NCBI GenBank assembly: GCA_024635795.1
Contig: JAGXIH010000027.1
Coordinates: 1 to 50,077, forward strand
Source of the DNA: Salegentibacter sp.
Lineage (GTDB): Bacteria > Bacteroidota > Bacteroidia > Flavobacteriales > Flavobacteriaceae
Direction: 5' to 3'
Length of the DNA stretch: 50,077 bases
The position numbers and the translations under genes are program-made. The notes under the pieces were generated by a model, which saw only the letters and a program-made list of their open reading frames with translations, ran no database searches and had not been told where the DNA came from. Of this stretch, positions 1-50,077 are shown piece after piece (position 1 is the first letter of the stretch; each line of letters begins with the position of its first letter).

Positions 1-139
1 AAAATCCTGGATCGAGAAATATCATCATCGGGATCACCAGGGAATAGGGAGGGTTAAACCTATAGAAAAATACCAGAATGCAGCATGAAAATCAACTAAG
101 AATCAACTAAAAGTGGTCTAAACAAATCGGGGTATTATA
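1..139 (+). mobile_element. Insertion sequence, right end (partial; left edge of window)
   Basis: Bases 2-139 are an exact reverse complement of 49940-50077, so the same element end lies at both edges of the window and points inward at each. The stretch holds the C-terminal codons of a DDE transposase (2-88), then a short non-coding tail with the direct repeat ATCAACTAA twice (about 91-111), and ends near GGGGTATTATA. The rest of the element lies outside the window. The exact outer base is uncertain by a few nucleotides because identity between the two copies may run on by chance. Confidence 0.85.
2..88 (+). CDS. IS transposase C-terminus (DDE integrase core, IS3/IS481-like), partial
   Basis: The frame starting at base 2 reads KSWIEKYHHRDHQGIG, then RVKPIEKYQNAA and a TGA stop. 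The pattern of an aromatic Tyr, R-x-H-Q-G-I-G and a conserved Pro-x-x-x-Tyr is the usual C-terminal tail of rve-type integrases in the IS3 and IS481 families. The catalytic DDE residues would lie upstream, outside the window. The family assignment rests on 28 residues only, so the choice between IS3 and IS481 is open. The identical peptide is encoded on the minus strand at the other edge. Confidence 0.65.
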   Translation, partial: KSWIEKYHHRDHQGIGRVKPIEKYQNAA

Positions 140-472
140 ATCTCTTCCATAAGCATGTCGCGATATGAACCCTTTTTCTCTTTCAAGTGGCCATCTGTAG
201 TATACGCCCTGGACATACTTGCGTGGGATTGGTTTTATGCCTTATCCGTATTATTTGCTGCATTCCTTTTTGGTCGGGACAAGATTGGAAAAGTTATACG
301 CATTCTATTAATTACTTCTGCTGTACTTAGTCTAGTAGGATTGCTTGGAGTTCCCTTAGAAAATATGAACATTAGAAATATCGGTATCATTGGGTATGCA
401 GTGATTGGACCATTTGCTTTTCTATTGATTGGAAAAACTTTTATGAAGTATAAAAAAGAAAAAATCACATAA
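140..472 (+). pseudogene. Small membrane protein, 5' part missing at IS junction
   Basis: The reading frame is open from the IS junction, with a stop inside the IS at 119-121, through the first ATG (155) to the TAA at 470-472. The visible protein has about three hydrophobic segments (roughly residues 25-42, 47-66 and 77-96 counted from the ATG) and a Lys-rich end. The sequence around the ATG (SRYEPFFSFKWPSVVYALD) reads like the middle of a membrane protein, not a start, and no ribosome binding site is visible. I infer that the IS removed the N-terminal half. The family is not recognised. It could still be translated from ATG 155 as a short remnant. Confidence 0.55.
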
Positions 473-490
473 ATACCTTTTACCCTATTC

Positions 491-1495
491 CTATTTAAGT
501 ACAAACCTCGCGTAAAGAGGGAAATGATCTGAGCCGAATTTTGGGAGTCGCTCAAGTTCTGCAAGGGTAAATTCCCGCGTAACAAAAAAATGATCTAAAG
601 GCCACCGTAGTATAGGAGAGGTAGCATCAAAGGTATTATAGAGACCCCTGCCATTTCTTACATTTTCCAATTCTCCTTTTTCACCGAACATCCTGGAAGT
701 GTGAGACCAGGACACATCATTGAAATCACCTGCAACTATTGAGGCTAGTGAGTCACTGGCTACTAATTCCCCGATTTTTAATAAAGCAATTTCTTCCTCC
801 CCAACATTATCGGGATAAATACTGCTGGGAACAGGAGCAACAGGGTGAACCGCATGCAAAATGAAGGATTTTGCAGAGCCTAGTACAATTCTCGCATGAA
901 AGGATGGGACGTCATTATGCTTTAAAAATTTTATTTTTTTGTTATCCATTGGAAATTTGGAGTACAGTGACATTCCATAGGCGTTGTCCAAAGGGTATTC
1001 CATTTGGTAAGGATAGCTTTCCTTTAAAACCTGTAGTTCCTTTATCCACCAATCGTCAACCTCCATTGCGAGAAGGATGTCAGGATCCTGCTGCTTTATG
1101 ATCCTGATAAACTCATCAGATTTTCGGTTGCTGATCAAAACGTTAGCTATTAAAATGTCAAAAGAGGTTTCAGCTCTTATTTGCTTTCCATCATGATCTG
1201 GAACAGATTTCTCACCAAACAGGTAAGGATAAATTAAACTACCGTGAATAATAATGACCGCCAGTAAACCGGAAAGGAGAAAAAAGGAAGCTATATTCCA
1301 TTTCTTATTAAACAGAACGAAGATTAACAATAATAAAAACCCCAGCAAAAAATACTGCAGTCGCGGGAAATCAAGGATCTTGGAATACCAGAAAGAGAGA
1401 TTATAAAAGAGGGAAAGTAGCGTTATTACTATTAGTGCCGAGCTTAAAAAAATCAGTAAATAAAAAAGGATTTTGCGCAGAGCCGGCATAAGCAT
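491..1495 (-). CDS. Membrane-anchored endonuclease/exonuclease/phosphatase (EEP) family protein
   Basis: This 334-residue protein has three N-terminal membrane helices (about 6-30, 47-61 and 68-88) followed by an EEP (DNase I-like) domain from about residue 112. The family's metal and catalytic residues are visible: Asn118 in IANVL, Glu145 in MEVD, His217, Asp257 and Asn259 in AGDFND, Asp301-His302, and Asp323-His324 in GSDHFP. Bacterial proteins of this layout are membrane-bound phosphodiesterases or nucleases of unknown natural substrate, with the catalytic domain probably outside the cytoplasm. It stands alone and converges on the truncated gene at the left edge. The start could be Met1 or Met3. 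The family call is firm; the substrate is unknown. Confidence 0.9.
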   Translation of the reverse strand: MLMPALRKILFYLLIFLSSALIVITLLSLFYNLSFWYSKILDFPRLQYFLLGFLLLLIFVLFNKKWNIASFFLLSGLLAVIIIHGSLIYPYLFGEKSVPDHDGKQIRAETSFDILIANVLISNRKSDEFIRIIKQQDPDILLAMEVDDWWIKELQVLKESYPYQMEYPLDNAYGMSLYSKFPMDNKKIKFLKHNDVPSFHARIVLGSAKSFILHAVHPVAPVPSSIYPDNVGEEEIALLKIGELVASDSLASIVAGDFNDVSWSHTSRMFGEKGELENVRNGRGLYNTFDATSPILRWPLDHFFVTREFTLAELERLPKFGSDHFPLYARFVLK

Positions 1496-1547
1496 TATTT
1501 TTTAGTAGAATTTAAGCATTCCTGCATAAGCTTTAGATAAAAAATAG

Positions 1548-1712
1548 TTAATCTTCTTGTTCCTGCTTTTGTTCCCTTCTCTTTTGTTCGGTTACTGCGT
1601 TGCTGTATTCTATATCTCCTGAACTACCTTCTTTGCGGTTTTCCAGCGATTGCAGAGTTTCTGTTTTGCCATAGAGAATTACAACGTTTAGTTTAAAAAA
1701 TATTGATTCCAT
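1548..1712 (-). CDS. Small hypothetical protein (54 aa)
   Basis: A frame of 54 codons starts at ATG 1712 (MESIFFKLNVVILYGKTE) and ends at TAA 1548. Its C-terminal half is rich in Glu, Gln, Lys and Arg. The base composition looks coding, and AAAAGG lies just before the start. It sits in the 355-base gap between the divergent EEP and SLC12-like genes, which otherwise shows no feature. No family is recognised. It may be a short cytosolic peptide or a chance frame; the charged, Q/E-rich tail is what makes it look real. Confidence 0.4.
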   Translation of the reverse strand: MESIFFKLNVVILYGKTETLQSLENRKEGSSGDIEYSNAVTEQKRREQKQEQED

Positions 1713-1850
1713 TCCTTTTAATCATTTGAAAAACAGCTCTGGACAGAAGTAATTTCAAAATATCTTTAGTCAAAATACTTTTTTTCGTAATTTCAGATTA
1801 CCCGGGGATTCGAATTCAAAAATTTCCTCAGGCCTTAATTTTTCAGCACC

Positions 1851-4187
1851 ATGTCCAATAACAAAGAAAACCGAACCGGACCGCAGCCCAATAAGATCGC
1901 TGAACCAGATGATAACCTGGTGGAAACTAATGTAGTCCCCGGAGATTCGGGTGAGGAAATAGTCCAGAGCATTCAGGAACAGACCGAGGAACATGAAAAG
2001 CGCAAATCCAAAAAATTTGGAACATTTGCCGGGGTTTTTACTCCCACCCTGCTCACGATTCTTGGGGTGATCATGTTTCTTCGCCAGGGCTGGGTTGTAG
2101 GAAATGCCGGCTTGGGTGGTGCTATTCTTATCATCCTGCTTTCCTTCGCAATTACGGGAGCCACCGGTCTTTCCATGTCTACCTTCGTTACCAATATCCG
2201 TATAGGAAAGGGTGGTGCCTTTTCCATGATCTCCCAGTCTCTTGGATTGGAGGCCGGCGGATCTATAGGTATTCCCCTCTATGTCGCCCAGGGACTTGCG
2301 GTAGTGATGTATATTTTTGGTTTTAGGGAAGGTTATCTCTGGGCTATGGATGCCTGGGGACTTTATCCTTTACCGTCTCTGGCTATTGATCTTATCATTT
2401 TCGCTATAATATTCGGCATCACCATGATAAGTACAGGCCTCGCTTTTAAAGTCCAGTATGTAATTCTTGCCATACTTATAGGAGCCCTTATTTCTGTGGG
2501 ACTTTCCGTATACGTCCAGCCCATGAACAATCCTATCGTCTGGTGGGGTGAATTTCCCGGAAGTCCCGATGAAGGCTTTCCCGGAACAACTTTCTGGATA
2601 GTTTTCGCGATATTTTTTCCTGCCTCCACAGGGATAATGGCCGGAGCAAATATGTCGGGCGATCTGAAAAACCCCCGAAAATCCATTCCAACAGGTACAA
2701 TGGCCGCGGTAGGATTGAGCTTTTTTATTTATCTGGCGTTGGCCTACTGGCTTATTAGGGTGGCGAGTATTGAAGATCTTACGAGCAACTATACTATTAT
2801 GATCGACCAGGCATTCTGGGGACCTGCGGTTTTGGGTGGATTACTCGCTGCTACTTTTTCATCTGCACTGGCTTCTTTTGTTGGTGCTCCAAGGATTCTG
2901 GAAGCTCTGGGGGATCACAGTATTGTGCCTGGCTCTGCCTGGTTTTCTAAACGAACAAAACGCGGAGAGCCTCGTAACGCCTATTTTTTCACCGCTTCAA
3001 TTGTGCTGGCAGCAATCATGCTCAGGGAACTAAACGCCATCGCTCCCCTTGTAGCAATGATCTTCTTATTGACCTATGCGGTTATCAATCTCGTAGTATC
3101 TGTAGAGCAAAGTCTGCGACTCATAAGCTTCAGGCCCCTTATACGGGTACCAAAAATTATCCCCGTTGCGGGACTTATAGGTTGTTTATTCGCAATGTTC
3201 ATCATCAATCCAACCTTCAGCCTTATTTCATTTGTAATCGTGCTGGGTATTTATTTTTACCTGATGAAGAGAAAATTGACCGCTCCTTCCGGAGACGTTA
3301 GAAGTGGTTTATTCAATGCATTGGCTGAATGGGCTGCAAGACAGGTTTCTTCTACCCAGGGAACGGCCGAACGCGCCTGGAAACCCAATATACTGGTACC
3401 CGTGGAAGATCCTCACCGTTTACGCGGAGCATTTGAACTGGTGGAACAACTCGCTTATCCCGTAGGATCGGTAAAATTGATGGGGGTGGCAAAGGCTTCA
3501 GAGATGGAAGCTCTGAAAAAACAACTGATCGATTCTCAACAGGCGCTAACAAATGCAGGGGTATTCACATATTCGTCAGTAATGGAAGGTGAGAATTTTC
3601 CCGATGCTGTACGTTTTGGAATGCAGGCATTATCCGGTTCCTTTTTCCGTCCCAACCTTCTTTTTCTGGAATTGCCAAAAGATAAAGAAACACATAGGAG
3701 TCTTGTAGAAGTAATGGATGAAGCCCGAAGCCAGAAAATGGGGGTATCTTTGCTTGTGAGACATGATATAGCCGGTTTGGGTAGGCGTCGACGCGTAAAC
3801 CTGTGGATTCCTGACCACGGTCCGGAATGGAAACTGGAAATGGAGTTTACCGATCTCGATCTTGCCATTTTATTGGCCTATCGTCTCAAGGACAGGTGGG
3901 AAGCTCAACTTAATGTTATTGCCACTGTTAAAAAAGAAAAAGAAAAAGAAAAAGCTGAACTGTTTTTATCCAGGATGGTAGACCTTGCAAGACTGCCTGC
4001 CAGAACAATGGCTATGACAGCCGATAAGGATATGGAAATTTTCTCCAGAAACGCTCCTACCGCAGATCTCAACATATTTCCCCTACCTGAAGAACTGGAT
4101 TCCGATATGCTATGGAAACTTCGTGATGCCACCGGATCCTCTTGTTTGTTTACCCGTGACAGCGGACTGGAAAGTGCCCTGGCTTAG
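1851..4187 (+). CDS. SLC12-like cation-chloride cotransporter / APC-superfamily permease
   Basis: This 778-residue integral membrane protein has a hydrophilic N-terminus (1-60), about 12 transmembrane helices between residues 62 and 480, and a large cytoplasmic C-terminal domain. The first helix carries GVFTPTLLTILGVIMFLRQG, the hallmark opening of Na-K-Cl and K-Cl cotransporters, and FPASTGIMAGANMSGDL near residues 256-272 is the conserved helix-6 region of SLC12 proteins. Bacterial members are predicted to couple ion or amino-acid movement across the inner membrane; the substrate here is unknown. Near residue 700 a Lys/Glu run (KEKEKEKEK) is encoded by repeated AAAAAG units. It is followed by a small ORF and a PqiA-like gene on the same strand. 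The full length agrees with the family. Confidence 0.88.
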   Translation: MSNNKENRTGPQPNKIAEPDDNLVETNVVPGDSGEEIVQSIQEQTEEHEKRKSKKFGTFAGVFTPTLLTILGVIMFLRQGWVVGNAGLGGAILIILLSFAITGATGLSMSTFVTNIRIGKGGAFSMISQSLGLEAGGSIGIPLYVAQGLAVVMYIFGFREGYLWAMDAWGLYPLPSLAIDLIIFAIIFGITMISTGLAFKVQYVILAILIGALISVGLSVYVQPMNNPIVWWGEFPGSPDEGFPGTTFWIVFAIFFPASTGIMAGANMSGDLKNPRKSIPTGTMAAVGLSFFIYLALAYWLIRVASIEDLTSNYTIMIDQAFWGPAVLGGLLAATFSSALASFVGAPRILEALGDHSIVPGSAWFSKRTKRGEPRNAYFFTASIVLAAIMLRELNAIAPLVAMIFLLTYAVINLVVSVEQSLRLISFRPLIRVPKIIPVAGLIGCLFAMFIINPTFSLISFVIVLGIYFYLMKRKLTAPSGDVRSGLFNALAEWAARQVSSTQGTAERAWKPNILVPVEDPHRLRGAFELVEQLAYPVGSVKLMGVAKASEMEALKKQLIDSQQALTNAGVFTYSSVMEGENFPDAVRFGMQALSGSFFRPNLLFLELPKDKETHRSLVEVMDEARSQKMGVSLLVRHDIAGLGRRRRVNLWIPDHGPEWKLEMEFTDLDLAILLAYRLKDRWEAQLNVIATVKKEKEKEKAELFLSRMVDLARLPARTMAMTADKDMEIFSRNAPTADLNIFPLPEELDSDMLWKLRDATGSSCLFTRDSGLESALA

Positions 4188-4211
4188 GTATTGTCTTTAA
4201 AATAATCATTT

Positions 4212-4421
4212 ATGAAAAAAAGCCTGCTCATTTTTAACCCTGTTGTTTTGGCCATCACTACAACTTACCCACAGATGCCGGAAGATCGACTGGAAGAGTT
4301 GGGTATACCCCATCCGGAAGCAAAGAAACCACTTCTTAATATGCCACTTTTGCTCGCAGGTCTTTTGACTCCATCCGATAATCACCTCGCGGCGACCATT
4401 TCCCGGATATTACCCAAATGA
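4212..4421 (+). CDS. Small hypothetical protein (69 aa)
   Basis: A 69-codon frame starts 24 bases after the transporter stop and lies 48 bases before the PqiA-like gene on the same strand. The start is MKKSLLIFNPVVLAITTTYP, a short hydrophobic segment; the middle is acidic (PEDRLEELGIPHPEAKK) and a second hydrophobic stretch follows. No family is recognised and no strong ribosome binding site is visible. Its position inside a co-directional cluster is the only support, so it may be spurious. Confidence 0.3.
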   Translation: MKKSLLIFNPVVLAITTTYPQMPEDRLEELGIPHPEAKKPLLNMPLLLAGLLTPSDNHLAATISRILPK

Positions 4422-4469
4422 CTTTTATCCGGATAAAAGGAGTACATTTCGAAATAACTTCGCAAACTG

Positions 4470-5795
4470 ATGTCTAAAAAATTACAGCGTTTATTACTTG
4501 TATTCTTTGCAAGTGGATTGCTTGCAATAGCGGGCTGGAGCAGCTTTCTGGTTTATAAATACTCTTCGGAAGCAGCCGAAATCAAAAAAGACTACAGCGA
4601 ACTTAACAGCATTACCCACGGAATCATGTCGGTTAATATCTGGAAGGATCATTTAACCAATATGGTCCTGAACCGTATTGACGAATTTGAATTCACAGCT
4701 GAACAGGAAGATACCCTCGTCCTTCAGGTAGAGAACATTCTTACCGCCGGGATCGATAAAGGGGATAGTTTGATGAATTTAAAACAAAAGACTTTAAAAG
4801 GAAAACTGAGAAAATTTGCGGTAAGAACGCTGGTTCCCGAGGAAAAGATCAGAGCCCTGGTTCCTATGTTTGCTCAAACTATCGTGGATGAGATCCAGAA
4901 ACCGGAGAATAAAGAAGCCTTAAAGTATGTCATAAAAAGCAAGCTGCAGGAATACAGCGATCTTACCCATGCAGATTCTGAGGTCGCCGTGTTGCGGCTA
5001 AATTCACTTTTTGATAAATACGAGGTAGCAGATCTGGAAGCTTTCAACCGGAAAACCTCGGAAGATCTCCGGGAACTGGAGGCCCTAACCTACCTCCATA
5101 CTTACATCCTCCTCGGGATGATCTTGCCTTTTGTCCTTCTTTGGTGGTTTTTAAGAAATAAAAGATCACTACATACTCCTCTGTTTATCATCTCTGTATT
5201 GTTTTCATTAGTGCTGCTTTTTGCAGGCCTTACTGCTCCTATGATAGAAATAGATGCGCGTTTTCAACAAGTGAACTTCCTGTTGATAGGGGAACAGATC
5301 ACCTTTAACGATCAGGTAATCTTCTTTCAAAGTAAAAGTATTCTGCAGGTGATTGGCATATTATTCGAAACCGGAAAGGTGGATTCATACTTTGTAGGGA
5401 TCCTTATTCTTGCCTTCAGTATTATTTTTCCCATTGCTAAACTCATTTCCACTCAAATCTACCTGGCAGGAAATAAAAAACTAAGGAAGAACAAAGTCCT
5501 GAAATTCTTTGCATTTAAATCGGGTAAGTGGAGTATGGCAGATGTTTATGTTATCGCTATATTCATGGCCTACATTGGCTTCCAGGGAATACTTGACCAC
5601 CAGCTTTCAAACCAGAATATGGAAACTGAATCCCTGGTAAGTATTTCCACAAATAGAACATCTTTGCAACCCGGATTCATCATCTTTATTGGCTTCGTAC
5701 TGTTTAGTTTGCTTCTTTCTACCATTCTCAAAAAGATGACAGGTAAAAAAAGAAAAGTAAGAAAAAGAGGCTATGAGGGAAATACAAAAGTATAG
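4470..5795 (+). CDS. Paraquat-inducible protein A (PqiA)-like membrane protein
   Basis: This 441-residue protein has an N-terminal membrane anchor (about 7-30), a mostly helical extracytoplasmic segment to about residue 205, and five further helices. The C-terminal half has the PqiA signature: a helix ending in FPIAKLIS, a basic loop, then GKWSMADVYVIAIFMAYIGF, matching the family's conserved G-K-W-S-M-x-D-V motif. PqiA proteins are inner-membrane partners of MCE-type lipid-transport systems in proteobacteria. No MCE gene is adjacent here, so a lipid-transport role is only an inference. The long N-terminal soluble insert is unusual for PqiA and may be a lineage-specific sensor or spacer domain. 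The C-terminus is strongly basic. Confidence 0.8.
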   Translation: MSKKLQRLLLVFFASGLLAIAGWSSFLVYKYSSEAAEIKKDYSELNSITHGIMSVNIWKDHLTNMVLNRIDEFEFTAEQEDTLVLQVENILTAGIDKGDSLMNLKQKTLKGKLRKFAVRTLVPEEKIRALVPMFAQTIVDEIQKPENKEALKYVIKSKLQEYSDLTHADSEVAVLRLNSLFDKYEVADLEAFNRKTSEDLRELEALTYLHTYILLGMILPFVLLWWFLRNKRSLHTPLFIISVLFSLVLLFAGLTAPMIEIDARFQQVNFLLIGEQITFNDQVIFFQSKSILQVIGILFETGKVDSYFVGILILAFSIIFPIAKLISTQIYLAGNKKLRKNKVLKFFAFKSGKWSMADVYVIAIFMAYIGFQGILDHQLSNQNMETESLVSISTNRTSLQPGFIIFIGFVLFSLLLSTILKKMTGKKRKVRKRGYEGNTKV

Positions 5796-5864
5796 ACAAG
5801 CTCAGGATTCTTAATTTACATTTCACGCTGCCCTAAGCCTGTCGACGCGTGAGTTCACCCTATT

Positions 5865-5882
5865 GGACCAGGGTTTAACCCA
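5865..5882. repeat. Degenerate copy of the GGACCACGG palindrome
   Basis: GGACCAGGGTTTAACCCA resembles the left arm and centre of the two complete palindromes at 6941-6965 and 10668-10691, but the right arm has decayed. It lies in the convergent gap between the PqiA-like gene and the lipocalin-like gene. Confidence 0.4.
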
Positions 5883-5965
5883 TGTTCAAAATCTCTGTCT
5901 ACCCATTCCAACGTATTCCCGGAAGTTATTTCTATTCAATTTTTTAAGCCTAATGCTTGTATTGA

Positions 5966-6415
5966 TCAAATTTTTATATAGATTTCTCTTAAGTTATAGG
6001 TAATATCATCTTCATCCGTGTAGGAATACTCTACAACCATTTTATTGTTTGGAAAAGTAATCTTTACCTCTAAATTCAGTGAAACATCGGGAACTATTTC
6101 CAGATCGCCCAATTCGTACATTGAATTTCCCAAATTCTTCCAGGTACCATTTACAGGTTCCAGAGCGACACATACATCATTTTCATCTTCTATAAAATCC
6201 CTTGCCGTAAAAGTGCCTGTTTGGAAAAATTCAATAGTTGATTTTTTATCACAAACCGAAAGAGTATTCTCTACTCCATCTTCAAATTCCTGATCCCACT
6301 GCCATTCACCAATAATTTTATCCCGAACAACCACTTCATCATCATCGTCATCGTTACAAGAATTAAAACTTATTGTAACAAATAATATACTCATCAACCA
6401 CACTAACTTTTTCAT
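5966..6415 (-). CDS. Lipocalin-like lipoprotein
   Basis: This 149-residue protein has a lipoprotein signal (MKKLVWLMSILFVTISFNSC, lipobox Cys20) followed by a run of five Asp residues, typical of surface-directed lipoproteins in Bacteroidota. The mature part begins IIGEWQWDQEF and continues with alternating strands (STIEFFQTGTFTARDF, NGTWKNLGNSMYEL, KMVVEYSYTDED), the pattern of the small lipocalin-like domains common in this phylum. The ligand is unknown. It is a single-gene unit on the minus strand, converging on the PqiA-like gene. The lipoprotein call is strong; the lipocalin-like fold is inferred from pattern. Confidence 0.75.
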   Translation of the reverse strand: MKKLVWLMSILFVTISFNSCNDDDDDEVVVRDKIIGEWQWDQEFEDGVENTLSVCDKKSTIEFFQTGTFTARDFIEDENDVCVALEPVNGTWKNLGNSMYELGDLEIVPDVSLNLEVKITFPNNKMVVEYSYTDEDDITYNLREIYIKI

Positions 6416-7069
6416 GATTTTATTCTTTTAATTGCACATTGGAAAAACAATAAATATTTCTTCCTCATTTGTTTTTCTAACCCTCTTTTTTAATTCTCAT
6501 GTTCAAAACATCCTTAGCTTTTGGACATTTAGATTAGCTTTTACCCTGTCTTGAGAAATTTATTAAGGAAATTAGGGCGTTGCCTGGTATATAGATTTCA
6601 TTCTTCCATAATTTTAAGTTATAAAGATTGATATGCCGTATTAACAGATTTGGAATTCTCTTATACAAAAATATAGTTCATTAATATTATTAAATTAATG
6701 CACCGAATGACAACTTAAAATGATAAATATCAGACTGTTGAAAATGAAAATTACTTAGCTTAATGATTGAATTATAATACCTGTTTCTCTCTTCCTAAAA
6801 CTCAACTCTGCTGTTTAGAACCTTTTTTGATACCTATCTATCTCAAAATCCACCTAGGACCACCAACCAACTTCCCCGTTTTAACCCGCTATATGAGGTC
6901 TCCCGACTACGCGTCAATAAATTTAATTTTTTATCTCCTTGGACCACGGTTTAAAACCGTGGTCCATTGCAATTTTCGTGAAAACCCCAAAAATTTGAGG
7001 GAATAATGCCGACTGATGGTTTTCTATTTTTAAATTCTTTATCTTTTTACTCCAGTCCGTAGCTAAAAA
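6416..7069. other. 654-base AT-rich intergenic region
   Basis: This gap separates the lipocalin-like gene (reading left) from the alpha/beta hydrolase (reading right). Apart from the 25-base palindrome at 6941-6965 I see no coding pattern. An open frame at 6767-7006 runs through the palindrome and has no homologue-like features. TATCTTTT at 7041-7048 is a weak candidate -7 element for the hydrolase. Confidence 0.6.
6941..6965. repeat. Palindrome GGACCACGGTTT / AAACCGTGGTCC (copy 1)
   Basis: Two perfect 12-base arms are separated by a single base. A second copy with one arm mismatch lies at 10668-10691 and a decayed copy at 5865-5882. A stable hairpin would form in RNA from either strand. There is no T-run after it, so it is not a typical terminator. 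It lies about 100 bases upstream of the hydrolase gene. Confidence 0.8.
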
Positions 7070-7876
7070 ATGAAATCACAAGTGATCAATTTCTTTTCTA
7101 TCATATTAATTCTCTACCTGCTTATTTGCATTTTAGGGTATTTTTTTCAGGAGAAAATGATCTTTTATCCGCAGCCGCTGGCAAAGGATTTCCCTTTTCA
7201 GTATGAAAATTTTGAAGAGCGATATGTTGAAATGAAGGATGGCAAAAAGCTGCACGCCCTCTTATTCAGAGTCGAAGATCCCAAAGGTCTGGTCTTCTAT
7301 CTCCACGGAAACGCCGGCTCCCTGGAAGGTTGGGGAAGCGTGGCCGAAACCTTTGCAACTCTTAAATATGATGTTTTCATCCCCGATTACCGGGGCTACG
7401 GCAAAAGTGAGGGTGCTATTAAAAGTGAAGCCCAGCTTCATAAGGACATGCAGACTCTTTATGAAGAATTAAAAGAAGAATATCCAGAAAACCGGATCAT
7501 TGTACTGGGGCATTCCATAGGCTCGGGAATGGCCGCAAGACTGGCCGCAAAAAACAATCCGAAACTATTGATCCTACAGGCGCCGCCTTACTCCCTGCCC
7601 GACCTGACAAAAGATACAACTCCGCTACAGGTTTTTCCGTCCTTTCTCCTCAGGTACAAATTAGAGACCGGAAAATATGTGTCAGCAGCAAAAATGCCGG
7701 TTGTAGTCCTACATGGAGATGAAGACGAAGTTGTTTATTATGGCTCTTCCCTGAAAATTCAGCAGCATTTTAAACCGGCAGATACCTTGATCACCCTCGA
7801 AGGGCTGGGACATAATAATTTTTTGGAGACGGAGCGGTACAGAAAGGAAATCGAAAAAATTCTGGAGAGGTATTAA
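7070..7876 (+). CDS. Alpha/beta hydrolase, BEM46/ABHD13-like, membrane-anchored
   Basis: This 268-residue protein has one N-terminal hydrophobic helix (about 6-26) and a full alpha/beta hydrolase fold. Visible catalytic features are the oxyanion-hole motif HGNAGS (79-84), nucleophile Ser149 in GHSIG, an acidic residue at 217 or 219 in HGDEDEVV, and His248 in GLGHNN. The sequence YFFQEKMIFYPQP near the start is common in the BEM46-type group. The substrate is unknown; esterase or lipase activity on membrane-derived lipids is plausible. It is a single gene with no clear operon partner. Confidence 0.88.
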   Translation: MKSQVINFFSIILILYLLICILGYFFQEKMIFYPQPLAKDFPFQYENFEERYVEMKDGKKLHALLFRVEDPKGLVFYLHGNAGSLEGWGSVAETFATLKYDVFIPDYRGYGKSEGAIKSEAQLHKDMQTLYEELKEEYPENRIIVLGHSIGSGMAARLAAKNNPKLLILQAPPYSLPDLTKDTTPLQVFPSFLLRYKLETGKYVSAAKMPVVVLHGDEDEVVYYGSSLKIQQHFKPADTLITLEGLGHNNFLETERYRKEIEKILERY

Positions 7877-7908
7877 GCGCGCGAGAACCTCACTCGAACC
7901 TAAGGTTT

Positions 7909-7943
7909 ATTTGCGTCCTCTGCGAAAATCTTTGCGCCCCTTT
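7909..7943. repeat. CTTTGCG-type intergenic repeat (copy 1)
   Basis: TTTGCGTCCTCTGCG followed by CTTTGCGCCCCTTT belongs to a family of short units (core CTTTGCG or CTCTGCG every 9-12 bases) found again at 37404-37446, 42357-42380, 42466-42512 and 44634-44682. All copies are intergenic. Confidence 0.6.
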
Positions 7944-8044
7944 AGTGGAACCATTCGTTTCCAAAACCTTTTCATACTTCTAATTTCGATTTCGTAATTC
8001 TAACTTCATTCTCTATCTTGTAACTTTAAAAATCCCATTTACCC

Positions 8045-10492
8045 ATGATAAAAAAATTACCGATGTACGGACTGCTCTTAGCGGTTGGCGTGAGTTGCCA
8101 GACCCAAAAAGCAGTACCGGCACAAACAAGTGAGTCCCCGGCTAAAAAAAAGACGCAGGACGATATCAAGCCTTACAGCGAAGTGATCACTGCTGAAGCA
8201 GAGAGCGATGAAGGCCTTTTTACCACCCATTTTGTAGACGATAAGCTTTATTTCGAAATTCCGCTGGAAATGCTGGAGAAAGACATGCTGCTGGTGAGTC
8301 GTATCGCCGGAGTGCCCGCAGGTTATGGCGGCGGATATATCAATGCCGGCTCCAAGGCTAATGAGCAGGTGGTTCGCTGGTCAAAAAGAGGGAATCATAT
8401 CGACATGAAAGTGATTAGTTTCGAGAATGAAAGCGAAGAAGGTTCGCCTATTTACCAGTCGGTCGCGGCCAATAACTTCTTTCCTATCCTTTTCAGTTCA
8501 AAGGTCGCGGCTTATAACGACGATAAAACTTCTGCAGTAATTGAAGTGAGTGATCTTTTCAAAGAAGAGGTCACCGCCATCAACGGTGTATCGCCCGAAC
8601 TACGGAAGCGGTACAAAGTGAAAAAGCTGGATAAATCCCGATCCTATATCGAATCAGCCAATGCTTTTCCCGAAAACGTCGAGGTGAAGCACGTGATGAC
8701 CTATGAAGCCGAGGAGCCGCCCGAAAGAGACCAGGCAGGAACCATTACCATGATGATGAACCAGTCTATGATCCTGCTTCCGGAAGAGCAGATGCAACCG
8801 CGCCTGGCCGATCATCGTGTGGGTTGGTTCACCACCCGAAAATATGACTATAATTCCGACGAGCTGAAGAGTGATGAATACAGGATCATAAACCGTTGGC
8901 AGCTCGTTCCCAAAGATGTTGAAGCCTACAAAAGGGGGGAACTTGTAGAGCCGGTGGATCCTATTGTATGGTATATCGATCCTGCCACGCCCGAAAAATG
9001 GAGGCCCTACTTTAAGCAGGGAATAGAAGACTGGAATGTGGCTTTTGAGGCTGCCGGTTTCAAAAATGCGGTGATCGCCAAAGATCCTCCCAGCAAAGAG
9101 GAAGATCCCGATTTTAGCCCCGAAGATGTGCGCTATTCAGTAGTCCGGTATGTTGCCAGTACCACACGGAATGCTATGGGCCCCTCAGTAACCGATCCGC
9201 GTACCGGTGAGATCATCGAGAGTGACATTATTTGGTATCACAACCACCTACGCTCATACAGGAACCGTTATATGATCGAGGCCGGGGCGCAGAAGCCTTC
9301 GGCACGTACCCTAAACACACCCGAAGAGGAGATTGGGGAGATGATGCGCATGGTGATCGCGCACGAGGTGGGCCATGCCCTTGGTTTGCCTCACAACATG
9401 AAGGCGAGCTCGGCTTATGCTACAGATTCCCTGCGTTCTGCGAAATTTACCCAGAAGTATGGCCTAACGCCTTCCATTATGGATTACGCACGGGTGAACT
9501 ATGTGGCACAGCCCGGGGATGAAGAGGTACGCTACATCAGGATGATGGGACCTTACGATCTTTATGCGATCAACTGGGGTTACAGGTATATTCCTGAAGC
9601 CAATTCTCCGGAGGAAGAAAAGCCTATCCTTAGCGAGTGGATCCTTGAAAAAGCGGGAGATCCTGTTTATGAATTTGGAAACGGTTACGGCGGAATCGAT
9701 CCGCAGTCGCAGAGAGAAAGCCTTGGTGACGACCAGATAAAAGCCAGCGAATACGGACTTGCAAACCTGAAAAAAGTGGTTCCGAATCTTATTGAATGGA
9801 CCTCAAAAGACAACACAGATTATTCTGAATTGGCTGAAGTTTACCGCGAACTTACTTACATGTGGAGAGGCTATGTCTCCCATGTGGTAGCCAACGTGGG
9901 CGGCGTTTACGAAACCCGGAAAACTGCCGATCAGGACGGAACTGTTTACACCCACGTTCCCGAAGAAAAACAGAAGTCAGCAGTGGCGTTTTTGAACGAG
10001 CACGCTTTCTCTACCCCGGAATGGCTGCTGGACCGCGAACTTTTGGAGCGCATTGAGCCTACAGGTGCTATTGAGCGGGTGCAAGGCCTTCAAAGCCGGG
10101 CCCTGAAAGATCTTCTGGATGGCGATCGCCTGCAGCGGATGATAAGCAATGAGCAGGTGAACGGTAATTCAGTTTACACCGCTCTTGAAATGATGAACGA
10201 TCTTCGAAAAGGCATTTTTGAAGAGCTATATAAATCTCAGGAAGTAGATGCCTACAGGAGGAATATTCAGCGCGCCTATGTTGATGCCGCCGCAGAATAT
10301 GTTCAAAACCTGAAAAAAGAAGAAAGCAACGATGTAACTTCCACTGATATTATTGCGCTTATGCGCGGAGATCTGGAGCAGTTGAGAAGAGATCTTAGAG
10401 CCAGAAGAAACAGGGTCAATGACCAGTTAAGCGTTTATCACTGGAACGACCTGCTTGCACGCATTGATGCTGCATTAGCCGTAGAAGCTTAA
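8045..10492 (+). CDS. Zinc-dependent metalloprotease lipoprotein (DUF5117-type, gluzincin)
   Basis: This 815-residue protein has a lipoprotein signal with Cys18 (GVSC). The N-terminal third (about 35-290) matches the DUF5117/5118 style region (TTHFVDDKLYFEIPLEML, AGYGGGYINAG). The catalytic motif HEVGHALGLPH sits at residues 440-450, giving His440, Glu441, His444 and His450: the extended HExxHxxGxxH zinc site. A Met follows at SIMDYARVNY (about 479), compatible with a Met-turn. The family is widespread in Bacteroidota as a secreted or envelope protease of unknown natural substrate. It is a single-gene unit ending in a strong terminator 25 bases downstream. The family call is firm. Confidence 0.9.
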   Translation: MIKKLPMYGLLLAVGVSCQTQKAVPAQTSESPAKKKTQDDIKPYSEVITAEAESDEGLFTTHFVDDKLYFEIPLEMLEKDMLLVSRIAGVPAGYGGGYINAGSKANEQVVRWSKRGNHIDMKVISFENESEEGSPIYQSVAANNFFPILFSSKVAAYNDDKTSAVIEVSDLFKEEVTAINGVSPELRKRYKVKKLDKSRSYIESANAFPENVEVKHVMTYEAEEPPERDQAGTITMMMNQSMILLPEEQMQPRLADHRVGWFTTRKYDYNSDELKSDEYRIINRWQLVPKDVEAYKRGELVEPVDPIVWYIDPATPEKWRPYFKQGIEDWNVAFEAAGFKNAVIAKDPPSKEEDPDFSPEDVRYSVVRYVASTTRNAMGPSVTDPRTGEIIESDIIWYHNHLRSYRNRYMIEAGAQKPSARTLNTPEEEIGEMMRMVIAHEVGHALGLPHNMKASSAYATDSLRSAKFTQKYGLTPSIMDYARVNYVAQPGDEEVRYIRMMGPYDLYAINWGYRYIPEANSPEEEKPILSEWILEKAGDPVYEFGNGYGGIDPQSQRESLGDDQIKASEYGLANLKKVVPNLIEWTSKDNTDYSELAEVYRELTYMWRGYVSHVVANVGGVYETRKTADQDGTVYTHVPEEKQKSAVAFLNEHAFSTPEWLLDRELLERIEPTGAIERVQGLQSRALKDLLDGDRLQRMISNEQVNGNSVYTALEMMNDLRKGIFEELYKSQEVDAYRRNIQRAYVDAAAEYVQNLKKEESNDVTSTDIIALMRGDLEQLRRDLRARRNRVNDQLSVYHWNDLLARIDAALAVEA

Positions 10493-10516
10493 AAACATTT
10501 TTACCCTTAATAATAT

Positions 10517-10543
10517 AGCCCCGCGATTTGCGGGGCTTTTTTT
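10517..10543 (+). terminator. Rho-independent terminator after the metalloprotease
   Basis: AGCCCCGC and GCGGGGCT form a perfect 8-base stem around GATTT, followed by a run of T. It lies 24 bases past the stop at 10492. Confidence 0.92.
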
Positions 10544-10667
10544 ATGTATTTCTGTCAACCTGTTCTGAAGCATCGGCCACATTTACTTTCACAACTAGTT
10601 GACTTTAGAGGTCAACATATTTCAGGGACTTACATATTATAATTTCGCGCCAGAGATTTACTTAATT

Positions 10668-10691
10668 GGACCACGCTTTAAACCGTGGTCC
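10668..10691. repeat. Palindrome GGACCACG...CGTGGTCC (copy 2)
   Basis: This is the same element as 6941-6965, with one mismatch near the centre. It lies in the 337-base convergent gap (10493-10829) between the protease and the ABC permease; apart from the protease terminator nothing else is seen in that gap. It may serve as a weak terminator for the minus-strand efflux operon, but no T-run follows on that strand. Confidence 0.75.
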
Positions 10692-10829
10692 ATGGGCATG
10701 AAGTTTCACGACCTCGCGCTAATTCAAGTTGTACAGTACGAAAATGCCACTTGAAACCTTCAACTACATTGAACATTTTTAAAGTTCAAAATCAGGCACT
10801 TCCGCAGCAGTAAGTTTAAATATTCATCC

Positions 10830-11993
10830 TTATGCTACCTGCCTCTTCCTGGCTCTGTTAATTTTAATTTGCAGGAGCACGGCCATTGCAATAAAACTGA
10901 TGGAAATAATAAGCGACAGCATTTTTATTTCCGGTAATACGTGGCCCATATCACCTCCCAAATAGGCCACTTTTCTGAAGGCAGTTAGAAAATGAGTTAC
11001 GGGTATTGATTGTGCTATTCCATTAATAAATCCCGGAATGGCCAGGCTTGGCCAGGTAAATCCGCTAATCACAAAAGCTGGGGTAGAAATTACCATGAGC
11101 ACCTCTGTTGCCTTCAATTGGTTAGGAATGGCCACTGAGAATAACATTCCCACTCCCATTGAGGCAAGGCTTAAGAGAGTGATCAAAACCAGCATGGGTA
11201 TATTAAATATTTCGGCTTCTACATTAAAGAAAACAAATAGCCGACCCACAAATAACCACATAACAGGCAAGAACAGTATAAAAGGAGTAGCTTTTAGGGC
11301 TATGAGGTAGAAGGAAGATTTTTCTTTTTTCACCAGTTGCCTGAAATATCCATCTTCAAAATCCCGTGAAAAAACCAGCGCCATAGCCAGAAAGATCACC
11401 TGTTGCATAATAGCTCCCAGTAATCCCGGCAGCATAAAACTCAAGTAGTTTCCGGTAGAATTATAAAGTTTATTGAAGTTAATCTTAAAGCTCTCATAGG
11501 ATGTCATAGCCGCACCCGGTGGCAATCCCTGCTTCTTAAGACTTTCAATCTCAATCCCGGCATTAAGAGTCATCAAAACCTGTTGAATATTCTTACTGGC
11601 AGTATTAGCATTGAGGATATTAGCCATATTGAGATCAACTCTCACTTCAGGATATCTTTTTTGAAGTACATCAGCTTCAAACCCTGAAGGCAGCGTCACC
11701 ACAGCGGCATACTGTTCAACCGGCATTTCTTCCAGGATATTGCCGGGAGTATGACGGAGGTCTTTTACGAGAAGCCCTTCATTGTCCTCAAACGCATCGA
11801 TGACCTTATCTGTTAACGGGCTATTATCCTGGTCTACGATCACAATTGGTAAGTTAACCACCTTGGCCTGCTGATATACATACCCAAACAGGAATCCGTA
11901 TAGCACCGGGGCGCCAAAGAAGATGGCACAGAGTACGCTATTGGAGAAAATACGCTTAAATTCCCATCTTAGTAATTTATAAAATTCTTTCAT
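10830..11993 (-). CDS. ABC-2 type transporter permease
   Basis: This 387-residue protein has the standard ABC-2 permease layout: one N-terminal membrane helix (about 20-38), a large extracytoplasmic domain (about 40-185), and five C-terminal helices. The region MLPGLLGAIMQQVIFLAMAL and the loop TEVLMVISTPAFVISGFTWP are typical of the YhhJ/YbhR-like exporters paired with HlyD proteins. It is the last gene of the TolC-HlyD-permease operon, starting 4 bases after the HlyD stop. No ATP-binding subunit lies in the operon, so the ATPase must come from elsewhere. The substrate is unknown; drugs or small toxic molecules are usual for the family. Confidence 0.88.
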   Translation of the reverse strand: MKEFYKLLRWEFKRIFSNSVLCAIFFGAPVLYGFLFGYVYQQAKVVNLPIVIVDQDNSPLTDKVIDAFEDNEGLLVKDLRHTPGNILEEMPVEQYAAVVTLPSGFEADVLQKRYPEVRVDLNMANILNANTASKNIQQVLMTLNAGIEIESLKKQGLPPGAAMTSYESFKINFNKLYNSTGNYLSFMLPGLLGAIMQQVIFLAMALVFSRDFEDGYFRQLVKKEKSSFYLIALKATPFILFLPVMWLFVGRLFVFFNVEAEIFNIPMLVLITLLSLASMGVGMLFSVAIPNQLKATEVLMVISTPAFVISGFTWPSLAIPGFINGIAQSIPVTHFLTAFRKVAYLGGDMGHVLPEIKMLSLIISISFIAMAVLLQIKINRARKRQVA

Positions 11994-11997
11994 CTGC

Positions 11998-12957
11998 TTA
12001 GTCTTTTATCAGGATGGTGGCATTGGTATAATAGGTCTTCCCGCTTGTGTTTGAAGTTGGGATCACTTTTAGTTCATATACAGATTCTGCCAAATCGTAC
12101 ATTGGTGCCGTACTGGTGATCTCTGCATATTTCGGTAGTTGTTTTATATAGGCGATCCTGCCGGTGATCTCTTCCTTGGTATACGGGTTTATCAACACCA
12201 GTTCGCTGCCTTGTTCAAAGTCATAGATTTTTGATTCATTAATGGTAAATCTGAAATAAAGGCTGTTCTTTTTATAGCCATTGACCAGTGCATAGCCGGG
12301 ACTAAGCAACTCCCCTTCTTCAAGGCTTATCGTTTCAATGGTCATATCGGCAGGGGCGATAAGATACATTTCACTTGAAGAAGTGAGCACCTCCTCTTTG
12401 GCGCCACGGGCGCGATCCAGTTGGCCCCGGGCCTGGTCCAGTTGTTCAGTTCTCACACTTTTTCCTGCTTCTTCGCGTTTTGCTTCCAGTGCTGCCACCT
12501 GGGCCCTGGCCATTTGAAGCTTCATCTTTACCTCATCCAGTCGCTGGCGGGTTATAAGGGAATCCCTGTACATATTGTCCAGCCGTGAATAAGATTCACT
12601 TGCAAAATGCAATTCTGCCTTTGCCGCATCAAGTTTCCCATCTATTTGTATAAGCTGTTCTGTGGTAGCACCGGCATTAGCCATATTGAATTGCCCTCGG
12701 GCCGCCGTTATCGCGCCCTCAGCCTGCATCATTTTTGCACTGATCTCAGGAATATCAAGAAAGGCTAAAGTATCGCCCTTATGTACCTCATCCCCTTCAG
12801 CTATATACAGTTTGTTAATGCGTCCGGCCAGCTTACTGCTAACAGAGATGGTTTCAAATTTTACTTTTCCTCTGTAAGGAGTGATTTCCTGCTCATTGTT
12901 GCAGGAAACCAGTATTAACAGACTAAAAAGGCTAATTGTAATTTTAAATGTTCTCAT
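11998..12957 (-). CDS. HlyD-family efflux adaptor (periplasmic membrane-fusion lipoprotein)
   Basis: This 319-residue protein has a lipoprotein signal with Cys19 (LILVSC). A lipoyl-like half motif (GRINKLYIAEGDEVHKGDTL, about 46-65) is followed by a helical hairpin (about 75-190, with many Ala, Gln and Glu) and a second lipoyl half (APADMTIETISLEEGELL, about 200-217), ending in the beta-barrel region. It bridges the inner-membrane permease and the outer-membrane TolC channel. It lies 111 bases after the TolC stop and 4 bases before the permease. The domain order is the textbook one for the family. Confidence 0.9.
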   Translation of the reverse strand: MRTFKITISLFSLLILVSCNNEQEITPYRGKVKFETISVSSKLAGRINKLYIAEGDEVHKGDTLAFLDIPEISAKMMQAEGAITAARGQFNMANAGATTEQLIQIDGKLDAAKAELHFASESYSRLDNMYRDSLITRQRLDEVKMKLQMARAQVAALEAKREEAGKSVRTEQLDQARGQLDRARGAKEEVLTSSSEMYLIAPADMTIETISLEEGELLSPGYALVNGYKKNSLYFRFTINESKIYDFEQGSELVLINPYTKEEITGRIAYIKQLPKYAEITSTAPMYDLAESVYELKVIPTSNTSGKTYYTNATILIKD

Positions 12958-13068
12958 ATACTTATAATTTTAATCCCAATTAGGAAATCAGGGACAGGCT
13001 TATAATCATATTCCTGTTTTTTGCCATATTTGGGTCCAGCAGCATGCTGGTTTCATTTTTTATAGGGT

Positions 13069-14439
13069 TTAGTAATTAAGTAATCCTTTAGAGTGAAGTA
13101 ATGTGGTGACAGCTCTACGCTGATTGTAATAAGATTCCTGCAACTGGAATTTGCCCCTTTCCAGGTCTCTAAGAGCATCCAGAACTTCGGTGATGGAAGC
13201 CAGGTCGTTTCTGTGCTGCTTGTTTACCAGATCTAAAGTGGCACTGGCCAGTTCAATCTCTTTTTTAGCGATACGTGAATTCTGAAGGGAAGCCTCATAG
13301 GCGTGTTCAGCCTTGACTATGCTCAAAGCTATCATCTCTTCAGCTTCTGCGATCTGCTCCCGGTATTTCCTGGCTTCGAGTTCTGTCTTCCGACTGTTTA
13401 AACGGGCCTGGCCACCGTCGAAAAGATTCCATTTTATTCCTATTGCGGCATACCACTGGGGATCAAAAAGTGACAAATCATCTTCTAAAAATTCATAATG
13501 TCCTTTTAGAGCGACCTTGGGAATAAAATGGCTTCTCTCCATCTTCGCCTTATATTCAGTAGCTTTTTCTGCCTCTTCTAAAGCCTTGACTTCATTACGC
13601 TTTTCAGAAGCAATTTCATTGGAGAGCATAGTTGAAAGGCCTGGATCGAGGGAGCGCAAGACTTCCTTATCTTCTCCCGTTAGTTGATGCAAAACCTCAA
13701 TAAGAAGACTTTTATTATGCTTATATTCCAGTTGCCGGGCTGCCAGTTGCTGCTGGGCCAACTCTATTTTTTTTCGGCTTATTGGAGTAGCCAATCCGTT
13801 TTCTATGGCTCTTTTTACAAAATATTCCTGATCCTTCAAGTAATTTTCAGAAGCAGAAAGCACCTTTTCTGAAGCATTTACCAGGGCCAGCCTATCGTAA
13901 GTTTCAATAATATTAAGAATGATACGGTCTTTCTCGGCCATTCCCGCATATTGTAAAGAGGCCTCCTTATGCTTCGCAGCTTTTAAAGCATTTGTCGCCT
14001 CAAATCCGCTGAATAATACCCAGTCTACATCTACAGAAGATTTTAAAATATTCTTGTCCTGGAGGTTATTGACTTCCTGAAGCGGAATGTTTTCGGGAAA
14101 GGCAGCGGTAAAGGGAATACCCGCTGCTTCTTTTATCAGCAGCTTTTGCGTGGCCATTAAAAGCTTTTGAGTATCATCATCAAAGGAGATATCATCATTT
14201 AGACGGGTATAACTTCCGTTTAGGGAAATCTTGGGAAGAAAAACAGATTTTGCAAGCTTCTGGTCTACCTGCGCCTGTTCTGTATCCAGCTGATTAATAT
14301 TAATGCTGTGGCTTTTCTCCAGACCTTTTTTGATAAGGTTTTCGAGAATAGGGTCTGTTTCCTGTGCAAAAGATGAATTAGGAAACATCCCTGCAATCAG
14401 GAGTAATAAAAGATTAAATTTCAGTGAGCTTATTTTCAT
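13069..14439 (-). CDS. TolC-family outer membrane efflux protein
   Basis: This 456-residue protein has a signal peptide (about 1-25, ending SSFAQ) and two repeated helical halves typical of TolC/OEP proteins. Each half has long Gln/Glu/Ala-rich helices, for example LAQQQLAARQLEYKHN, and a strand motif near the start (LNGSYTRLNDD) that recurs as LKGHYEFLEDD in the second half. It forms the trimeric outer-membrane channel for the HlyD/ABC-2 exporter encoded just downstream. It is the first gene of the operon. The Crp/Fnr gene starts on the same strand 76 bases upstream and probably controls it. Confidence 0.92.
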   Translation of the reverse strand: MKISSLKFNLLLLLIAGMFPNSSFAQETDPILENLIKKGLEKSHSININQLDTEQAQVDQKLAKSVFLPKISLNGSYTRLNDDISFDDDTQKLLMATQKLLIKEAAGIPFTAAFPENIPLQEVNNLQDKNILKSSVDVDWVLFSGFEATNALKAAKHKEASLQYAGMAEKDRIILNIIETYDRLALVNASEKVLSASENYLKDQEYFVKRAIENGLATPISRKKIELAQQQLAARQLEYKHNKSLLIEVLHQLTGEDKEVLRSLDPGLSTMLSNEIASEKRNEVKALEEAEKATEYKAKMERSHFIPKVALKGHYEFLEDDLSLFDPQWYAAIGIKWNLFDGGQARLNSRKTELEARKYREQIAEAEEMIALSIVKAEHAYEASLQNSRIAKKEIELASATLDLVNKQHRNDLASITEVLDALRDLERGKFQLQESYYNQRRAVTTLLHSKGLLNY

Positions 14440-14515
14440 TGCAGCTATTTTTTTAAGACTGCAAATCTCCTCACTTAAAAGTCGGTTTCTTTTGACCTAT
14501 ATCAAATAATACAGA

Positions 14516-15094
14516 TCAGGATCTATTCCGGGTTTCTGCTTTACGAATCCGGCTAAGGGTTTCCTGGGTCATTCCCAGGTAAGAAGCAATGTGTCCCAGT
14601 GCTACCCTATTAACAATATCGGGATATTCGTTAAGCATATAATCGTAACGCTCCCTGGCTGTTTGAAACTGGATGGCATTTAATTTATTGACTACCCGCG
14701 TAAGCATCTCCGTAGAGAGAAGCCTCCCCAGTTTTTCCATATTGTGGTAGCGGGCAAACAAAAGATCAAGGTTTTCCCGTGTAATGCTGTACACAACCGA
14801 ATCCTCCAACATTTCAAGATAATATAAACTTGGATTCTGCTGAAAAAAGCTTTCAATACTTGACATAAACTGCCCTTCTACAAAAAACCATTGTGTGATC
14901 TCCTTTCCATCTTCTTTAAGATAATAACTTCTCCCTACTCCTTTCTCTACAATGTAAAGTTTGGAACAAACCTGTCCTTCTTTTACCAGGAGGGTGTTTT
15001 TTTGAACTGTTTCCTTTTCAAAATAAGAAATAATATCCTCCAATTCATCAGCAGGAAAGGGAACAACATTTTGTATATAGTGGGGAAGTTTCAT
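14516..15094 (-). CDS. Crp/Fnr-family transcriptional regulator
   Basis: This 192-residue protein has an N-terminal cyclic-nucleotide-binding-like beta-roll (about 25-115, with EGQVCSKLYIVEKGVGRSYY) and a C-terminal helix-turn-helix (about 155-188, NRVALGHIASYLGMTQETLSRIRK). It lacks the Cys cluster of true Fnr, so oxygen sensing by an iron-sulfur cluster is unlikely. This group is very common in Bacteroidota and usually controls an adjacent gene set. The efflux operon lies directly downstream on the same strand, which suggests that the regulator controls it; the inducer is unknown. Confidence 0.9.
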   Translation of the reverse strand: MKLPHYIQNVVPFPADELEDIISYFEKETVQKNTLLVKEGQVCSKLYIVEKGVGRSYYLKEDGKEITQWFFVEGQFMSSIESFFQQNPSLYYLEMLEDSVVYSITRENLDLLFARYHNMEKLGRLLSTEMLTRVVNKLNAIQFQTARERYDYMLNEYPDIVNRVALGHIASYLGMTQETLSRIRKAETRNRS

Positions 15095-15233
15095 TTAAAG
15101 TGGGCTTCAAAATGGGAGCATAAAGTTAAGTAAATCTTCCAGATGAGGATAAGAAATGCTATTCAAGGGTTTCCAATTTTATTAAAAAAACCGCAGCTAT
15201 AATATGAAGAGGTCTGTAAACTAAAAAACAAGA

Positions 15234-15272
15234 ACCCTCCGAAGTCCTATGGCTATATGGACTTCGGAGGGT
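15234..15272 (-). terminator. Terminator downstream of the GAPDH gene
   Basis: ACCCTCCGAAGTCC and GGACTTCGGAGGGT are perfect 14-base arms around an 11-base loop. On the minus strand the hairpin is followed by TTCTTGTTTTTTAG, so it ends transcripts arriving from the GAPDH gene, whose stop is 35 bases upstream. Confidence 0.88.
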
Positions 15273-15306
15273 GAAGATAGGGAAAATCCAGAACCCAAAA
15301 CTGAGA

Positions 15307-16881
15307 TTAAAGAATATAATCTGTACTCACAAAGTTGGATTCCTTTCCGGAAACCAGTTCCTGCAGGATCTTGTTATTATATTCGTTGTCCTTGGAAGCC
15401 ACAAATGTTCTGATAGAGAAAGAACGCAACGCATCATGCACGCTCAGGGTCCCCACGGCAGAATCTTTCCTTCCGGTGAATGGGAATACATCCGGTCCTC
15501 GCTGGCAAGCCGAGTTCAGGTTCACACGACAAACCAGGTTCACCATAGTATCGATAAGCGGCGCGAGCTGATGCACATCTTTTCCGAAGAGGCTTACCTG
15601 TTGTCCGTAATTTGAATCGGCTATCTCGTTCAGCAGATCTTCTATGGAAGTAAAAGATTTTATTGGAACTACCGGACCGAACTGCTCTTCCTGATATACC
15701 CTCATCTCCTTGGTCACAGGGTAAAGCACAGCAGGGAAGATATAATTGTCGATTACCTTACCTCCTTTTTCATTGAGAATCTTTGCTCCTTTTTCCTGTG
15801 CGTCTTCTATCAATTCAGTGATATACTTCGGTTTGTCAGGTTCTGGCAGAGGCGTAAGTTTTACCCCATCTTCCCAGGGATTCCCGAATTTCAACTGGTC
15901 TACCCTTTCAGCAAAACGCTTATTGAATTCCTCTCTTATATCTTCATGAACATAGATGATCTTTAAAGCGGTACAACGTTGACCGTTAAAGGATAAAGTT
16001 CCTGAAAGGCATTCCTCAATGGTATGGTCCAGATCGGCATCGGGCAGGATAATCGCAGGGTTTTTAGCTTCAAGTCCGAGTACCAGTCTCAATCTGTTCT
16101 TATGCGGATGCTGATCCTGCAAGGCAATAGCCGACTTGCTGTTGCCGATTAAAGCCAGTACATCTATTCTCCCGGTTTTCATAATGGGTGCCGCCACTTC
16201 TCTTCCCCGGCCGTAAATGATATTTACCACGCCTTTCGGAAAGCTCTCCTGGAAGGCCTTCAACAAAGGAGACAATAACAGCACTCCATGTTTTGCAGGC
16301 TTAAAGATCACCGTATTCCCCATAATTAACGCCGGGATTAACAAGGCGAAGGTTTCATTTAAAGGATAATTATAAGGCCCCAGGCAGAGCACAACTCCCA
16401 ACGGTCCGCGGCGGATATGCGCATGCACATTATCCCGCTTCTTAAAATTGGCACTATCGCGATCCAGCTGCTTATAATCTTCTATCGTATCATAAATATA
16501 TTCCACCGTCCTGTCGAATTCTTTTTCAGAATCGGGCAGGGATTTACCTATTTCCCACATCAGGAACTTCACCACGGTCTCCCGCTCTTTCTCCATAAGC
16601 TTCACGAATTTCTTCATGCTCTTAACCCGCTCTGAAACTTTCGCGGTAGGCCATTCTCCTTTTCCTTTATCGTAGGCATTGCAGGCGTGCTCCAATACCT
16701 CCAGGGCAGTAGCCTCATCCATATGCGGTACCGTACCTAACAGGGTTTTGCTATAGCTTTCAGAAGAAGAAATAGTTGAATAAACCTCATCCTTTTCCCC
16801 ATCCCATTTTATTAATTCTCCGTTTGCCAGGTAAGTATCCTGATGAATCGGTTCGACTTGATAAGATTTACTGTTGCTCAT
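15307..16881 (-). CDS. gapN: NADP-dependent non-phosphorylating glyceraldehyde-3-phosphate dehydrogenase
   Basis: This 524-residue aldehyde dehydrogenase would oxidise glyceraldehyde 3-phosphate directly to 3-phosphoglycerate with NADP, bypassing ATP formation and supplying NADPH in the cytosol. Key residues are visible: Asn171 in GPYNYP, Glu271 in GLEAKN and the nucleophile Cys303 in [10 protein letters not shown]. The FNGQRCTA form and the overall spacing fit the GapN subgroup better than other aldehyde dehydrogenases. It is a single-gene unit with its own terminator. An alternative is another ALDH subtype, but the [12 protein letters not shown] region also fits GapN. Confidence 0.85.
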
Positions 16882-17062
16882 AATTTAAATTTTGGTTTTA
16901 TTAAGAAAGAAATTTAAAGCTAAGAAGTTTTAAGCCGATATGGACTTAGTCCCACAGCTTTCACAAAATTTTATGACGCAAGAGAAAACAAAAGCAGCAT
17001 TTCTCAAAAAATAAGCAGGAAATTTTACAGGTCAGATCAATTTGTTTTTTAATAGACAGCTT

Positions 17063-17929
17063 CTACGGAATAAGCCAGTAACCTATCCCTACTGAAAAAT
17101 AGAAAACATCATCCAAAGTTTCTTCATACACGAAATCCGGAGTAATGATCTTGCTCTCTCCCTGCGGAAATGCAAGATGAGGCCTGAAAGAGAAAATAAA
17201 TTGATTATGGTAATAATAAACAGGAAGGCTGAGTTCCACAGAAAGAATATTGAAGTTTGAAGCTTCCTCCACCTCTATGGTCTCTACCGGCTCCTGCTGC
17301 ATGGCGTTTTTCCCCTTTCGGTTTCCCAAACGGCTGGTTTGGTAATATTCCTGGTAAAAATACTGCGAGCCCGCATTTAACCTGAAAGTAGGATTAAGAA
17401 TGAGCTTATTTTCAATTAAACTAAGGCTATTATCAAGGATAAGCCCCGCGAAAAAATCGGTATCCCCGTCTTCCGAGAAATAAGCGCTTCCCGTTACACT
17501 CAATTCCAGGAAATTAAAATCATAACCTAACAGAGCCATCAGGTTTCCGGAGGTTTGTGATTGTACGTTGTAACTCTCTTCATTAAAGAAATATTTTGTA
17601 GCAGCAATCCCGCCGTTAAGCCCGTTCGCGTCAAAACGGTACCCGGCACTAAGCAAGCCCATATCCACCCTGTTTTCATCCTTTACCAGATAAGACAGGG
17701 AAGCATCGGCATAAAAACCGGAGCTGTGGTAATATCCTAAAGACGGCATTAAATAAGGGGCCGCCACAGAATCTCTTCTTCCCATAAAAACTGCATCACT
17801 CGAGTAGCTCATGTCTGCAAAAAGAAAAGAGATTCCCTCATCGGTTTTCTCTTCCCTCAGGTTCTTATCGGCCTGGGCCCATAAGCCAATTCCCTGAAAT
17901 ATCATCAGGAATAGTAGTAGCCTTTTCAT
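17063..17929 (-). CDS. Outer-membrane beta-barrel-like protein of unknown function
   Basis: This 288-residue protein has a signal peptide (MKRLLLFLMIFQGIGLWAQ) and a mature part made of alternating polar/hydrophobic strands ending in aromatic residues (GFYADASLSYLVKDENRVDMG, FYFSVGIGYWLIP at the C-terminus). The final aromatic-rich strand suggests an outer-membrane barrel. No specific family is recognised. It lies downstream of the DUF6799 protein on the same strand but is separated from it by a terminator, so it may have its own promoter. Confidence 0.65.
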   Translation of the reverse strand: MKRLLLFLMIFQGIGLWAQADKNLREEKTDEGISFLFADMSYSSDAVFMGRRDSVAAPYLMPSLGYYHSSGFYADASLSYLVKDENRVDMGLLSAGYRFDANGLNGGIAATKYFFNEESYNVQSQTSGNLMALLGYDFNFLELSVTGSAYFSEDGDTDFFAGLILDNSLSLIENKLILNPTFRLNAGSQYFYQEYYQTSRLGNRKGKNAMQQEPVETIEVEEASNFNILSVELSLPVYYYHNQFIFSFRPHLAFPQGESKIITPDFVYEETLDDVFYFSVGIGYWLIP

Positions 17930-17946
17930 AATTAAGATTTAAAGAA

Positions 17947-17974
17947 AGCCGGCAACCAAAACTGATTGCCGGCT
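17947..17974 (-). terminator. Terminator after the DUF6799 gene
   Basis: AGCCGGCAA and TTGCCGGCT form a perfect 9-base stem with a 10-base loop. On the minus strand it is followed by TTCTTTAAATC. It sits between the stop of the DUF6799 gene (17981) and the start of the barrel-like gene (17929). Confidence 0.8.
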
Positions 17975-17980
17975 CACGGG

Positions 17981-18676
17981 TTAGTTGTTTTTTCCCTTTT
18001 TAGGAGTTTTCTGAACTTGTTTCTGAACGTTTTTTGGTATGTTTTTTTGCATGTTCTTCTGAACCTTGTTCTGCATCATATTCTTTTGCACCATGTTTTT
18101 ACGAAACTGATACATATTGGTGAGTTTCTCACCATCCATATTCAAACATTCGCCATCCTGAAGACGCATTTGTTGTTGATTGCGAACCTGGTAAGTCCCA
18201 TCTGGCCTTACAGAAATCCCATCTCCTACGTTAAGTTGTTCCTGTACGCGGTTTTGCGACTGATTTCTTATCCGGTACATATCACCGTCTATACGGGAAT
18301 ATTGCACCCGGTTTTGATTGCGCTCCTGGATCTGGGCTTCAGACAAGCCTTTGTTCTCCTGGCGAACCTTGAACCGGTACTGATACTCGCTGTTGTATTT
18401 CACTCCGTCCATATCAAGGCACTCCCCGTTTTTAAGCCGAAGTCTTTTCCCGTCGCGGGTTACATAAGCGCCATTCGGACTTAAAACTGTGCCGTCGTTC
18501 AGGGTTATTTTGTCCTGTAGCCTTTGTTGATCCTGATCTCTTATCTGTAAAAGATCTCCATCTACCATCATTAATCGTGTTTGATCACGATCCTGGTCTC
18601 TGTCCTGGTCCCTGTCCTGCGCAATCCCTGTTTGGATGCCTAAAAACAGAAAGACCAATAAAAATAATATTCTCAT
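17981..18676 (-). CDS. DUF6799 repeat protein, Gln/Arg/Asp-rich
   Basis: This 231-residue protein has a signal peptide (about 1-19), then repeated RDQ units (about 21-33), then two similar modules. Each module runs: short MVDGDLLQIRDQDQ-type strand, a Leu-Gln-Asp segment, NDGTVLSPNGAYVTRDGKRL, and LKNGECLDMDGV (first copy about 37-92, second about 131-186). The NGT-x-V...DG...L-x-x-GEC-x-D/N pattern is the DUF6799 signature of Bacteroidota. The tail is very basic and rich in Gln, Asn, Lys and Met. The function is unknown; the location is probably periplasmic. The low-complexity Q/N/R/K composition is striking. Confidence 0.72.
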   Translation of the reverse strand: MRILFLLVFLFLGIQTGIAQDRDQDRDQDRDQTRLMMVDGDLLQIRDQDQQRLQDKITLNDGTVLSPNGAYVTRDGKRLRLKNGECLDMDGVKYNSEYQYRFKVRQENKGLSEAQIQERNQNRVQYSRIDGDMYRIRNQSQNRVQEQLNVGDGISVRPDGTYQVRNQQQMRLQDGECLNMDGEKLTNMYQFRKNMVQKNMMQNKVQKNMQKNIPKNVQKQVQKTPKKGKNN

Positions 18677-18713
18677 TGTGTTTGATTTAGATTAATTTCT
18701 CTAATAAAATTAG

Positions 18714-18727
18714 TGTATAAATACACC
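18714..18727. promoter_or_regulatory. Inverted repeat GTGTAT-AA-ATACAC in a divergent promoter region
   Basis: This perfect 6-base-arm palindrome lies between the DUF6799 gene (reading left) and the polymerase cassette (reading right), 38 bases upstream of the former. It could be an operator for either side. No protein can be named for it. Confidence 0.4.
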
Positions 18728-18881
18728 GAAAAGAATGATATTTCTCAGGAAAAGAAATTCCTTAAAACTATTTTCAGACTACATTTTTATACTAAAAATT
18801 TAACGCCTAAAGCCGCTGCCGGATCTTCACAATTTCATAATTTTGGATTATATCCAATTCAATGGATTTAATCCTATTGCA

Positions 18882-20099
18882 ATGAGTACGAAATCTATCA
18901 TACACCTGGATCTGGACACATTTTTTGTGTCGGTGGAGCGTTTGCTTAACCGCGAACTAGAGAACCGGCCGCTTATCGTGGGAGGGATGGGAGACCGCGG
19001 GGTAGTCGCCGCCTCGAGTTATGAGACGCGTAAATTCGGAGTCTTCTCCGGAATGTCTATGAAAGTAGCCCGACAGCTTTGTCCCCAGGCCATCGTGATC
19101 AAGGGAAATGCCGGCACCTATACCTACCACTCCAATGTAGTGACCGAGATCATTCAAAATCAGGTTCCTTCTTTTGAAAAAGCCAGCGTAGATGAATTCT
19201 ATGCCGATCTCAGCGGAATGGATAAGTTCTTCGGAATAGAGAAATTTGCCAAAGAACTTAGACAAAGTATCATAAAAGAAAGCGGCCTCCCTATCTCTTT
19301 TGGCTTATCGCAAAACAAGATCGTTTCCAAGATCGCCACCGGGGAGGCAAAACCCAATGCCGAAAACATAGTAGCGCGGGGCAACGAGCGTAATTTCCTG
19401 GCGCCTCTTGCCGTAAACAAGATCCCTATGATAGGTAACAAAACCTATCAAACCCTGATGAACCTGGGCATTTATAAAATTGAAACCATCCAGCAAATGC
19501 CCGTGGAAATGCTGGAAAGCGTCCTGGGTAAGAATGGCCGTACGATATGGAAAAGGGCCCACGGCATAGATAATCCCCCTATTATTCCCTTTCACGAAAG
19601 AAAATCTATCTCTACCGAGCGTACTTTTGGCCGGGATACTATAGATATAATAAGGCTGCATGCCACCCTGGTAGCGATGACCGAAAGCCTGGCCTACCAG
19701 CTTCGAAAAGGAAATAAACTCACCAGCCAGGTAAGCGTAAAGATCAGGTATTCTGATTTTCAGACGCAAAGCAAACAGGCTAAGATCCCTTACACCAGCG
19801 CCGACCATATCCTCATCCCAAAAATAGAGCAGCTCTTCAAACAGCTTTACTCCCGGCGACTGCTGATAAGGCTGATAGGCGTGAAATTCAGCGGGATCGT
19901 AGGCGGAAATTACCAGATCAACCTCTTTGATGATTCTGAAGAAATGCTGAACCTCTATAATTCCATAGACCGCATTCGCAACAAATTCGGGGAGCATAGC
20001 GTGATGCGGGCGGTTACCTTAGGTACCAAAACCATCGGTAGGATGGGTAATCCTTTTGATGGAGCACCGCCGGTAATCCTGGCACATAGAAAACAATAA
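18882..20099 (+). CDS. dinB: DNA polymerase IV (Y-family translesion polymerase)
   Basis: This 405-residue protein starts at ATG 18882 (MSTKSIIHLDLDTFFVSVE). An earlier in-frame ATG at 18843 adds 13 residues that do not look like the family. The palm Asp pair (HLDLD) and the second motif KASVDEFYADLS supply the metal ligands of Y-family polymerases, and a C-terminal little-finger domain follows. Its TAA overlaps the ATG of the dnaE gene (TAATG), implying coupled translation. Pairing of a Y-family polymerase with a second short DnaE is the Bacteroidota counterpart of ImuB-ImuC mutagenesis cassettes. I saw no recognisable LexA box upstream. Confidence 0.92.
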   Translation: MSTKSIIHLDLDTFFVSVERLLNRELENRPLIVGGMGDRGVVAASSYETRKFGVFSGMSMKVARQLCPQAIVIKGNAGTYTYHSNVVTEIIQNQVPSFEKASVDEFYADLSGMDKFFGIEKFAKELRQSIIKESGLPISFGLSQNKIVSKIATGEAKPNAENIVARGNERNFLAPLAVNKIPMIGNKTYQTLMNLGIYKIETIQQMPVEMLESVLGKNGRTIWKRAHGIDNPPIIPFHERKSISTERTFGRDTIDIIRLHATLVAMTESLAYQLRKGNKLTSQVSVKIRYSDFQTQSKQAKIPYTSADHILIPKIEQLFKQLYSRRLLIRLIGVKFSGIVGGNYQINLFDDSEEMLNLYNSIDRIRNKFGEHSVMRAVTLGTKTIGRMGNPFDGAPPVILAHRKQ

Positions 20100-23068
20100 T
20101 GTATCTCAATTGCCACACATATTATTCCCTGCGCTACGGCACCTTCTCTGTTGAAGAGCTGTGCAAACTTGCGCAAAAGAAAGCTGTTTCCACGCTCGCC
20201 TTAACAGATATCAACAACACTTCGGCTTGCCTGAATTTTATTAAACAAGCTCCACAATACGAGATCACGCCGCTTATCGGGATAGATTTCAGAAATGGGG
20301 TAGATCAGCAATACGTAGGCATAGCCGCAAGCAATACCGGCTTCAGGGAACTCAACACCCATCTTGCACAACATCTTCACCGGAAACAGGAGTTTTCTCC
20401 CGATGCACCGGAACTTCCGGAATGCTTTATCATCTATCCCTTAGAAAAGGTGATGAGCAGGCAGAAAACCAGCTTCAGAGACAATGAGTTCATAGGGGTT
20501 TCTGCGGAAAGTCTTCGGAAATTAAAGTTTTCAGAATACCTGGAATTCAGGGATAAACTGGTGCTTCTGCAAAGCGTCAGCTTCCGAAGTAAAAGAGATT
20601 ATAACGCGCACCGGCTGCTGCGGGCCATAGACAATAATACGTTACTGAGTAAACTCCCAAAAGAAGAACAGGCTTCTTTTTCTCAGCAGATGTTTCCCGA
20701 AGAGGAACTACTAAAAGAGTTTCAAGATTTTCCGTATATCATAGAAAATACCCGGAAGCTGATGCAGGCCTGTAGCGTGGAATTCGATTTTGGCACAAAA
20801 CGCATCAACCGTAATCTGCAGGTCTTCGGAAACAACAAAACCGAAGACATTAAGAAGCTTCGGGAACTTTGTTATAAACGTTTACCAAAACGCTACCCTG
20901 AACCTACTCAGGAGATCCTCAACAGAGTGGAAAAAGAGCTAAAAGCCATCACCGATCTGAATTTCACGCCTTATTTCCTGATCAATCTGGATATCGTGGA
21001 ATATGCCCGGTCTAAGAACTTTCCGTTCATAGGCAGGGGCAGCGGGGCGAATTCTATCGTGGCCTATATCATTGGCATTACCAATGTAGACCCCATTGAG
21101 CTCGATCTCTATTTTGAGCGTTTCATCAATGCCTACCGCAATTCCCCGCCCGATTTCGATATAGATTTTTCGTGGAAAGACCGCAACGAGGTGACGACCT
21201 ATATCTTCAGGAAATATGAAAACACCGCCCTGCTCACCACCTACGTCACCTTTAAACGCCGCGCCGTAGCGCGGGAACTCGGCAAGGTTTTCGGCTTGCC
21301 AAAGGAGGAAATAGACAAATTGGCTTCGGGTTTCTTTGAACTCAGGGAACTTGACGAAACCCAGAAACTGGTGCTAAGGTACAGCGCCCTTATAGAAGGT
21401 TTTCCCAATTATTTAAGCGTGCATTCCGGCGGAATCGCCATCCTTGATGATTCGGTCTATAATTATTGCGCTACTTTTTTGCCGCCCAAGGGCTTCAGGA
21501 CCCTGCAGATAGATATGAATGTTTGCGAAGATGTGGGTATTCATAAATTTGATATTCTCGCCCAGCGCGGACTCTCCAAGATCACCGATGCAATTGAGAT
21601 TATCAAAGAAAATCAGCCCAAAGCCAGGATAGAAGACATAGAAAACATACAGGTTTTCAAGGAAGATCCTGAGATCAATTCCCTGCTGAAAAAAGGGGAT
21701 TGCATGGGAGTTTTTTATGTGGAGTCGCCTGCCATGCGGGGCCTGCTCATCAAACTGCAAACGCAGGATTATATGAACCTGGTGGCGGCCAGCTCGGTGA
21801 TACGGCCGGGAGTTTCCAGCGGTGGGATGAAAGAAGAATATATTCAGCGTCACCGGCATCCGGAGAAAAGAAAAGAAGCCCACCCCGTGTTGCTGGAGAT
21901 CATGCCCGATACTTACGGGGTTATGGTGTACCAGGAAGATGTGATGAAGGTAGCCCACCACTTCGCCGATCTCAACTTCGATGACGCCGATGTATTACGG
22001 CGTGGCATGAGCGGGAAAAAATACCTGCAGGAAGACCTCTTACGTATCAAGGCTACTTTCAGAGAGAATTGTCTCCAAAAAGGCTATGAAGAATACCTGA
22101 TAGAAGAGGTTTGGGAACAGATCGCCTCTTTTGCCGGCTATGCTTTTCCAAAGGGTCACTCGGCTTCCTATGCGGTTGAAAGTTACCAGAGTCTTTATTT
22201 AAAACGCTACTTTCCGCTGGAATTTATGGTGGCCGCGCTCAACAACGGTGGCGGATTCTATGACGTGGAGACCTATCTTAAGGAAATAAAAAGATGTGGC
22301 GGAAACATCCATCCGCCCTGCATCAATAAAAGCGACCATCCCACCGTGATCTACGGAAAGGACATCTACCTGGGTTTTGGGTACCTCAAAGAACTCGAGC
22401 TCAAAAGCATTCAGAAAATTCTGGAGAACCGACAATTTTTAGGGGAATTCAGGTCTTTTGATGATTTCATAGACCGGGTGGATCTTTCTATCGAACAACT
22501 CAGCATTCTTTTGCGTATCAACGCCTTCAGATTTACAGGCATAGACAAGCACCAGCTGTTATGGAAAGCCCATTTTAAACTGAACAAAACCAAACCAAAA
22601 ACCTCTCAGGCGGTACTGTTCAAGCCTCCGCATAAAGATTATGAATTACCTAAGTTCATTTATTCACAATTGATAGATAGCTACGACGAGATCGAACTGC
22701 TGGGGTTTCCGCTGTGCAGCCGGTTTAGGTTGCTGAAATATGAAATGCAGGCTTCGGTAATGGCTGGCGAATTAAGAGCTTATGTGGGGAAAGAGATCAG
22801 TATCTACGGCAACCTTATTACCCTGAAGCGGACAACAACCACCACCAAACGTTATATGTATTTTGGAACCTTTTTCGATAAAAACGATGATGTTTTCGAC
22901 ACGGTACATTTCCCAAACACAGCCGAAAAATATCCGGTAAGAGGCAAAGGTATCTTTCTTTGCCGGGGCATTGTGGTAGATGAGCTGGGCTATCTTTCCA
23001 TACAGATAAGAGCTATAGAAAGGCAGCCTATCTTAACTGACCCACGCTTAACTGCAGCCGTTTATTAA
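20099..23068 (+). CDS. dnaE: Second DNA polymerase III alpha subunit (short, DnaE2/ImuC-like)
   Basis: This 989-residue protein is shorter than replicative DnaE (about 1150-1450 in this phylum). It has an N-terminal PHP domain (NCHTYYSLRYGTFSVEEL), a catalytic palm with PPDFDIDFSWKDR (about 349-361, two metal-binding Asp), and a finger region (PKGHSASYAVESYQSLYLKRYFPLEFM, about 684-710). An OB-fold region is visible near the C-terminus. The PHP motif has lost part of the usual HxHxxYS spacing, which suggests no proofreading-type activity. Overlap with dinB marks it as the error-prone partner. Whether it is DNA-damage induced cannot be seen. Confidence 0.87.
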   Translation: MYLNCHTYYSLRYGTFSVEELCKLAQKKAVSTLALTDINNTSACLNFIKQAPQYEITPLIGIDFRNGVDQQYVGIAASNTGFRELNTHLAQHLHRKQEFSPDAPELPECFIIYPLEKVMSRQKTSFRDNEFIGVSAESLRKLKFSEYLEFRDKLVLLQSVSFRSKRDYNAHRLLRAIDNNTLLSKLPKEEQASFSQQMFPEEELLKEFQDFPYIIENTRKLMQACSVEFDFGTKRINRNLQVFGNNKTEDIKKLRELCYKRLPKRYPEPTQEILNRVEKELKAITDLNFTPYFLINLDIVEYARSKNFPFIGRGSGANSIVAYIIGITNVDPIELDLYFERFINAYRNSPPDFDIDFSWKDRNEVTTYIFRKYENTALLTTYVTFKRRAVARELGKVFGLPKEEIDKLASGFFELRELDETQKLVLRYSALIEGFPNYLSVHSGGIAILDDSVYNYCATFLPPKGFRTLQIDMNVCEDVGIHKFDILAQRGLSKITDAIEIIKENQPKARIEDIENIQVFKEDPEINSLLKKGDCMGVFYVESPAMRGLLIKLQTQDYMNLVAASSVIRPGVSSGGMKEEYIQRHRHPEKRKEAHPVLLEIMPDTYGVMVYQEDVMKVAHHFADLNFDDADVLRRGMSGKKYLQEDLLRIKATFRENCLQKGYEEYLIEEVWEQIASFAGYAFPKGHSASYAVESYQSLYLKRYFPLEFMVAALNNGGGFYDVETYLKEIKRCGGNIHPPCINKSDHPTVIYGKDIYLGFGYLKELELKSIQKILENRQFLGEFRSFDDFIDRVDLSIEQLSILLRINAFRFTGIDKHQLLWKAHFKLNKTKPKTSQAVLFKPPHKDYELPKFIYSQLIDSYDEIELLGFPLCSRFRLLKYEMQASVMAGELRAYVGKEISIYGNLITLKRTTTTTKRYMYFGTFFDKNDDVFDTVHFPNTAEKYPVRGKGIFLCRGIVVDELGYLSIQIRAIERQPILTDPRLTAAVY

Positions 23069-23751
23069 TTAAGCTCAAATTTTTGTTTTGGCTGACTCAC
23101 CAGATTTACCAGGCCGAGTAATCGCAGGACAAATACTCCAAAGAGCAGCGTGATCGCTATTTTGAAATAATACAACAAACTGGAACTTCCAAAACTGGAA
23201 CGATAATGAGCCAGTAATTCCCTGCCTACTTCCGGCTGTATCTCTGCAAGCCTGTTTAAATGAGCATTCGCATTATAAAACAGCTTTCTTCCTTTGGTAT
23301 TGATTAAGATCTGCGCTACTCCGAAATTCTTATTCTCAAGGTGGTAAAGGATCTCGTTCTCCACCTCCTGGTAAGCTTTTAAATTAGTCTTAAAATTTGC
23401 CAGGTGTTCCACCTCTTCCTCTACAAGATAAGTGGTTTCATACTCTGCCAGGATATTGTTTATCTTTAGGTTATCCTCTTTTATCTTTTCGAGATCGGCG
23501 GTCTCTATCCTGAAATTATTCTCGCTAAGATGTTCAAAGATGAGTTGCTTCTCGTGAAGTAAATCAGAAAGCATATACATTTGCGAGGCGGGAATTAACC
23601 GGTCTTCATACAGTGAGGAAAAATCGCTGTCAATTTTCTGAAGGTTTTTATTCTCAATCATTTCGGCGATAAGAATAAGGGCAAAAAACATACTGAGCAA
23701 TAATATAAGGCGTTTCCTTTTTTCGGGCTTAATGGAAAATAGATCTTTCAT
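23065..23751 (-). CDS. Membrane protein with four-helix-bundle sensor-like domain
   Basis: Using the internal ATG at 23751 (MKDLFSIKPEKRKRLILLL), the protein has 228 residues. It has an N-terminal helix (about 14-31), a periplasmic stretch of long charged helices (about 35-185) resembling the four-helix-bundle ligand domain of chemoreceptors, and a C-terminal helix (about 188-211). It has no HAMP, kinase or methyl-accepting domain, so it would need a partner. The stop overlaps the dnaE stop by 4 bases in convergent orientation. An upstream ATG (23808) would add a non-typical 19-residue leader. The function is unknown. Confidence 0.7.
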   Translation of the reverse strand: MKDLFSIKPEKRKRLILLLSMFFALILIAEMIENKNLQKIDSDFSSLYEDRLIPASQMYMLSDLLHEKQLIFEHLSENNFRIETADLEKIKEDNLKINNILAEYETTYLVEEEVEHLANFKTNLKAYQEVENEILYHLENKNFGVAQILINTKGRKLFYNANAHLNRLAEIQPEVGRELLAHYRSSFGSSSLLYYFKIAITLLFGVFVLRLLGLVNLVSQPKQKFELN

Positions 23752-23854
23752 AGCAATCGGAATTAAACTAAAATCACGCAGTGTTCTAAACAACTGAGGG
23801 CCATACAAAATAACAAAATCTACACGATTTTTTTAAATTTTCCTTAATAAAAAA

Positions 23855-23887
23855 AAGCCTCAATTCCGAATGTCGAAATTGAGGCTT
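23855..23887 (-). terminator. Terminator after the outer-membrane barrel gene
   Basis: AAGCCTCAATT and AATTGAGGCTT form an 11-base perfect stem with an 11-base loop. On the minus strand it is followed by a run of eight T. It ends the transcript from 24615-23908. Confidence 0.92.
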
Positions 23888-23907
23888 GATCTGTAATTAT
23901 TTTATTT

Positions 23908-24615
23908 TTAGAAATAGCAGCCTTTTCCACGACGTCTGCCGGGGTTAGATTCGCTGTCTCCTATTTTGAAACTGAGGCTCAACATCACTTGATGTATTGG
24001 TCCTTGAAAATAAGCATAATTCACTCCATCCCGGGCTCCTCCGGGAGAACTATCATTTTCAATATTTATTTCATAGGGATCCTCTATTGATAATTGTCTA
24101 TCATATCTTAAATCAATTTCAAATCTTCCGAAATTTGCCTTTATCCCGGCCTGTCCGGCCAATGGGGTTTCTTGTACAACTATGGCATCCTGGGTATCTT
24201 CTAAATTAGCACTCATAATATTTTGATATGCAGGCCCAGCATAAACATCTAAAGGTCCCCAAAAATTATAACCAAAAAGCAGAGGAATACTAAATTTTTC
24301 AACTGAATATTTAGATTCTAAATTAACAAAAGAGAAAGTCATGTCAATAGTATTGTACATAGCTTCGGGTCGGATGAAAAATTTTCCAAATTTTAATTGA
24401 AAGAAAACTCCCCCATGAAAACCAATCTCTGAATCTGGGTGAAACGTATCCGTACTATAATAATCAATTCCACCCACATTGGATGATCGACCTGTCACTT
24501 CAGGACCCGATCCATGATTAATTCCACCTTTCACTCCAAAACTGTATTCCTGAGCATTTGAAGAAAGGCTGAAAAACATTAGCCCAATTAAAATCGGTAA
24601 AAAACTTTTGTTCAT
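23908..24615 (-). CDS. Porin-like outer membrane beta-barrel protein
   Basis: This 235-residue protein has a signal peptide (MNKSFLPILIGLMFFSLSSNA) followed by EYSFGVKGGINHG, the usual first strand of the OmpA-like/PorT-type barrels of Bacteroidota. Further strands alternate in pattern (IGFHGGVFFQLKFGKFFIRPEAMY, FEIDLRYDRQLSIED, HQVMLSLSFKIG). The C-terminal tail GRRRGKGCYF is unusual, with a Cys three residues from the end. It is a single-gene unit with its own terminator. The transported substrate or structural role is unknown. Confidence 0.82.
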   Translation of the reverse strand: MNKSFLPILIGLMFFSLSSNAQEYSFGVKGGINHGSGPEVTGRSSNVGGIDYYSTDTFHPDSEIGFHGGVFFQLKFGKFFIRPEAMYNTIDMTFSFVNLESKYSVEKFSIPLLFGYNFWGPLDVYAGPAYQNIMSANLEDTQDAIVVQETPLAGQAGIKANFGRFEIDLRYDRQLSIEDPYEINIENDSSPGGARDGVNYAYFQGPIHQVMLSLSFKIGDSESNPGRRRGKGCYF

Positions 24616-24730
24616 AAATGTAGATTTATCGGTCTTAACTTCCCGGGTAAATATATCAATTAAATAAAATAATAGAATAATACTCTCTATCTTTTTAACG
24701 CAAAAAATCGGCTAAACGTATATCAACAAA

Positions 24731-24757
24731 AAAAGCATCGGCAAAACCGATGCTTTT
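24731..24757 (-). terminator. Terminator after the subtilisin-like protease gene
   Basis: AAAAGCATCGG and CCGATGCTTTT form a perfect 11-base stem with a 5-base loop, followed on the minus strand by T residues. It lies 20 bases past the protease stop. Confidence 0.93.
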
Positions 24758-24776
24758 AATGATCTATCTTAAAATT

Positions 24777-26015
24777 TTAGTGTACAATAATTGCGTCAGG
24801 ATTCCCATCAGGATCTCCATTCACAGTACCACTGGTACTGGCATTACCAAGTAACAACACTCCGGCAGCGTGTGGTGAAGCCATAGAGGTACCACTAATA
24901 GTGTTATAACCTCCATCTTTCCAGGTAGACTTGATCGCTACTCCGGGAGCAGCATAATCTACCGGTGGGTTTCCGTAGTTAGAGAAAGATGCCCAGTTAT
25001 CGTTAGAATCCATCGCAGAGATGGTAACGATATTAGCTCCGTTCACCCTTGCAGGAGAAGAGCTATTAGCATCGCTGCTTTCATTACCAGCAGCCAATGC
25101 GAATTTGATCCCTTGTTGAGAAGCTGAAAGTACAGCCTGATCCAAAGCGTCTGAAGTTGGTCCTCCAAGGCTCATATTGGCAACATCTCCGTTGTTTCCG
25201 TAAGCAGCAACGTGATCTACACCGGCGATAACTCCGGAGTAAGATCCACTACCACGGCTGTCAAGTACTTTTACAGGAATAACTGTCGCACCCGGTGCAA
25301 CACCAATTACTCCTACCTCATTATTCAAGGCTGCGATAGTACCTGCAACGTGAGTTCCGTGACCGTTACCATCGTCGGCCGATTTGCCGTCTCTACCTGA
25401 AGTAAAAGCATTAAAACCTCTGGAAGCATCTACGTTAAGATCTGGGTGATCCAAATCGATTCCCGAATCGATTATCCAGGCTACACCTGAACCTGTGTAA
25501 TTAGCTACTCCGTTAACGCGGGCGATACCATACGGAGTTTCCTGGTTGGAGCTTCCTCCACCACCTCCACCACCATCACAAGGGACACCGTTTGGAGTAC
25601 CACAAGGCGGAGCGAAAGTTACGATTCTGTCTTCTTCAATGTAAGACACTTCTTTTTTACCACGAAGGAGTTCCACTTGTTCCGCGGTTAATTTCATTGC
25701 TGCTCCATTAAGTACTTTACTGTATACCGCAAAAATGTCGGCATCTTCAATGGCGCTTTGCTTTAAAATTTGTTGTGTTTTAGCTTTAACCGATTCCTGA
25801 GCTTTGGTATAGCTTTCAGGATACTTTGCACCTTCATCGCCTGTAACATCGGTGTTAAAAACTACGATGTACTGGCCCTGAATAATTTCTGAACTGGAAG
25901 GAGCTACCTGCTGCTCTTCCAGACTTTGGTTTTCTTCCTTATCCTGAGAACAGGAGAACATGAATGCTGCGGCCATTACAGTTGCTGCTAAAGGCCTGAG
26001 TTTTTGTAAAATCAT
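24777..26015 (-). CDS. S8 family subtilisin-like serine protease (lipoprotein signal, I9 prodomain)
   Basis: This 412-residue protein has a lipoprotein-type signal (AAAFMFSC, Cys22), an inhibitor-I9-like propeptide (about 46-135, GQYIVVFNTDVTGD through YIEEDRIVTF), a Gly-rich linker (148-154), and the S8 catalytic domain. The triad is visible: Asp183 in IIDSGIDLDHPD, His219 in GNGHGTHVAG and Ser377 in SGTSMASPHAAG. The oxyanion Asn311 is in AAGNESS. It probably acts at the cell envelope or is released after propeptide removal. The transcription unit is self-contained, with a consensus promoter at 26056-26086 and a terminator at 24731-24757. Confidence 0.94.
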   Translation of the reverse strand: MILQKLRPLAATVMAAAFMFSCSQDKEENQSLEEQQVAPSSSEIIQGQYIVVFNTDVTGDEGAKYPESYTKAQESVKAKTQQILKQSAIEDADIFAVYSKVLNGAAMKLTAEQVELLRGKKEVSYIEEDRIVTFAPPCGTPNGVPCDGGGGGGGSSNQETPYGIARVNGVANYTGSGVAWIIDSGIDLDHPDLNVDASRGFNAFTSGRDGKSADDGNGHGTHVAGTIAALNNEVGVIGVAPGATVIPVKVLDSRGSGSYSGVIAGVDHVAAYGNNGDVANMSLGGPTSDALDQAVLSASQQGIKFALAAGNESSDANSSSPARVNGANIVTISAMDSNDNWASFSNYGNPPVDYAAPGVAIKSTWKDGGYNTISGTSMASPHAAGVLLLGNASTSGTVNGDPDGNPDAIIVH

Positions 26016-26055
26016 AAAATTAAATGTTTGGTTAAAAAAAGGTTAATAGATCGAT

Positions 26056-26086
26056 CAAATCTATGATTTTATAGATAAAAAACAAA
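26056..26086 (-). promoter_or_regulatory. Bacteroidota consensus promoter of the S8 protease gene
   Basis: Read on the minus strand, TTTG (26086-26083) is followed by exactly 19 bases and TAGATTTG (26063-26056). This matches the TTTG-N19-TAnnTTTG consensus of the Bacteroidota primary sigma factor. Transcription would start near 26051, giving a leader of about 35 nt before the ATG at 26015. Confidence 0.85.
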
Positions 26087-26153
26087 TTTTTTTCCTGTTT
26101 GTTAGAAAAAAATCAAAGATACAGTCGAATAACTGTATAATTCACCATAAAAA

Positions 26154-26177
26154 AAGTCCCCTGAAAACAGGGGACTT
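26154..26177 (-). terminator. Terminator after the rhodanese pair
   Basis: AAGTCCCCTG and CAGGGGACTT form a perfect 10-base stem around a 4-base loop. It is followed on the minus strand by T residues. Confidence 0.92.
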
Positions 26178-26205
26178 GCTATTATTTTAAGATTTTAATT
26201 AAGTA

Positions 26206-26622
26206 TTACTCAGGAGTTTTTATCTGGCCATCTTTTGCTATCCATTGCTCAAAACCCTCATCCAGTTCCTGGACATTCTGATATCCCATTCGCTTCAGAA
26301 TTTTTAAGGCCTTATTGCTTTTGGTGCCATCGGTACAGTAAAGCAAAACCGGACGAAATTTATCGAGCGTATTCAGGTTTTTTCTGAATTCCTCATCAAA
26401 AACTATATTTTCCGCATTCACGATATGGGCATCGGTGTAATCAGTACGGGAACGGATATCAATTAGCTGTACATCTTCCATCTGAAGATGTAACTTCATC
26501 TCTTCTACGCTAATTTGTTCTACTGAATTCGGTAATCCGGATGATTCGGCTTGAACTTCCTTGCAGGAATAAAGACTCCCTATCAAAAGGAGTCCAGCCA
26601 ACAGTAGGCTTATATTTTTCAT
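26206..26622 (-). CDS. Rhodanese-like domain lipoprotein
   Basis: This 138-residue protein has a lipoprotein signal with Cys20 (GSLYSC) and a single rhodanese domain from about residue 36. LIDIRSRTDYTDAHIVNAENI is the first half of the fold and Cys96 in LLYCTDGTKS is the predicted persulfide-forming nucleophile. It would act in the periplasm or on the outer membrane, moving sulfane sulfur or serving as a redox relay. It is encoded 9 bases after the cytosolic rhodanese gene, so the two form an operon that could handle sulfur on both sides of the membrane. Confidence 0.88.
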   Translation of the reverse strand: MKNISLLLAGLLLIGSLYSCKEVQAESSGLPNSVEQISVEEMKLHLQMEDVQLIDIRSRTDYTDAHIVNAENIVFDEEFRKNLNTLDKFRPVLLYCTDGTKSNKALKILKRMGYQNVQELDEGFEQWIAKDGQIKTPE

Positions 26623-26631
26623 AGAAAAAAA

Positions 26632-26946
26632 TTAGCCTTCCACTATTTCGCCTTCCCATTCTATAATTCCTCCAAGAAGGTTATAGGTATTGGCAAAGCC
26701 CATTTGATCCATAAGCTGGCAAGCCTGCCCGCTGCGTTGTCCCGAGCGGCAATAGATATAGTAGTTCTTAGTCTTGTCCAGCTTTTCAATTTCATCTACA
26801 AACTCCTGTCCCTTATAAATATCAATAAGTTTTGCATTTGGAAGATAACCTTCTTCCATCTCTTCTTCGGTTCGTACATCCAAAACCACAGCCTTATCGT
26901 CCTGCTCTAGTTTTTCTCTCCATTCTTCCTGAGTTATTTCTTTCAT
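26632..26946 (-). CDS. Cytosolic single-domain rhodanese
   Basis: This 104-residue protein consists of one rhodanese domain with VVLDVRTEEEMEEGYLPNA (about 20-38) and active-site Cys66 in YIYCRSGQRSGQA, the six-residue loop of sulfur-specific rhodaneses. It has no signal peptide. It is the first gene of the rhodanese pair, divergent from the marR gene. It likely transfers sulfur from thiosulfate or persulfides in the cytosol; partners are unknown. Confidence 0.9.
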   Translation of the reverse strand: MKEITQEEWREKLEQDDKAVVLDVRTEEEMEEGYLPNAKLIDIYKGQEFVDEIEKLDKTKNYYIYCRSGQRSGQACQLMDQMGFANTYNLLGGIIEWEGEIVEG

Positions 26947-27116
26947 AAATTTTAATTCTTATTATTTTAATTCCCTTAAAGAAAGGAATCTACAGTTTAT
27001 CAATTTTGGCCGAAAGGTAAAAAGATTTCCCCCTTATTAGGCCTATTCCACTTTCCCAATATAAATTTTGTAAAATATTTAACACTACCCCCTCCCTCAA
27101 TTCTCATTATCTATTT

Positions 27117-27135
27117 TATATTTGTACATACAAAT
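27117..27135 (+). promoter_or_regulatory. Promoter -7 element merged with a palindromic operator upstream of marR
   Basis: TATATTTG at 27117-27124 matches the -7 consensus TAnnTTTG. It overlaps the perfect palindrome ATTTGTA-CA-TACAAAT at 27120-27135. A MarR dimer bound there would block RNA polymerase directly, so autorepression is likely. No good -33 element was seen 19 bases upstream. Confidence 0.6.
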
Positions 27136-27148
27136 GTTGTTGAAACAA

Positions 27149-27601
27149 ATGAATATAGAAGACACGATAAAAGCCTCTAACAAATTACCGGATTCCCGCC
27201 GGCTTATTCTCAATATCCTCGTTACAGCCAACCATATTAACGACAGGATTGGAGAGGCCTTAAAAGATTTTGATCTTTCTATTCCGCAATTTAACGTGTT
27301 GCGCATTCTTAGGGGACAAAAAGGAAAACCTGCAAATCTAAGCACTATACAGGAGCGAATGGTTAGCAGAATGAGCAATACCACACGATTGGTAGACAAA
27401 CTAATCGCAAAGAACCTGGTAGAACGGGTGACCTGTGAAGCTAACAGGCGCAAGGTTGAAATAAGTATTACGAAAAAAGGTCTGGAGTTCCTCCAGGAAG
27501 TAGATCCGGTGATAGATAAAATTGAATCTGAAATCACATCCCGGTTAAATGCCGAAGAAAATGAATTGATAAACGAGAAGTTAAATGAGTTGAGAGCTTA
27601 A
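27149..27601 (+). CDS. MarR-family transcriptional regulator
   Basis: This 150-residue winged-helix protein has dimerisation helices at both ends. It contains LSTIQERMVSRMSNTTRLVDKLIAKNLVER (recognition helix region, about 69-98) and a basic wing (CEANRRKVEISITKKG, about 101-116). I chose ATG 27149 because it leaves about 20 nt after the predicted transcription start; ATG 27134 is an alternative but lies inside the operator palindrome. It precedes two yceI genes on the same strand (79-base gap) and probably controls them and itself. The ligand is unknown. Confidence 0.88.
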   Translation: MNIEDTIKASNKLPDSRRLILNILVTANHINDRIGEALKDFDLSIPQFNVLRILRGQKGKPANLSTIQERMVSRMSNTTRLVDKLIAKNLVERVTCEANRRKVEISITKKGLEFLQEVDPVIDKIESEITSRLNAEENELINEKLNELRA

Positions 27602-27680
27602 TGCCGGAACAATCCGAAACAACCAATGGCTCGCACTAATAAGTAAATTAAATATAAACCAAAATCAAATAATAGGAAGT

Positions 27681-28259
27681 ATGAAAAAGAATGTTTTAAA
27701 AGTTGCCCTTGCAACTGTGATCGTTTTAACTACCGTTGCCTTTACTGCGAATAGCCTTAAAAAAAAGGAAATTGATGTGAAAGACAGTGAAGTTAGCTGG
27801 AGAGGTGAAAAAGTTACCGGATTCCATACCGGAACAGTAGAACTTAAAGAAGGTCATTTTTTAGTGGAAGATGGTGAACTTAAGGGCGGAGAATTCATTA
27901 TAGATATGAGTTCCATCATGGTAACCGACCTTGAAGGTGAAGACAAAGCTAAGCTGGAAGGTCACCTGAAGTCTGATGATTTCTTTGGTGTCCAAACCTA
28001 TCCTCAGGCTAAACTTATTATTACCAGTGCAGCGAAAAAAAGCGATGGTACCTATGGTGTAGTTGCCGACCTTACTATTAAAGAAGATTCTCACCCTGTA
28101 ACTTTTGACCTTGAATGGAATGAGAATTCGGCCAGCACCGCACTAACTATAGACCGTTCAAAATATAACGTGCGTTTTGGTTCGGGAAGTTTCTTCGACA
28201 ACCTTGGAGACAAGACTATTTACGACAACTTTGAGTTGGAAGTAGAGTTGAAGTTCTAA
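27681..28259 (+). CDS. YceI-family protein with signal peptide
   Basis: This 192-residue protein has a signal peptide (about 1-24, VALATVIVLTTVAFTA) and a YceI lipocalin-like barrel. Motifs include VSWRGEKVTGFHTGTVELKEG, GGEFIIDMSSI, HLKSDDFFGVQTYPQAKL and DRSKYNVRFGSGSFFDNLGD. YceI proteins bind isoprenoid-type lipids such as polyprenyl chains in a periplasmic barrel. It lies between the MarR gene and a second, closely similar YceI gene, suggesting a MarR-controlled lipid or stress function. Confidence 0.92.
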   Translation: MKKNVLKVALATVIVLTTVAFTANSLKKKEIDVKDSEVSWRGEKVTGFHTGTVELKEGHFLVEDGELKGGEFIIDMSSIMVTDLEGEDKAKLEGHLKSDDFFGVQTYPQAKLIITSAAKKSDGTYGVVADLTIKEDSHPVTFDLEWNENSASTALTIDRSKYNVRFGSGSFFDNLGDKTIYDNFELEVELKF

Positions 28260-28289
28260 ATCGACGGGAAAGAAATTGCTATTGAAATT

Positions 28290-28319
28290 GAAAAGAAAAA
28301 GAAAAAGAAAAAGAAAAAA
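28290..28319 (+). repeat. (GAAAAA)n tract between the two yceI genes
   Basis: Five purine units (GAAAA, then GAAAAA repeats) end 11 bases before the ATG of the second yceI gene. Such a tract can gain or lose units by slippage and would alter the spacing or folding of the ribosome-binding region. Confidence 0.7.
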
Positions 28320-28330
28320 CTAAAAAGACT

Positions 28331-28834
28331 ATGGAAAAGCAGGTAAATGCTCAGGCCAGTAATGTTGCCTGGAAAGGTAAAAAAGTATTGGGATCTCACT
28401 CCGGAACTATTGATCTTAAGGATGGAAAGTTCCAGATGGAAAACGATGAAATCAAAGGAGGGGAATTTGTAATGGATATGACCAGTATCACTGTAACCGA
28501 TCTTAAAGGAGATGATAAAGCTGGTCTTGAAGGCCATTTGAATTCTGATGATTTCTTTGGGGTTGACAATTATCCAACTTCAAAACTCGTAATTACCAGT
28601 GTGGCCAAAAAAGACGACGGGACTTACGGAGTGGTTGGCGATCTCACCATCAAAGATCAAACTCATCCTGTAACCTTCGATTTGGACTGGAACGATAATA
28701 CCGCAACTACCAAATTAAGCATAGACCGTTCAAAATATAATGTGCGGTATAATTCAGGTAGTTTCTTTAGCGGACTCGGAGACCAGACTATTTACGATAA
28801 TTTCGATTTAAATATTGAGTTGAAATTCAAGTAA
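28331..28834 (+). CDS. Second YceI-family protein, no signal peptide
   Basis: This 167-residue protein closely resembles the preceding YceI along its whole barrel (GGEFVMDMTSITVTDLKGDD, HLNSDDFFGVDNYPTSKL, DRSKYNVRYNSGSFFSGLGD). It begins MEKQVNAQASNVAWKG directly at the barrel, with no export signal, and only 71 bases separate the two genes. It is a tandem duplicate that either became cytosolic or is a remnant translated poorly. In its own frame an upstream TGA (28289-28291) excludes a longer N-terminus. The frame just before the ATG reads as Lys/Glu repeats. A terminator follows. Confidence 0.85.
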   Translation: MEKQVNAQASNVAWKGKKVLGSHSGTIDLKDGKFQMENDEIKGGEFVMDMTSITVTDLKGDDKAGLEGHLNSDDFFGVDNYPTSKLVITSVAKKDDGTYGVVGDLTIKDQTHPVTFDLDWNDNTATTKLSIDRSKYNVRYNSGSFFSGLGDQTIYDNFDLNIELKFK

Positions 28835-28851
28835 AAATTTGCCCCAATTTT

Positions 28852-28887
28852 AGCCGGAAAAGTTAAATTCACTTTTTCGGCTTTTTT
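28852..28887 (+). terminator. Terminator after the second yceI gene
   Basis: AGCCGGAAAAGT and ACTTTTTCGGCT form a 12-base stem with one mismatch around a 7-base loop, followed by six T. It separates the yceI unit from the trp promoter just downstream. Confidence 0.88.
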
Positions 28888-28901
28888 ATGTATTAATTCG
28901 C

Positions 28902-28931
28902 TTGTTTTTAAAAATATGCTTTCTATCTTTG
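28902..28931 (+). promoter_or_regulatory. trp operon promoter (TTG-N19-TAnnTTTG)
   Basis: TTG at 28902-28904, exactly 19 bases, then TATCTTTG at 28924-28931 match the Bacteroidota housekeeping consensus. The predicted transcription start is about 28935-28937, directly at the leader-peptide ATG (28937). The leader may therefore be translated from a leaderless or nearly leaderless mRNA. Confidence 0.85.
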
Positions 28932-28936
28932 AAGCA

Positions 28937-28993
28937 ATGAAAAACAGAATAGCAAATACCTGGTGGTGGAATAATTTACGTCGAACGTCGTGA
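28937..28993 (+). CDS. trpL: trp operon leader peptide (three tandem Trp codons)
   Basis: An 18-codon frame reads MKNRIANTWWWNNLRRTS and ends in TGA. The three consecutive TGG codons are at 28961-28969. It lies a few bases after a consensus promoter and 30 bases before a Rho-independent terminator, and the trp biosynthetic genes follow. This is the classical arrangement for ribosome-mediated attenuation: when charged tRNA-Trp is scarce the ribosome stalls on the UGG run and downstream pairing changes. There is no room for a normal ribosome binding site between the predicted transcription start and the ATG. Confidence 0.88.
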   Translation: MKNRIANTWWWNNLRRTS

Positions 28994-29022
28994 AGTAACA
29001 CTGCTATAGTATAAAATCATAC

Positions 29023-29051
29023 AAAGGCTTGTCTCACGACAAGCCTTTTTT
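29023..29051 (+). terminator. trp attenuator (terminator hairpin plus candidate alternative pairings)
   Basis: AAAGGCTTGTC and GACAAGCCTTT form a perfect 11-base stem around TCAC, followed by T residues. Upstream, TTTACG (28975-28980) can pair with CGTGAA (28989-28994) with one G-U. GTCGTGA (28987-28993) is perfectly complementary to TCACGAC (29034-29040), which covers the terminator loop and first bases of its second arm. A ribosome paused on the Trp codons would cover the first of these strands and free the second. An 8-base-pair part of the terminator stem could still form, so the exact antiterminator is unproven. Confidence 0.8.
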
Positions 29052-29068
29052 CATTTAAAAATATAGTA

Positions 29069-29145
29069 GTCATTTCCGCGAAGGCGGAAATCTCTAAAGC
29101 AAAAAAATAAACTTGAAATTAGACTCCCTCCTTCGAGGGAGTGAC
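29069..29145. repeat. REP-like inverted palindrome pair upstream of the GIY-YIG gene
   Basis: The first element (29069-29094) starts GTCATTTCCGCGAAGGCGGA; the second (29121-29145) is AGACTCCCTC-CTTC-GAGGGAG-TGAC. Read on the other strand the second has the same plan as the first (GTCA, short arm, GAAG loop, arm, TCT), so the two face each other like the halves of a REPIN. The pair ends 14 bases before the GIY-YIG start codon. Confidence 0.78.
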
Positions 29146-29159
29146 AACAGAATTAATAC

Positions 29160-29456
29160 ATGAACCCTAATTACCAATATTACGTTTACATCATTACAAA
29201 CCGTAAAAATGGAACATTATATATTGGAATGACCGGAAACCTAAAACAAAGACTATATCAGCATAAAAATCAAAGCTCAAAAAGCTTTAGCTCCCGATAC
29301 AGGCTTAATAAATTAGTATACTATGAAAAATTCGAATATCCGTCGTTGGCGATTAAAAGAGAAAAGCAATTAAAAAAATGGAATCGAAACTGGAAAATAA
29401 ACCTGATAAATGATTTTAACTCAGATTGGGAGGATTTGACAAAACGATTTAAATAA
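29160..29456 (+). CDS. GIY-YIG nuclease (YhbQ/UPF0213-like), inserted in the trp leader region
   Basis: This 98-residue protein has the complete compact GIY-YIG fold: YVYIITNRKNGTLYIGMTGN (about 8-27) with the two signature strands, Arg31 in KQRLYQH, and a Glu in AIKREKQLKKW (about 64-74) as the expected metal ligand. Proteins of this size are small DNA-cutting or structure-specific nucleases of poorly known function. The gene lies between the trp attenuator and trpE on the coding strand and is closely flanked by palindromic repeats: one pair ends 14 bases before the ATG and two copies begin 12 bases after the stop. This suggests that gene and repeats form a mobile unit. Confidence 0.85.
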   Translation: MNPNYQYYVYIITNRKNGTLYIGMTGNLKQRLYQHKNQSSKSFSSRYRLNKLVYYEKFEYPSLAIKREKQLKKWNRNWKINLINDFNSDWEDLTKRFK

Positions 29457-29468
29457 AAAAATATATAA

Positions 29469-29539
29469 AGACTCCCGCCTTCGCGGGAGTGACAGGAAGA
29501 AATCAAAATAAATTAGATTCCCTCCTTCGAGGGAGTGAC
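29469..29539. repeat. Two REP-like palindromes between the GIY-YIG gene and trpE
   Basis: AGACTCCCGC-CTTC-GCGGGAGTGAC (29469-29493) and AGATTCCCTC-CTTC-GAGGGAGTGAC (29515-29539) are in the same orientation and separated by 21 bases. The second ends 13 bases before the trpE ATG. The compensating base changes in the two arms (CCCGC/GCGGG and CCCTC/GAGGG) show that pairing is maintained. Confidence 0.82.
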
Positions 29540-29552
29540 AAAAAGAAAATTA

Positions 29553-30947
29553 ATGTACGAACTAAAAACCACCCATAAAAAACTGCTGGCCGACACCATT
29601 ACCCCGGTGAGCGTCTACCTTAAACTGAGGGACAAATACCCCAATTCCCTGCTCCTGGAAAGCAGTGATTACCACGCCAGCGACAATTCTTTTTCTTATA
29701 TCTGCTGTAATCCTATAGCATCAATCAAGCTGCAGAATGAGGTGATCACGGAGGTTTTTCCCGATGGCAGTAAAAAAACCACCCCGATCTCTTCGGAAGT
29801 AAACATTCCCGAAAGGATCCAGGAATTCTCTAAGAGATTTAAAACTACAAACGGCAAATTCAAGTTCATCAACAACGGACTTTTCGGTTACATTGCCTAC
29901 GACGGGGTTAGATATTTCGAGGATATTGAAATTTCAAAAAAGGAAGGCGACCTTCAAATCCCCGACATTTATTACGCTGTCTATCAGAATATCATTGCGA
30001 TAAATCACTTCAATAACGAGGCTTACATCTTCGATCACAGCTACGACACAGAAAGCAGGATCGCCGAAATTGAACAGCAGATCAAAGTGCGCAATTTTGC
30101 CACCTATAATTTCACGCGCCAGGAAGCACCGATTTCCAATCTTACCGATGAAGAATTTAAGGAGAATGTGAAACTGGGCAAAAAACATTGCTTCCGCGGA
30201 GATGTTTTCCAGATGGTGCTCTCCCGCCGGTTTTCCCAGAAGTTCAAAGGAGACGAGTTCAACGTGTACCGGGCGCTTCGCAGCGTGAACCCCTCCCCGT
30301 ACCTTTTCTTTTTTGACTACGGAAGTTTTAAGATCTTCGGCAGTTCTCCTGAAGCACAGCTGGTGGTAAAAGATGGCCGGGCAGAAATACATCCCATCGC
30401 CGGAACCTTCAAACGCACCGGAAATGACGAGGAAGACGCCGAACTGGCCAAAAAACTCGCCGCCGACGAAAAGGAAAACGCCGAACACGTGATGCTGGTA
30501 GACCTTGCACGAAACGACCTCAGCCGCCACGGCAACGATGTGAAGGTGGAAAAATACCGGGAAATTCAGTTTTTCTCCCACGTGATTCATCTGGTGAGCA
30601 AAGTAACCGGAAAAAAAGATCCAAACACCAACACCATGCAGGTAGTAGCCGATACCTTTCCCGCGGGAACCCTTAGCGGCGCACCCAAACACAGCGCGAT
30701 GAAACTCATCGAAAAATATGAAAACGTGAACCGCGATGCATACGGTGGCGCTATCGGATTTATGGATTTTGAAGGCAACTTTAATCACGCGATCATCATC
30801 CGCTCCTTTGTGAGCAAAAATCACCACCTTCATTACCAGGCCGGGGCCGGCGTGGTTTCAGAATCGGTGGAAGAAAACGAATTACAGGAAGTATATAATA
30901 AACTAGGGGCTCTGACAAAAGCCCTGGAAATAGCGGAGGAAATTTAG
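29553..30947 (+). CDS. trpE: Anthranilate synthase component I
   Basis: This 464-residue enzyme converts chorismate and glutamine-derived ammonia to anthranilate with TrpG. Visible motifs are SLLLESSD near residue 30 (the LLES tryptophan-feedback site), FGSSPEAQL, HPIAGTFKR, DEKENAEHVMLVDLARND (metal and chorismate region) and GTLSGAPKHSAMKLI. I chose ATG 29553; an in-frame GTG at 29535 lies inside the palindromic repeat and is unlikely. It is the first enzyme gene of the operon, subject to the upstream attenuator and probably to feedback inhibition. A 69-base gap holding a GC-rich hairpin separates it from trpG. Confidence 0.96.
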   Translation: MYELKTTHKKLLADTITPVSVYLKLRDKYPNSLLLESSDYHASDNSFSYICCNPIASIKLQNEVITEVFPDGSKKTTPISSEVNIPERIQEFSKRFKTTNGKFKFINNGLFGYIAYDGVRYFEDIEISKKEGDLQIPDIYYAVYQNIIAINHFNNEAYIFDHSYDTESRIAEIEQQIKVRNFATYNFTRQEAPISNLTDEEFKENVKLGKKHCFRGDVFQMVLSRRFSQKFKGDEFNVYRALRSVNPSPYLFFFDYGSFKIFGSSPEAQLVVKDGRAEIHPIAGTFKRTGNDEEDAELAKKLAADEKENAEHVMLVDLARNDLSRHGNDVKVEKYREIQFFSHVIHLVSKVTGKKDPNTNTMQVVADTFPAGTLSGAPKHSAMKLIEKYENVNRDAYGGAIGFMDFEGNFNHAIIIRSFVSKNHHLHYQAGAGVVSESVEENELQEVYNKLGALTKALEIAEEI

Positions 30948-30956
30948 TCGTCCCCC

Positions 30957-30996
30957 AAAAGGCCTCCCCTCAGTCCCCTCCGAGGGAGGGGTAGTT
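30957..30996. repeat. CCCCTCC...GGAGGGG hairpin repeat between trpE and trpG
   Basis: AAAAGGCCTCCCCTCAGTC is followed by CCCCTCCGAGGGAGGGG. The second part forms a tight hairpin. It differs from the GTCA...TCT palindromes on either side, so it is a separate repeat type. Confidence 0.55.
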
Positions 30997-31016
30997 AAAA
31001 ATTAGAAAGTAAAATT

Positions 31017-31607
31017 ATGAATACTGAAAATACAAATCCCGGAAAGAGGATCCTAGTAATAGACAACTATGATTCCTTTGTGTACAATCTTGTACATTAT
31101 CTGGAAGAATTAGATTACCAGGTTACCGTCAAAAGAAACGACCAGCTCGAACTGGAAGATGTAGAGGATTTCGATAAGATCCTGCTTTCACCGGGACCGG
31201 GGATTCCAGATGAGGCCGGACTCCTGAAACCCATCATAGAAAAATATGCGGCTACCAAAAGCATTCTGGGAGTTTGCCTCGGGCAACAGGCCATAGGAGA
31301 GGTTTTCGGCGGAAAACTGGGCAACCTGGAAAGCGTTTACCACGGTGTCGCTACCGATATTGAAATCTGTGTAGACGATGAACCCCTTTTTAAGGATCTT
31401 CCGAAGAAACTAAAGGTAGGCCGCTACCACTCCTGGGTTGTTTTAAAGGAACTGCCGGATTCCCTCATCGCGACTTCTTATGACGAAAACGGACAGGTGA
31501 TGTCCCTACGCCACCGGGATTACGATGTACGCGGGGTGCAATTCCACCCTGAATCGGTGTTGACCCCGGAGGGGAAACAAATAATAAAAAATTGGGTAAA
31601 CAATTAA
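31017..31607 (+). CDS. trpG: Anthranilate synthase component II (glutamine amidotransferase)
   Basis: This 196-residue class-I glutamine amidotransferase supplies ammonia to TrpE. NYDSFVYNLVHYL (about 17-29), SPGPGIPDEAG (about 58-68), nucleophile Cys87 in GVCLGQQAIGE, and the His/Glu pair in VQFHPESVLTPEG (about 174-186) complete the catalytic triad. Ten extra residues precede the usual start of the family. A palindrome of the GTCATT family begins at the base after its stop codon. Confidence 0.95.
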   Translation: MNTENTNPGKRILVIDNYDSFVYNLVHYLEELDYQVTVKRNDQLELEDVEDFDKILLSPGPGIPDEAGLLKPIIEKYAATKSILGVCLGQQAIGEVFGGKLGNLESVYHGVATDIEICVDDEPLFKDLPKKLKVGRYHSWVVLKELPDSLIATSYDENGQVMSLRHRDYDVRGVQFHPESVLTPEGKQIIKNWVNN

Positions 31608-31693
31608 GTCATTTCCGCAGCCTGTACTGAATTTATTTCAGTAAGGGCGGAAACCCAAATAACAATTTAGACTCCCGCCTTCGCGGGAGTGAT
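31608..31693. repeat. REP-like palindrome pair between trpG and trpD
   Basis: GTCATTTCCGC opens directly after the trpG stop. Its partner arm GGGCGGAAAC follows a 28-base insert that itself holds TACTGAA/TTCAGTA (31625-31643). The second element AGACTCCCGC-CTTC-GCGGGAGTGAT (31669-31693) is in the opposite orientation and ends 12 bases before the trpD ATG. This mirrors the pair upstream of the GIY-YIG gene. Confidence 0.78.
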
Positions 31694-31705
31694 AAAGAAA
31701 TAAGT

Positions 31706-32698
31706 ATGAAAGCACTATTAAATAGGTTAATAAATCACGAAACCATCTCCAAGGAAGAAGCCAAACAGGCGCTTTTCAGCATTTCCAGGGGAGAATATAA
31801 TGAGAATCAGATCGCAGCTTTTCTCACGGTGTATATGATGCGCAGCATCACTATCGAGGAGCTGGAAGGCTTCCGGGACGGACTCCTGGAACTCTGCCTG
31901 GCCGTAGACCTCAGCGCTTACAATCCTATCGATCTCTGCGGAACCGGAGGCGATGGGAAGGATACTTTCAATATTTCCACCACAGCTTCCTTTGTAACCG
32001 CAGGAGCGGGCATTAAGGTGACCAAACACGGGAATTACGGAGTTTCCTCGGTGAGCGGAAGCTCGAACGTGATGGAACAGCTCGGCATTAAATTCACCAA
32101 CGATGCCGGTTTTCTGGAAAAAACTCTGGACGAAACGGGAATATGTATTTTGCACGCCCCGCTCTTTCACCCCGCGATGAAGAATGTAGCCCCTATCAGG
32201 AAGTCCCTTGCGGTGAAAACCTTTTTCAATATGCTGGGACCAATGGTGAATCCGGCTTTCCCGAAACACCAGCTGGTTGGGGTCTTCGATCTGGAGCTGG
32301 CAAGGATGTACGCCTATTTATACCAGAATACCGATAAGAATTTCAGCATTTTGCACGCCCTGGATGGCTATGACGAGATCTCGCTAACCGGCAGCACCAA
32401 AATAATTTCAAATTCTTCAGAAATGATGCTGAGTCCCGAAGATCTTGGACTGGAACCGCTGAAGCAGGAAGAGATCGCCGGTGGCGGCAGCATTGAAAGT
32501 GCGGCGAAGATCTTTATGGATATTCTAGACGGAAAAGGCACAGAAGCTCAAAACAATGTAGTTTGCGCCAATGCCGGCATGGCCATCGCCACCGCAAAAG
32601 ACCTCAGCCCGCAGGAAGGTTTCGCCGAAGCCAAAGAATCCCTGGAATCAGGGAGAGCACTGGAAGTATTAAAAAAATTACAGGAACTTAGTAAATAG
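31706..32698 (+). CDS. trpD: Anthranilate phosphoribosyltransferase
   Basis: This 330-residue enzyme transfers phosphoribose from PRPP to anthranilate. The PRPP-binding motif DLCGTGGDGKDTFNISTT (about 71-88), the KHGNYGVSSVSGSSNVMEQL region (about 106-125) and the C-terminal GGSIESAA are intact. The length is normal for the family. It is the third enzyme gene of the operon, and its start lies 12 bases after a palindromic repeat. Confidence 0.95.
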   Translation: MKALLNRLINHETISKEEAKQALFSISRGEYNENQIAAFLTVYMMRSITIEELEGFRDGLLELCLAVDLSAYNPIDLCGTGGDGKDTFNISTTASFVTAGAGIKVTKHGNYGVSSVSGSSNVMEQLGIKFTNDAGFLEKTLDETGICILHAPLFHPAMKNVAPIRKSLAVKTFFNMLGPMVNPAFPKHQLVGVFDLELARMYAYLYQNTDKNFSILHALDGYDEISLTGSTKIISNSSEMMLSPEDLGLEPLKQEEIAGGGSIESAAKIFMDILDGKGTEAQNNVVCANAGMAIATAKDLSPQEGFAEAKESLESGRALEVLKKLQELSK

Positions 32699-32808
32699 TC
32701 TGTAGTCGCTTGTTTTTAGTCTGTAAGAAGGATTTAACAACAAACCATAAACAACAAACTACAAACAGCAACCCGACAACCAACAACCCAGAACTCAGAA
32801 ATAAAAAA
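32699..32808. repeat. Word-like AT/AC-rich spacer between trpD and trpC
   Basis: The spacer holds GTAGTCGCTTG and TAGTCTG units, then repeated AACAAC/ACAAACTACAAAC and CCGACAACCAACAACC units. Similar words recur at 34750-34800, 37660-37860 and 42530-42580. No coding potential is seen; a frame from 32710 into trpC is a by-product of the low stop density. Confidence 0.5.
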
Positions 32809-33603
32809 ATGAACATACTGGACAAAATTATAGCCGACAAGTACAAAGAAGTAGCCCTAAAAAAGCAGGTGGTACCGGTTTCACAGCTGGAGAATTCAGC
32901 GCTTTTTGATCGAAAAACCTTTTCATTAACTCAGCGGTTGAGAAATTCAGAAAGCGGGATCATCGCAGAGCATAAGCGGAGATCACCCTCAAAGTCGGTG
33001 ATCAATCAAAATCTGAATATCGCCGATGTTGCCGGTGGTTATGAAGCAGCAGGGGTTTGCGGGATGTCGGTTTTAACGGACGGCAAATATTTTGGCGGCT
33101 CGCTGGAGGATTTGCTTTATGCCAGGGCCTCGGCGAATTTACCTTTATTGCGCAAGGAATTTATCATCGATGAATATCAGCTACTGGAAGCCAAAGCACA
33201 CGGCGCCGACGTGATCCTGCTTATCGCAGCGGTTTTAGAACGGGAGCAGATAAAACAGCTTTCTGAATTTGCCAAAAGCCTGAATCTCGAGGTGCTGCTG
33301 GAAGTCCATAACGAAGAAGAACTTCAGAAATCGATTATGCCCAGCCTGGATATGCTTGGGGTAAATAACCGGAATTTGAAAACTTTTGAGGTGAGCACCG
33401 ATATCAGCAAGGAACTTTCAGAAAAGATTCCGTCCGAATTTGTAAAGGTTTCGGAGAGCGGGATTAGTTCAATAGAAACAATAAAGGATTTGAAGAACTA
33501 CGGCTACAAAGGCTTTTTGATCGGAGAGAATTTTATGAAAACCGATAACCCTGGCAAGGTAGCCGGAGATTTTATAAAAGAGTTGGAAAAATCAAGTTCA
33601 TAA
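32809..33603 (+). CDS. trpC: Indole-3-glycerol phosphate synthase
   Basis: This 264-residue (beta/alpha)8 enzyme closes the indole ring from CdRP. MNILDKIIADKYKEVALKK is the typical start at ATG 32809. SGIIAEHKRRSPSKSVIN (about 48-65) holds the catalytic Glu and Lys, LLRKEFIIDEYQL (about 111-123) the second Lys, and GVNNRNLKTFEV with VSESGISS the phosphate-binding loops. It is a separate gene and not fused to trpF as in enterobacteria. A 316-base hairpin-rich gap follows. Confidence 0.95.
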   Translation: MNILDKIIADKYKEVALKKQVVPVSQLENSALFDRKTFSLTQRLRNSESGIIAEHKRRSPSKSVINQNLNIADVAGGYEAAGVCGMSVLTDGKYFGGSLEDLLYARASANLPLLRKEFIIDEYQLLEAKAHGADVILLIAAVLEREQIKQLSEFAKSLNLEVLLEVHNEEELQKSIMPSLDMLGVNNRNLKTFEVSTDISKELSEKIPSEFVKVSESGISSIETIKDLKNYGYKGFLIGENFMKTDNPGKVAGDFIKELEKSSS

Positions 33604-33919
33604 TAAAAATAGATATTAATTCTAAATTTAACGAGCTTGTCGAGTCTATATCCCCGTTTGTGAGTGTAGCAAATCAGTAGCGTAAATAATTTTTGAAGCC
33701 TTGGAAAAAATTTAGCTACTGATTTTCGGTTTTTTGGCCTTGTTGCCAAAAAAACACCTCCACAAATGGCGCCCTTTTTTGTTTCGTTTTTTGGGCGAGC
33801 AAAAAATGAAAGGACAAAATGTAAAAGAAGAGACAGAGATTAAAATATGGGAAGTAGCAATGCAAGTAAAATTATATACAACAGCAAAGTCGAGATGTTA
33901 AGAGAAAAAACCTTTTTAA
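33604..33919. repeat. Three-hairpin insertion between trpC and trpF
   Basis: Inverted repeats in order are: AAATCAGTAGC (33671-33681) with GCTACTGATTT (33715-33725); GTTTTTTGGC (33729-33738) with GCCAAAAAAAC (33745-33755); and TTTCGTTTTTTG with CAAAAAATGAAA (about 33782-33812, one mismatch). The flanks are AT-rich with no coding signal. The second and third hairpins carry T-runs or A-runs in their arms and could act as partial terminators inside the operon. Confidence 0.65.
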
Positions 33920-34582
33920 ATGAAAATGAAAAACCTGAAACTAAAGATCTGCGGGATGAAGCATCCGGAAAACATCAGCGAGGTGGCGAAACTTCAACCT
34001 GATTATATGGGCTTCATTTTCTATGAAAAAACACCGAGATACTTTGAAGCTCAAATTCCGCAGCTAAGTCCGGGCATAAAAAAAACCGGGGTTTTTGTGG
34101 ATGCCAGCATCGATGATATCCTGGAAATGGTCAAAAAACATAAACTTCAGGCGGTACAGCTGCACGGCGGGGAGTCGGCCGAATTTTGCCAGGAATTACA
34201 AATCATCTTCGCCGGGATGGACAAGATGGAAATCATAAAGGTATTTTCGGTGAAAGAGGAATTCGATTTTTCAGTATTGAAAGAATTTGAAGGAAATGTA
34301 GATTATTTCCTCTTCGACACCAAAGGAAAAACCAAAGGCGGTACCGGAGAAACCTTCAACTGGGAATTGCTAAAAAACTATCCTTCCTCCACTCCCTTTT
34401 TTCTAAGCGGGGGTATCGGTTTGGAAGAGGTAGAAGATATCAGAAAGCTGCAAACACATTTTGAACAGCAGGCTATATCGGAAGTCTTTTATGCTGTGGA
34501 TTTGAATTCGAAATTTGAGTTGGAACCAGGCTTGAAGGACCCAAATTTACTGAAGGAATTTATTGAAACCTTAGCAGGATAA
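33920..34582 (+). CDS. trpF: Phosphoribosylanthranilate isomerase
   Basis: This 220-residue (beta/alpha)8 enzyme performs the Amadori rearrangement of phosphoribosylanthranilate. KLKICGMKHPENI (about 6-18) holds the catalytic Cys, DYMGFIFYEKTPRY (about 27-40), VQLHGGESAEF (about 77-87), and FDTKGKTKGGTGETFNWELL (about 137-156) holds the catalytic Asp. LSGGIGLEEV completes the phosphate site. The start may be Met1 or Met3. Confidence 0.94.
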   Translation: MKMKNLKLKICGMKHPENISEVAKLQPDYMGFIFYEKTPRYFEAQIPQLSPGIKKTGVFVDASIDDILEMVKKHKLQAVQLHGGESAEFCQELQIIFAGMDKMEIIKVFSVKEEFDFSVLKEFEGNVDYFLFDTKGKTKGGTGETFNWELLKNYPSSTPFFLSGGIGLEEVEDIRKLQTHFEQQAISEVFYAVDLNSKFELEPGLKDPNLLKEFIETLAG

Positions 34583-34587
34583 AAATC

Positions 34588-34666
34588 GTCATTGCGAACC
34601 TGAAAGGTGAAGCAATCTTTTTCTGAATAAAATTAAGATTGCCACGGGCGATGCCCTCGCAATGAC
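34588..34666. repeat. Nested inverted repeat between trpF and trpB
   Basis: GTCATTGCGA (34588-34597) pairs with TCGCAATGAC (34657-34666). Inside, AGCAATCTT (34611-34619) pairs with AAGATTGC (34635-34642). A half-element of the same family (GTCATTGCGAGG ... GGCAATCTTTTG) is at 42159-42200. The element begins 5 bases after the trpF stop. Confidence 0.72.
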
Positions 34667-34800
34667 AAAGTAGAAATTAGTACAATCGTGGCGAAAAGTC
34701 ATCATTAAAAAATTTAGAAATTTAGGTTTATGATCGGCAGTGGTTTATAGTTACACTAGTAACTCATAACAGACAACCGACAACCCATAACAGACAAAAC

Positions 34801-35982
34801 ATGAGTTATCAGGTAGATGAAAAAGGATATTACGGCGATTTTGGCGGGGCTTATATTCCCGAAATGCTGTATCCCAATGTTGAGGAGCTGCGCCGGCAGT
34901 ATCTGGACATTATGAAAGAAGAATCTTTTCAGAAAGAATTTAAAGAGCTGCTGCGTGATTATGTGGGCCGTCCTACGCCCTTGTATTATGCGGAGCGCTT
35001 CAGCAAAAAATACGGCACCAAGGTCTATCTCAAACGTGAGGATCTTTGCCATACCGGGGCCCATAAGATCAATAACACCGTGGGACAGATCTTAATGGCC
35101 AAACGCCTGGGTAAGAACCGCATCATCGCCGAAACCGGTGCGGGTCAGCACGGCGTGGCCACGGCTACGGTTTGTGCCTTAATGGGTATTGAGTGCATCG
35201 TGTATATGGGTGAGATCGACATCGACCGGCAGGCGCCCAACGTGGCGCGGATGAAGATGCTGGGTGCCACCGTGATCCCTGCCAAATCCGGTAGCCGAAC
35301 CCTGAAGGATGCTACCAACGAGGCAATAAGGGATTGGATCAACAATCCGGTGGATACGCATTACATCATCGGGTCGGTGGTGGGACCACATCCCTATCCC
35401 GATATGGTGGCCAGATTTCAGGCAGTGATCTCTGAAGAGATCAAAGTGCAGCTGAAGGAAAAGGAAAACCGGGAAAACCCCGATTATGTTGTGGCTTGTG
35501 TTGGTGGTGGCAGCAATGCTGCCGGAGCCTATTATCACTATCTCGACACCCCTGAAGTGGGTATAATCGCAGTGGAAGCTGCCGGAAAAGGCATAGACAG
35601 CGGCAAAAGTGCGGCGACTTCGGTCTTGGGGAAGGAAGGCATTATCCACGGCAGCAAAACCCTGCTGATGCAAAGCGAAGACGGCCAGATCACCGAGCCC
35701 TATTCCATTTCCGCCGGACTCGATTATCCCGGGGTAGGACCTATGCACGCGAATCTATTCAGAAGCGGCCGCGGGGAGTTCATCTCCATTACCGATGAAG
35801 CCGCAATGAAAGCCGGTCTCCAACTGGCAAAACTGGAAGGTATCATTCCGGCTATAGAAAGCTCCCATGCCCTGGCCATCTTCGAAGACCGTAAGTTTAA
35901 GGAAGATGATATTGTGGTGGTAAACCTTTCCGGTCGTGGAGATAAAGATTTGAGTACTTATATTGATTATTTTCAGTTGTGA
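34801..35982 (+). CDS. trpB: Tryptophan synthase beta subunit
   Basis: This 393-residue PLP enzyme condenses indole and serine to tryptophan. [18 protein letters not shown] is the typical N-terminus, and the PLP Lys89 is in [35 protein letters not shown] (phosphate cup) and [12 protein letters not shown] are all intact. It acts as an alpha2beta2 complex with TrpA, encoded 114 bases downstream. The short spacer before it is made of ACCGACAACCCATAACAGAC-type words. Confidence 0.97.
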
Positions 35983-36096
35983 GTTCTCAGTTGTGAGTTC
36001 TCAGTTATGAGTTATGTGCAATTTTCTTCCGAAATTCCACACTTACGAATTAACCAATCCCGAGTCCCCAATTAACTAATTACGAATTAACGAACA
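35983..36096. repeat. Word-like spacer between trpB and trpA
   Basis: TGAGTTCTCAGTTGTGAGTT and ATGAGTTATG units are followed by TACGAATTAACCAATCCC, CCCCAATTAACTAA and TTACGAATTAACGAAC. The CGAATTAAC / CCAATTAAC words recur at 42390-42440, 42645-42680 and 44835-44860. No coding signal is seen. Confidence 0.5.
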
Positions 36097-36864
36097 ATGA
36101 ACAGAATAAAAAACACACTATCGCAGGACAAAAAACTGCTTTCCATATACTTCACCGCCGGTTATCCTGAGCCGGAAGACACAGTTTCCATCATTAAAGA
36201 CCTGGAGAAAAATGGCGTCGATTTTATTGAGATCGGACTGCCATTTAGCGATCCACTGGCTGACGGACCTACCATCCAGGAAAGTTCAGGGGTGGCTTTA
36301 AAGAACGGAATGACCACCAAAAAACTCTTTCAGCAATTGGATGGCATAAGAGAGGAAGTTGAGATTCCGCTTATTATTATGGGCTATTTCAACCCAATCC
36401 TTCAGTTTGGGGTGGAGGAGTTCTGCAAAAGATGCGCTGCAGTGGGCATCGACGGACTCATAATTCCCGATCTTCCGGTGGAGGAATACAACGAGAAATA
36501 CAGGGTGATCTTTGAAAAGTATGGCTTGAGCAATATCTTTTTGATAACCCCACAGACTTCAGAAGAACGCATTCGCTTCATAGATTCTGTTTCTGAAGGT
36601 TTCATCTATATGGTGAGCACAGCCAGCGTCACGGGATCCACCAAAGGTTTCACCCAGGAAACCCGGGATTACTTCCGAAGAATTTCAGAAATGAAACTTA
36701 GGAATCCGCAAATCGTTGGTTTTGGGATCAGTGATGAAGAAACCTACGGACAAGCTACCGAGTTCGCTAAAGGGGCGATTATCGGTTCGGCCTTTATAAA
36801 ACACCTTAACAGCAGTGGAAAGCAGGATATTTCCGGTTTTGTTAAAAGAATCCGCCCGGTTTAA
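36097..36864 (+). CDS. trpA: Tryptophan synthase alpha subunit
   Basis: This 255-residue (beta/alpha)8 enzyme cleaves indole-3-glycerol phosphate and channels indole to TrpB. The catalytic Glu45 is in FIEIGLPFSDPLADG, with Asp56 at the end of the same segment. GLIIPDLPVEE, SVTGS and VGFGISDEE (phosphate loops) are present. It is the last enzyme gene of the operon. Confidence 0.96.
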   Translation: MNRIKNTLSQDKKLLSIYFTAGYPEPEDTVSIIKDLEKNGVDFIEIGLPFSDPLADGPTIQESSGVALKNGMTTKKLFQQLDGIREEVEIPLIIMGYFNPILQFGVEEFCKRCAAVGIDGLIIPDLPVEEYNEKYRVIFEKYGLSNIFLITPQTSEERIRFIDSVSEGFIYMVSTASVTGSTKGFTQETRDYFRRISEMKLRNPQIVGFGISDEETYGQATEFAKGAIIGSAFIKHLNSSGKQDISGFVKRIRPV

Positions 36865-36941
36865 CCTAACTCTAACATGCCCTTGGCAGGTTTTAAGACT
36901 CTTGTTTTGTATCTTAGAGATGAACTTAAAAACAGAGAATT

Positions 36942-37082
36942 ATGCCAGGACCAATTGAAAAAAATAAGAAGAGAAGGAAAGAAGAACAGAAAAATCCTGT
37001 CAATCCTTCCGGTAACAAAGAGGAAACCAATAAGTTTGATATTGATGAAAAAACCATAAAAGACCAACAGAACAAAAAGTAG
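36942..37082 (+). CDS. Small Lys-rich hypothetical protein (46 aa)
   Basis: A 46-codon frame begins MPGPIEKNKKRRKEEQK and ends DEKTIKDQQNKK. It is highly charged and probably disordered. It lies 77 bases after trpA and 3 bases before the THX gene, so it is likely co-expressed with that ribosomal protein. No family is recognised. TATCTTAG at 36910-36917 is a near-consensus -7 element, though no -33 element sits at the right distance. Confidence 0.6.
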   Translation: MPGPIEKNKKRRKEEQKNPVNPSGNKEETNKFDIDEKTIKDQQNKK

Positions 37083-37085
37083 TTT

Positions 37086-37220
37086 ATGGGTAGAGGAGAT
37101 AGAAAAACCAAACGCGGTAAAATTGCAATCGGCACCTACGGGCGACTAAGACCCAGACGTAAAAAGTTTAAGGTAAAGCCCACCACGATGGCCGAACAGG
37201 ATAAAAAAGAACTTCAGTAA
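37086..37220 (+). CDS. 30S ribosomal protein THX (bTHX)
   Basis: This 44-residue, strongly basic protein begins [20 protein letters not shown], followed by [10 protein letters not shown]. This G-x-G-D-x-K-x-x-R-G-K-I...G-x-Y-G-x-x-R-P-R pattern is the Thx family, a small protein that binds the head of the 30S subunit in Thermus and is annotated in Bacteroidota. The length is typical or slightly long. It follows the 46-residue gene by 3 bases, with a terminator about 100 bases downstream. Confidence 0.85.
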
Positions 37221-37320
37221 ATCTGAAGAACTGCAATAATAATATAGCCGGTTATCTGGTAAAGACATATAGAAATTACAATAAAGCTGGAGTAGTCGTA
37301 AAAAACTACTTTACAGTTGA

Positions 37321-37361
37321 CCCCAGCTTCAGAGGTTTACTTTGAGCCTGGGGTTTTTTTT
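37321..37361 (+). terminator. Terminator downstream of the THX gene
   Basis: CCCCAG pairs with CTGGGG, with the imperfect inner extension GCTTCA/TTGAGC, followed by eight T. It ends the trp-THX region. Confidence 0.82.
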
Positions 37362-37862
37362 ATTTAGTCGATAGTCTTTAGACGGTAGATTTAATTAAAT
37401 ATGCCTTTGCGGCCTCTGCGTCTTCTTTGCGAACTTAGCGTGAAAAAAGTCGCTAGTCATTAGACGATAGATAGTAGAATTTTTACTTCATACCTGGCTC
37501 CCGATATCTCATTAAACTTCGTGGTAACCTCCATTTCTCACCCTGATGAGATCCTGAATCAGGTTCAGGATGACGGTCTGCAAGTTGGCTTCATGCCGGG
37601 CTTGATCCGGCATCTCACCCTAAACCCTTCTGAAAGAAACCCACCATTCCCTTGTGGTAAAACCAAACCCCACCTTGAACATTGAACGTTAAACACAAAC
37701 AATAAAATAAAGGAGAAAAACCAAAAAACCAAGAACAGAGAACCGAAAACCGAAAAACCCCAAACAATAAACAATAAACAATAAACTGTCCTACGGGCAG
37801 GCTTCGGCAGGCAAAAGCCAAAACTCAAAACCGACAACAGAGAACCCACAACCTAGAACCGA
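37362..37862. other. Repeat-filled intergenic region
   Basis: No gene was seen in about 500 bases. Contents in order: TAGTCGATAGTCTTTAGACGG words (37365-37390); a CTTTGCG repeat (37404-37446); CTAGTCATTAGACGATAGA words; hairpin ATCCTGAA/TTCAGGAT (37551-37571); hairpin ATGCCGG/CCGGCAT (about 37593-37613); AACCGAAAAC / AACAATAAAC words; and a 39-base module (37776-37814) ending in CTACGGGCAGGCTTCGGCAG that recurs at 42245-42282. Confidence 0.6.
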
Positions 37863-38522
37863 TCACAGCCATTCTTTATACTGCATCACCCGGAAATCTA
37901 TCGTATTGAAATCAGCATCTTTTTGTTTCAGGTATTTATAGAGTTCCATACTCCCAATTGCGCGATTGGCCGAACCTGAAGGCGCGGTGAGGGAAACCGT
38001 GTTGATCAGCCGGCCGTCCAGGATGAACTGATGTACCCTGGGCACCTCATTGGAGATCACTTTCAGCCTTATATCCTCCTCTATTTTTCTTAAATGTCTT
38101 CGGAAAAAATACTCGGGGCCGTTTTTGGAGTTTCCGCCTGTAAACAGCAGCCGGTCTATCTTAGGATGTTTCCGCAGGATCCCAATCATATTACGAAGCT
38201 CCACCTTTTGCATCCCCAGGTCACTGGCGTCTATCTTTTCGCGATGACTGCTCTCCACCATATCACAGATACCGATCCCCCGTTCCTTCAGAAAATCAAT
38301 GCGCTGCTCAATAGCTTCTTCGGTAGTCTCGAACTTCAGATCGAGGTCGAAGATATTATCCAGAACCTTCCAAAGCAAACCATCCCGACTCCCATAACAG
38401 AAATCCACATCGCCCTCTTTCAACTCTCTCTTTGTAAACCTCGGCGGTGGCAACGTGCCCACGATGAGTTTGGTCGCGTTTTCAGGGATAAAGGGGCGGT
38501 ATGGATGGGTGTGATGAAAAAT
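37863..38522 (-). CDS. Uracil-DNA-glycosylase-superfamily protein, no canonical start codon
   Basis: The frame encodes KLIVGTLPPPRFTK (about 19-32) and DFCYGSRDGLLWKVL (about 39-53), the two motifs of the uracil-DNA-glycosylase-like family found in Bacteroidota. These proteins may act in base-excision repair; the substrate is unknown. Homologue-like sequence (FHHTHPYRPFIPENATKLIV) extends upstream of the GTG at 38462, which would remove it. No ATG, GTG or TTG lies between the upstream stop and this segment; the codon in the place of the initiator is ATT (38522-38520). It follows pyruvate carboxylase by 25 bases on the same strand. It is either AUU-initiated, started at the internal GTG, or a start-lost pseudogene. 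Confidence 0.65.
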   Translation of the reverse strand: MFHHTHPYRPFIPENATKLIVGTLPPPRFTKRELKEGDVDFCYGSRDGLLWKVLDNIFDLDLKFETTEEAIEQRIDFLKERGIGICDMVESSHREKIDASDLGMQKVELRNMIGILRKHPKIDRLLFTGGNSKNGPEYFFRRHLRKIEEDIRLKVISNEVPRVHQFILDGRLINTVSLTAPSGSANRAIGSMELYKYLKQKDADFNTIDFRVMQYKEWL

Positions 38523-38547
38523 AAGCTTTAGTTTTTTAAAAGATTAA

Positions 38548-41500
38548 TTATTTAAGTCTTACTACCAGGTCATCGGCGAAGACCATAGTGCCTTCTTTAT
38601 GAATAACCTTATCAATCTCTCCTTCCGCAGTAGCGGTAATGGTGGTTTCCATCTTCATCGCTTCAATCACGAACAAGGGCTGGTTCTTTTTAACCTTCTC
38701 CCCTTCCTTCACAAGCACAGATGATAATGAGCCCTGTAGGGGTGCTCCCACCTCTTTCGCATTGTCCTTATCGACTTTGGTGTGCACCACTTTCTCCACT
38801 TTAACCGATTTATCCTGAACCTTCACCGTCCGTGTTTGTCCGTTCACTTTAAAGAAAGCATCTACCAATCCGTCCTCATCCGCAGTTCCCACCGAAAGGA
38901 ACTCGATGAGCAGGGTTTTTCCTTTATCCATTTCCACGGTGATCTCCTCGCCGGGGGTCATTCCGTAAAAGAAATCGGGGGTTGGGATATTCATCACTTC
39001 CCCGTAGCGCTTGTAATGGTTGAAGAAATCGGTGAATACTTTTGGGTAAAGTTTATAGGAAAGGAAATCGGTCATTTCCAGTTTACGGCCCATGCCCTCC
39101 TTGAAGGTGTTTTCAAATTCTTTAAACTCCTGCTCAAAATCTATGGGCTCCAGGTGTGCATTCGGCCTGTCGGTATAGGGTTTTTCTCCTTTCAAAATGA
39201 TCTTTTGAAGTTCTTTTGGAAAACCTCCAACGGGCTGTCCCAGGTCTCCTTTAAAGAAATTCACTACCGACTGCGGAAAGTTAAGCTTCTCCCCTTTTTC
39301 CATCACGTCTTCAATGCTCAGGTTATTGCTAACCAGGTACTGCGCCATATCGCCCACCACCTTACTGCTGGGTGTCACCTTGATGATATCACCAAAGAGC
39401 TTGTTCACTTTGGAATACATCGCTGTGATCTCGTGAAAACGGTGCCCGAGGCCTAAAGATTCGGCCTGGGGTTTCAGGTTGGAATACTGTCCACCCGGGA
39501 TTTCGTGCTTATACACATCGGCGGTACCGGCTTTCAGGCCACTCTCAAAAGGGAAATAATATTTCCGCACCTCTTCCCAGTAATGCGAATATTCATTGAG
39601 TTTCGGCATATTGAAATCGGCCTGACGCTCGCTTGATGCCGTCATTTCCACCAGGGAATTGAAGTTAGGCTGCGAGGTAAGACCCGAGAGTCCGCCAAGG
39701 GCTAAATCTACCACATCCACGCCGGCTTCTATGGCCTGGAGGTAGGTTGCCGCCTGAATAGATGAAGTATCGTGGGTATGCAGGTGCACCGGGATGTTGA
39801 TCTCTGATTTTAATGCGGAAATAAGTTCTCCGGCAGCGTAGGGTTTCAACAGACCGGCCATATCTTTTATCGCCAGGATATGCGCCCCGGCATTTTCGAC
39901 ATCTTTTGCCAGCTGAAGATAATATTCAAGGTTGTATTTGGTGTTTTTAGTATCAAGGATATCGCCTGTGTAGCAAATAGAAGCTTCGGCAAGTCCATCG
40001 GTGTTTTTTCTTACATACTCTATACAAGGCGCGATAGACTCCATCCAGTTCAGGGAATCGAAGATGCGGAAGATATCCACGCCGTTTTCCCAGGCTTCAG
40101 CTACAAATTTCTCCACCAGGTTATCAGGGTAAGCGGTGTAACCCACCCCGTTGGAACCTCTTATTAGCATCTGAAGCAGGATATTAGGCATCGCCTTCCG
40201 AAGCAATTGTAAACGCTCCCAGGGATTCTCCTTCAGAAATCGCAGACAAACATCGAAGGTGGCCCCGCCCCAGACTTCCATACTGAAAGTTTCAGGGTGG
40301 TTTTTAGCGAAACCTTCCGCCACTTTCAGCATATCGAGGCTACGCATACGGGTAGCCAGCAAGCTCTGGTGCGCATCGCGCATAGTAGTATCGGTAAAAT
40401 GTATCTTTTTCTCCTGCTTCAGCCATTGGGCAAACTTTTCTGGGCCAAGTTCTGTAAGCAGATCTTTGGTGCCTTTAGGATATGTCGCGTTAGCGTCAAA
40501 AGCAGGAATGGCTGGCTTGATGAAATCGGGTTTTTTTGTTATCTCCTTCACATCGGGATTACCGTTTACCACCACATCCCCGAGAAATTCCACTAAACGG
40601 GTGGCGCGGTTTCGGGTTTCCTTCAGCTTAAAGAGTTCCGGGTGGCTGCCGATGAAATTCACCGTAGCGCTTCCATCCCGGAAACCCGGATGTTGAAGAA
40701 TATTATCCAGAAAAGAGATATTGGTTTTTACGCCCCTTATCCTGAACTCAGCCAGGGCACGGCGCATTTTCCGGCAGGCCCCGTCGAGGGTACGCCCACT
40801 GGCCGAAACCTTCACCAGCATAGAATCGAAAAACGGAGAGATGGTCACACCCTGGTAAAGGCTTCCCGCATCCAGCCTGATCCCGAATCCGGAGGCGCTT
40901 CGATAGGTAGTGATCGTCCCGTAATCGGGTTGAAAATCGTTGGAGGGATCTTCGGTGGTGATTCGGCATTGCAGGGCAAAACCGTTGACCTGCAGCGATT
41001 CCTGGTCTTTGATCTTGATCTGTTTATCGCTTAGGTGATAGCCCCCGGCGATAAAAAGCTGGGCCTTCACCAGGTCTATATTGGTCACCACCTCGGTTAC
41101 GGTGTGCTCCACCTGAATACGCGGATTCACCTCTATAAAATAAATACTGCCGTCTTCATCCACCAAAAATTCCACGGTCCCGATGTTGTTGTAGTTCACC
41201 GCACCGCAAATATCCAGCGCGTATTGGTAAAGTTTCTCCTTGGTTTCCTGTTTCAGGTTATGGGAAGGTGCAAATTCTATCACCTTCTGGTAGCGGCGTT
41301 GCACCGAGCAATCGCGCTCGAAGAGATGCACCATATTTCCGTGCTTATCGGCCACGATCTGTATTTCTATATGCTTCGGATTTTCGATGAACTTCTCGAT
41401 AAACAGCGTATCGTCGCCAAAGGCATTCAGCGCTTCCCGCTTAGATTCGGTAAAAGCCTTTTTCAGCTCCTCCTCATTTCGCAACACCCGCATTCCGCGG

Positions 41501-42000
41501 CCTCCACCTCCACTGGCGGCTTTCAGCATCAGGGGGTAGCCTATTCGGGTGGCTTCCTCTATGGCTGCCTCTTCATCAATGAGATCTTTGGTATTGCTTT
41601 CAATAACCGGCACATTGTTTTCTATAGCTACCTTTTTAGCGGTAACCTTATCGCCCAGACTCTTAAGCACAGAAACATCGGGGCCCACAAAGATGATATC
41701 CTCATCGGCGCAGCGCTGTGCAAATCGGGCGTTTTCAGAAAGAAAGCCGTAACCGGGATGAATGGCATCGGCGCCAATCTCTTTGGCCAGTTTAATAATG
41801 GCCTCGATATCGAGGTAAGGTTTAAGCGGTTCCTTATCGCTGCCAATCTGGTAAGACTCATCGGCCTTGTAGCGGTGAAGCGAATAGCGATCTTCAAAGG
41901 TGAAGATCCCCACGGTTCTTAATCCTATCTCTGTGCAGGAGCGAAAGATCCTGATCGCGATCTCTCCCCTGTTGGCTACCAATACTTTTTGAATTTTCAT
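38548..42000 (-). CDS. pyc: Pyruvate carboxylase
   Basis: This 1150-residue multidomain enzyme makes oxaloacetate from pyruvate, bicarbonate and ATP. In order it has: biotin carboxylase domain (about 1-460, with ASGGGGRGMRVL ATP-grasp loop, HIEIQ, and EVNPRIQVEHTVTE); carboxyltransferase (about 530-810, DTTMRDAHQSLLATRMR, with the metal site HLHTHDTSS); a PYC-OADA tetramerisation region; and a C-terminal biotin carrier with Lys1116 in EAMKMETT. The single-chain form is full length. Its start (ATG 42000) follows an inverted repeat at 42024-42041. The glycosylase-like gene follows it. Confidence 0.97.
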   Translation of the reverse strand: MKIQKVLVANRGEIAIRIFRSCTEIGLRTVGIFTFEDRYSLHRYKADESYQIGSDKEPLKPYLDIEAIIKLAKEIGADAIHPGYGFLSENARFAQRCADEDIIFVGPDVSVLKSLGDKVTAKKVAIENNVPVIESNTKDLIDEEAAIEEATRIGYPLMLKAASGGGGRGMRVLRNEEELKKAFTESKREALNAFGDDTLFIEKFIENPKHIEIQIVADKHGNMVHLFERDCSVQRRYQKVIEFAPSHNLKQETKEKLYQYALDICGAVNYNNIGTVEFLVDEDGSIYFIEVNPRIQVEHTVTEVVTNIDLVKAQLFIAGGYHLSDKQIKIKDQESLQVNGFALQCRITTEDPSNDFQPDYGTITTYRSASGFGIRLDAGSLYQGVTISPFFDSMLVKVSASGRTLDGACRKMRRALAEFRIRGVKTNISFLDNILQHPGFRDGSATVNFIGSHPELFKLKETRNRATRLVEFLGDVVVNGNPDVKEITKKPDFIKPAIPAFDANATYPKGTKDLLTELGPEKFAQWLKQEKKIHFTDTTMRDAHQSLLATRMRSLDMLKVAEGFAKNHPETFSMEVWGGATFDVCLRFLKENPWERLQLLRKAMPNILLQMLIRGSNGVGYTAYPDNLVEKFVAEAWENGVDIFRIFDSLNWMESIAPCIEYVRKNTDGLAEASICYTGDILDTKNTKYNLEYYLQLAKDVENAGAHILAIKDMAGLLKPYAAGELISALKSEINIPVHLHTHDTSSIQAATYLQAIEAGVDVVDLALGGLSGLTSQPNFNSLVEMTASSERQADFNMPKLNEYSHYWEEVRKYYFPFESGLKAGTADVYKHEIPGGQYSNLKPQAESLGLGHRFHEITAMYSKVNKLFGDIIKVTPSSKVVGDMAQYLVSNNLSIEDVMEKGEKLNFPQSVVNFFKGDLGQPVGGFPKELQKIILKGEKPYTDRPNAHLEPIDFEQEFKEFENTFKEGMGRKLEMTDFLSYKLYPKVFTDFFNHYKRYGEVMNIPTPDFFYGMTPGEEITVEMDKGKTLLIEFLSVGTADEDGLVDAFFKVNGQTRTVKVQDKSVKVEKVVHTKVDKDNAKEVGAPLQGSLSSVLVKEGEKVKKNQPLFVIEAMKMETTITATAEGEIDKVIHKEGTMVFADDLVVRLK

Positions 42001-42023
42001 CTGAAGTTTTTAAAATATAGTTA

Positions 42024-42041
42024 TTTCGGTTACTTCCGAAA
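42024..42041. promoter_or_regulatory. Inverted repeat TTTCGG-N6-CCGAAA upstream of pyc
   Basis: A short perfect palindrome lies 24-41 bases before the pyc start, where an operator or a 5'-UTR hairpin would be. No regulator can be named. TATATTTTA next to it resembles a -7 element on the minus strand. Confidence 0.35.
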
Positions 42042-42725
42042 ACTACTTAAAGATGAAGAGCTATGCGGGGTTTGAAGTGCTAAAATTTCTATAAATCTTC
42101 TTAGTCGTTAGTCTTTAGCCTCTTGTCGGTAGAGAATTTGAATTGTTTGTTGTTTAACGTCATTGCGAGGAAGGCGATAGCCTGACGCGGCAATCTTTTG
42201 TTTAGTACAAGGTGCGCGGCTTTACGTGAAAAGCCCCAAACACCAAACAATAAACTGCCCTACGGGTAGGCTTCGGCGGGCAGGCCAATCCCAAACAAAT
42301 GCCCGGGCCAACCAAAAAAAACAGATAACCGATAACTCAGAACTGAGAACCGTATTTTCTTTGCGGCCTTAGCGTGAAAAAGCCCCACGAATCACGAATC
42401 CCGAATTAACAAATTAACCAATCCCCAATTAACCAACCCCGTCACAGCGTCACAACATGTAGGAATTTTGCGCCCTTTGCGCAGGGCTTCGCGGTCTCTG
42501 CGTGAAAGAAAGGCAAGAAGCGAAATCCTGAATCAGAAAAACTCAACAACAAACAATAAAAATAAACCCCAAACAGCCCAAAACCTCCACTTTCCACTCT
42601 CCTCTCCCCACTAAAATTCAGAATCTCAGACAAGGCCAGAATCCCAATTAACGAATTAACCATTCCCCAATTAACCAACAAGCTCACAACATCACATCAT
42701 CACAGGAAAGACAACAACAAATCCC

Positions 42726-42733
42726 TATATTTG
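42726..42733 (+). promoter_or_regulatory. -7 promoter element of the PLP-enzyme gene
   Basis: TATATTTG matches TAnnTTTG and is followed by CGGCC, a common context in this phylum. The predicted start is near 42738, leaving about 17 nt before ATG 42756. No convincing -33 TTTG lies 19 bases upstream. Confidence 0.6.
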
Positions 42734-42755
42734 CGGCCTATCAAAAACGAAGGTA

Positions 42756-44600
42756 ATGACAGAGACTAAAGTGCTGAATTATATCGAAGACGTATTGGAA
42801 AACATGCCAACCGACTGGCTGAAGCTAACCACCCATCGCCTGGATATTTATAATGAAGAACAGGCTAAAACTCAATTCTTAGAGCAGTTTGAAGACTTGT
42901 TTAAAGACAATAATGCTACAGCCTCAGCACTCAGTCAATTACCTACCGCTTATGATTATATCCGCTTAGGTCATCCTTTATCTTCTGTATTGGAATGGGC
43001 GATTGCCAAATTGAATGATCTCCAGGCGGAAAATGTAATAAGTTTTTCCTCACAGACAATTCCTGTACTGGCAGTGCTAAGAAAAAACCTGTTCGATCAT
43101 AAGAACACCCAAATATATTATACCGGGGAATTACCGGAGTTTTTTGATGCCGAAGTACTTAAAAGTGTTTACGGCTATAATTTTGAATTAAAGCAGGTTG
43201 AGAACCCAGAAGAGATTCCTGAGTTTAACGGCAGTACAATTTATATTTCACAAAAGGGAGAAATTGGTCATTTTGACATCAATCCAAAGCTTGACTTTTT
43301 TGTGAGTATGCAGCCTGAGCTGGGAAGTGTTTTACTGGTAAACGGAGAGCATAATAAAAGTTACATCTCCGAAATTCAGCATGTTCGAAGAAGAGAGACC
43401 ATTGCGATGACTCCGGCCGATTGTCTTACTGCCTTGCAACGGCTAACAGGAAAGCCATCTTCAGATAGAGAGGAAAGCAATGCAAAAACGAACCAAAAAC
43501 TTGTCCTTGATTCAATTAAAGAGATAACCGGCACCAATACAAAAGCCTTACTGGCTTCCAGCGGATTATCCATGCAGTATGCGATTATGATGGGGCTTAT
43601 TGACGATGCTCTGGAAAAGCATAAAGGAAAGGCTATCAAAATTATTGTTCCTCCCAACTGTTATGGCGGAACAAATGACCAGGCAAGACGGGTAGCTGCC
43701 TGTCTTGATAATGTTGAGGTAGTCGATCTATTGGTTGATGGTGATAATGATATGGTTCAGAGCATTGATTTGATTCTGGATAAAGTCGCCAGGGAAGATG
43801 CGGTCCCTTACATTATCGCTGAAATCCCGACCAACCCGAGGGTTGAAGTTCCCGATCTCAAAAAATTAAAAGAGGTTTTAAGCAAAGTACGTAAAACCGC
43901 AACCGGTGATACTGCTATCGATCCTGTCTTTATTTTAGATCAAACCTTTTGTCCGAATGTGCAGTTCCTGGCTAATGATGGCATACTCTCGGGAATAAGG
44001 AGCATTTCCTACGTTAGCGGCTCCAAATTTCCAAGTGGCGGAAAATGTACTGCCGGTTACTGTGTAGCAAATAATCAAGCCGAAGCATTATTGGAAAAAA
44101 TAGAAAAGCACTTAATACTTTGCGATAACGAGGCTACAGCTCTTCAGGTTGAAATTTTAGCAAAACAATTACCCTCCATGAATAAAAGGATCATTGATGC
44201 TTATAAAAACACACGGGAATTTGTGAACTTTATCAGGGAGACTTTACCGGAGGCAAAGATCAATTTTGTTTCAGAAGAACTGGCTCAGGAAGGATTTACC
44301 CCCTCTGTTTTTTCATTGGATCTTCCTACTAAAGGAAATACCGATGAAGAAAGAGAAGCTTATAAACGGGCATTGAATCAAAAACTTATCGATATGATGA
44401 TCACCGAAATTCCCAACGAGAGCAAATACTGTGTGAGCTATGGGCAGTTAAAAGGATGTTACTGGACTATCCCTGCAACCTCTACCCAGGGAACGACCAA
44501 AGAAGACGACAAAGATTATATCGCCCGGGTTTCAGTTTCTCCCGATCTGGATCTTGAACATCATAAAAAAGTCTTTTTAGATTTCGTGGAACAAATTTGA
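42756..44600 (+). CDS. PLP-dependent enzyme, Cys/Met-metabolism (cystathionine synthase/lyase) superfamily
   Basis: This 614-residue fold-type-I PLP enzyme is longer than usual cystathionine gamma-synthase or beta-lyase (about 380-400). A poorly known N-terminal region (1-240) precedes the catalytic part. Motifs are SSGLSMQYAIMMGLID (PLP phosphate-binding region), AEIPTNPRVEVPDL (Asn and Pro near the pyridine ring), ILDQTFCPN, and the PLP Lys424 in SGSKFPSGGKCTAGY. The exact substrate is unknown; a trans-sulfuration or methionine-related reaction is likely. It is a single gene with its own -7 element. Confidence 0.82.
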   Translation: MTETKVLNYIEDVLENMPTDWLKLTTHRLDIYNEEQAKTQFLEQFEDLFKDNNATASALSQLPTAYDYIRLGHPLSSVLEWAIAKLNDLQAENVISFSSQTIPVLAVLRKNLFDHKNTQIYYTGELPEFFDAEVLKSVYGYNFELKQVENPEEIPEFNGSTIYISQKGEIGHFDINPKLDFFVSMQPELGSVLLVNGEHNKSYISEIQHVRRRETIAMTPADCLTALQRLTGKPSSDREESNAKTNQKLVLDSIKEITGTNTKALLASSGLSMQYAIMMGLIDDALEKHKGKAIKIIVPPNCYGGTNDQARRVAACLDNVEVVDLLVDGDNDMVQSIDLILDKVAREDAVPYIIAEIPTNPRVEVPDLKKLKEVLSKVRKTATGDTAIDPVFILDQTFCPNVQFLANDGILSGIRSISYVSGSKFPSGGKCTAGYCVANNQAEALLEKIEKHLILCDNEATALQVEILAKQLPSMNKRIIDAYKNTREFVNFIRETLPEAKINFVSEELAQEGFTPSVFSLDLPTKGNTDEEREAYKRALNQKLIDMMITEIPNESKYCVSYGQLKGCYWTIPATSTQGTTKEDDKDYIARVSVSPDLDLEHHKKVFLDFVEQI

Positions 44601-44950
44601 CCTTGACATACACATCGTCACAGCATTCAAAGTTTTTTGCGCCCTTTGCGAATCCCTTTGCGGTCTTTGCGTGAAAGAAAGAAGGGCAGGCACACCCGAA
44701 GTAAACTGTCCCAACCAGAACAGGAACTAAATTTCAAAAAGAATCTTGAATCTGAAATCTTGAATTTCGAACCTTAACAACCCGGAGACAAGCCCACTTT
44801 TGCTGAAGCTGCGGAGGACAGGAGAATGTCGATTCACCAATCACGAATTAACGAATTCACGTAAAATAAATCCGGCATTACGAGGGATCCCGAATTTTCG
44901 GGAGACCGAAGCAATCTACCCGTACAACACCGCATTACATAGTCACAACA
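44601..44950. other. 350-base repeat-filled intergenic region
   Basis: No gene was seen. The region contains a CTTTGCG repeat (44634-44682), an AACAGGAACTAAATTTC module (about 44719-44760), CACGAATTAACGAATTCACG words, and a 45-base element at 44875-44919 (CATTACGAGGGATCC... with hairpin CCCGAATTTTCGGG). The last two recur near 45655-45775 in a different arrangement. Confidence 0.6.
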
Positions 44951-45337
44951 TCATTTCTTCGCCACTTTACGCACACTAATCTCCGATTTCAACCAGTGTT
45001 TCATCTTTTTTGAAGGCTGAAAATTGAGTCGGAATGCTTTTATTGCTGAAGGGTGTAGAGCCGAGGCTTCGTTCTGGGTCGGACTTTTGATCCCGAGTTT
45101 AAAGCGCCCCAGGTCTCCAAGTTCCACAATTTCCCCTTCTTCCAGGTGAAAGCGCAGTTTCTGACCCAACGCCATGATCACCGCCTGCACATCTACCTCG
45201 CTAAGACTGCATTCCCTGGAGATCTCCAGAGCAATCCTCTCGGCGTCAACAGTGCCGGTACTTATGGCCTGCATGATAAACTTTTTTTCTTCTCCTTTAA
45301 TATTATCCTTTCTCGAAGTAATTTTATAACGTAGTGC
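44951..45337 (-). CDS. HU-like DNA-binding protein (Bacteroidota type)
   Basis: Taking ATG 45337 (MALRYKITSRKDNIKGEE) gives 128 residues; an upstream ATG adds a leader unlike the family. The protein has the Bacteroidota HU-related form: helical part (ALEISRECSLSEVDVQAVIMALGQKL), then VELGDLGRFKLGIKSP, the strand-turn region where HU proteins have G-x-G-x-F. The tail is basic (KKMKHWLKSEISVRKVAKK). It probably bends or coats DNA. Upstream lies an array of palindromes (45460-45535) that may control it. The assignment to the HU superfamily is firm; the role is unknown. Confidence 0.82.
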   Translation of the reverse strand, partial: ALRYKITSRKDNIKGEEKKFIMQAISTGTVDAERIALEISRECSLSEVDVQAVIMALGQKLRFHLEEGEIVELGDLGRFKLGIKSPTQNEASALHPSAIKAFRLNFQPSKKMKHWLKSEISVRKVAKK

Positions 45338-45459
45338 CATAATTGAAGTGATAATTAGCCTTGCACAAAACTTAAGCATCACTGCATAAAAACATCCTGA
45401 TCTTTCGGTGGAAACATCTTATTGTTTTGACCCGGACATCAAGTCAATGCATAAAAAAG

Positions 45460-45535
45460 TTGTACAAGATATGTTTAGATATTGTACAATTTACTAAAAA
45501 AAGTTGTAGAATTTTTTATGAAAAGTTCTGCAGAA
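45460..45535. promoter_or_regulatory. Array of TTGTACAA palindromes with 22-bp spacing
   Basis: TTGTACAA at 45460-45467, TTGTACAA at 45482-45489, TTGTAGAA at 45504-45511 and TTCTGCAGAA at 45526-45535 have centres 22, 22 and 23 bases apart. Three of the boxes are preceded by AAAG or AAAAAG. Two turns of the helix separate neighbours, so proteins would bind on one face. The array lies about 120-200 bases upstream of the HU-like start in a 465-base gap (45338-45802). Confidence 0.65.
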
Positions 45536-45654
45536 AGCAAACTTAAGCGGAAGACGCTGTAATCACAAGACCTGAAAGCTAATATACAACAAATCAAATA
45601 AATAGCTGCACAGAAAAAAACTGTTTAAAAGATCAGACGGCGGACAAGCGAATC

Positions 45655-45775
45655 CCGAATTCACGCTAAATAAAATGCGTCATTACGAGGGATTCCGAAT
45701 TTTCGGAAGACCGAAGTAATCTGTTACAAACAAACAGGAACTAAGTTTAAAATGAATCTTGAATCCGAAATGCGC
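45655..45775. repeat. Copy of the CATTACGAGG / AACAGGAACTAA intergenic modules
   Basis: CCGAATTCACG, AAATAAA, then the element 45679-45723 (GTCATTACGAGGGATTCC with hairpin CCGAATTTTCGG) and AACAGGAACTAAGTTT with GAATCTTGAATCCGAAAT. These match 44719-44919, but there the AACAGGAAC module comes before the CATTACGAGG element; here it comes after. Confidence 0.65.
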
Positions 45776-45802
45776 TACCGACTACCGTCTAAAAACTACC
45801 GA

Positions 45803-46039
45803 CTAATTTAAAGATCGCTCACAATTTGTCATCATCTTATACCGGCATTTAAAACTCTCTTTGCGTTTGCGGCGACGACGGCTGTTGAAGCTGATCCTGA
45901 TAAACTTCCCCTCCCCGCTCTTATCATCGTCGGAGAGCATAAACCCGTTGTAATCCAGCAAAAAATCGCAGGACTCCCTGAAGCTGAACCTGGCGGTAAA
46001 AGCCTTCACTAAATTGGGTTTTTTCTCAGGACCTTCCAT
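45803..46039 (-). CDS. Small basic hypothetical protein (78 aa)
   Basis: A 78-codon frame begins MEGPEKKPNLVKAFTARFSF and includes ESCDFLLDYNGFMLSDDDK and a very basic stretch (NSRRRRKRKESFKCRYK). The composition looks coding and the start is well placed. It lies downstream of the McrBC-like genes on the same strand (58-base gap) and may be part of that unit, or independent. No family is recognised; the arginine run suggests nucleic-acid contact. Confidence 0.55.
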   Translation of the reverse strand: MEGPEKKPNLVKAFTARFSFRESCDFLLDYNGFMLSDDDKSGEGKFIRISFNSRRRRKRKESFKCRYKMMTNCERSLN

Positions 46040-46097
46040 AATTTTAGAAAATTTGGAAAGTATAAGATACGAAAAAAATACTTTAGATAGTGGAGAA

Positions 46098-48380
46098 TTA
46101 ACTAAGTGTGCTCATAAGTTCAGTTAAGCTAGCTGTAAAAGGTTTAAAAGATTCCCTCCCAGCTTTATAGTTTTTTAGCTTCCTAAACTCCCATTTAAGG
46201 TTTTTAAATTCTGTTTCTTCAGCTTTAGCTACCTCGATTACAAGATAATTTTTTTCTTTTCCTGTATTTTTAAAAGGGTATCCCCTCTCACGTAATTTAT
46301 TTTCGGAAAAGACTTTTGGACCTTGACTAATGATTTTGAATAATTTGTTTGATTCTTTGTTATTAAACGTATGGAGTAAAAGGTATCTGGCCGAAACAGT
46401 TTCCTTATCAAGAGTTATAGAACCTCTATCTGATTCCATCCTAAAATTATACAGGCCTGTTTTCTCAATCCACTCCAAATGCGGTAAAGATTTAAAGCCT
46501 CCTACTAAAACAAAAGTCTCATCGGGTATTAAATCTCTATTTTCCCCGTAGGCTTCAGGTATTGAATCTGTAAGTTTGTTTGGTTTTTTATTATGAATAT
46601 CAAAAGTGCGAAATGCCATATTTTCTCGATGGGAAGCTCTATTTAAAAAATGATCCAAAACATCCATAATAAAAGCTTTTAAATCTACTGTTCCATTATC
46701 AGTTTTATTTGGGCGAACAGGAAAAGCACCTAATCCTGGAATTAATTCATGAAATCCTTTTTCAGTTAGTTTTTCCTCTCCAGGATAAAGAATATAAGCA
46801 CCACCCGTACGTCTTATTGCGTCCTTATAGGCGTGCATTTTAAGCAAATCGGCATTCTTATATTTACCTTTACTTTCTTCTTTTTTCTCAAAGTTTAAAC
46901 TTTCTCCTTCATCTTCATTTTTGGATTTTTGCTGATCAATAATTTCTATTAATTTTTCAATTTTATATTTTGCATCAAAGTGCAGATGTACAATCAACTC
47001 CTCCTTCTCAGCTTGAGACTCACTTATTTTTTCTGGCCAGATGGAAAGTGTATAATCCGGGCGCATTGATTTTGTCCAACTACCACTTTGAGGATACTTC
47101 TTTCTACCATTAAAGGTACGGTTGAAGCTAAACTTTATGTTGAGATCTCGTGACCCTGCCCTATAAACACCCTGCAGCGCAGTATGCTTTCCCTGCTTAA
47201 GTTGAAGACCCAATCCATCTTGAGTTTTTTGGATTAATTCTGAGGTTGCCTTGGAGCTGATTTCGAAAATTTCCCCTAACATTTCTAAGAGAGTAAAGAA
47301 CAACCAATATTCGTATAAGGTTGCAACATCTCTTTTATTGGCTTTGTATACGTCTTCTCCTCCATTCCATACCAACTTAGCCGCCAAATCAAACATCAGC
47401 CAGGACTTTAATATCTCCCTATAGCCTTCTTTTCTTTGCAAAACCGGACTATTCAATTTCAATGTTTGAGGTTGAGAAATTTCTTGAAAAAACGAGTGGT
47501 TTAGATTATTCTCTAAACTATCAATGATACTTTTAACTTCTCTATATAAACGTGTTTCTTCTTTAATATTTGAGCCAATGGAACTACAAAATTTTAAATA
47601 GGTTTGAAGCGCATGTTTTATAAACCGGTTTTCAGGAGTATCTACAGTATCAATTTTTCGGGTTGTTTCAATTCTGGTTGGCAGGGAGTTTAACCCATTT
47701 CGGGACAATGGATGATTATTCGGAACTTTTGAACGTGGAGAACGATTAATTAATTGTCTAATCTCCGAACTCCTGAAACGTCTTATTTTTCTAGTATCAG
47801 TATTCTCCAATTCTTCCTTCCAGGCTGTTGATGGGGAAGTTATTACTCGGTGAACAGATTCCTTAAATTCATCAGAATTAATAATTGATTTGATAAAAGC
47901 AAATCTTTGATAGATAGTTCCTTGTTTTTCCTTTGAAAAATCAACTTCAAAATTATGACTAACTGGCGAAGTTGCTTGCATAATTAAATCTGTACACTTC
48001 TCCGTAATAGCCTCCAACATGAATCTATAATCTTCCCGATAACTTGTTTTTATTGACTGTACCTCAATTGCTACCTTTCCAATCTCATTCTCTGAGTTTA
48101 AAATCCCTAACTCCAAAGTTCCAGTATATATATTGGGTGAGATTCTGCCTTCACTAGCAGAAAAAGGTGAAGGTTCAACGATTTCTGAAGGTTCCAAATG
48201 AAATTCAGAATCGGAAAATTGATAGTAATAAAAGCTTCCTTCCATTATTTGATAGGAAGCTTCTCCATTTTCCTTGGCATCTGGATAATAGAATACAGGA
48301 TTGGTGCCTTTACCTACTAATTTTAGGCAGAGCCCTTCTTTTATATGGTCTAATGGAATATTTAAATTATTAATGCTCAT
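46098..48380 (-). CDS. McrC-like protein: DUF2357 plus PD-(D/E)XK nuclease
   Basis: This 760-residue protein has an N-terminal DUF2357-type region (about 1-300) and a C-terminal PD-(D/E)XK-type nuclease region. Nuclease features are a conserved Glu-containing helix YEYWLFFTLLEMLGEIF (about 355-371) and HFDAKYKIEKL with Asp469 and Lys471 as the metal site. Such proteins are encoded next to McrB-like AAA+ proteins in type IV-like restriction systems that cut modified phage DNA. Here the ATG overlaps the stop of the McrB-like gene, so the two are translationally coupled. With the partner truncated by the IS, this nuclease is probably inactive or silent. Confidence 0.82.
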   Translation of the reverse strand: MSINNLNIPLDHIKEGLCLKLVGKGTNPVFYYPDAKENGEASYQIMEGSFYYYQFSDSEFHLEPSEIVEPSPFSASEGRISPNIYTGTLELGILNSENEIGKVAIEVQSIKTSYREDYRFMLEAITEKCTDLIMQATSPVSHNFEVDFSKEKQGTIYQRFAFIKSIINSDEFKESVHRVITSPSTAWKEELENTDTRKIRRFRSSEIRQLINRSPRSKVPNNHPLSRNGLNSLPTRIETTRKIDTVDTPENRFIKHALQTYLKFCSSIGSNIKEETRLYREVKSIIDSLENNLNHSFFQEISQPQTLKLNSPVLQRKEGYREILKSWLMFDLAAKLVWNGGEDVYKANKRDVATLYEYWLFFTLLEMLGEIFEISSKATSELIQKTQDGLGLQLKQGKHTALQGVYRAGSRDLNIKFSFNRTFNGRKKYPQSGSWTKSMRPDYTLSIWPEKISESQAEKEELIVHLHFDAKYKIEKLIEIIDQQKSKNEDEGESLNFEKKEESKGKYKNADLLKMHAYKDAIRRTGGAYILYPGEEKLTEKGFHELIPGLGAFPVRPNKTDNGTVDLKAFIMDVLDHFLNRASHRENMAFRTFDIHNKKPNKLTDSIPEAYGENRDLIPDETFVLVGGFKSLPHLEWIEKTGLYNFRMESDRGSITLDKETVSARYLLLHTFNNKESNKLFKIISQGPKVFSENKLRERGYPFKNTGKEKNYLVIEVAKAEETEFKNLKWEFRKLKNYKAGRESFKPFTASLTELMSTLS

Positions 48381-49939
48381 TAGGCTTCAGCATAACTTGC
48401 AAACCCATGATCAATAGCTCCTTTGTACATTCGTTTAATTTTTTCTAGAGAAAGAGGATATTTAACTTTCTCAGAATTGAAGTCAAATTCCAAATTTTCG
48501 AAAATTTCACTTTCAACTTTCATTTCCCCTTTGATACAAAAGGTTGCAAGGGTGTGCAATACTGGAATTAATTTACGGCGAGACCCGTGAAGTTTAGGAA
48601 GCAATTTCTGCATTATGGCTATATCCATCATCTCATCTTCAGTTAAATCTCTATTTATAGTTTGTAATTGATAATAAAGTGTACTTATTTCAGAAGCAGT
48701 TCTATAACCAAATTCAGCTCCTGTTTTTTTAAGTTCATTGAAGAATTTCAATAATGTTGCCTTAAGGTTTTCATCAAATCCCGCTTTCTTATTTCGAGAA
48801 ATATCCAAAAAGCTTTGAGCCATAGTTGCACCCTGTCCCTTGAGCACATCTGAATTTAAAGGAGTAAAATCATTAAAGAATTGCTGTAACTCCGTTTCAG
48901 AAACCCGGAACTCAATAGTATTTGCCCTGTCCAATACTTTTGGACTAAACATATAAGTAGTTTCATCAATATTCACGGTGCCCACTAAGAAGAGATTTGG
49001 GGGCAAGAAAATATTAGAAGGCACACTATTTTTTTCAATCTTGCCATTATGAAGTGAGATTTTTTCTTGAGATTCCATTGCGCTTAGGAATTCCGCGAAG
49101 TATCTTTCCACATGACTCAAGTTCATTTCATCCAGTATAAGAAAGTAAGGAAATTCAGGATTTGCAATTGCATTTTGAATTAATTCTAAAACCCCGTTTT
49201 CCGGATTTACATAGTCATTTTCATCCAAAGCATTTGGATAACCTAAAAGAGGCTCCTTATTAGTCCAATCTGCGCCCACAGGAACAATGCAATATTGTTT
49301 ATCATCTTCACAAATCCATTGCGCAAATGACTGAGCCAATTTCGTTTTTCCGGAACCGGATAAACCTGTTAATATGACAAATGGTTTCGTACATAGAGAA
49401 GCTACAAATCTGGTAATTATTTTATCTGAAAATATTAGTCCAGCCGATTTTAAATCTTTCTTAAACACTTCATAATCAAATTTTTTCGTTTCTTTTGGAA
49501 GTGATTCTTTATCAGATAATGAAGGTGAGCTTTGAGTTTTATAAATTTCAATCAACTCATCTAAATCTCGATTCAATACATCTTTGGATGGTAAATCATT
49601 TATATCGTAAGCTTTAAAAACAAAAGAGTCACCATATCTACGAGGTTTTCCTAGTTGATTTTCCTGGAAATAGGTGTTAATAGTTTTTACATCTCCTTTG
49701 ATATTCCATTTTCTTTCAGATTTTTTTGTTTCACTTTTTCCGTATGAAAGAATTAATTTCTTTTGTTGTTTAAATAAAAGATAACCGGGGTAAATACCAT
49801 CCATAACCGAATCCTGTGGCCCTAAAAATGTAATCCATGGAATAATAGCTTGATTACCTTTTCCAAAACTAACTTTAACTTTTAAGTCTTTATACCTTTT
49901 TTTATAATCTCCATAACTTAAATTATCGGTTTGACTTTG
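48380..49939 (-). pseudogene. McrB-like AAA+ restriction subunit, 5' end cut by an IS
   Basis: Counting from ATG 49804, Walker A is GLSGSGKT (147-154), Walker B FLILDEMN (221-228), and the sensor region VGTVNIDETTYMFSP (about 274-288) replaces the MNxxDRS of true McrB. The frame stays open upstream of that ATG for 45 more codons to the IS junction and encodes LSYGDYKKRYKDLKVKVSF and IIPWITFLGPQ, which belong to the MrcB-type N-terminal domain. No ATG, GTG or TTG lies in that part. The true start is therefore missing, and the IS interrupts the gene. The gene was upstream of and overlapped the McrC-like partner. Confidence 0.8.
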
Positions 49940-50077
49940 TATAATACCCCGATTTGTTTAGACCACTTTTAGTTGATTCTTAGTTGATTTTCATGCTGCA
50001 TTCTGGTATTTTTCTATAGGTTTAACCCTCCCTATTCCCTGGTGATCCCGATGATGATATTTCTCGATCCAGGATTT
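49940..50077 (-). mobile_element. Insertion sequence, right end (partial; right edge of window)
   Basis: This is an exact inverted copy of 2-139. The element reads leftward into the McrB-like gene, so its right end lies inside that gene's 5' part. Confidence 0.85.
49991..50077 (-). CDS. IS transposase C-terminus (second copy), partial
   Basis: The peptide is the same as at 2-88 (KSWIEKYHHRDHQGIG ... KYQNAA, then TGA), here on the minus strand. Both copies are identical at the DNA level, which implies recent transposition or gene conversion, or one repeat collapsed at the two contig ends during assembly. Confidence 0.65.
   Translation of the reverse strand, partial: KSWIEKYHHRDHQGIGRVKPIEKYQNAA

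Follow-up and report, generated by a model that had tools for sequence, protein, structure and literature searches.

A Bacteroid-trp attenuator in Salegentibacter with its promoter next to the leader peptide start codon: a predicted leaderless subclass among the Flavobacteriaceae

Upstream of trpE in Salegentibacter sp., in a 50,077-nt stretch of contig JAGXIH010000027.1 (the window), lies a transcription attenuator of the Rfam family RF01692, Bacteroid-trp. Its promoter is fused to the start of the leader peptide, and transcription is predicted to begin at the AUG, giving a leaderless mRNA, or 1 nt before it. We put the probability of this reading, which includes a subclass of relatives with a fixed promoter-to-AUG distance, at roughly 0.85. 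The RNA family is known. What is new is its 5' end, which marks a promoter-fused subclass, predicted to be leaderless and well supported by comparison.

The element at 28917-29033 (+ strand) scores 71 bits with the RF01692 covariance model against a gathering cut-off of 49, and it is therefore of a known kind. An initial annotation had described a ribosome-dependent Trp attenuator before trpE; it did not recognize the Rfam family, an assignment that comes from our covariance-model scan. Its observation of attenuator parts before trpE is correct and confirmed, both by the RF01692 match and by the recurrence of the parts at conserved spacing in relatives. The parts are the following.

28852-28882, + strand: terminator-like hairpin, 12 pairs and a T-run, 3' of the preceding YceI-like gene (consensus scan)
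28902-28904, + strand: -33 TTG element (direct reading; 121 of 138 loci have a TTG ending 19-21 nt ahead of the -7 box)
28924-28931, + strand: -7 box TATCTTTG (direct reading; fits the Bacteroidetes consensus TAHHTTTG, PMC6847099)
28936-28937, + strand: predicted transcription start, the A of the ATG or 1 nt earlier (from the 4-5 nt spacing of Flavobacterium johnsoniae)
28937-28993, + strand: leader peptide ORF, MKNRIANTWWWNNLRRTS, 18 residues, stop codon at 28991-28993 (direct reading and relatives)
28961-28969, + strand: three tandem Trp codons (UGG), the WWW of codons 9-11 (direct reading)
28987-28993, + strand: antiterminator half GUCGUGA, containing the leader stop codon at 28991-28993 (comparison and folding)
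29023-29048, + strand: intrinsic terminator whose 11 pairs close a 4-nt loop, followed by a U-run, -15.6 kcal/mol (scan and folding)
29034-29040, + strand: antiterminator partner UCACGAC, the terminator loop and the first 3 nt of the 3' arm (comparison and folding)
29535-30947, + strand: trpE, the regulated gene (Pfam domains; the listed start is a GTG, and the in-frame ATG at 29553 is the likelier one)

The upstream hairpin shuts off the short promoter region, and trpE is followed by trpG, trpD and so on, identified by reading the sequences without a domain search. The promoter described earlier as lying about 5 nt before an ATG can be read directly, as TTG, 19 nt, TATCTTTG, a gap of exactly 5 nt (AAGCA) and the ATG at 28937, and the three tandem Trp codons of the leader ORF are present as claimed. 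Folding finds all of the structures that had been named: the stem UUUACG (28975-28980) with CGUGAA (28989-28994) is present in the minimum-energy fold, the alternative pairing of GUCGUGA with UCACGAC is complementary (duplex of -11.6 kcal/mol), and the terminator has its 11 pairs. The fold of 28937-29060 has a z-score of -4.7, and 0 of 200 shuffles were equally stable. The type of promoter, the RNA family and the promoters of the relatives all point to a flavobacterium as host.

Our view of the relatives rests on a family-level search, in which RF01692 was found in 177 of 249 genomes at E values up to 0.001, 155 of them above the cut-off. The locus set comprises 149 of 150 listed matches (30 taken automatically, including the window's own, and 119 by place), leaving out one match at a contig end and 27 weaker, unlisted ones; it is the best-scoring part of the 177 and not a random sample. 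A strict test demanded a TAHHTTTG box, an ATG and 2 or more Trp codons in the leader; 138 of the 149 loci passed. When the 11 failures were reread with relaxed boxes and GTG starts, 8 yielded a gap, and L056, L066 and L096, which are without an ATG or GTG leader start in place, were not counted; TGGTGG occurs in all 11, in 8 of them within a readable ATG or GTG leader. Locus L023 has two box-like strings, the nearer giving a gap of 4 (script) and the one in conserved context 18 (by eye); by our choice it is treated as not leaderless, and it was entered as 17 in the tree and in the trp/his comparison described below. In all 138 strict loci trpE lies downstream, with a median of 91.5 nt from the leader stop to the first trpE ATG. 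The script score finds a terminator in 135 of the 138 and no clear one in L089, L110 and L143, of which L110 is leaderless. The initial annotation had named loss of the Trp codons and terminator in relatives as a possible refutation; both are conserved.

How is the switch between terminator and antiterminator built? The antiterminator gives the best evidence for the mechanism. The motif NCGTGA is found in 127 of 135 leaders, as is CGTGA, and 128 of the 135 carry TCACG in their terminator, in the loop or the 3' arm. The distance from the last Trp codon to NCGTGA is 18 in 93 of the 127 leaders and 19 in 30 (17 in 3, 21 in 1). By comparison, the reading frame of the motif is 0, 1 or 2 in 94, 30 and 3 of these leaders, and the motif overlaps the stop codon in 66, lies 3' of it in 31 and falls within the ORF in 30. 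Because frame and stop position vary while the distance stays at 18-19 in 123 of the 127, the antiterminator motif is kept as RNA and not as peptide. A constraint on the peptide fails to explain the placement of the motif; a ruler between a stalled ribosome and the RNA pairing would explain it. A leader-terminator complement of at least 6 nt is found in 130 of 135 loci versus 232 of 2700 shuffles. In 5 of the 8 loci with a divergent motif the terminator matches, with coupled changes in L134 (TTGTCGCAAT with ATTGCGACAA) and L090 (GTCGTAAG with CTTACGAC) and a GTGAGA/TCTCAC pairing in L101, L116 and L127; the other three, L031, L115 and L128, retain just a 5-nt complement. The frame-independent antiterminator is, as comparative evidence, a clean demonstration of the Bacteroid-trp motif as a predicted RNA switch.

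Selection on the RNA itself, seen in the retention of NCGTGA outside the reading frame, would also suit a device that does not depend on the ribosome, in which a protein or an uncharged tRNA (T-box-like) drives the stem switch and the peptide is incidental. Against such a device stand the tandem Trp codons of the 138 accepted loci (where the script required them) and the TGGTGG of the 11 others, the fixed distance between Trp codons and antiterminator, Rfam scans without a T-box match, and the hisG loci, where 27 of 29 have a His-rich leader with at least 3 His in 5 codons. We regard it as very improbable. Two marks of a ribosome-dependent attenuator are found, a short ORF with tandem codons and a conserved, mutually exclusive terminator and antiterminator.

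For the ribosome-dependent attenuator, folding suggests how the switch might operate. If a ribosome is placed on the Trp codons and the RNA ends at 29040, the antiterminator gives the best fold (-13.4 kcal/mol over the exposed stretch); once the whole terminator has been made, the best fold contains the terminator, which also forms when the ribosome is absent or placed at the stop codon. The full terminator (-15.6 kcal/mol) is more stable than the antiterminator pairing (-11.6 kcal/mol) and outcompetes it once complete, and therefore the switch must act kinetically, during RNA synthesis. We infer the following course. A ribosome would load on the 5'-terminal AUG of the leader transcript. When charged tRNA-Trp is scarce, it would stall on the three UGG codons and break the stem that masks GUCGUGA, which would then be free to pair with UCACGAC once the polymerase reaches 29040, with the terminator 3' arm still incomplete, and trpE would be read. 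When Trp is ample, the ribosome would reach the stop codon within GUCGUGA and cover that sequence, and the 11-bp terminator would form.

The start of this transcript is predicted at 28936 or 28937 because many promoters of F. johnsoniae start transcription 4 or 5 nt after the -7 box (PMC6847099), and because the gap here is 5 nt. Among the 149 best-scoring loci the gap is exactly 5 in 31, 4 in 2 and 6 in 1; the 31 are 27 strict loci, 3 with GTG starts and 1 with a TATATTTA box. In the strict set of 138 a gap of 5-6 is found in 28 loci and another gap in 110, of which 76 have 14-22 nt; a gap of 7 comes next, in 8 loci, then one of 8 in 9 loci, and most non-leaderless loci have 7-22 nt. The 31 gap-5 spacers are filled by 25 different 5-mers, so it is the length of the gap that is kept, not its letters. 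Since a gap of exactly 5 recurs with such varied 5-mers while most others lie at 7-22 nt, selection appears to maintain a promoter-fused subclass, predicted to be leaderless, in about one fifth of the relatives examined. The loci with gaps of 14-22 nt have an A-rich stretch ahead of the AUG (65 of 76 have A at -9 and 60 of 76 at -4), for which the leaderless group has no room.

One might think that the window simply carries a standard Bacteroid-trp attenuator: the 5' UTR would be longer, with transcription from a true start further upstream or by read-through, and the 5-nt gap would be an accident of a short intergenic region. Gaps of 7-22 nt in most relatives favor this, as does the dominance of leadered mRNAs in F. 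johnsoniae and F. psychrophilum (PMC6847099, PMC9723704), which makes leaderless starts the exception: leaders exceed 10 nt in 87% of those F. johnsoniae transcripts that have a probable promoter (PMC6847099), leaderless mRNAs amount to 5.5% in F. psychrophilum (PMC9723704), and 5' UTRs shorter than 10 nt to about 3.7% in Bacteroides thetaiotaomicron (PMC7366714). An accident, however, accords poorly with 31 of 149 loci at exactly 5 against 2 and 1 at 4 and 6, with the 25 different 5-mers, or with the promoter TTG at the -33 place in 25 of the 28 strict leaderless loci, and the terminator-like hairpin at 28852-28882 would stand in the way of transcripts from upstream. We consider the longer UTR improbable, though less so than a ribosome-independent switch.

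The earlier suggestion of a leaderless attenuator thus stands in part. The start predicted on the AUG or 1 nt before it is kept in the window's neighbors on the TrpE tree, L047 of the same genus (gap 6) and L011 and L025 (gap 5). The claim that fell is that the missing ribosome binding site is unusual: mRNAs of the Bacteroidetes are naturally without Shine-Dalgarno sequences (PMC6847099), so its absence here is nothing special to the trp leader, and a leaderless trp attenuator was already described in Sinorhizobium meliloti (PMC7298713).

Do other promoters in these genomes lie as close to a start codon? A pattern of TTG-N19-TAHHTTTG followed by an ATG within 3-30 nt was run on four genomes, and the gaps were counted in the window's own genome (62% complete), where it gave 29 matches, two promoters being counted twice through a second ATG; the reversed control pattern gave 10. 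A gap of 5 occurs once among the 29, at the trp leader, and a gap of 6 once. Ordinary genes in the window and the locus flanks supplied 9 TTG-bearing promoters, none with a gap of 3-10, a number too small to use. The promoter match at G000:C21:168858-168896 (- strand) lies 6 nt 5' of an ATG and has a near-identical counterpart in a genome of the same genus (G031:C17:184643-184681); it is possibly a further leaderless gene. In L069 and L073 short palindromes lie between the promoter and the trp leader ATG, extending the gap to 34 and 40 nt.

The history of the gap was followed on a TrpE tree of 149 rows, 146 from the family set and 3 from a class-level search; six non-family rows with short TrpE pieces were lost, another non-family row, L154, is without a TrpE match, and L171, of the same family, mistakenly carries an outside-family label. 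The leaderless state (gap 4-6) occupies 35 of the 149 rows and needs at least 10 changes, versus at least 28 in 100 shuffled labellings, which suggests that it is conserved by descent with several switches, on a tree with many weakly supported branches. Because leaderless loci cluster on the tree, the 31 gap-5 loci represent far fewer independent cases, and the root is weak, so gain and loss of the state look alike. The largest leaderless clade, of 27 rows and weakly supported, has a gap of 5 in 21, 4 in 1 and 7 in 5, and its 21 gap-5 members carry 19 different 5-mers. Outside the family 15 loci were examined, drawn from the 17 non-family genomes among the 33 of 396 that had a match in the class-level search, and none has a gap of 4-6: 10 gaps are 9-30 nt by script, 4 about 7-11 by eye, and 1 locus has no visible box.

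Other amino-acid leaders offer a comparison. In L198 (contig C13 of the window's genome, leader start near 1161 on the gene's strand) the His leader MRIIQLHHHHFYPYAQAR stands before hisG and begins 8 nt after a TAAGTTTG box; a structured element without an Rfam hit has been reported before hisG of F. psychrophilum (PMC9723704). The his gap is 6-10 in 12 of 13 leaderless-trp genomes compared. A genome-wide rule for leaders was considered and set aside: sorted by trp gap (up to 6) and his gap (up to 10), 12 of 25 genomes are short in both and 11 are long in both, so that 23 agree, and there is 1 of each mixture, but just 2-3 of the contrasts are independent, too few for a test. The his gaps were read by eye with relaxed boxes, and 4 of the 29 hisG genomes were omitted (2 without a His leader, 2 without a strict-set trp gap). 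Upstream of a prephenate dehydratase gene, Phe-rich short ORFs (e.g. WNGFYFYFFF) were found by script in 29 of 29 loci (L235-L263), often behind a TAnnTTAG-type box. In the part of these loci read by eye, the leaders begin about 10-19 nt after the box and look leadered, which argues that the leaderless form is not general. The branched-chain (ilvD) leaders form a mixed list.

We tentatively picture, at somewhat less than even odds, that in part of the family the sensing ORF is locked to its promoter and transcription begins with the first letter of the start codon. Ribosomes would load on the RNA as soon as its first bases leave the polymerase, timing transcription and translation together. 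The lineage would have switched several times between this arrangement and a leadered one, and in the same genomes the his leaders would be nearly leaderless too.

How do these findings relate to known systems? Bacteroid-trp (Weinberg et al. 2010, PMC2864571) is the same sequence and structure family, with the same place before trpE, tandem Trp codons and a terminator next to it, and it has been noted in F. psychrophilum (PMC6414381). The main text of the 2010 paper names the motif in a single table entry and uses none of the terms 'leader peptide', 'attenuation' and 'tryptophan', and we found nothing there on promoter or transcript start. The rnTrpL RNA of S. meliloti trpL (PMC7298713) is a trp attenuator too, and its 5' end falls on the leader peptide's ATG, as is predicted for the window; the leader described here is therefore not the first of its kind. 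The S. meliloti RNA differs in belonging to an Alphaproteobacterium, in its 14-aa peptide and in a leaderless start that is experimentally established, where ours is predicted. The cysteine-rich uORFs proposed as candidates in mycobacteria (PMC4633059) are likewise leader-type ORFs with proposed attenuation, in bacteria rich in leaderless mRNAs, but they concern cysteine and Actinobacteria, and their authors call the proposal speculative. Leader-peptide attenuation has likewise been proposed upstream of amino-acid operons of F. psychrophilum (PMC9723704), a leaderless attenuator being unmentioned in the part of that report on which we draw. In the open-licence literature searched we found no description of a leaderless Bacteroid-trp leader. 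How ribosomes of the Bacteroidetes find start codons on mRNAs without Shine-Dalgarno sequences is unsettled, and an attenuator that depends on translation of its leader, found within one family in leadered and predicted leaderless natural versions, offers a convenient way to test leaderless initiation in the phylum.

The trp operon of the window also carries a possible insertion. Between the trp terminator and trpE lies an ORF for a GIY-YIG nuclease (PF01541, 29160-29456), with inverted palindromes at 29069-29096 and 29466-29493 that are 82% complementary. More than 200 nt separate leader and trpE in 5 of the 138 loci; in three of them, the window's own, L069 and L093, a GIY-YIG ORF with like palindromes sits at this position, L036 has a decayed GIY-YIG ORF, and L094 has other repeats. 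The ORF and its palindromes look like a mobile, palindrome-bounded cassette; none of 9 other GIY-YIG copies examined has the same palindrome nearby. In a genome of the same genus (L295, 1492-1794, - strand) a 75%-identical GIY-YIG ORF with like palindromes lies between trpG and trpD, and the trpG-trpD gap of the window holds a palindrome (31674-31694) and no GIY-YIG ORF, as if the cassette had moved within the trp operon.
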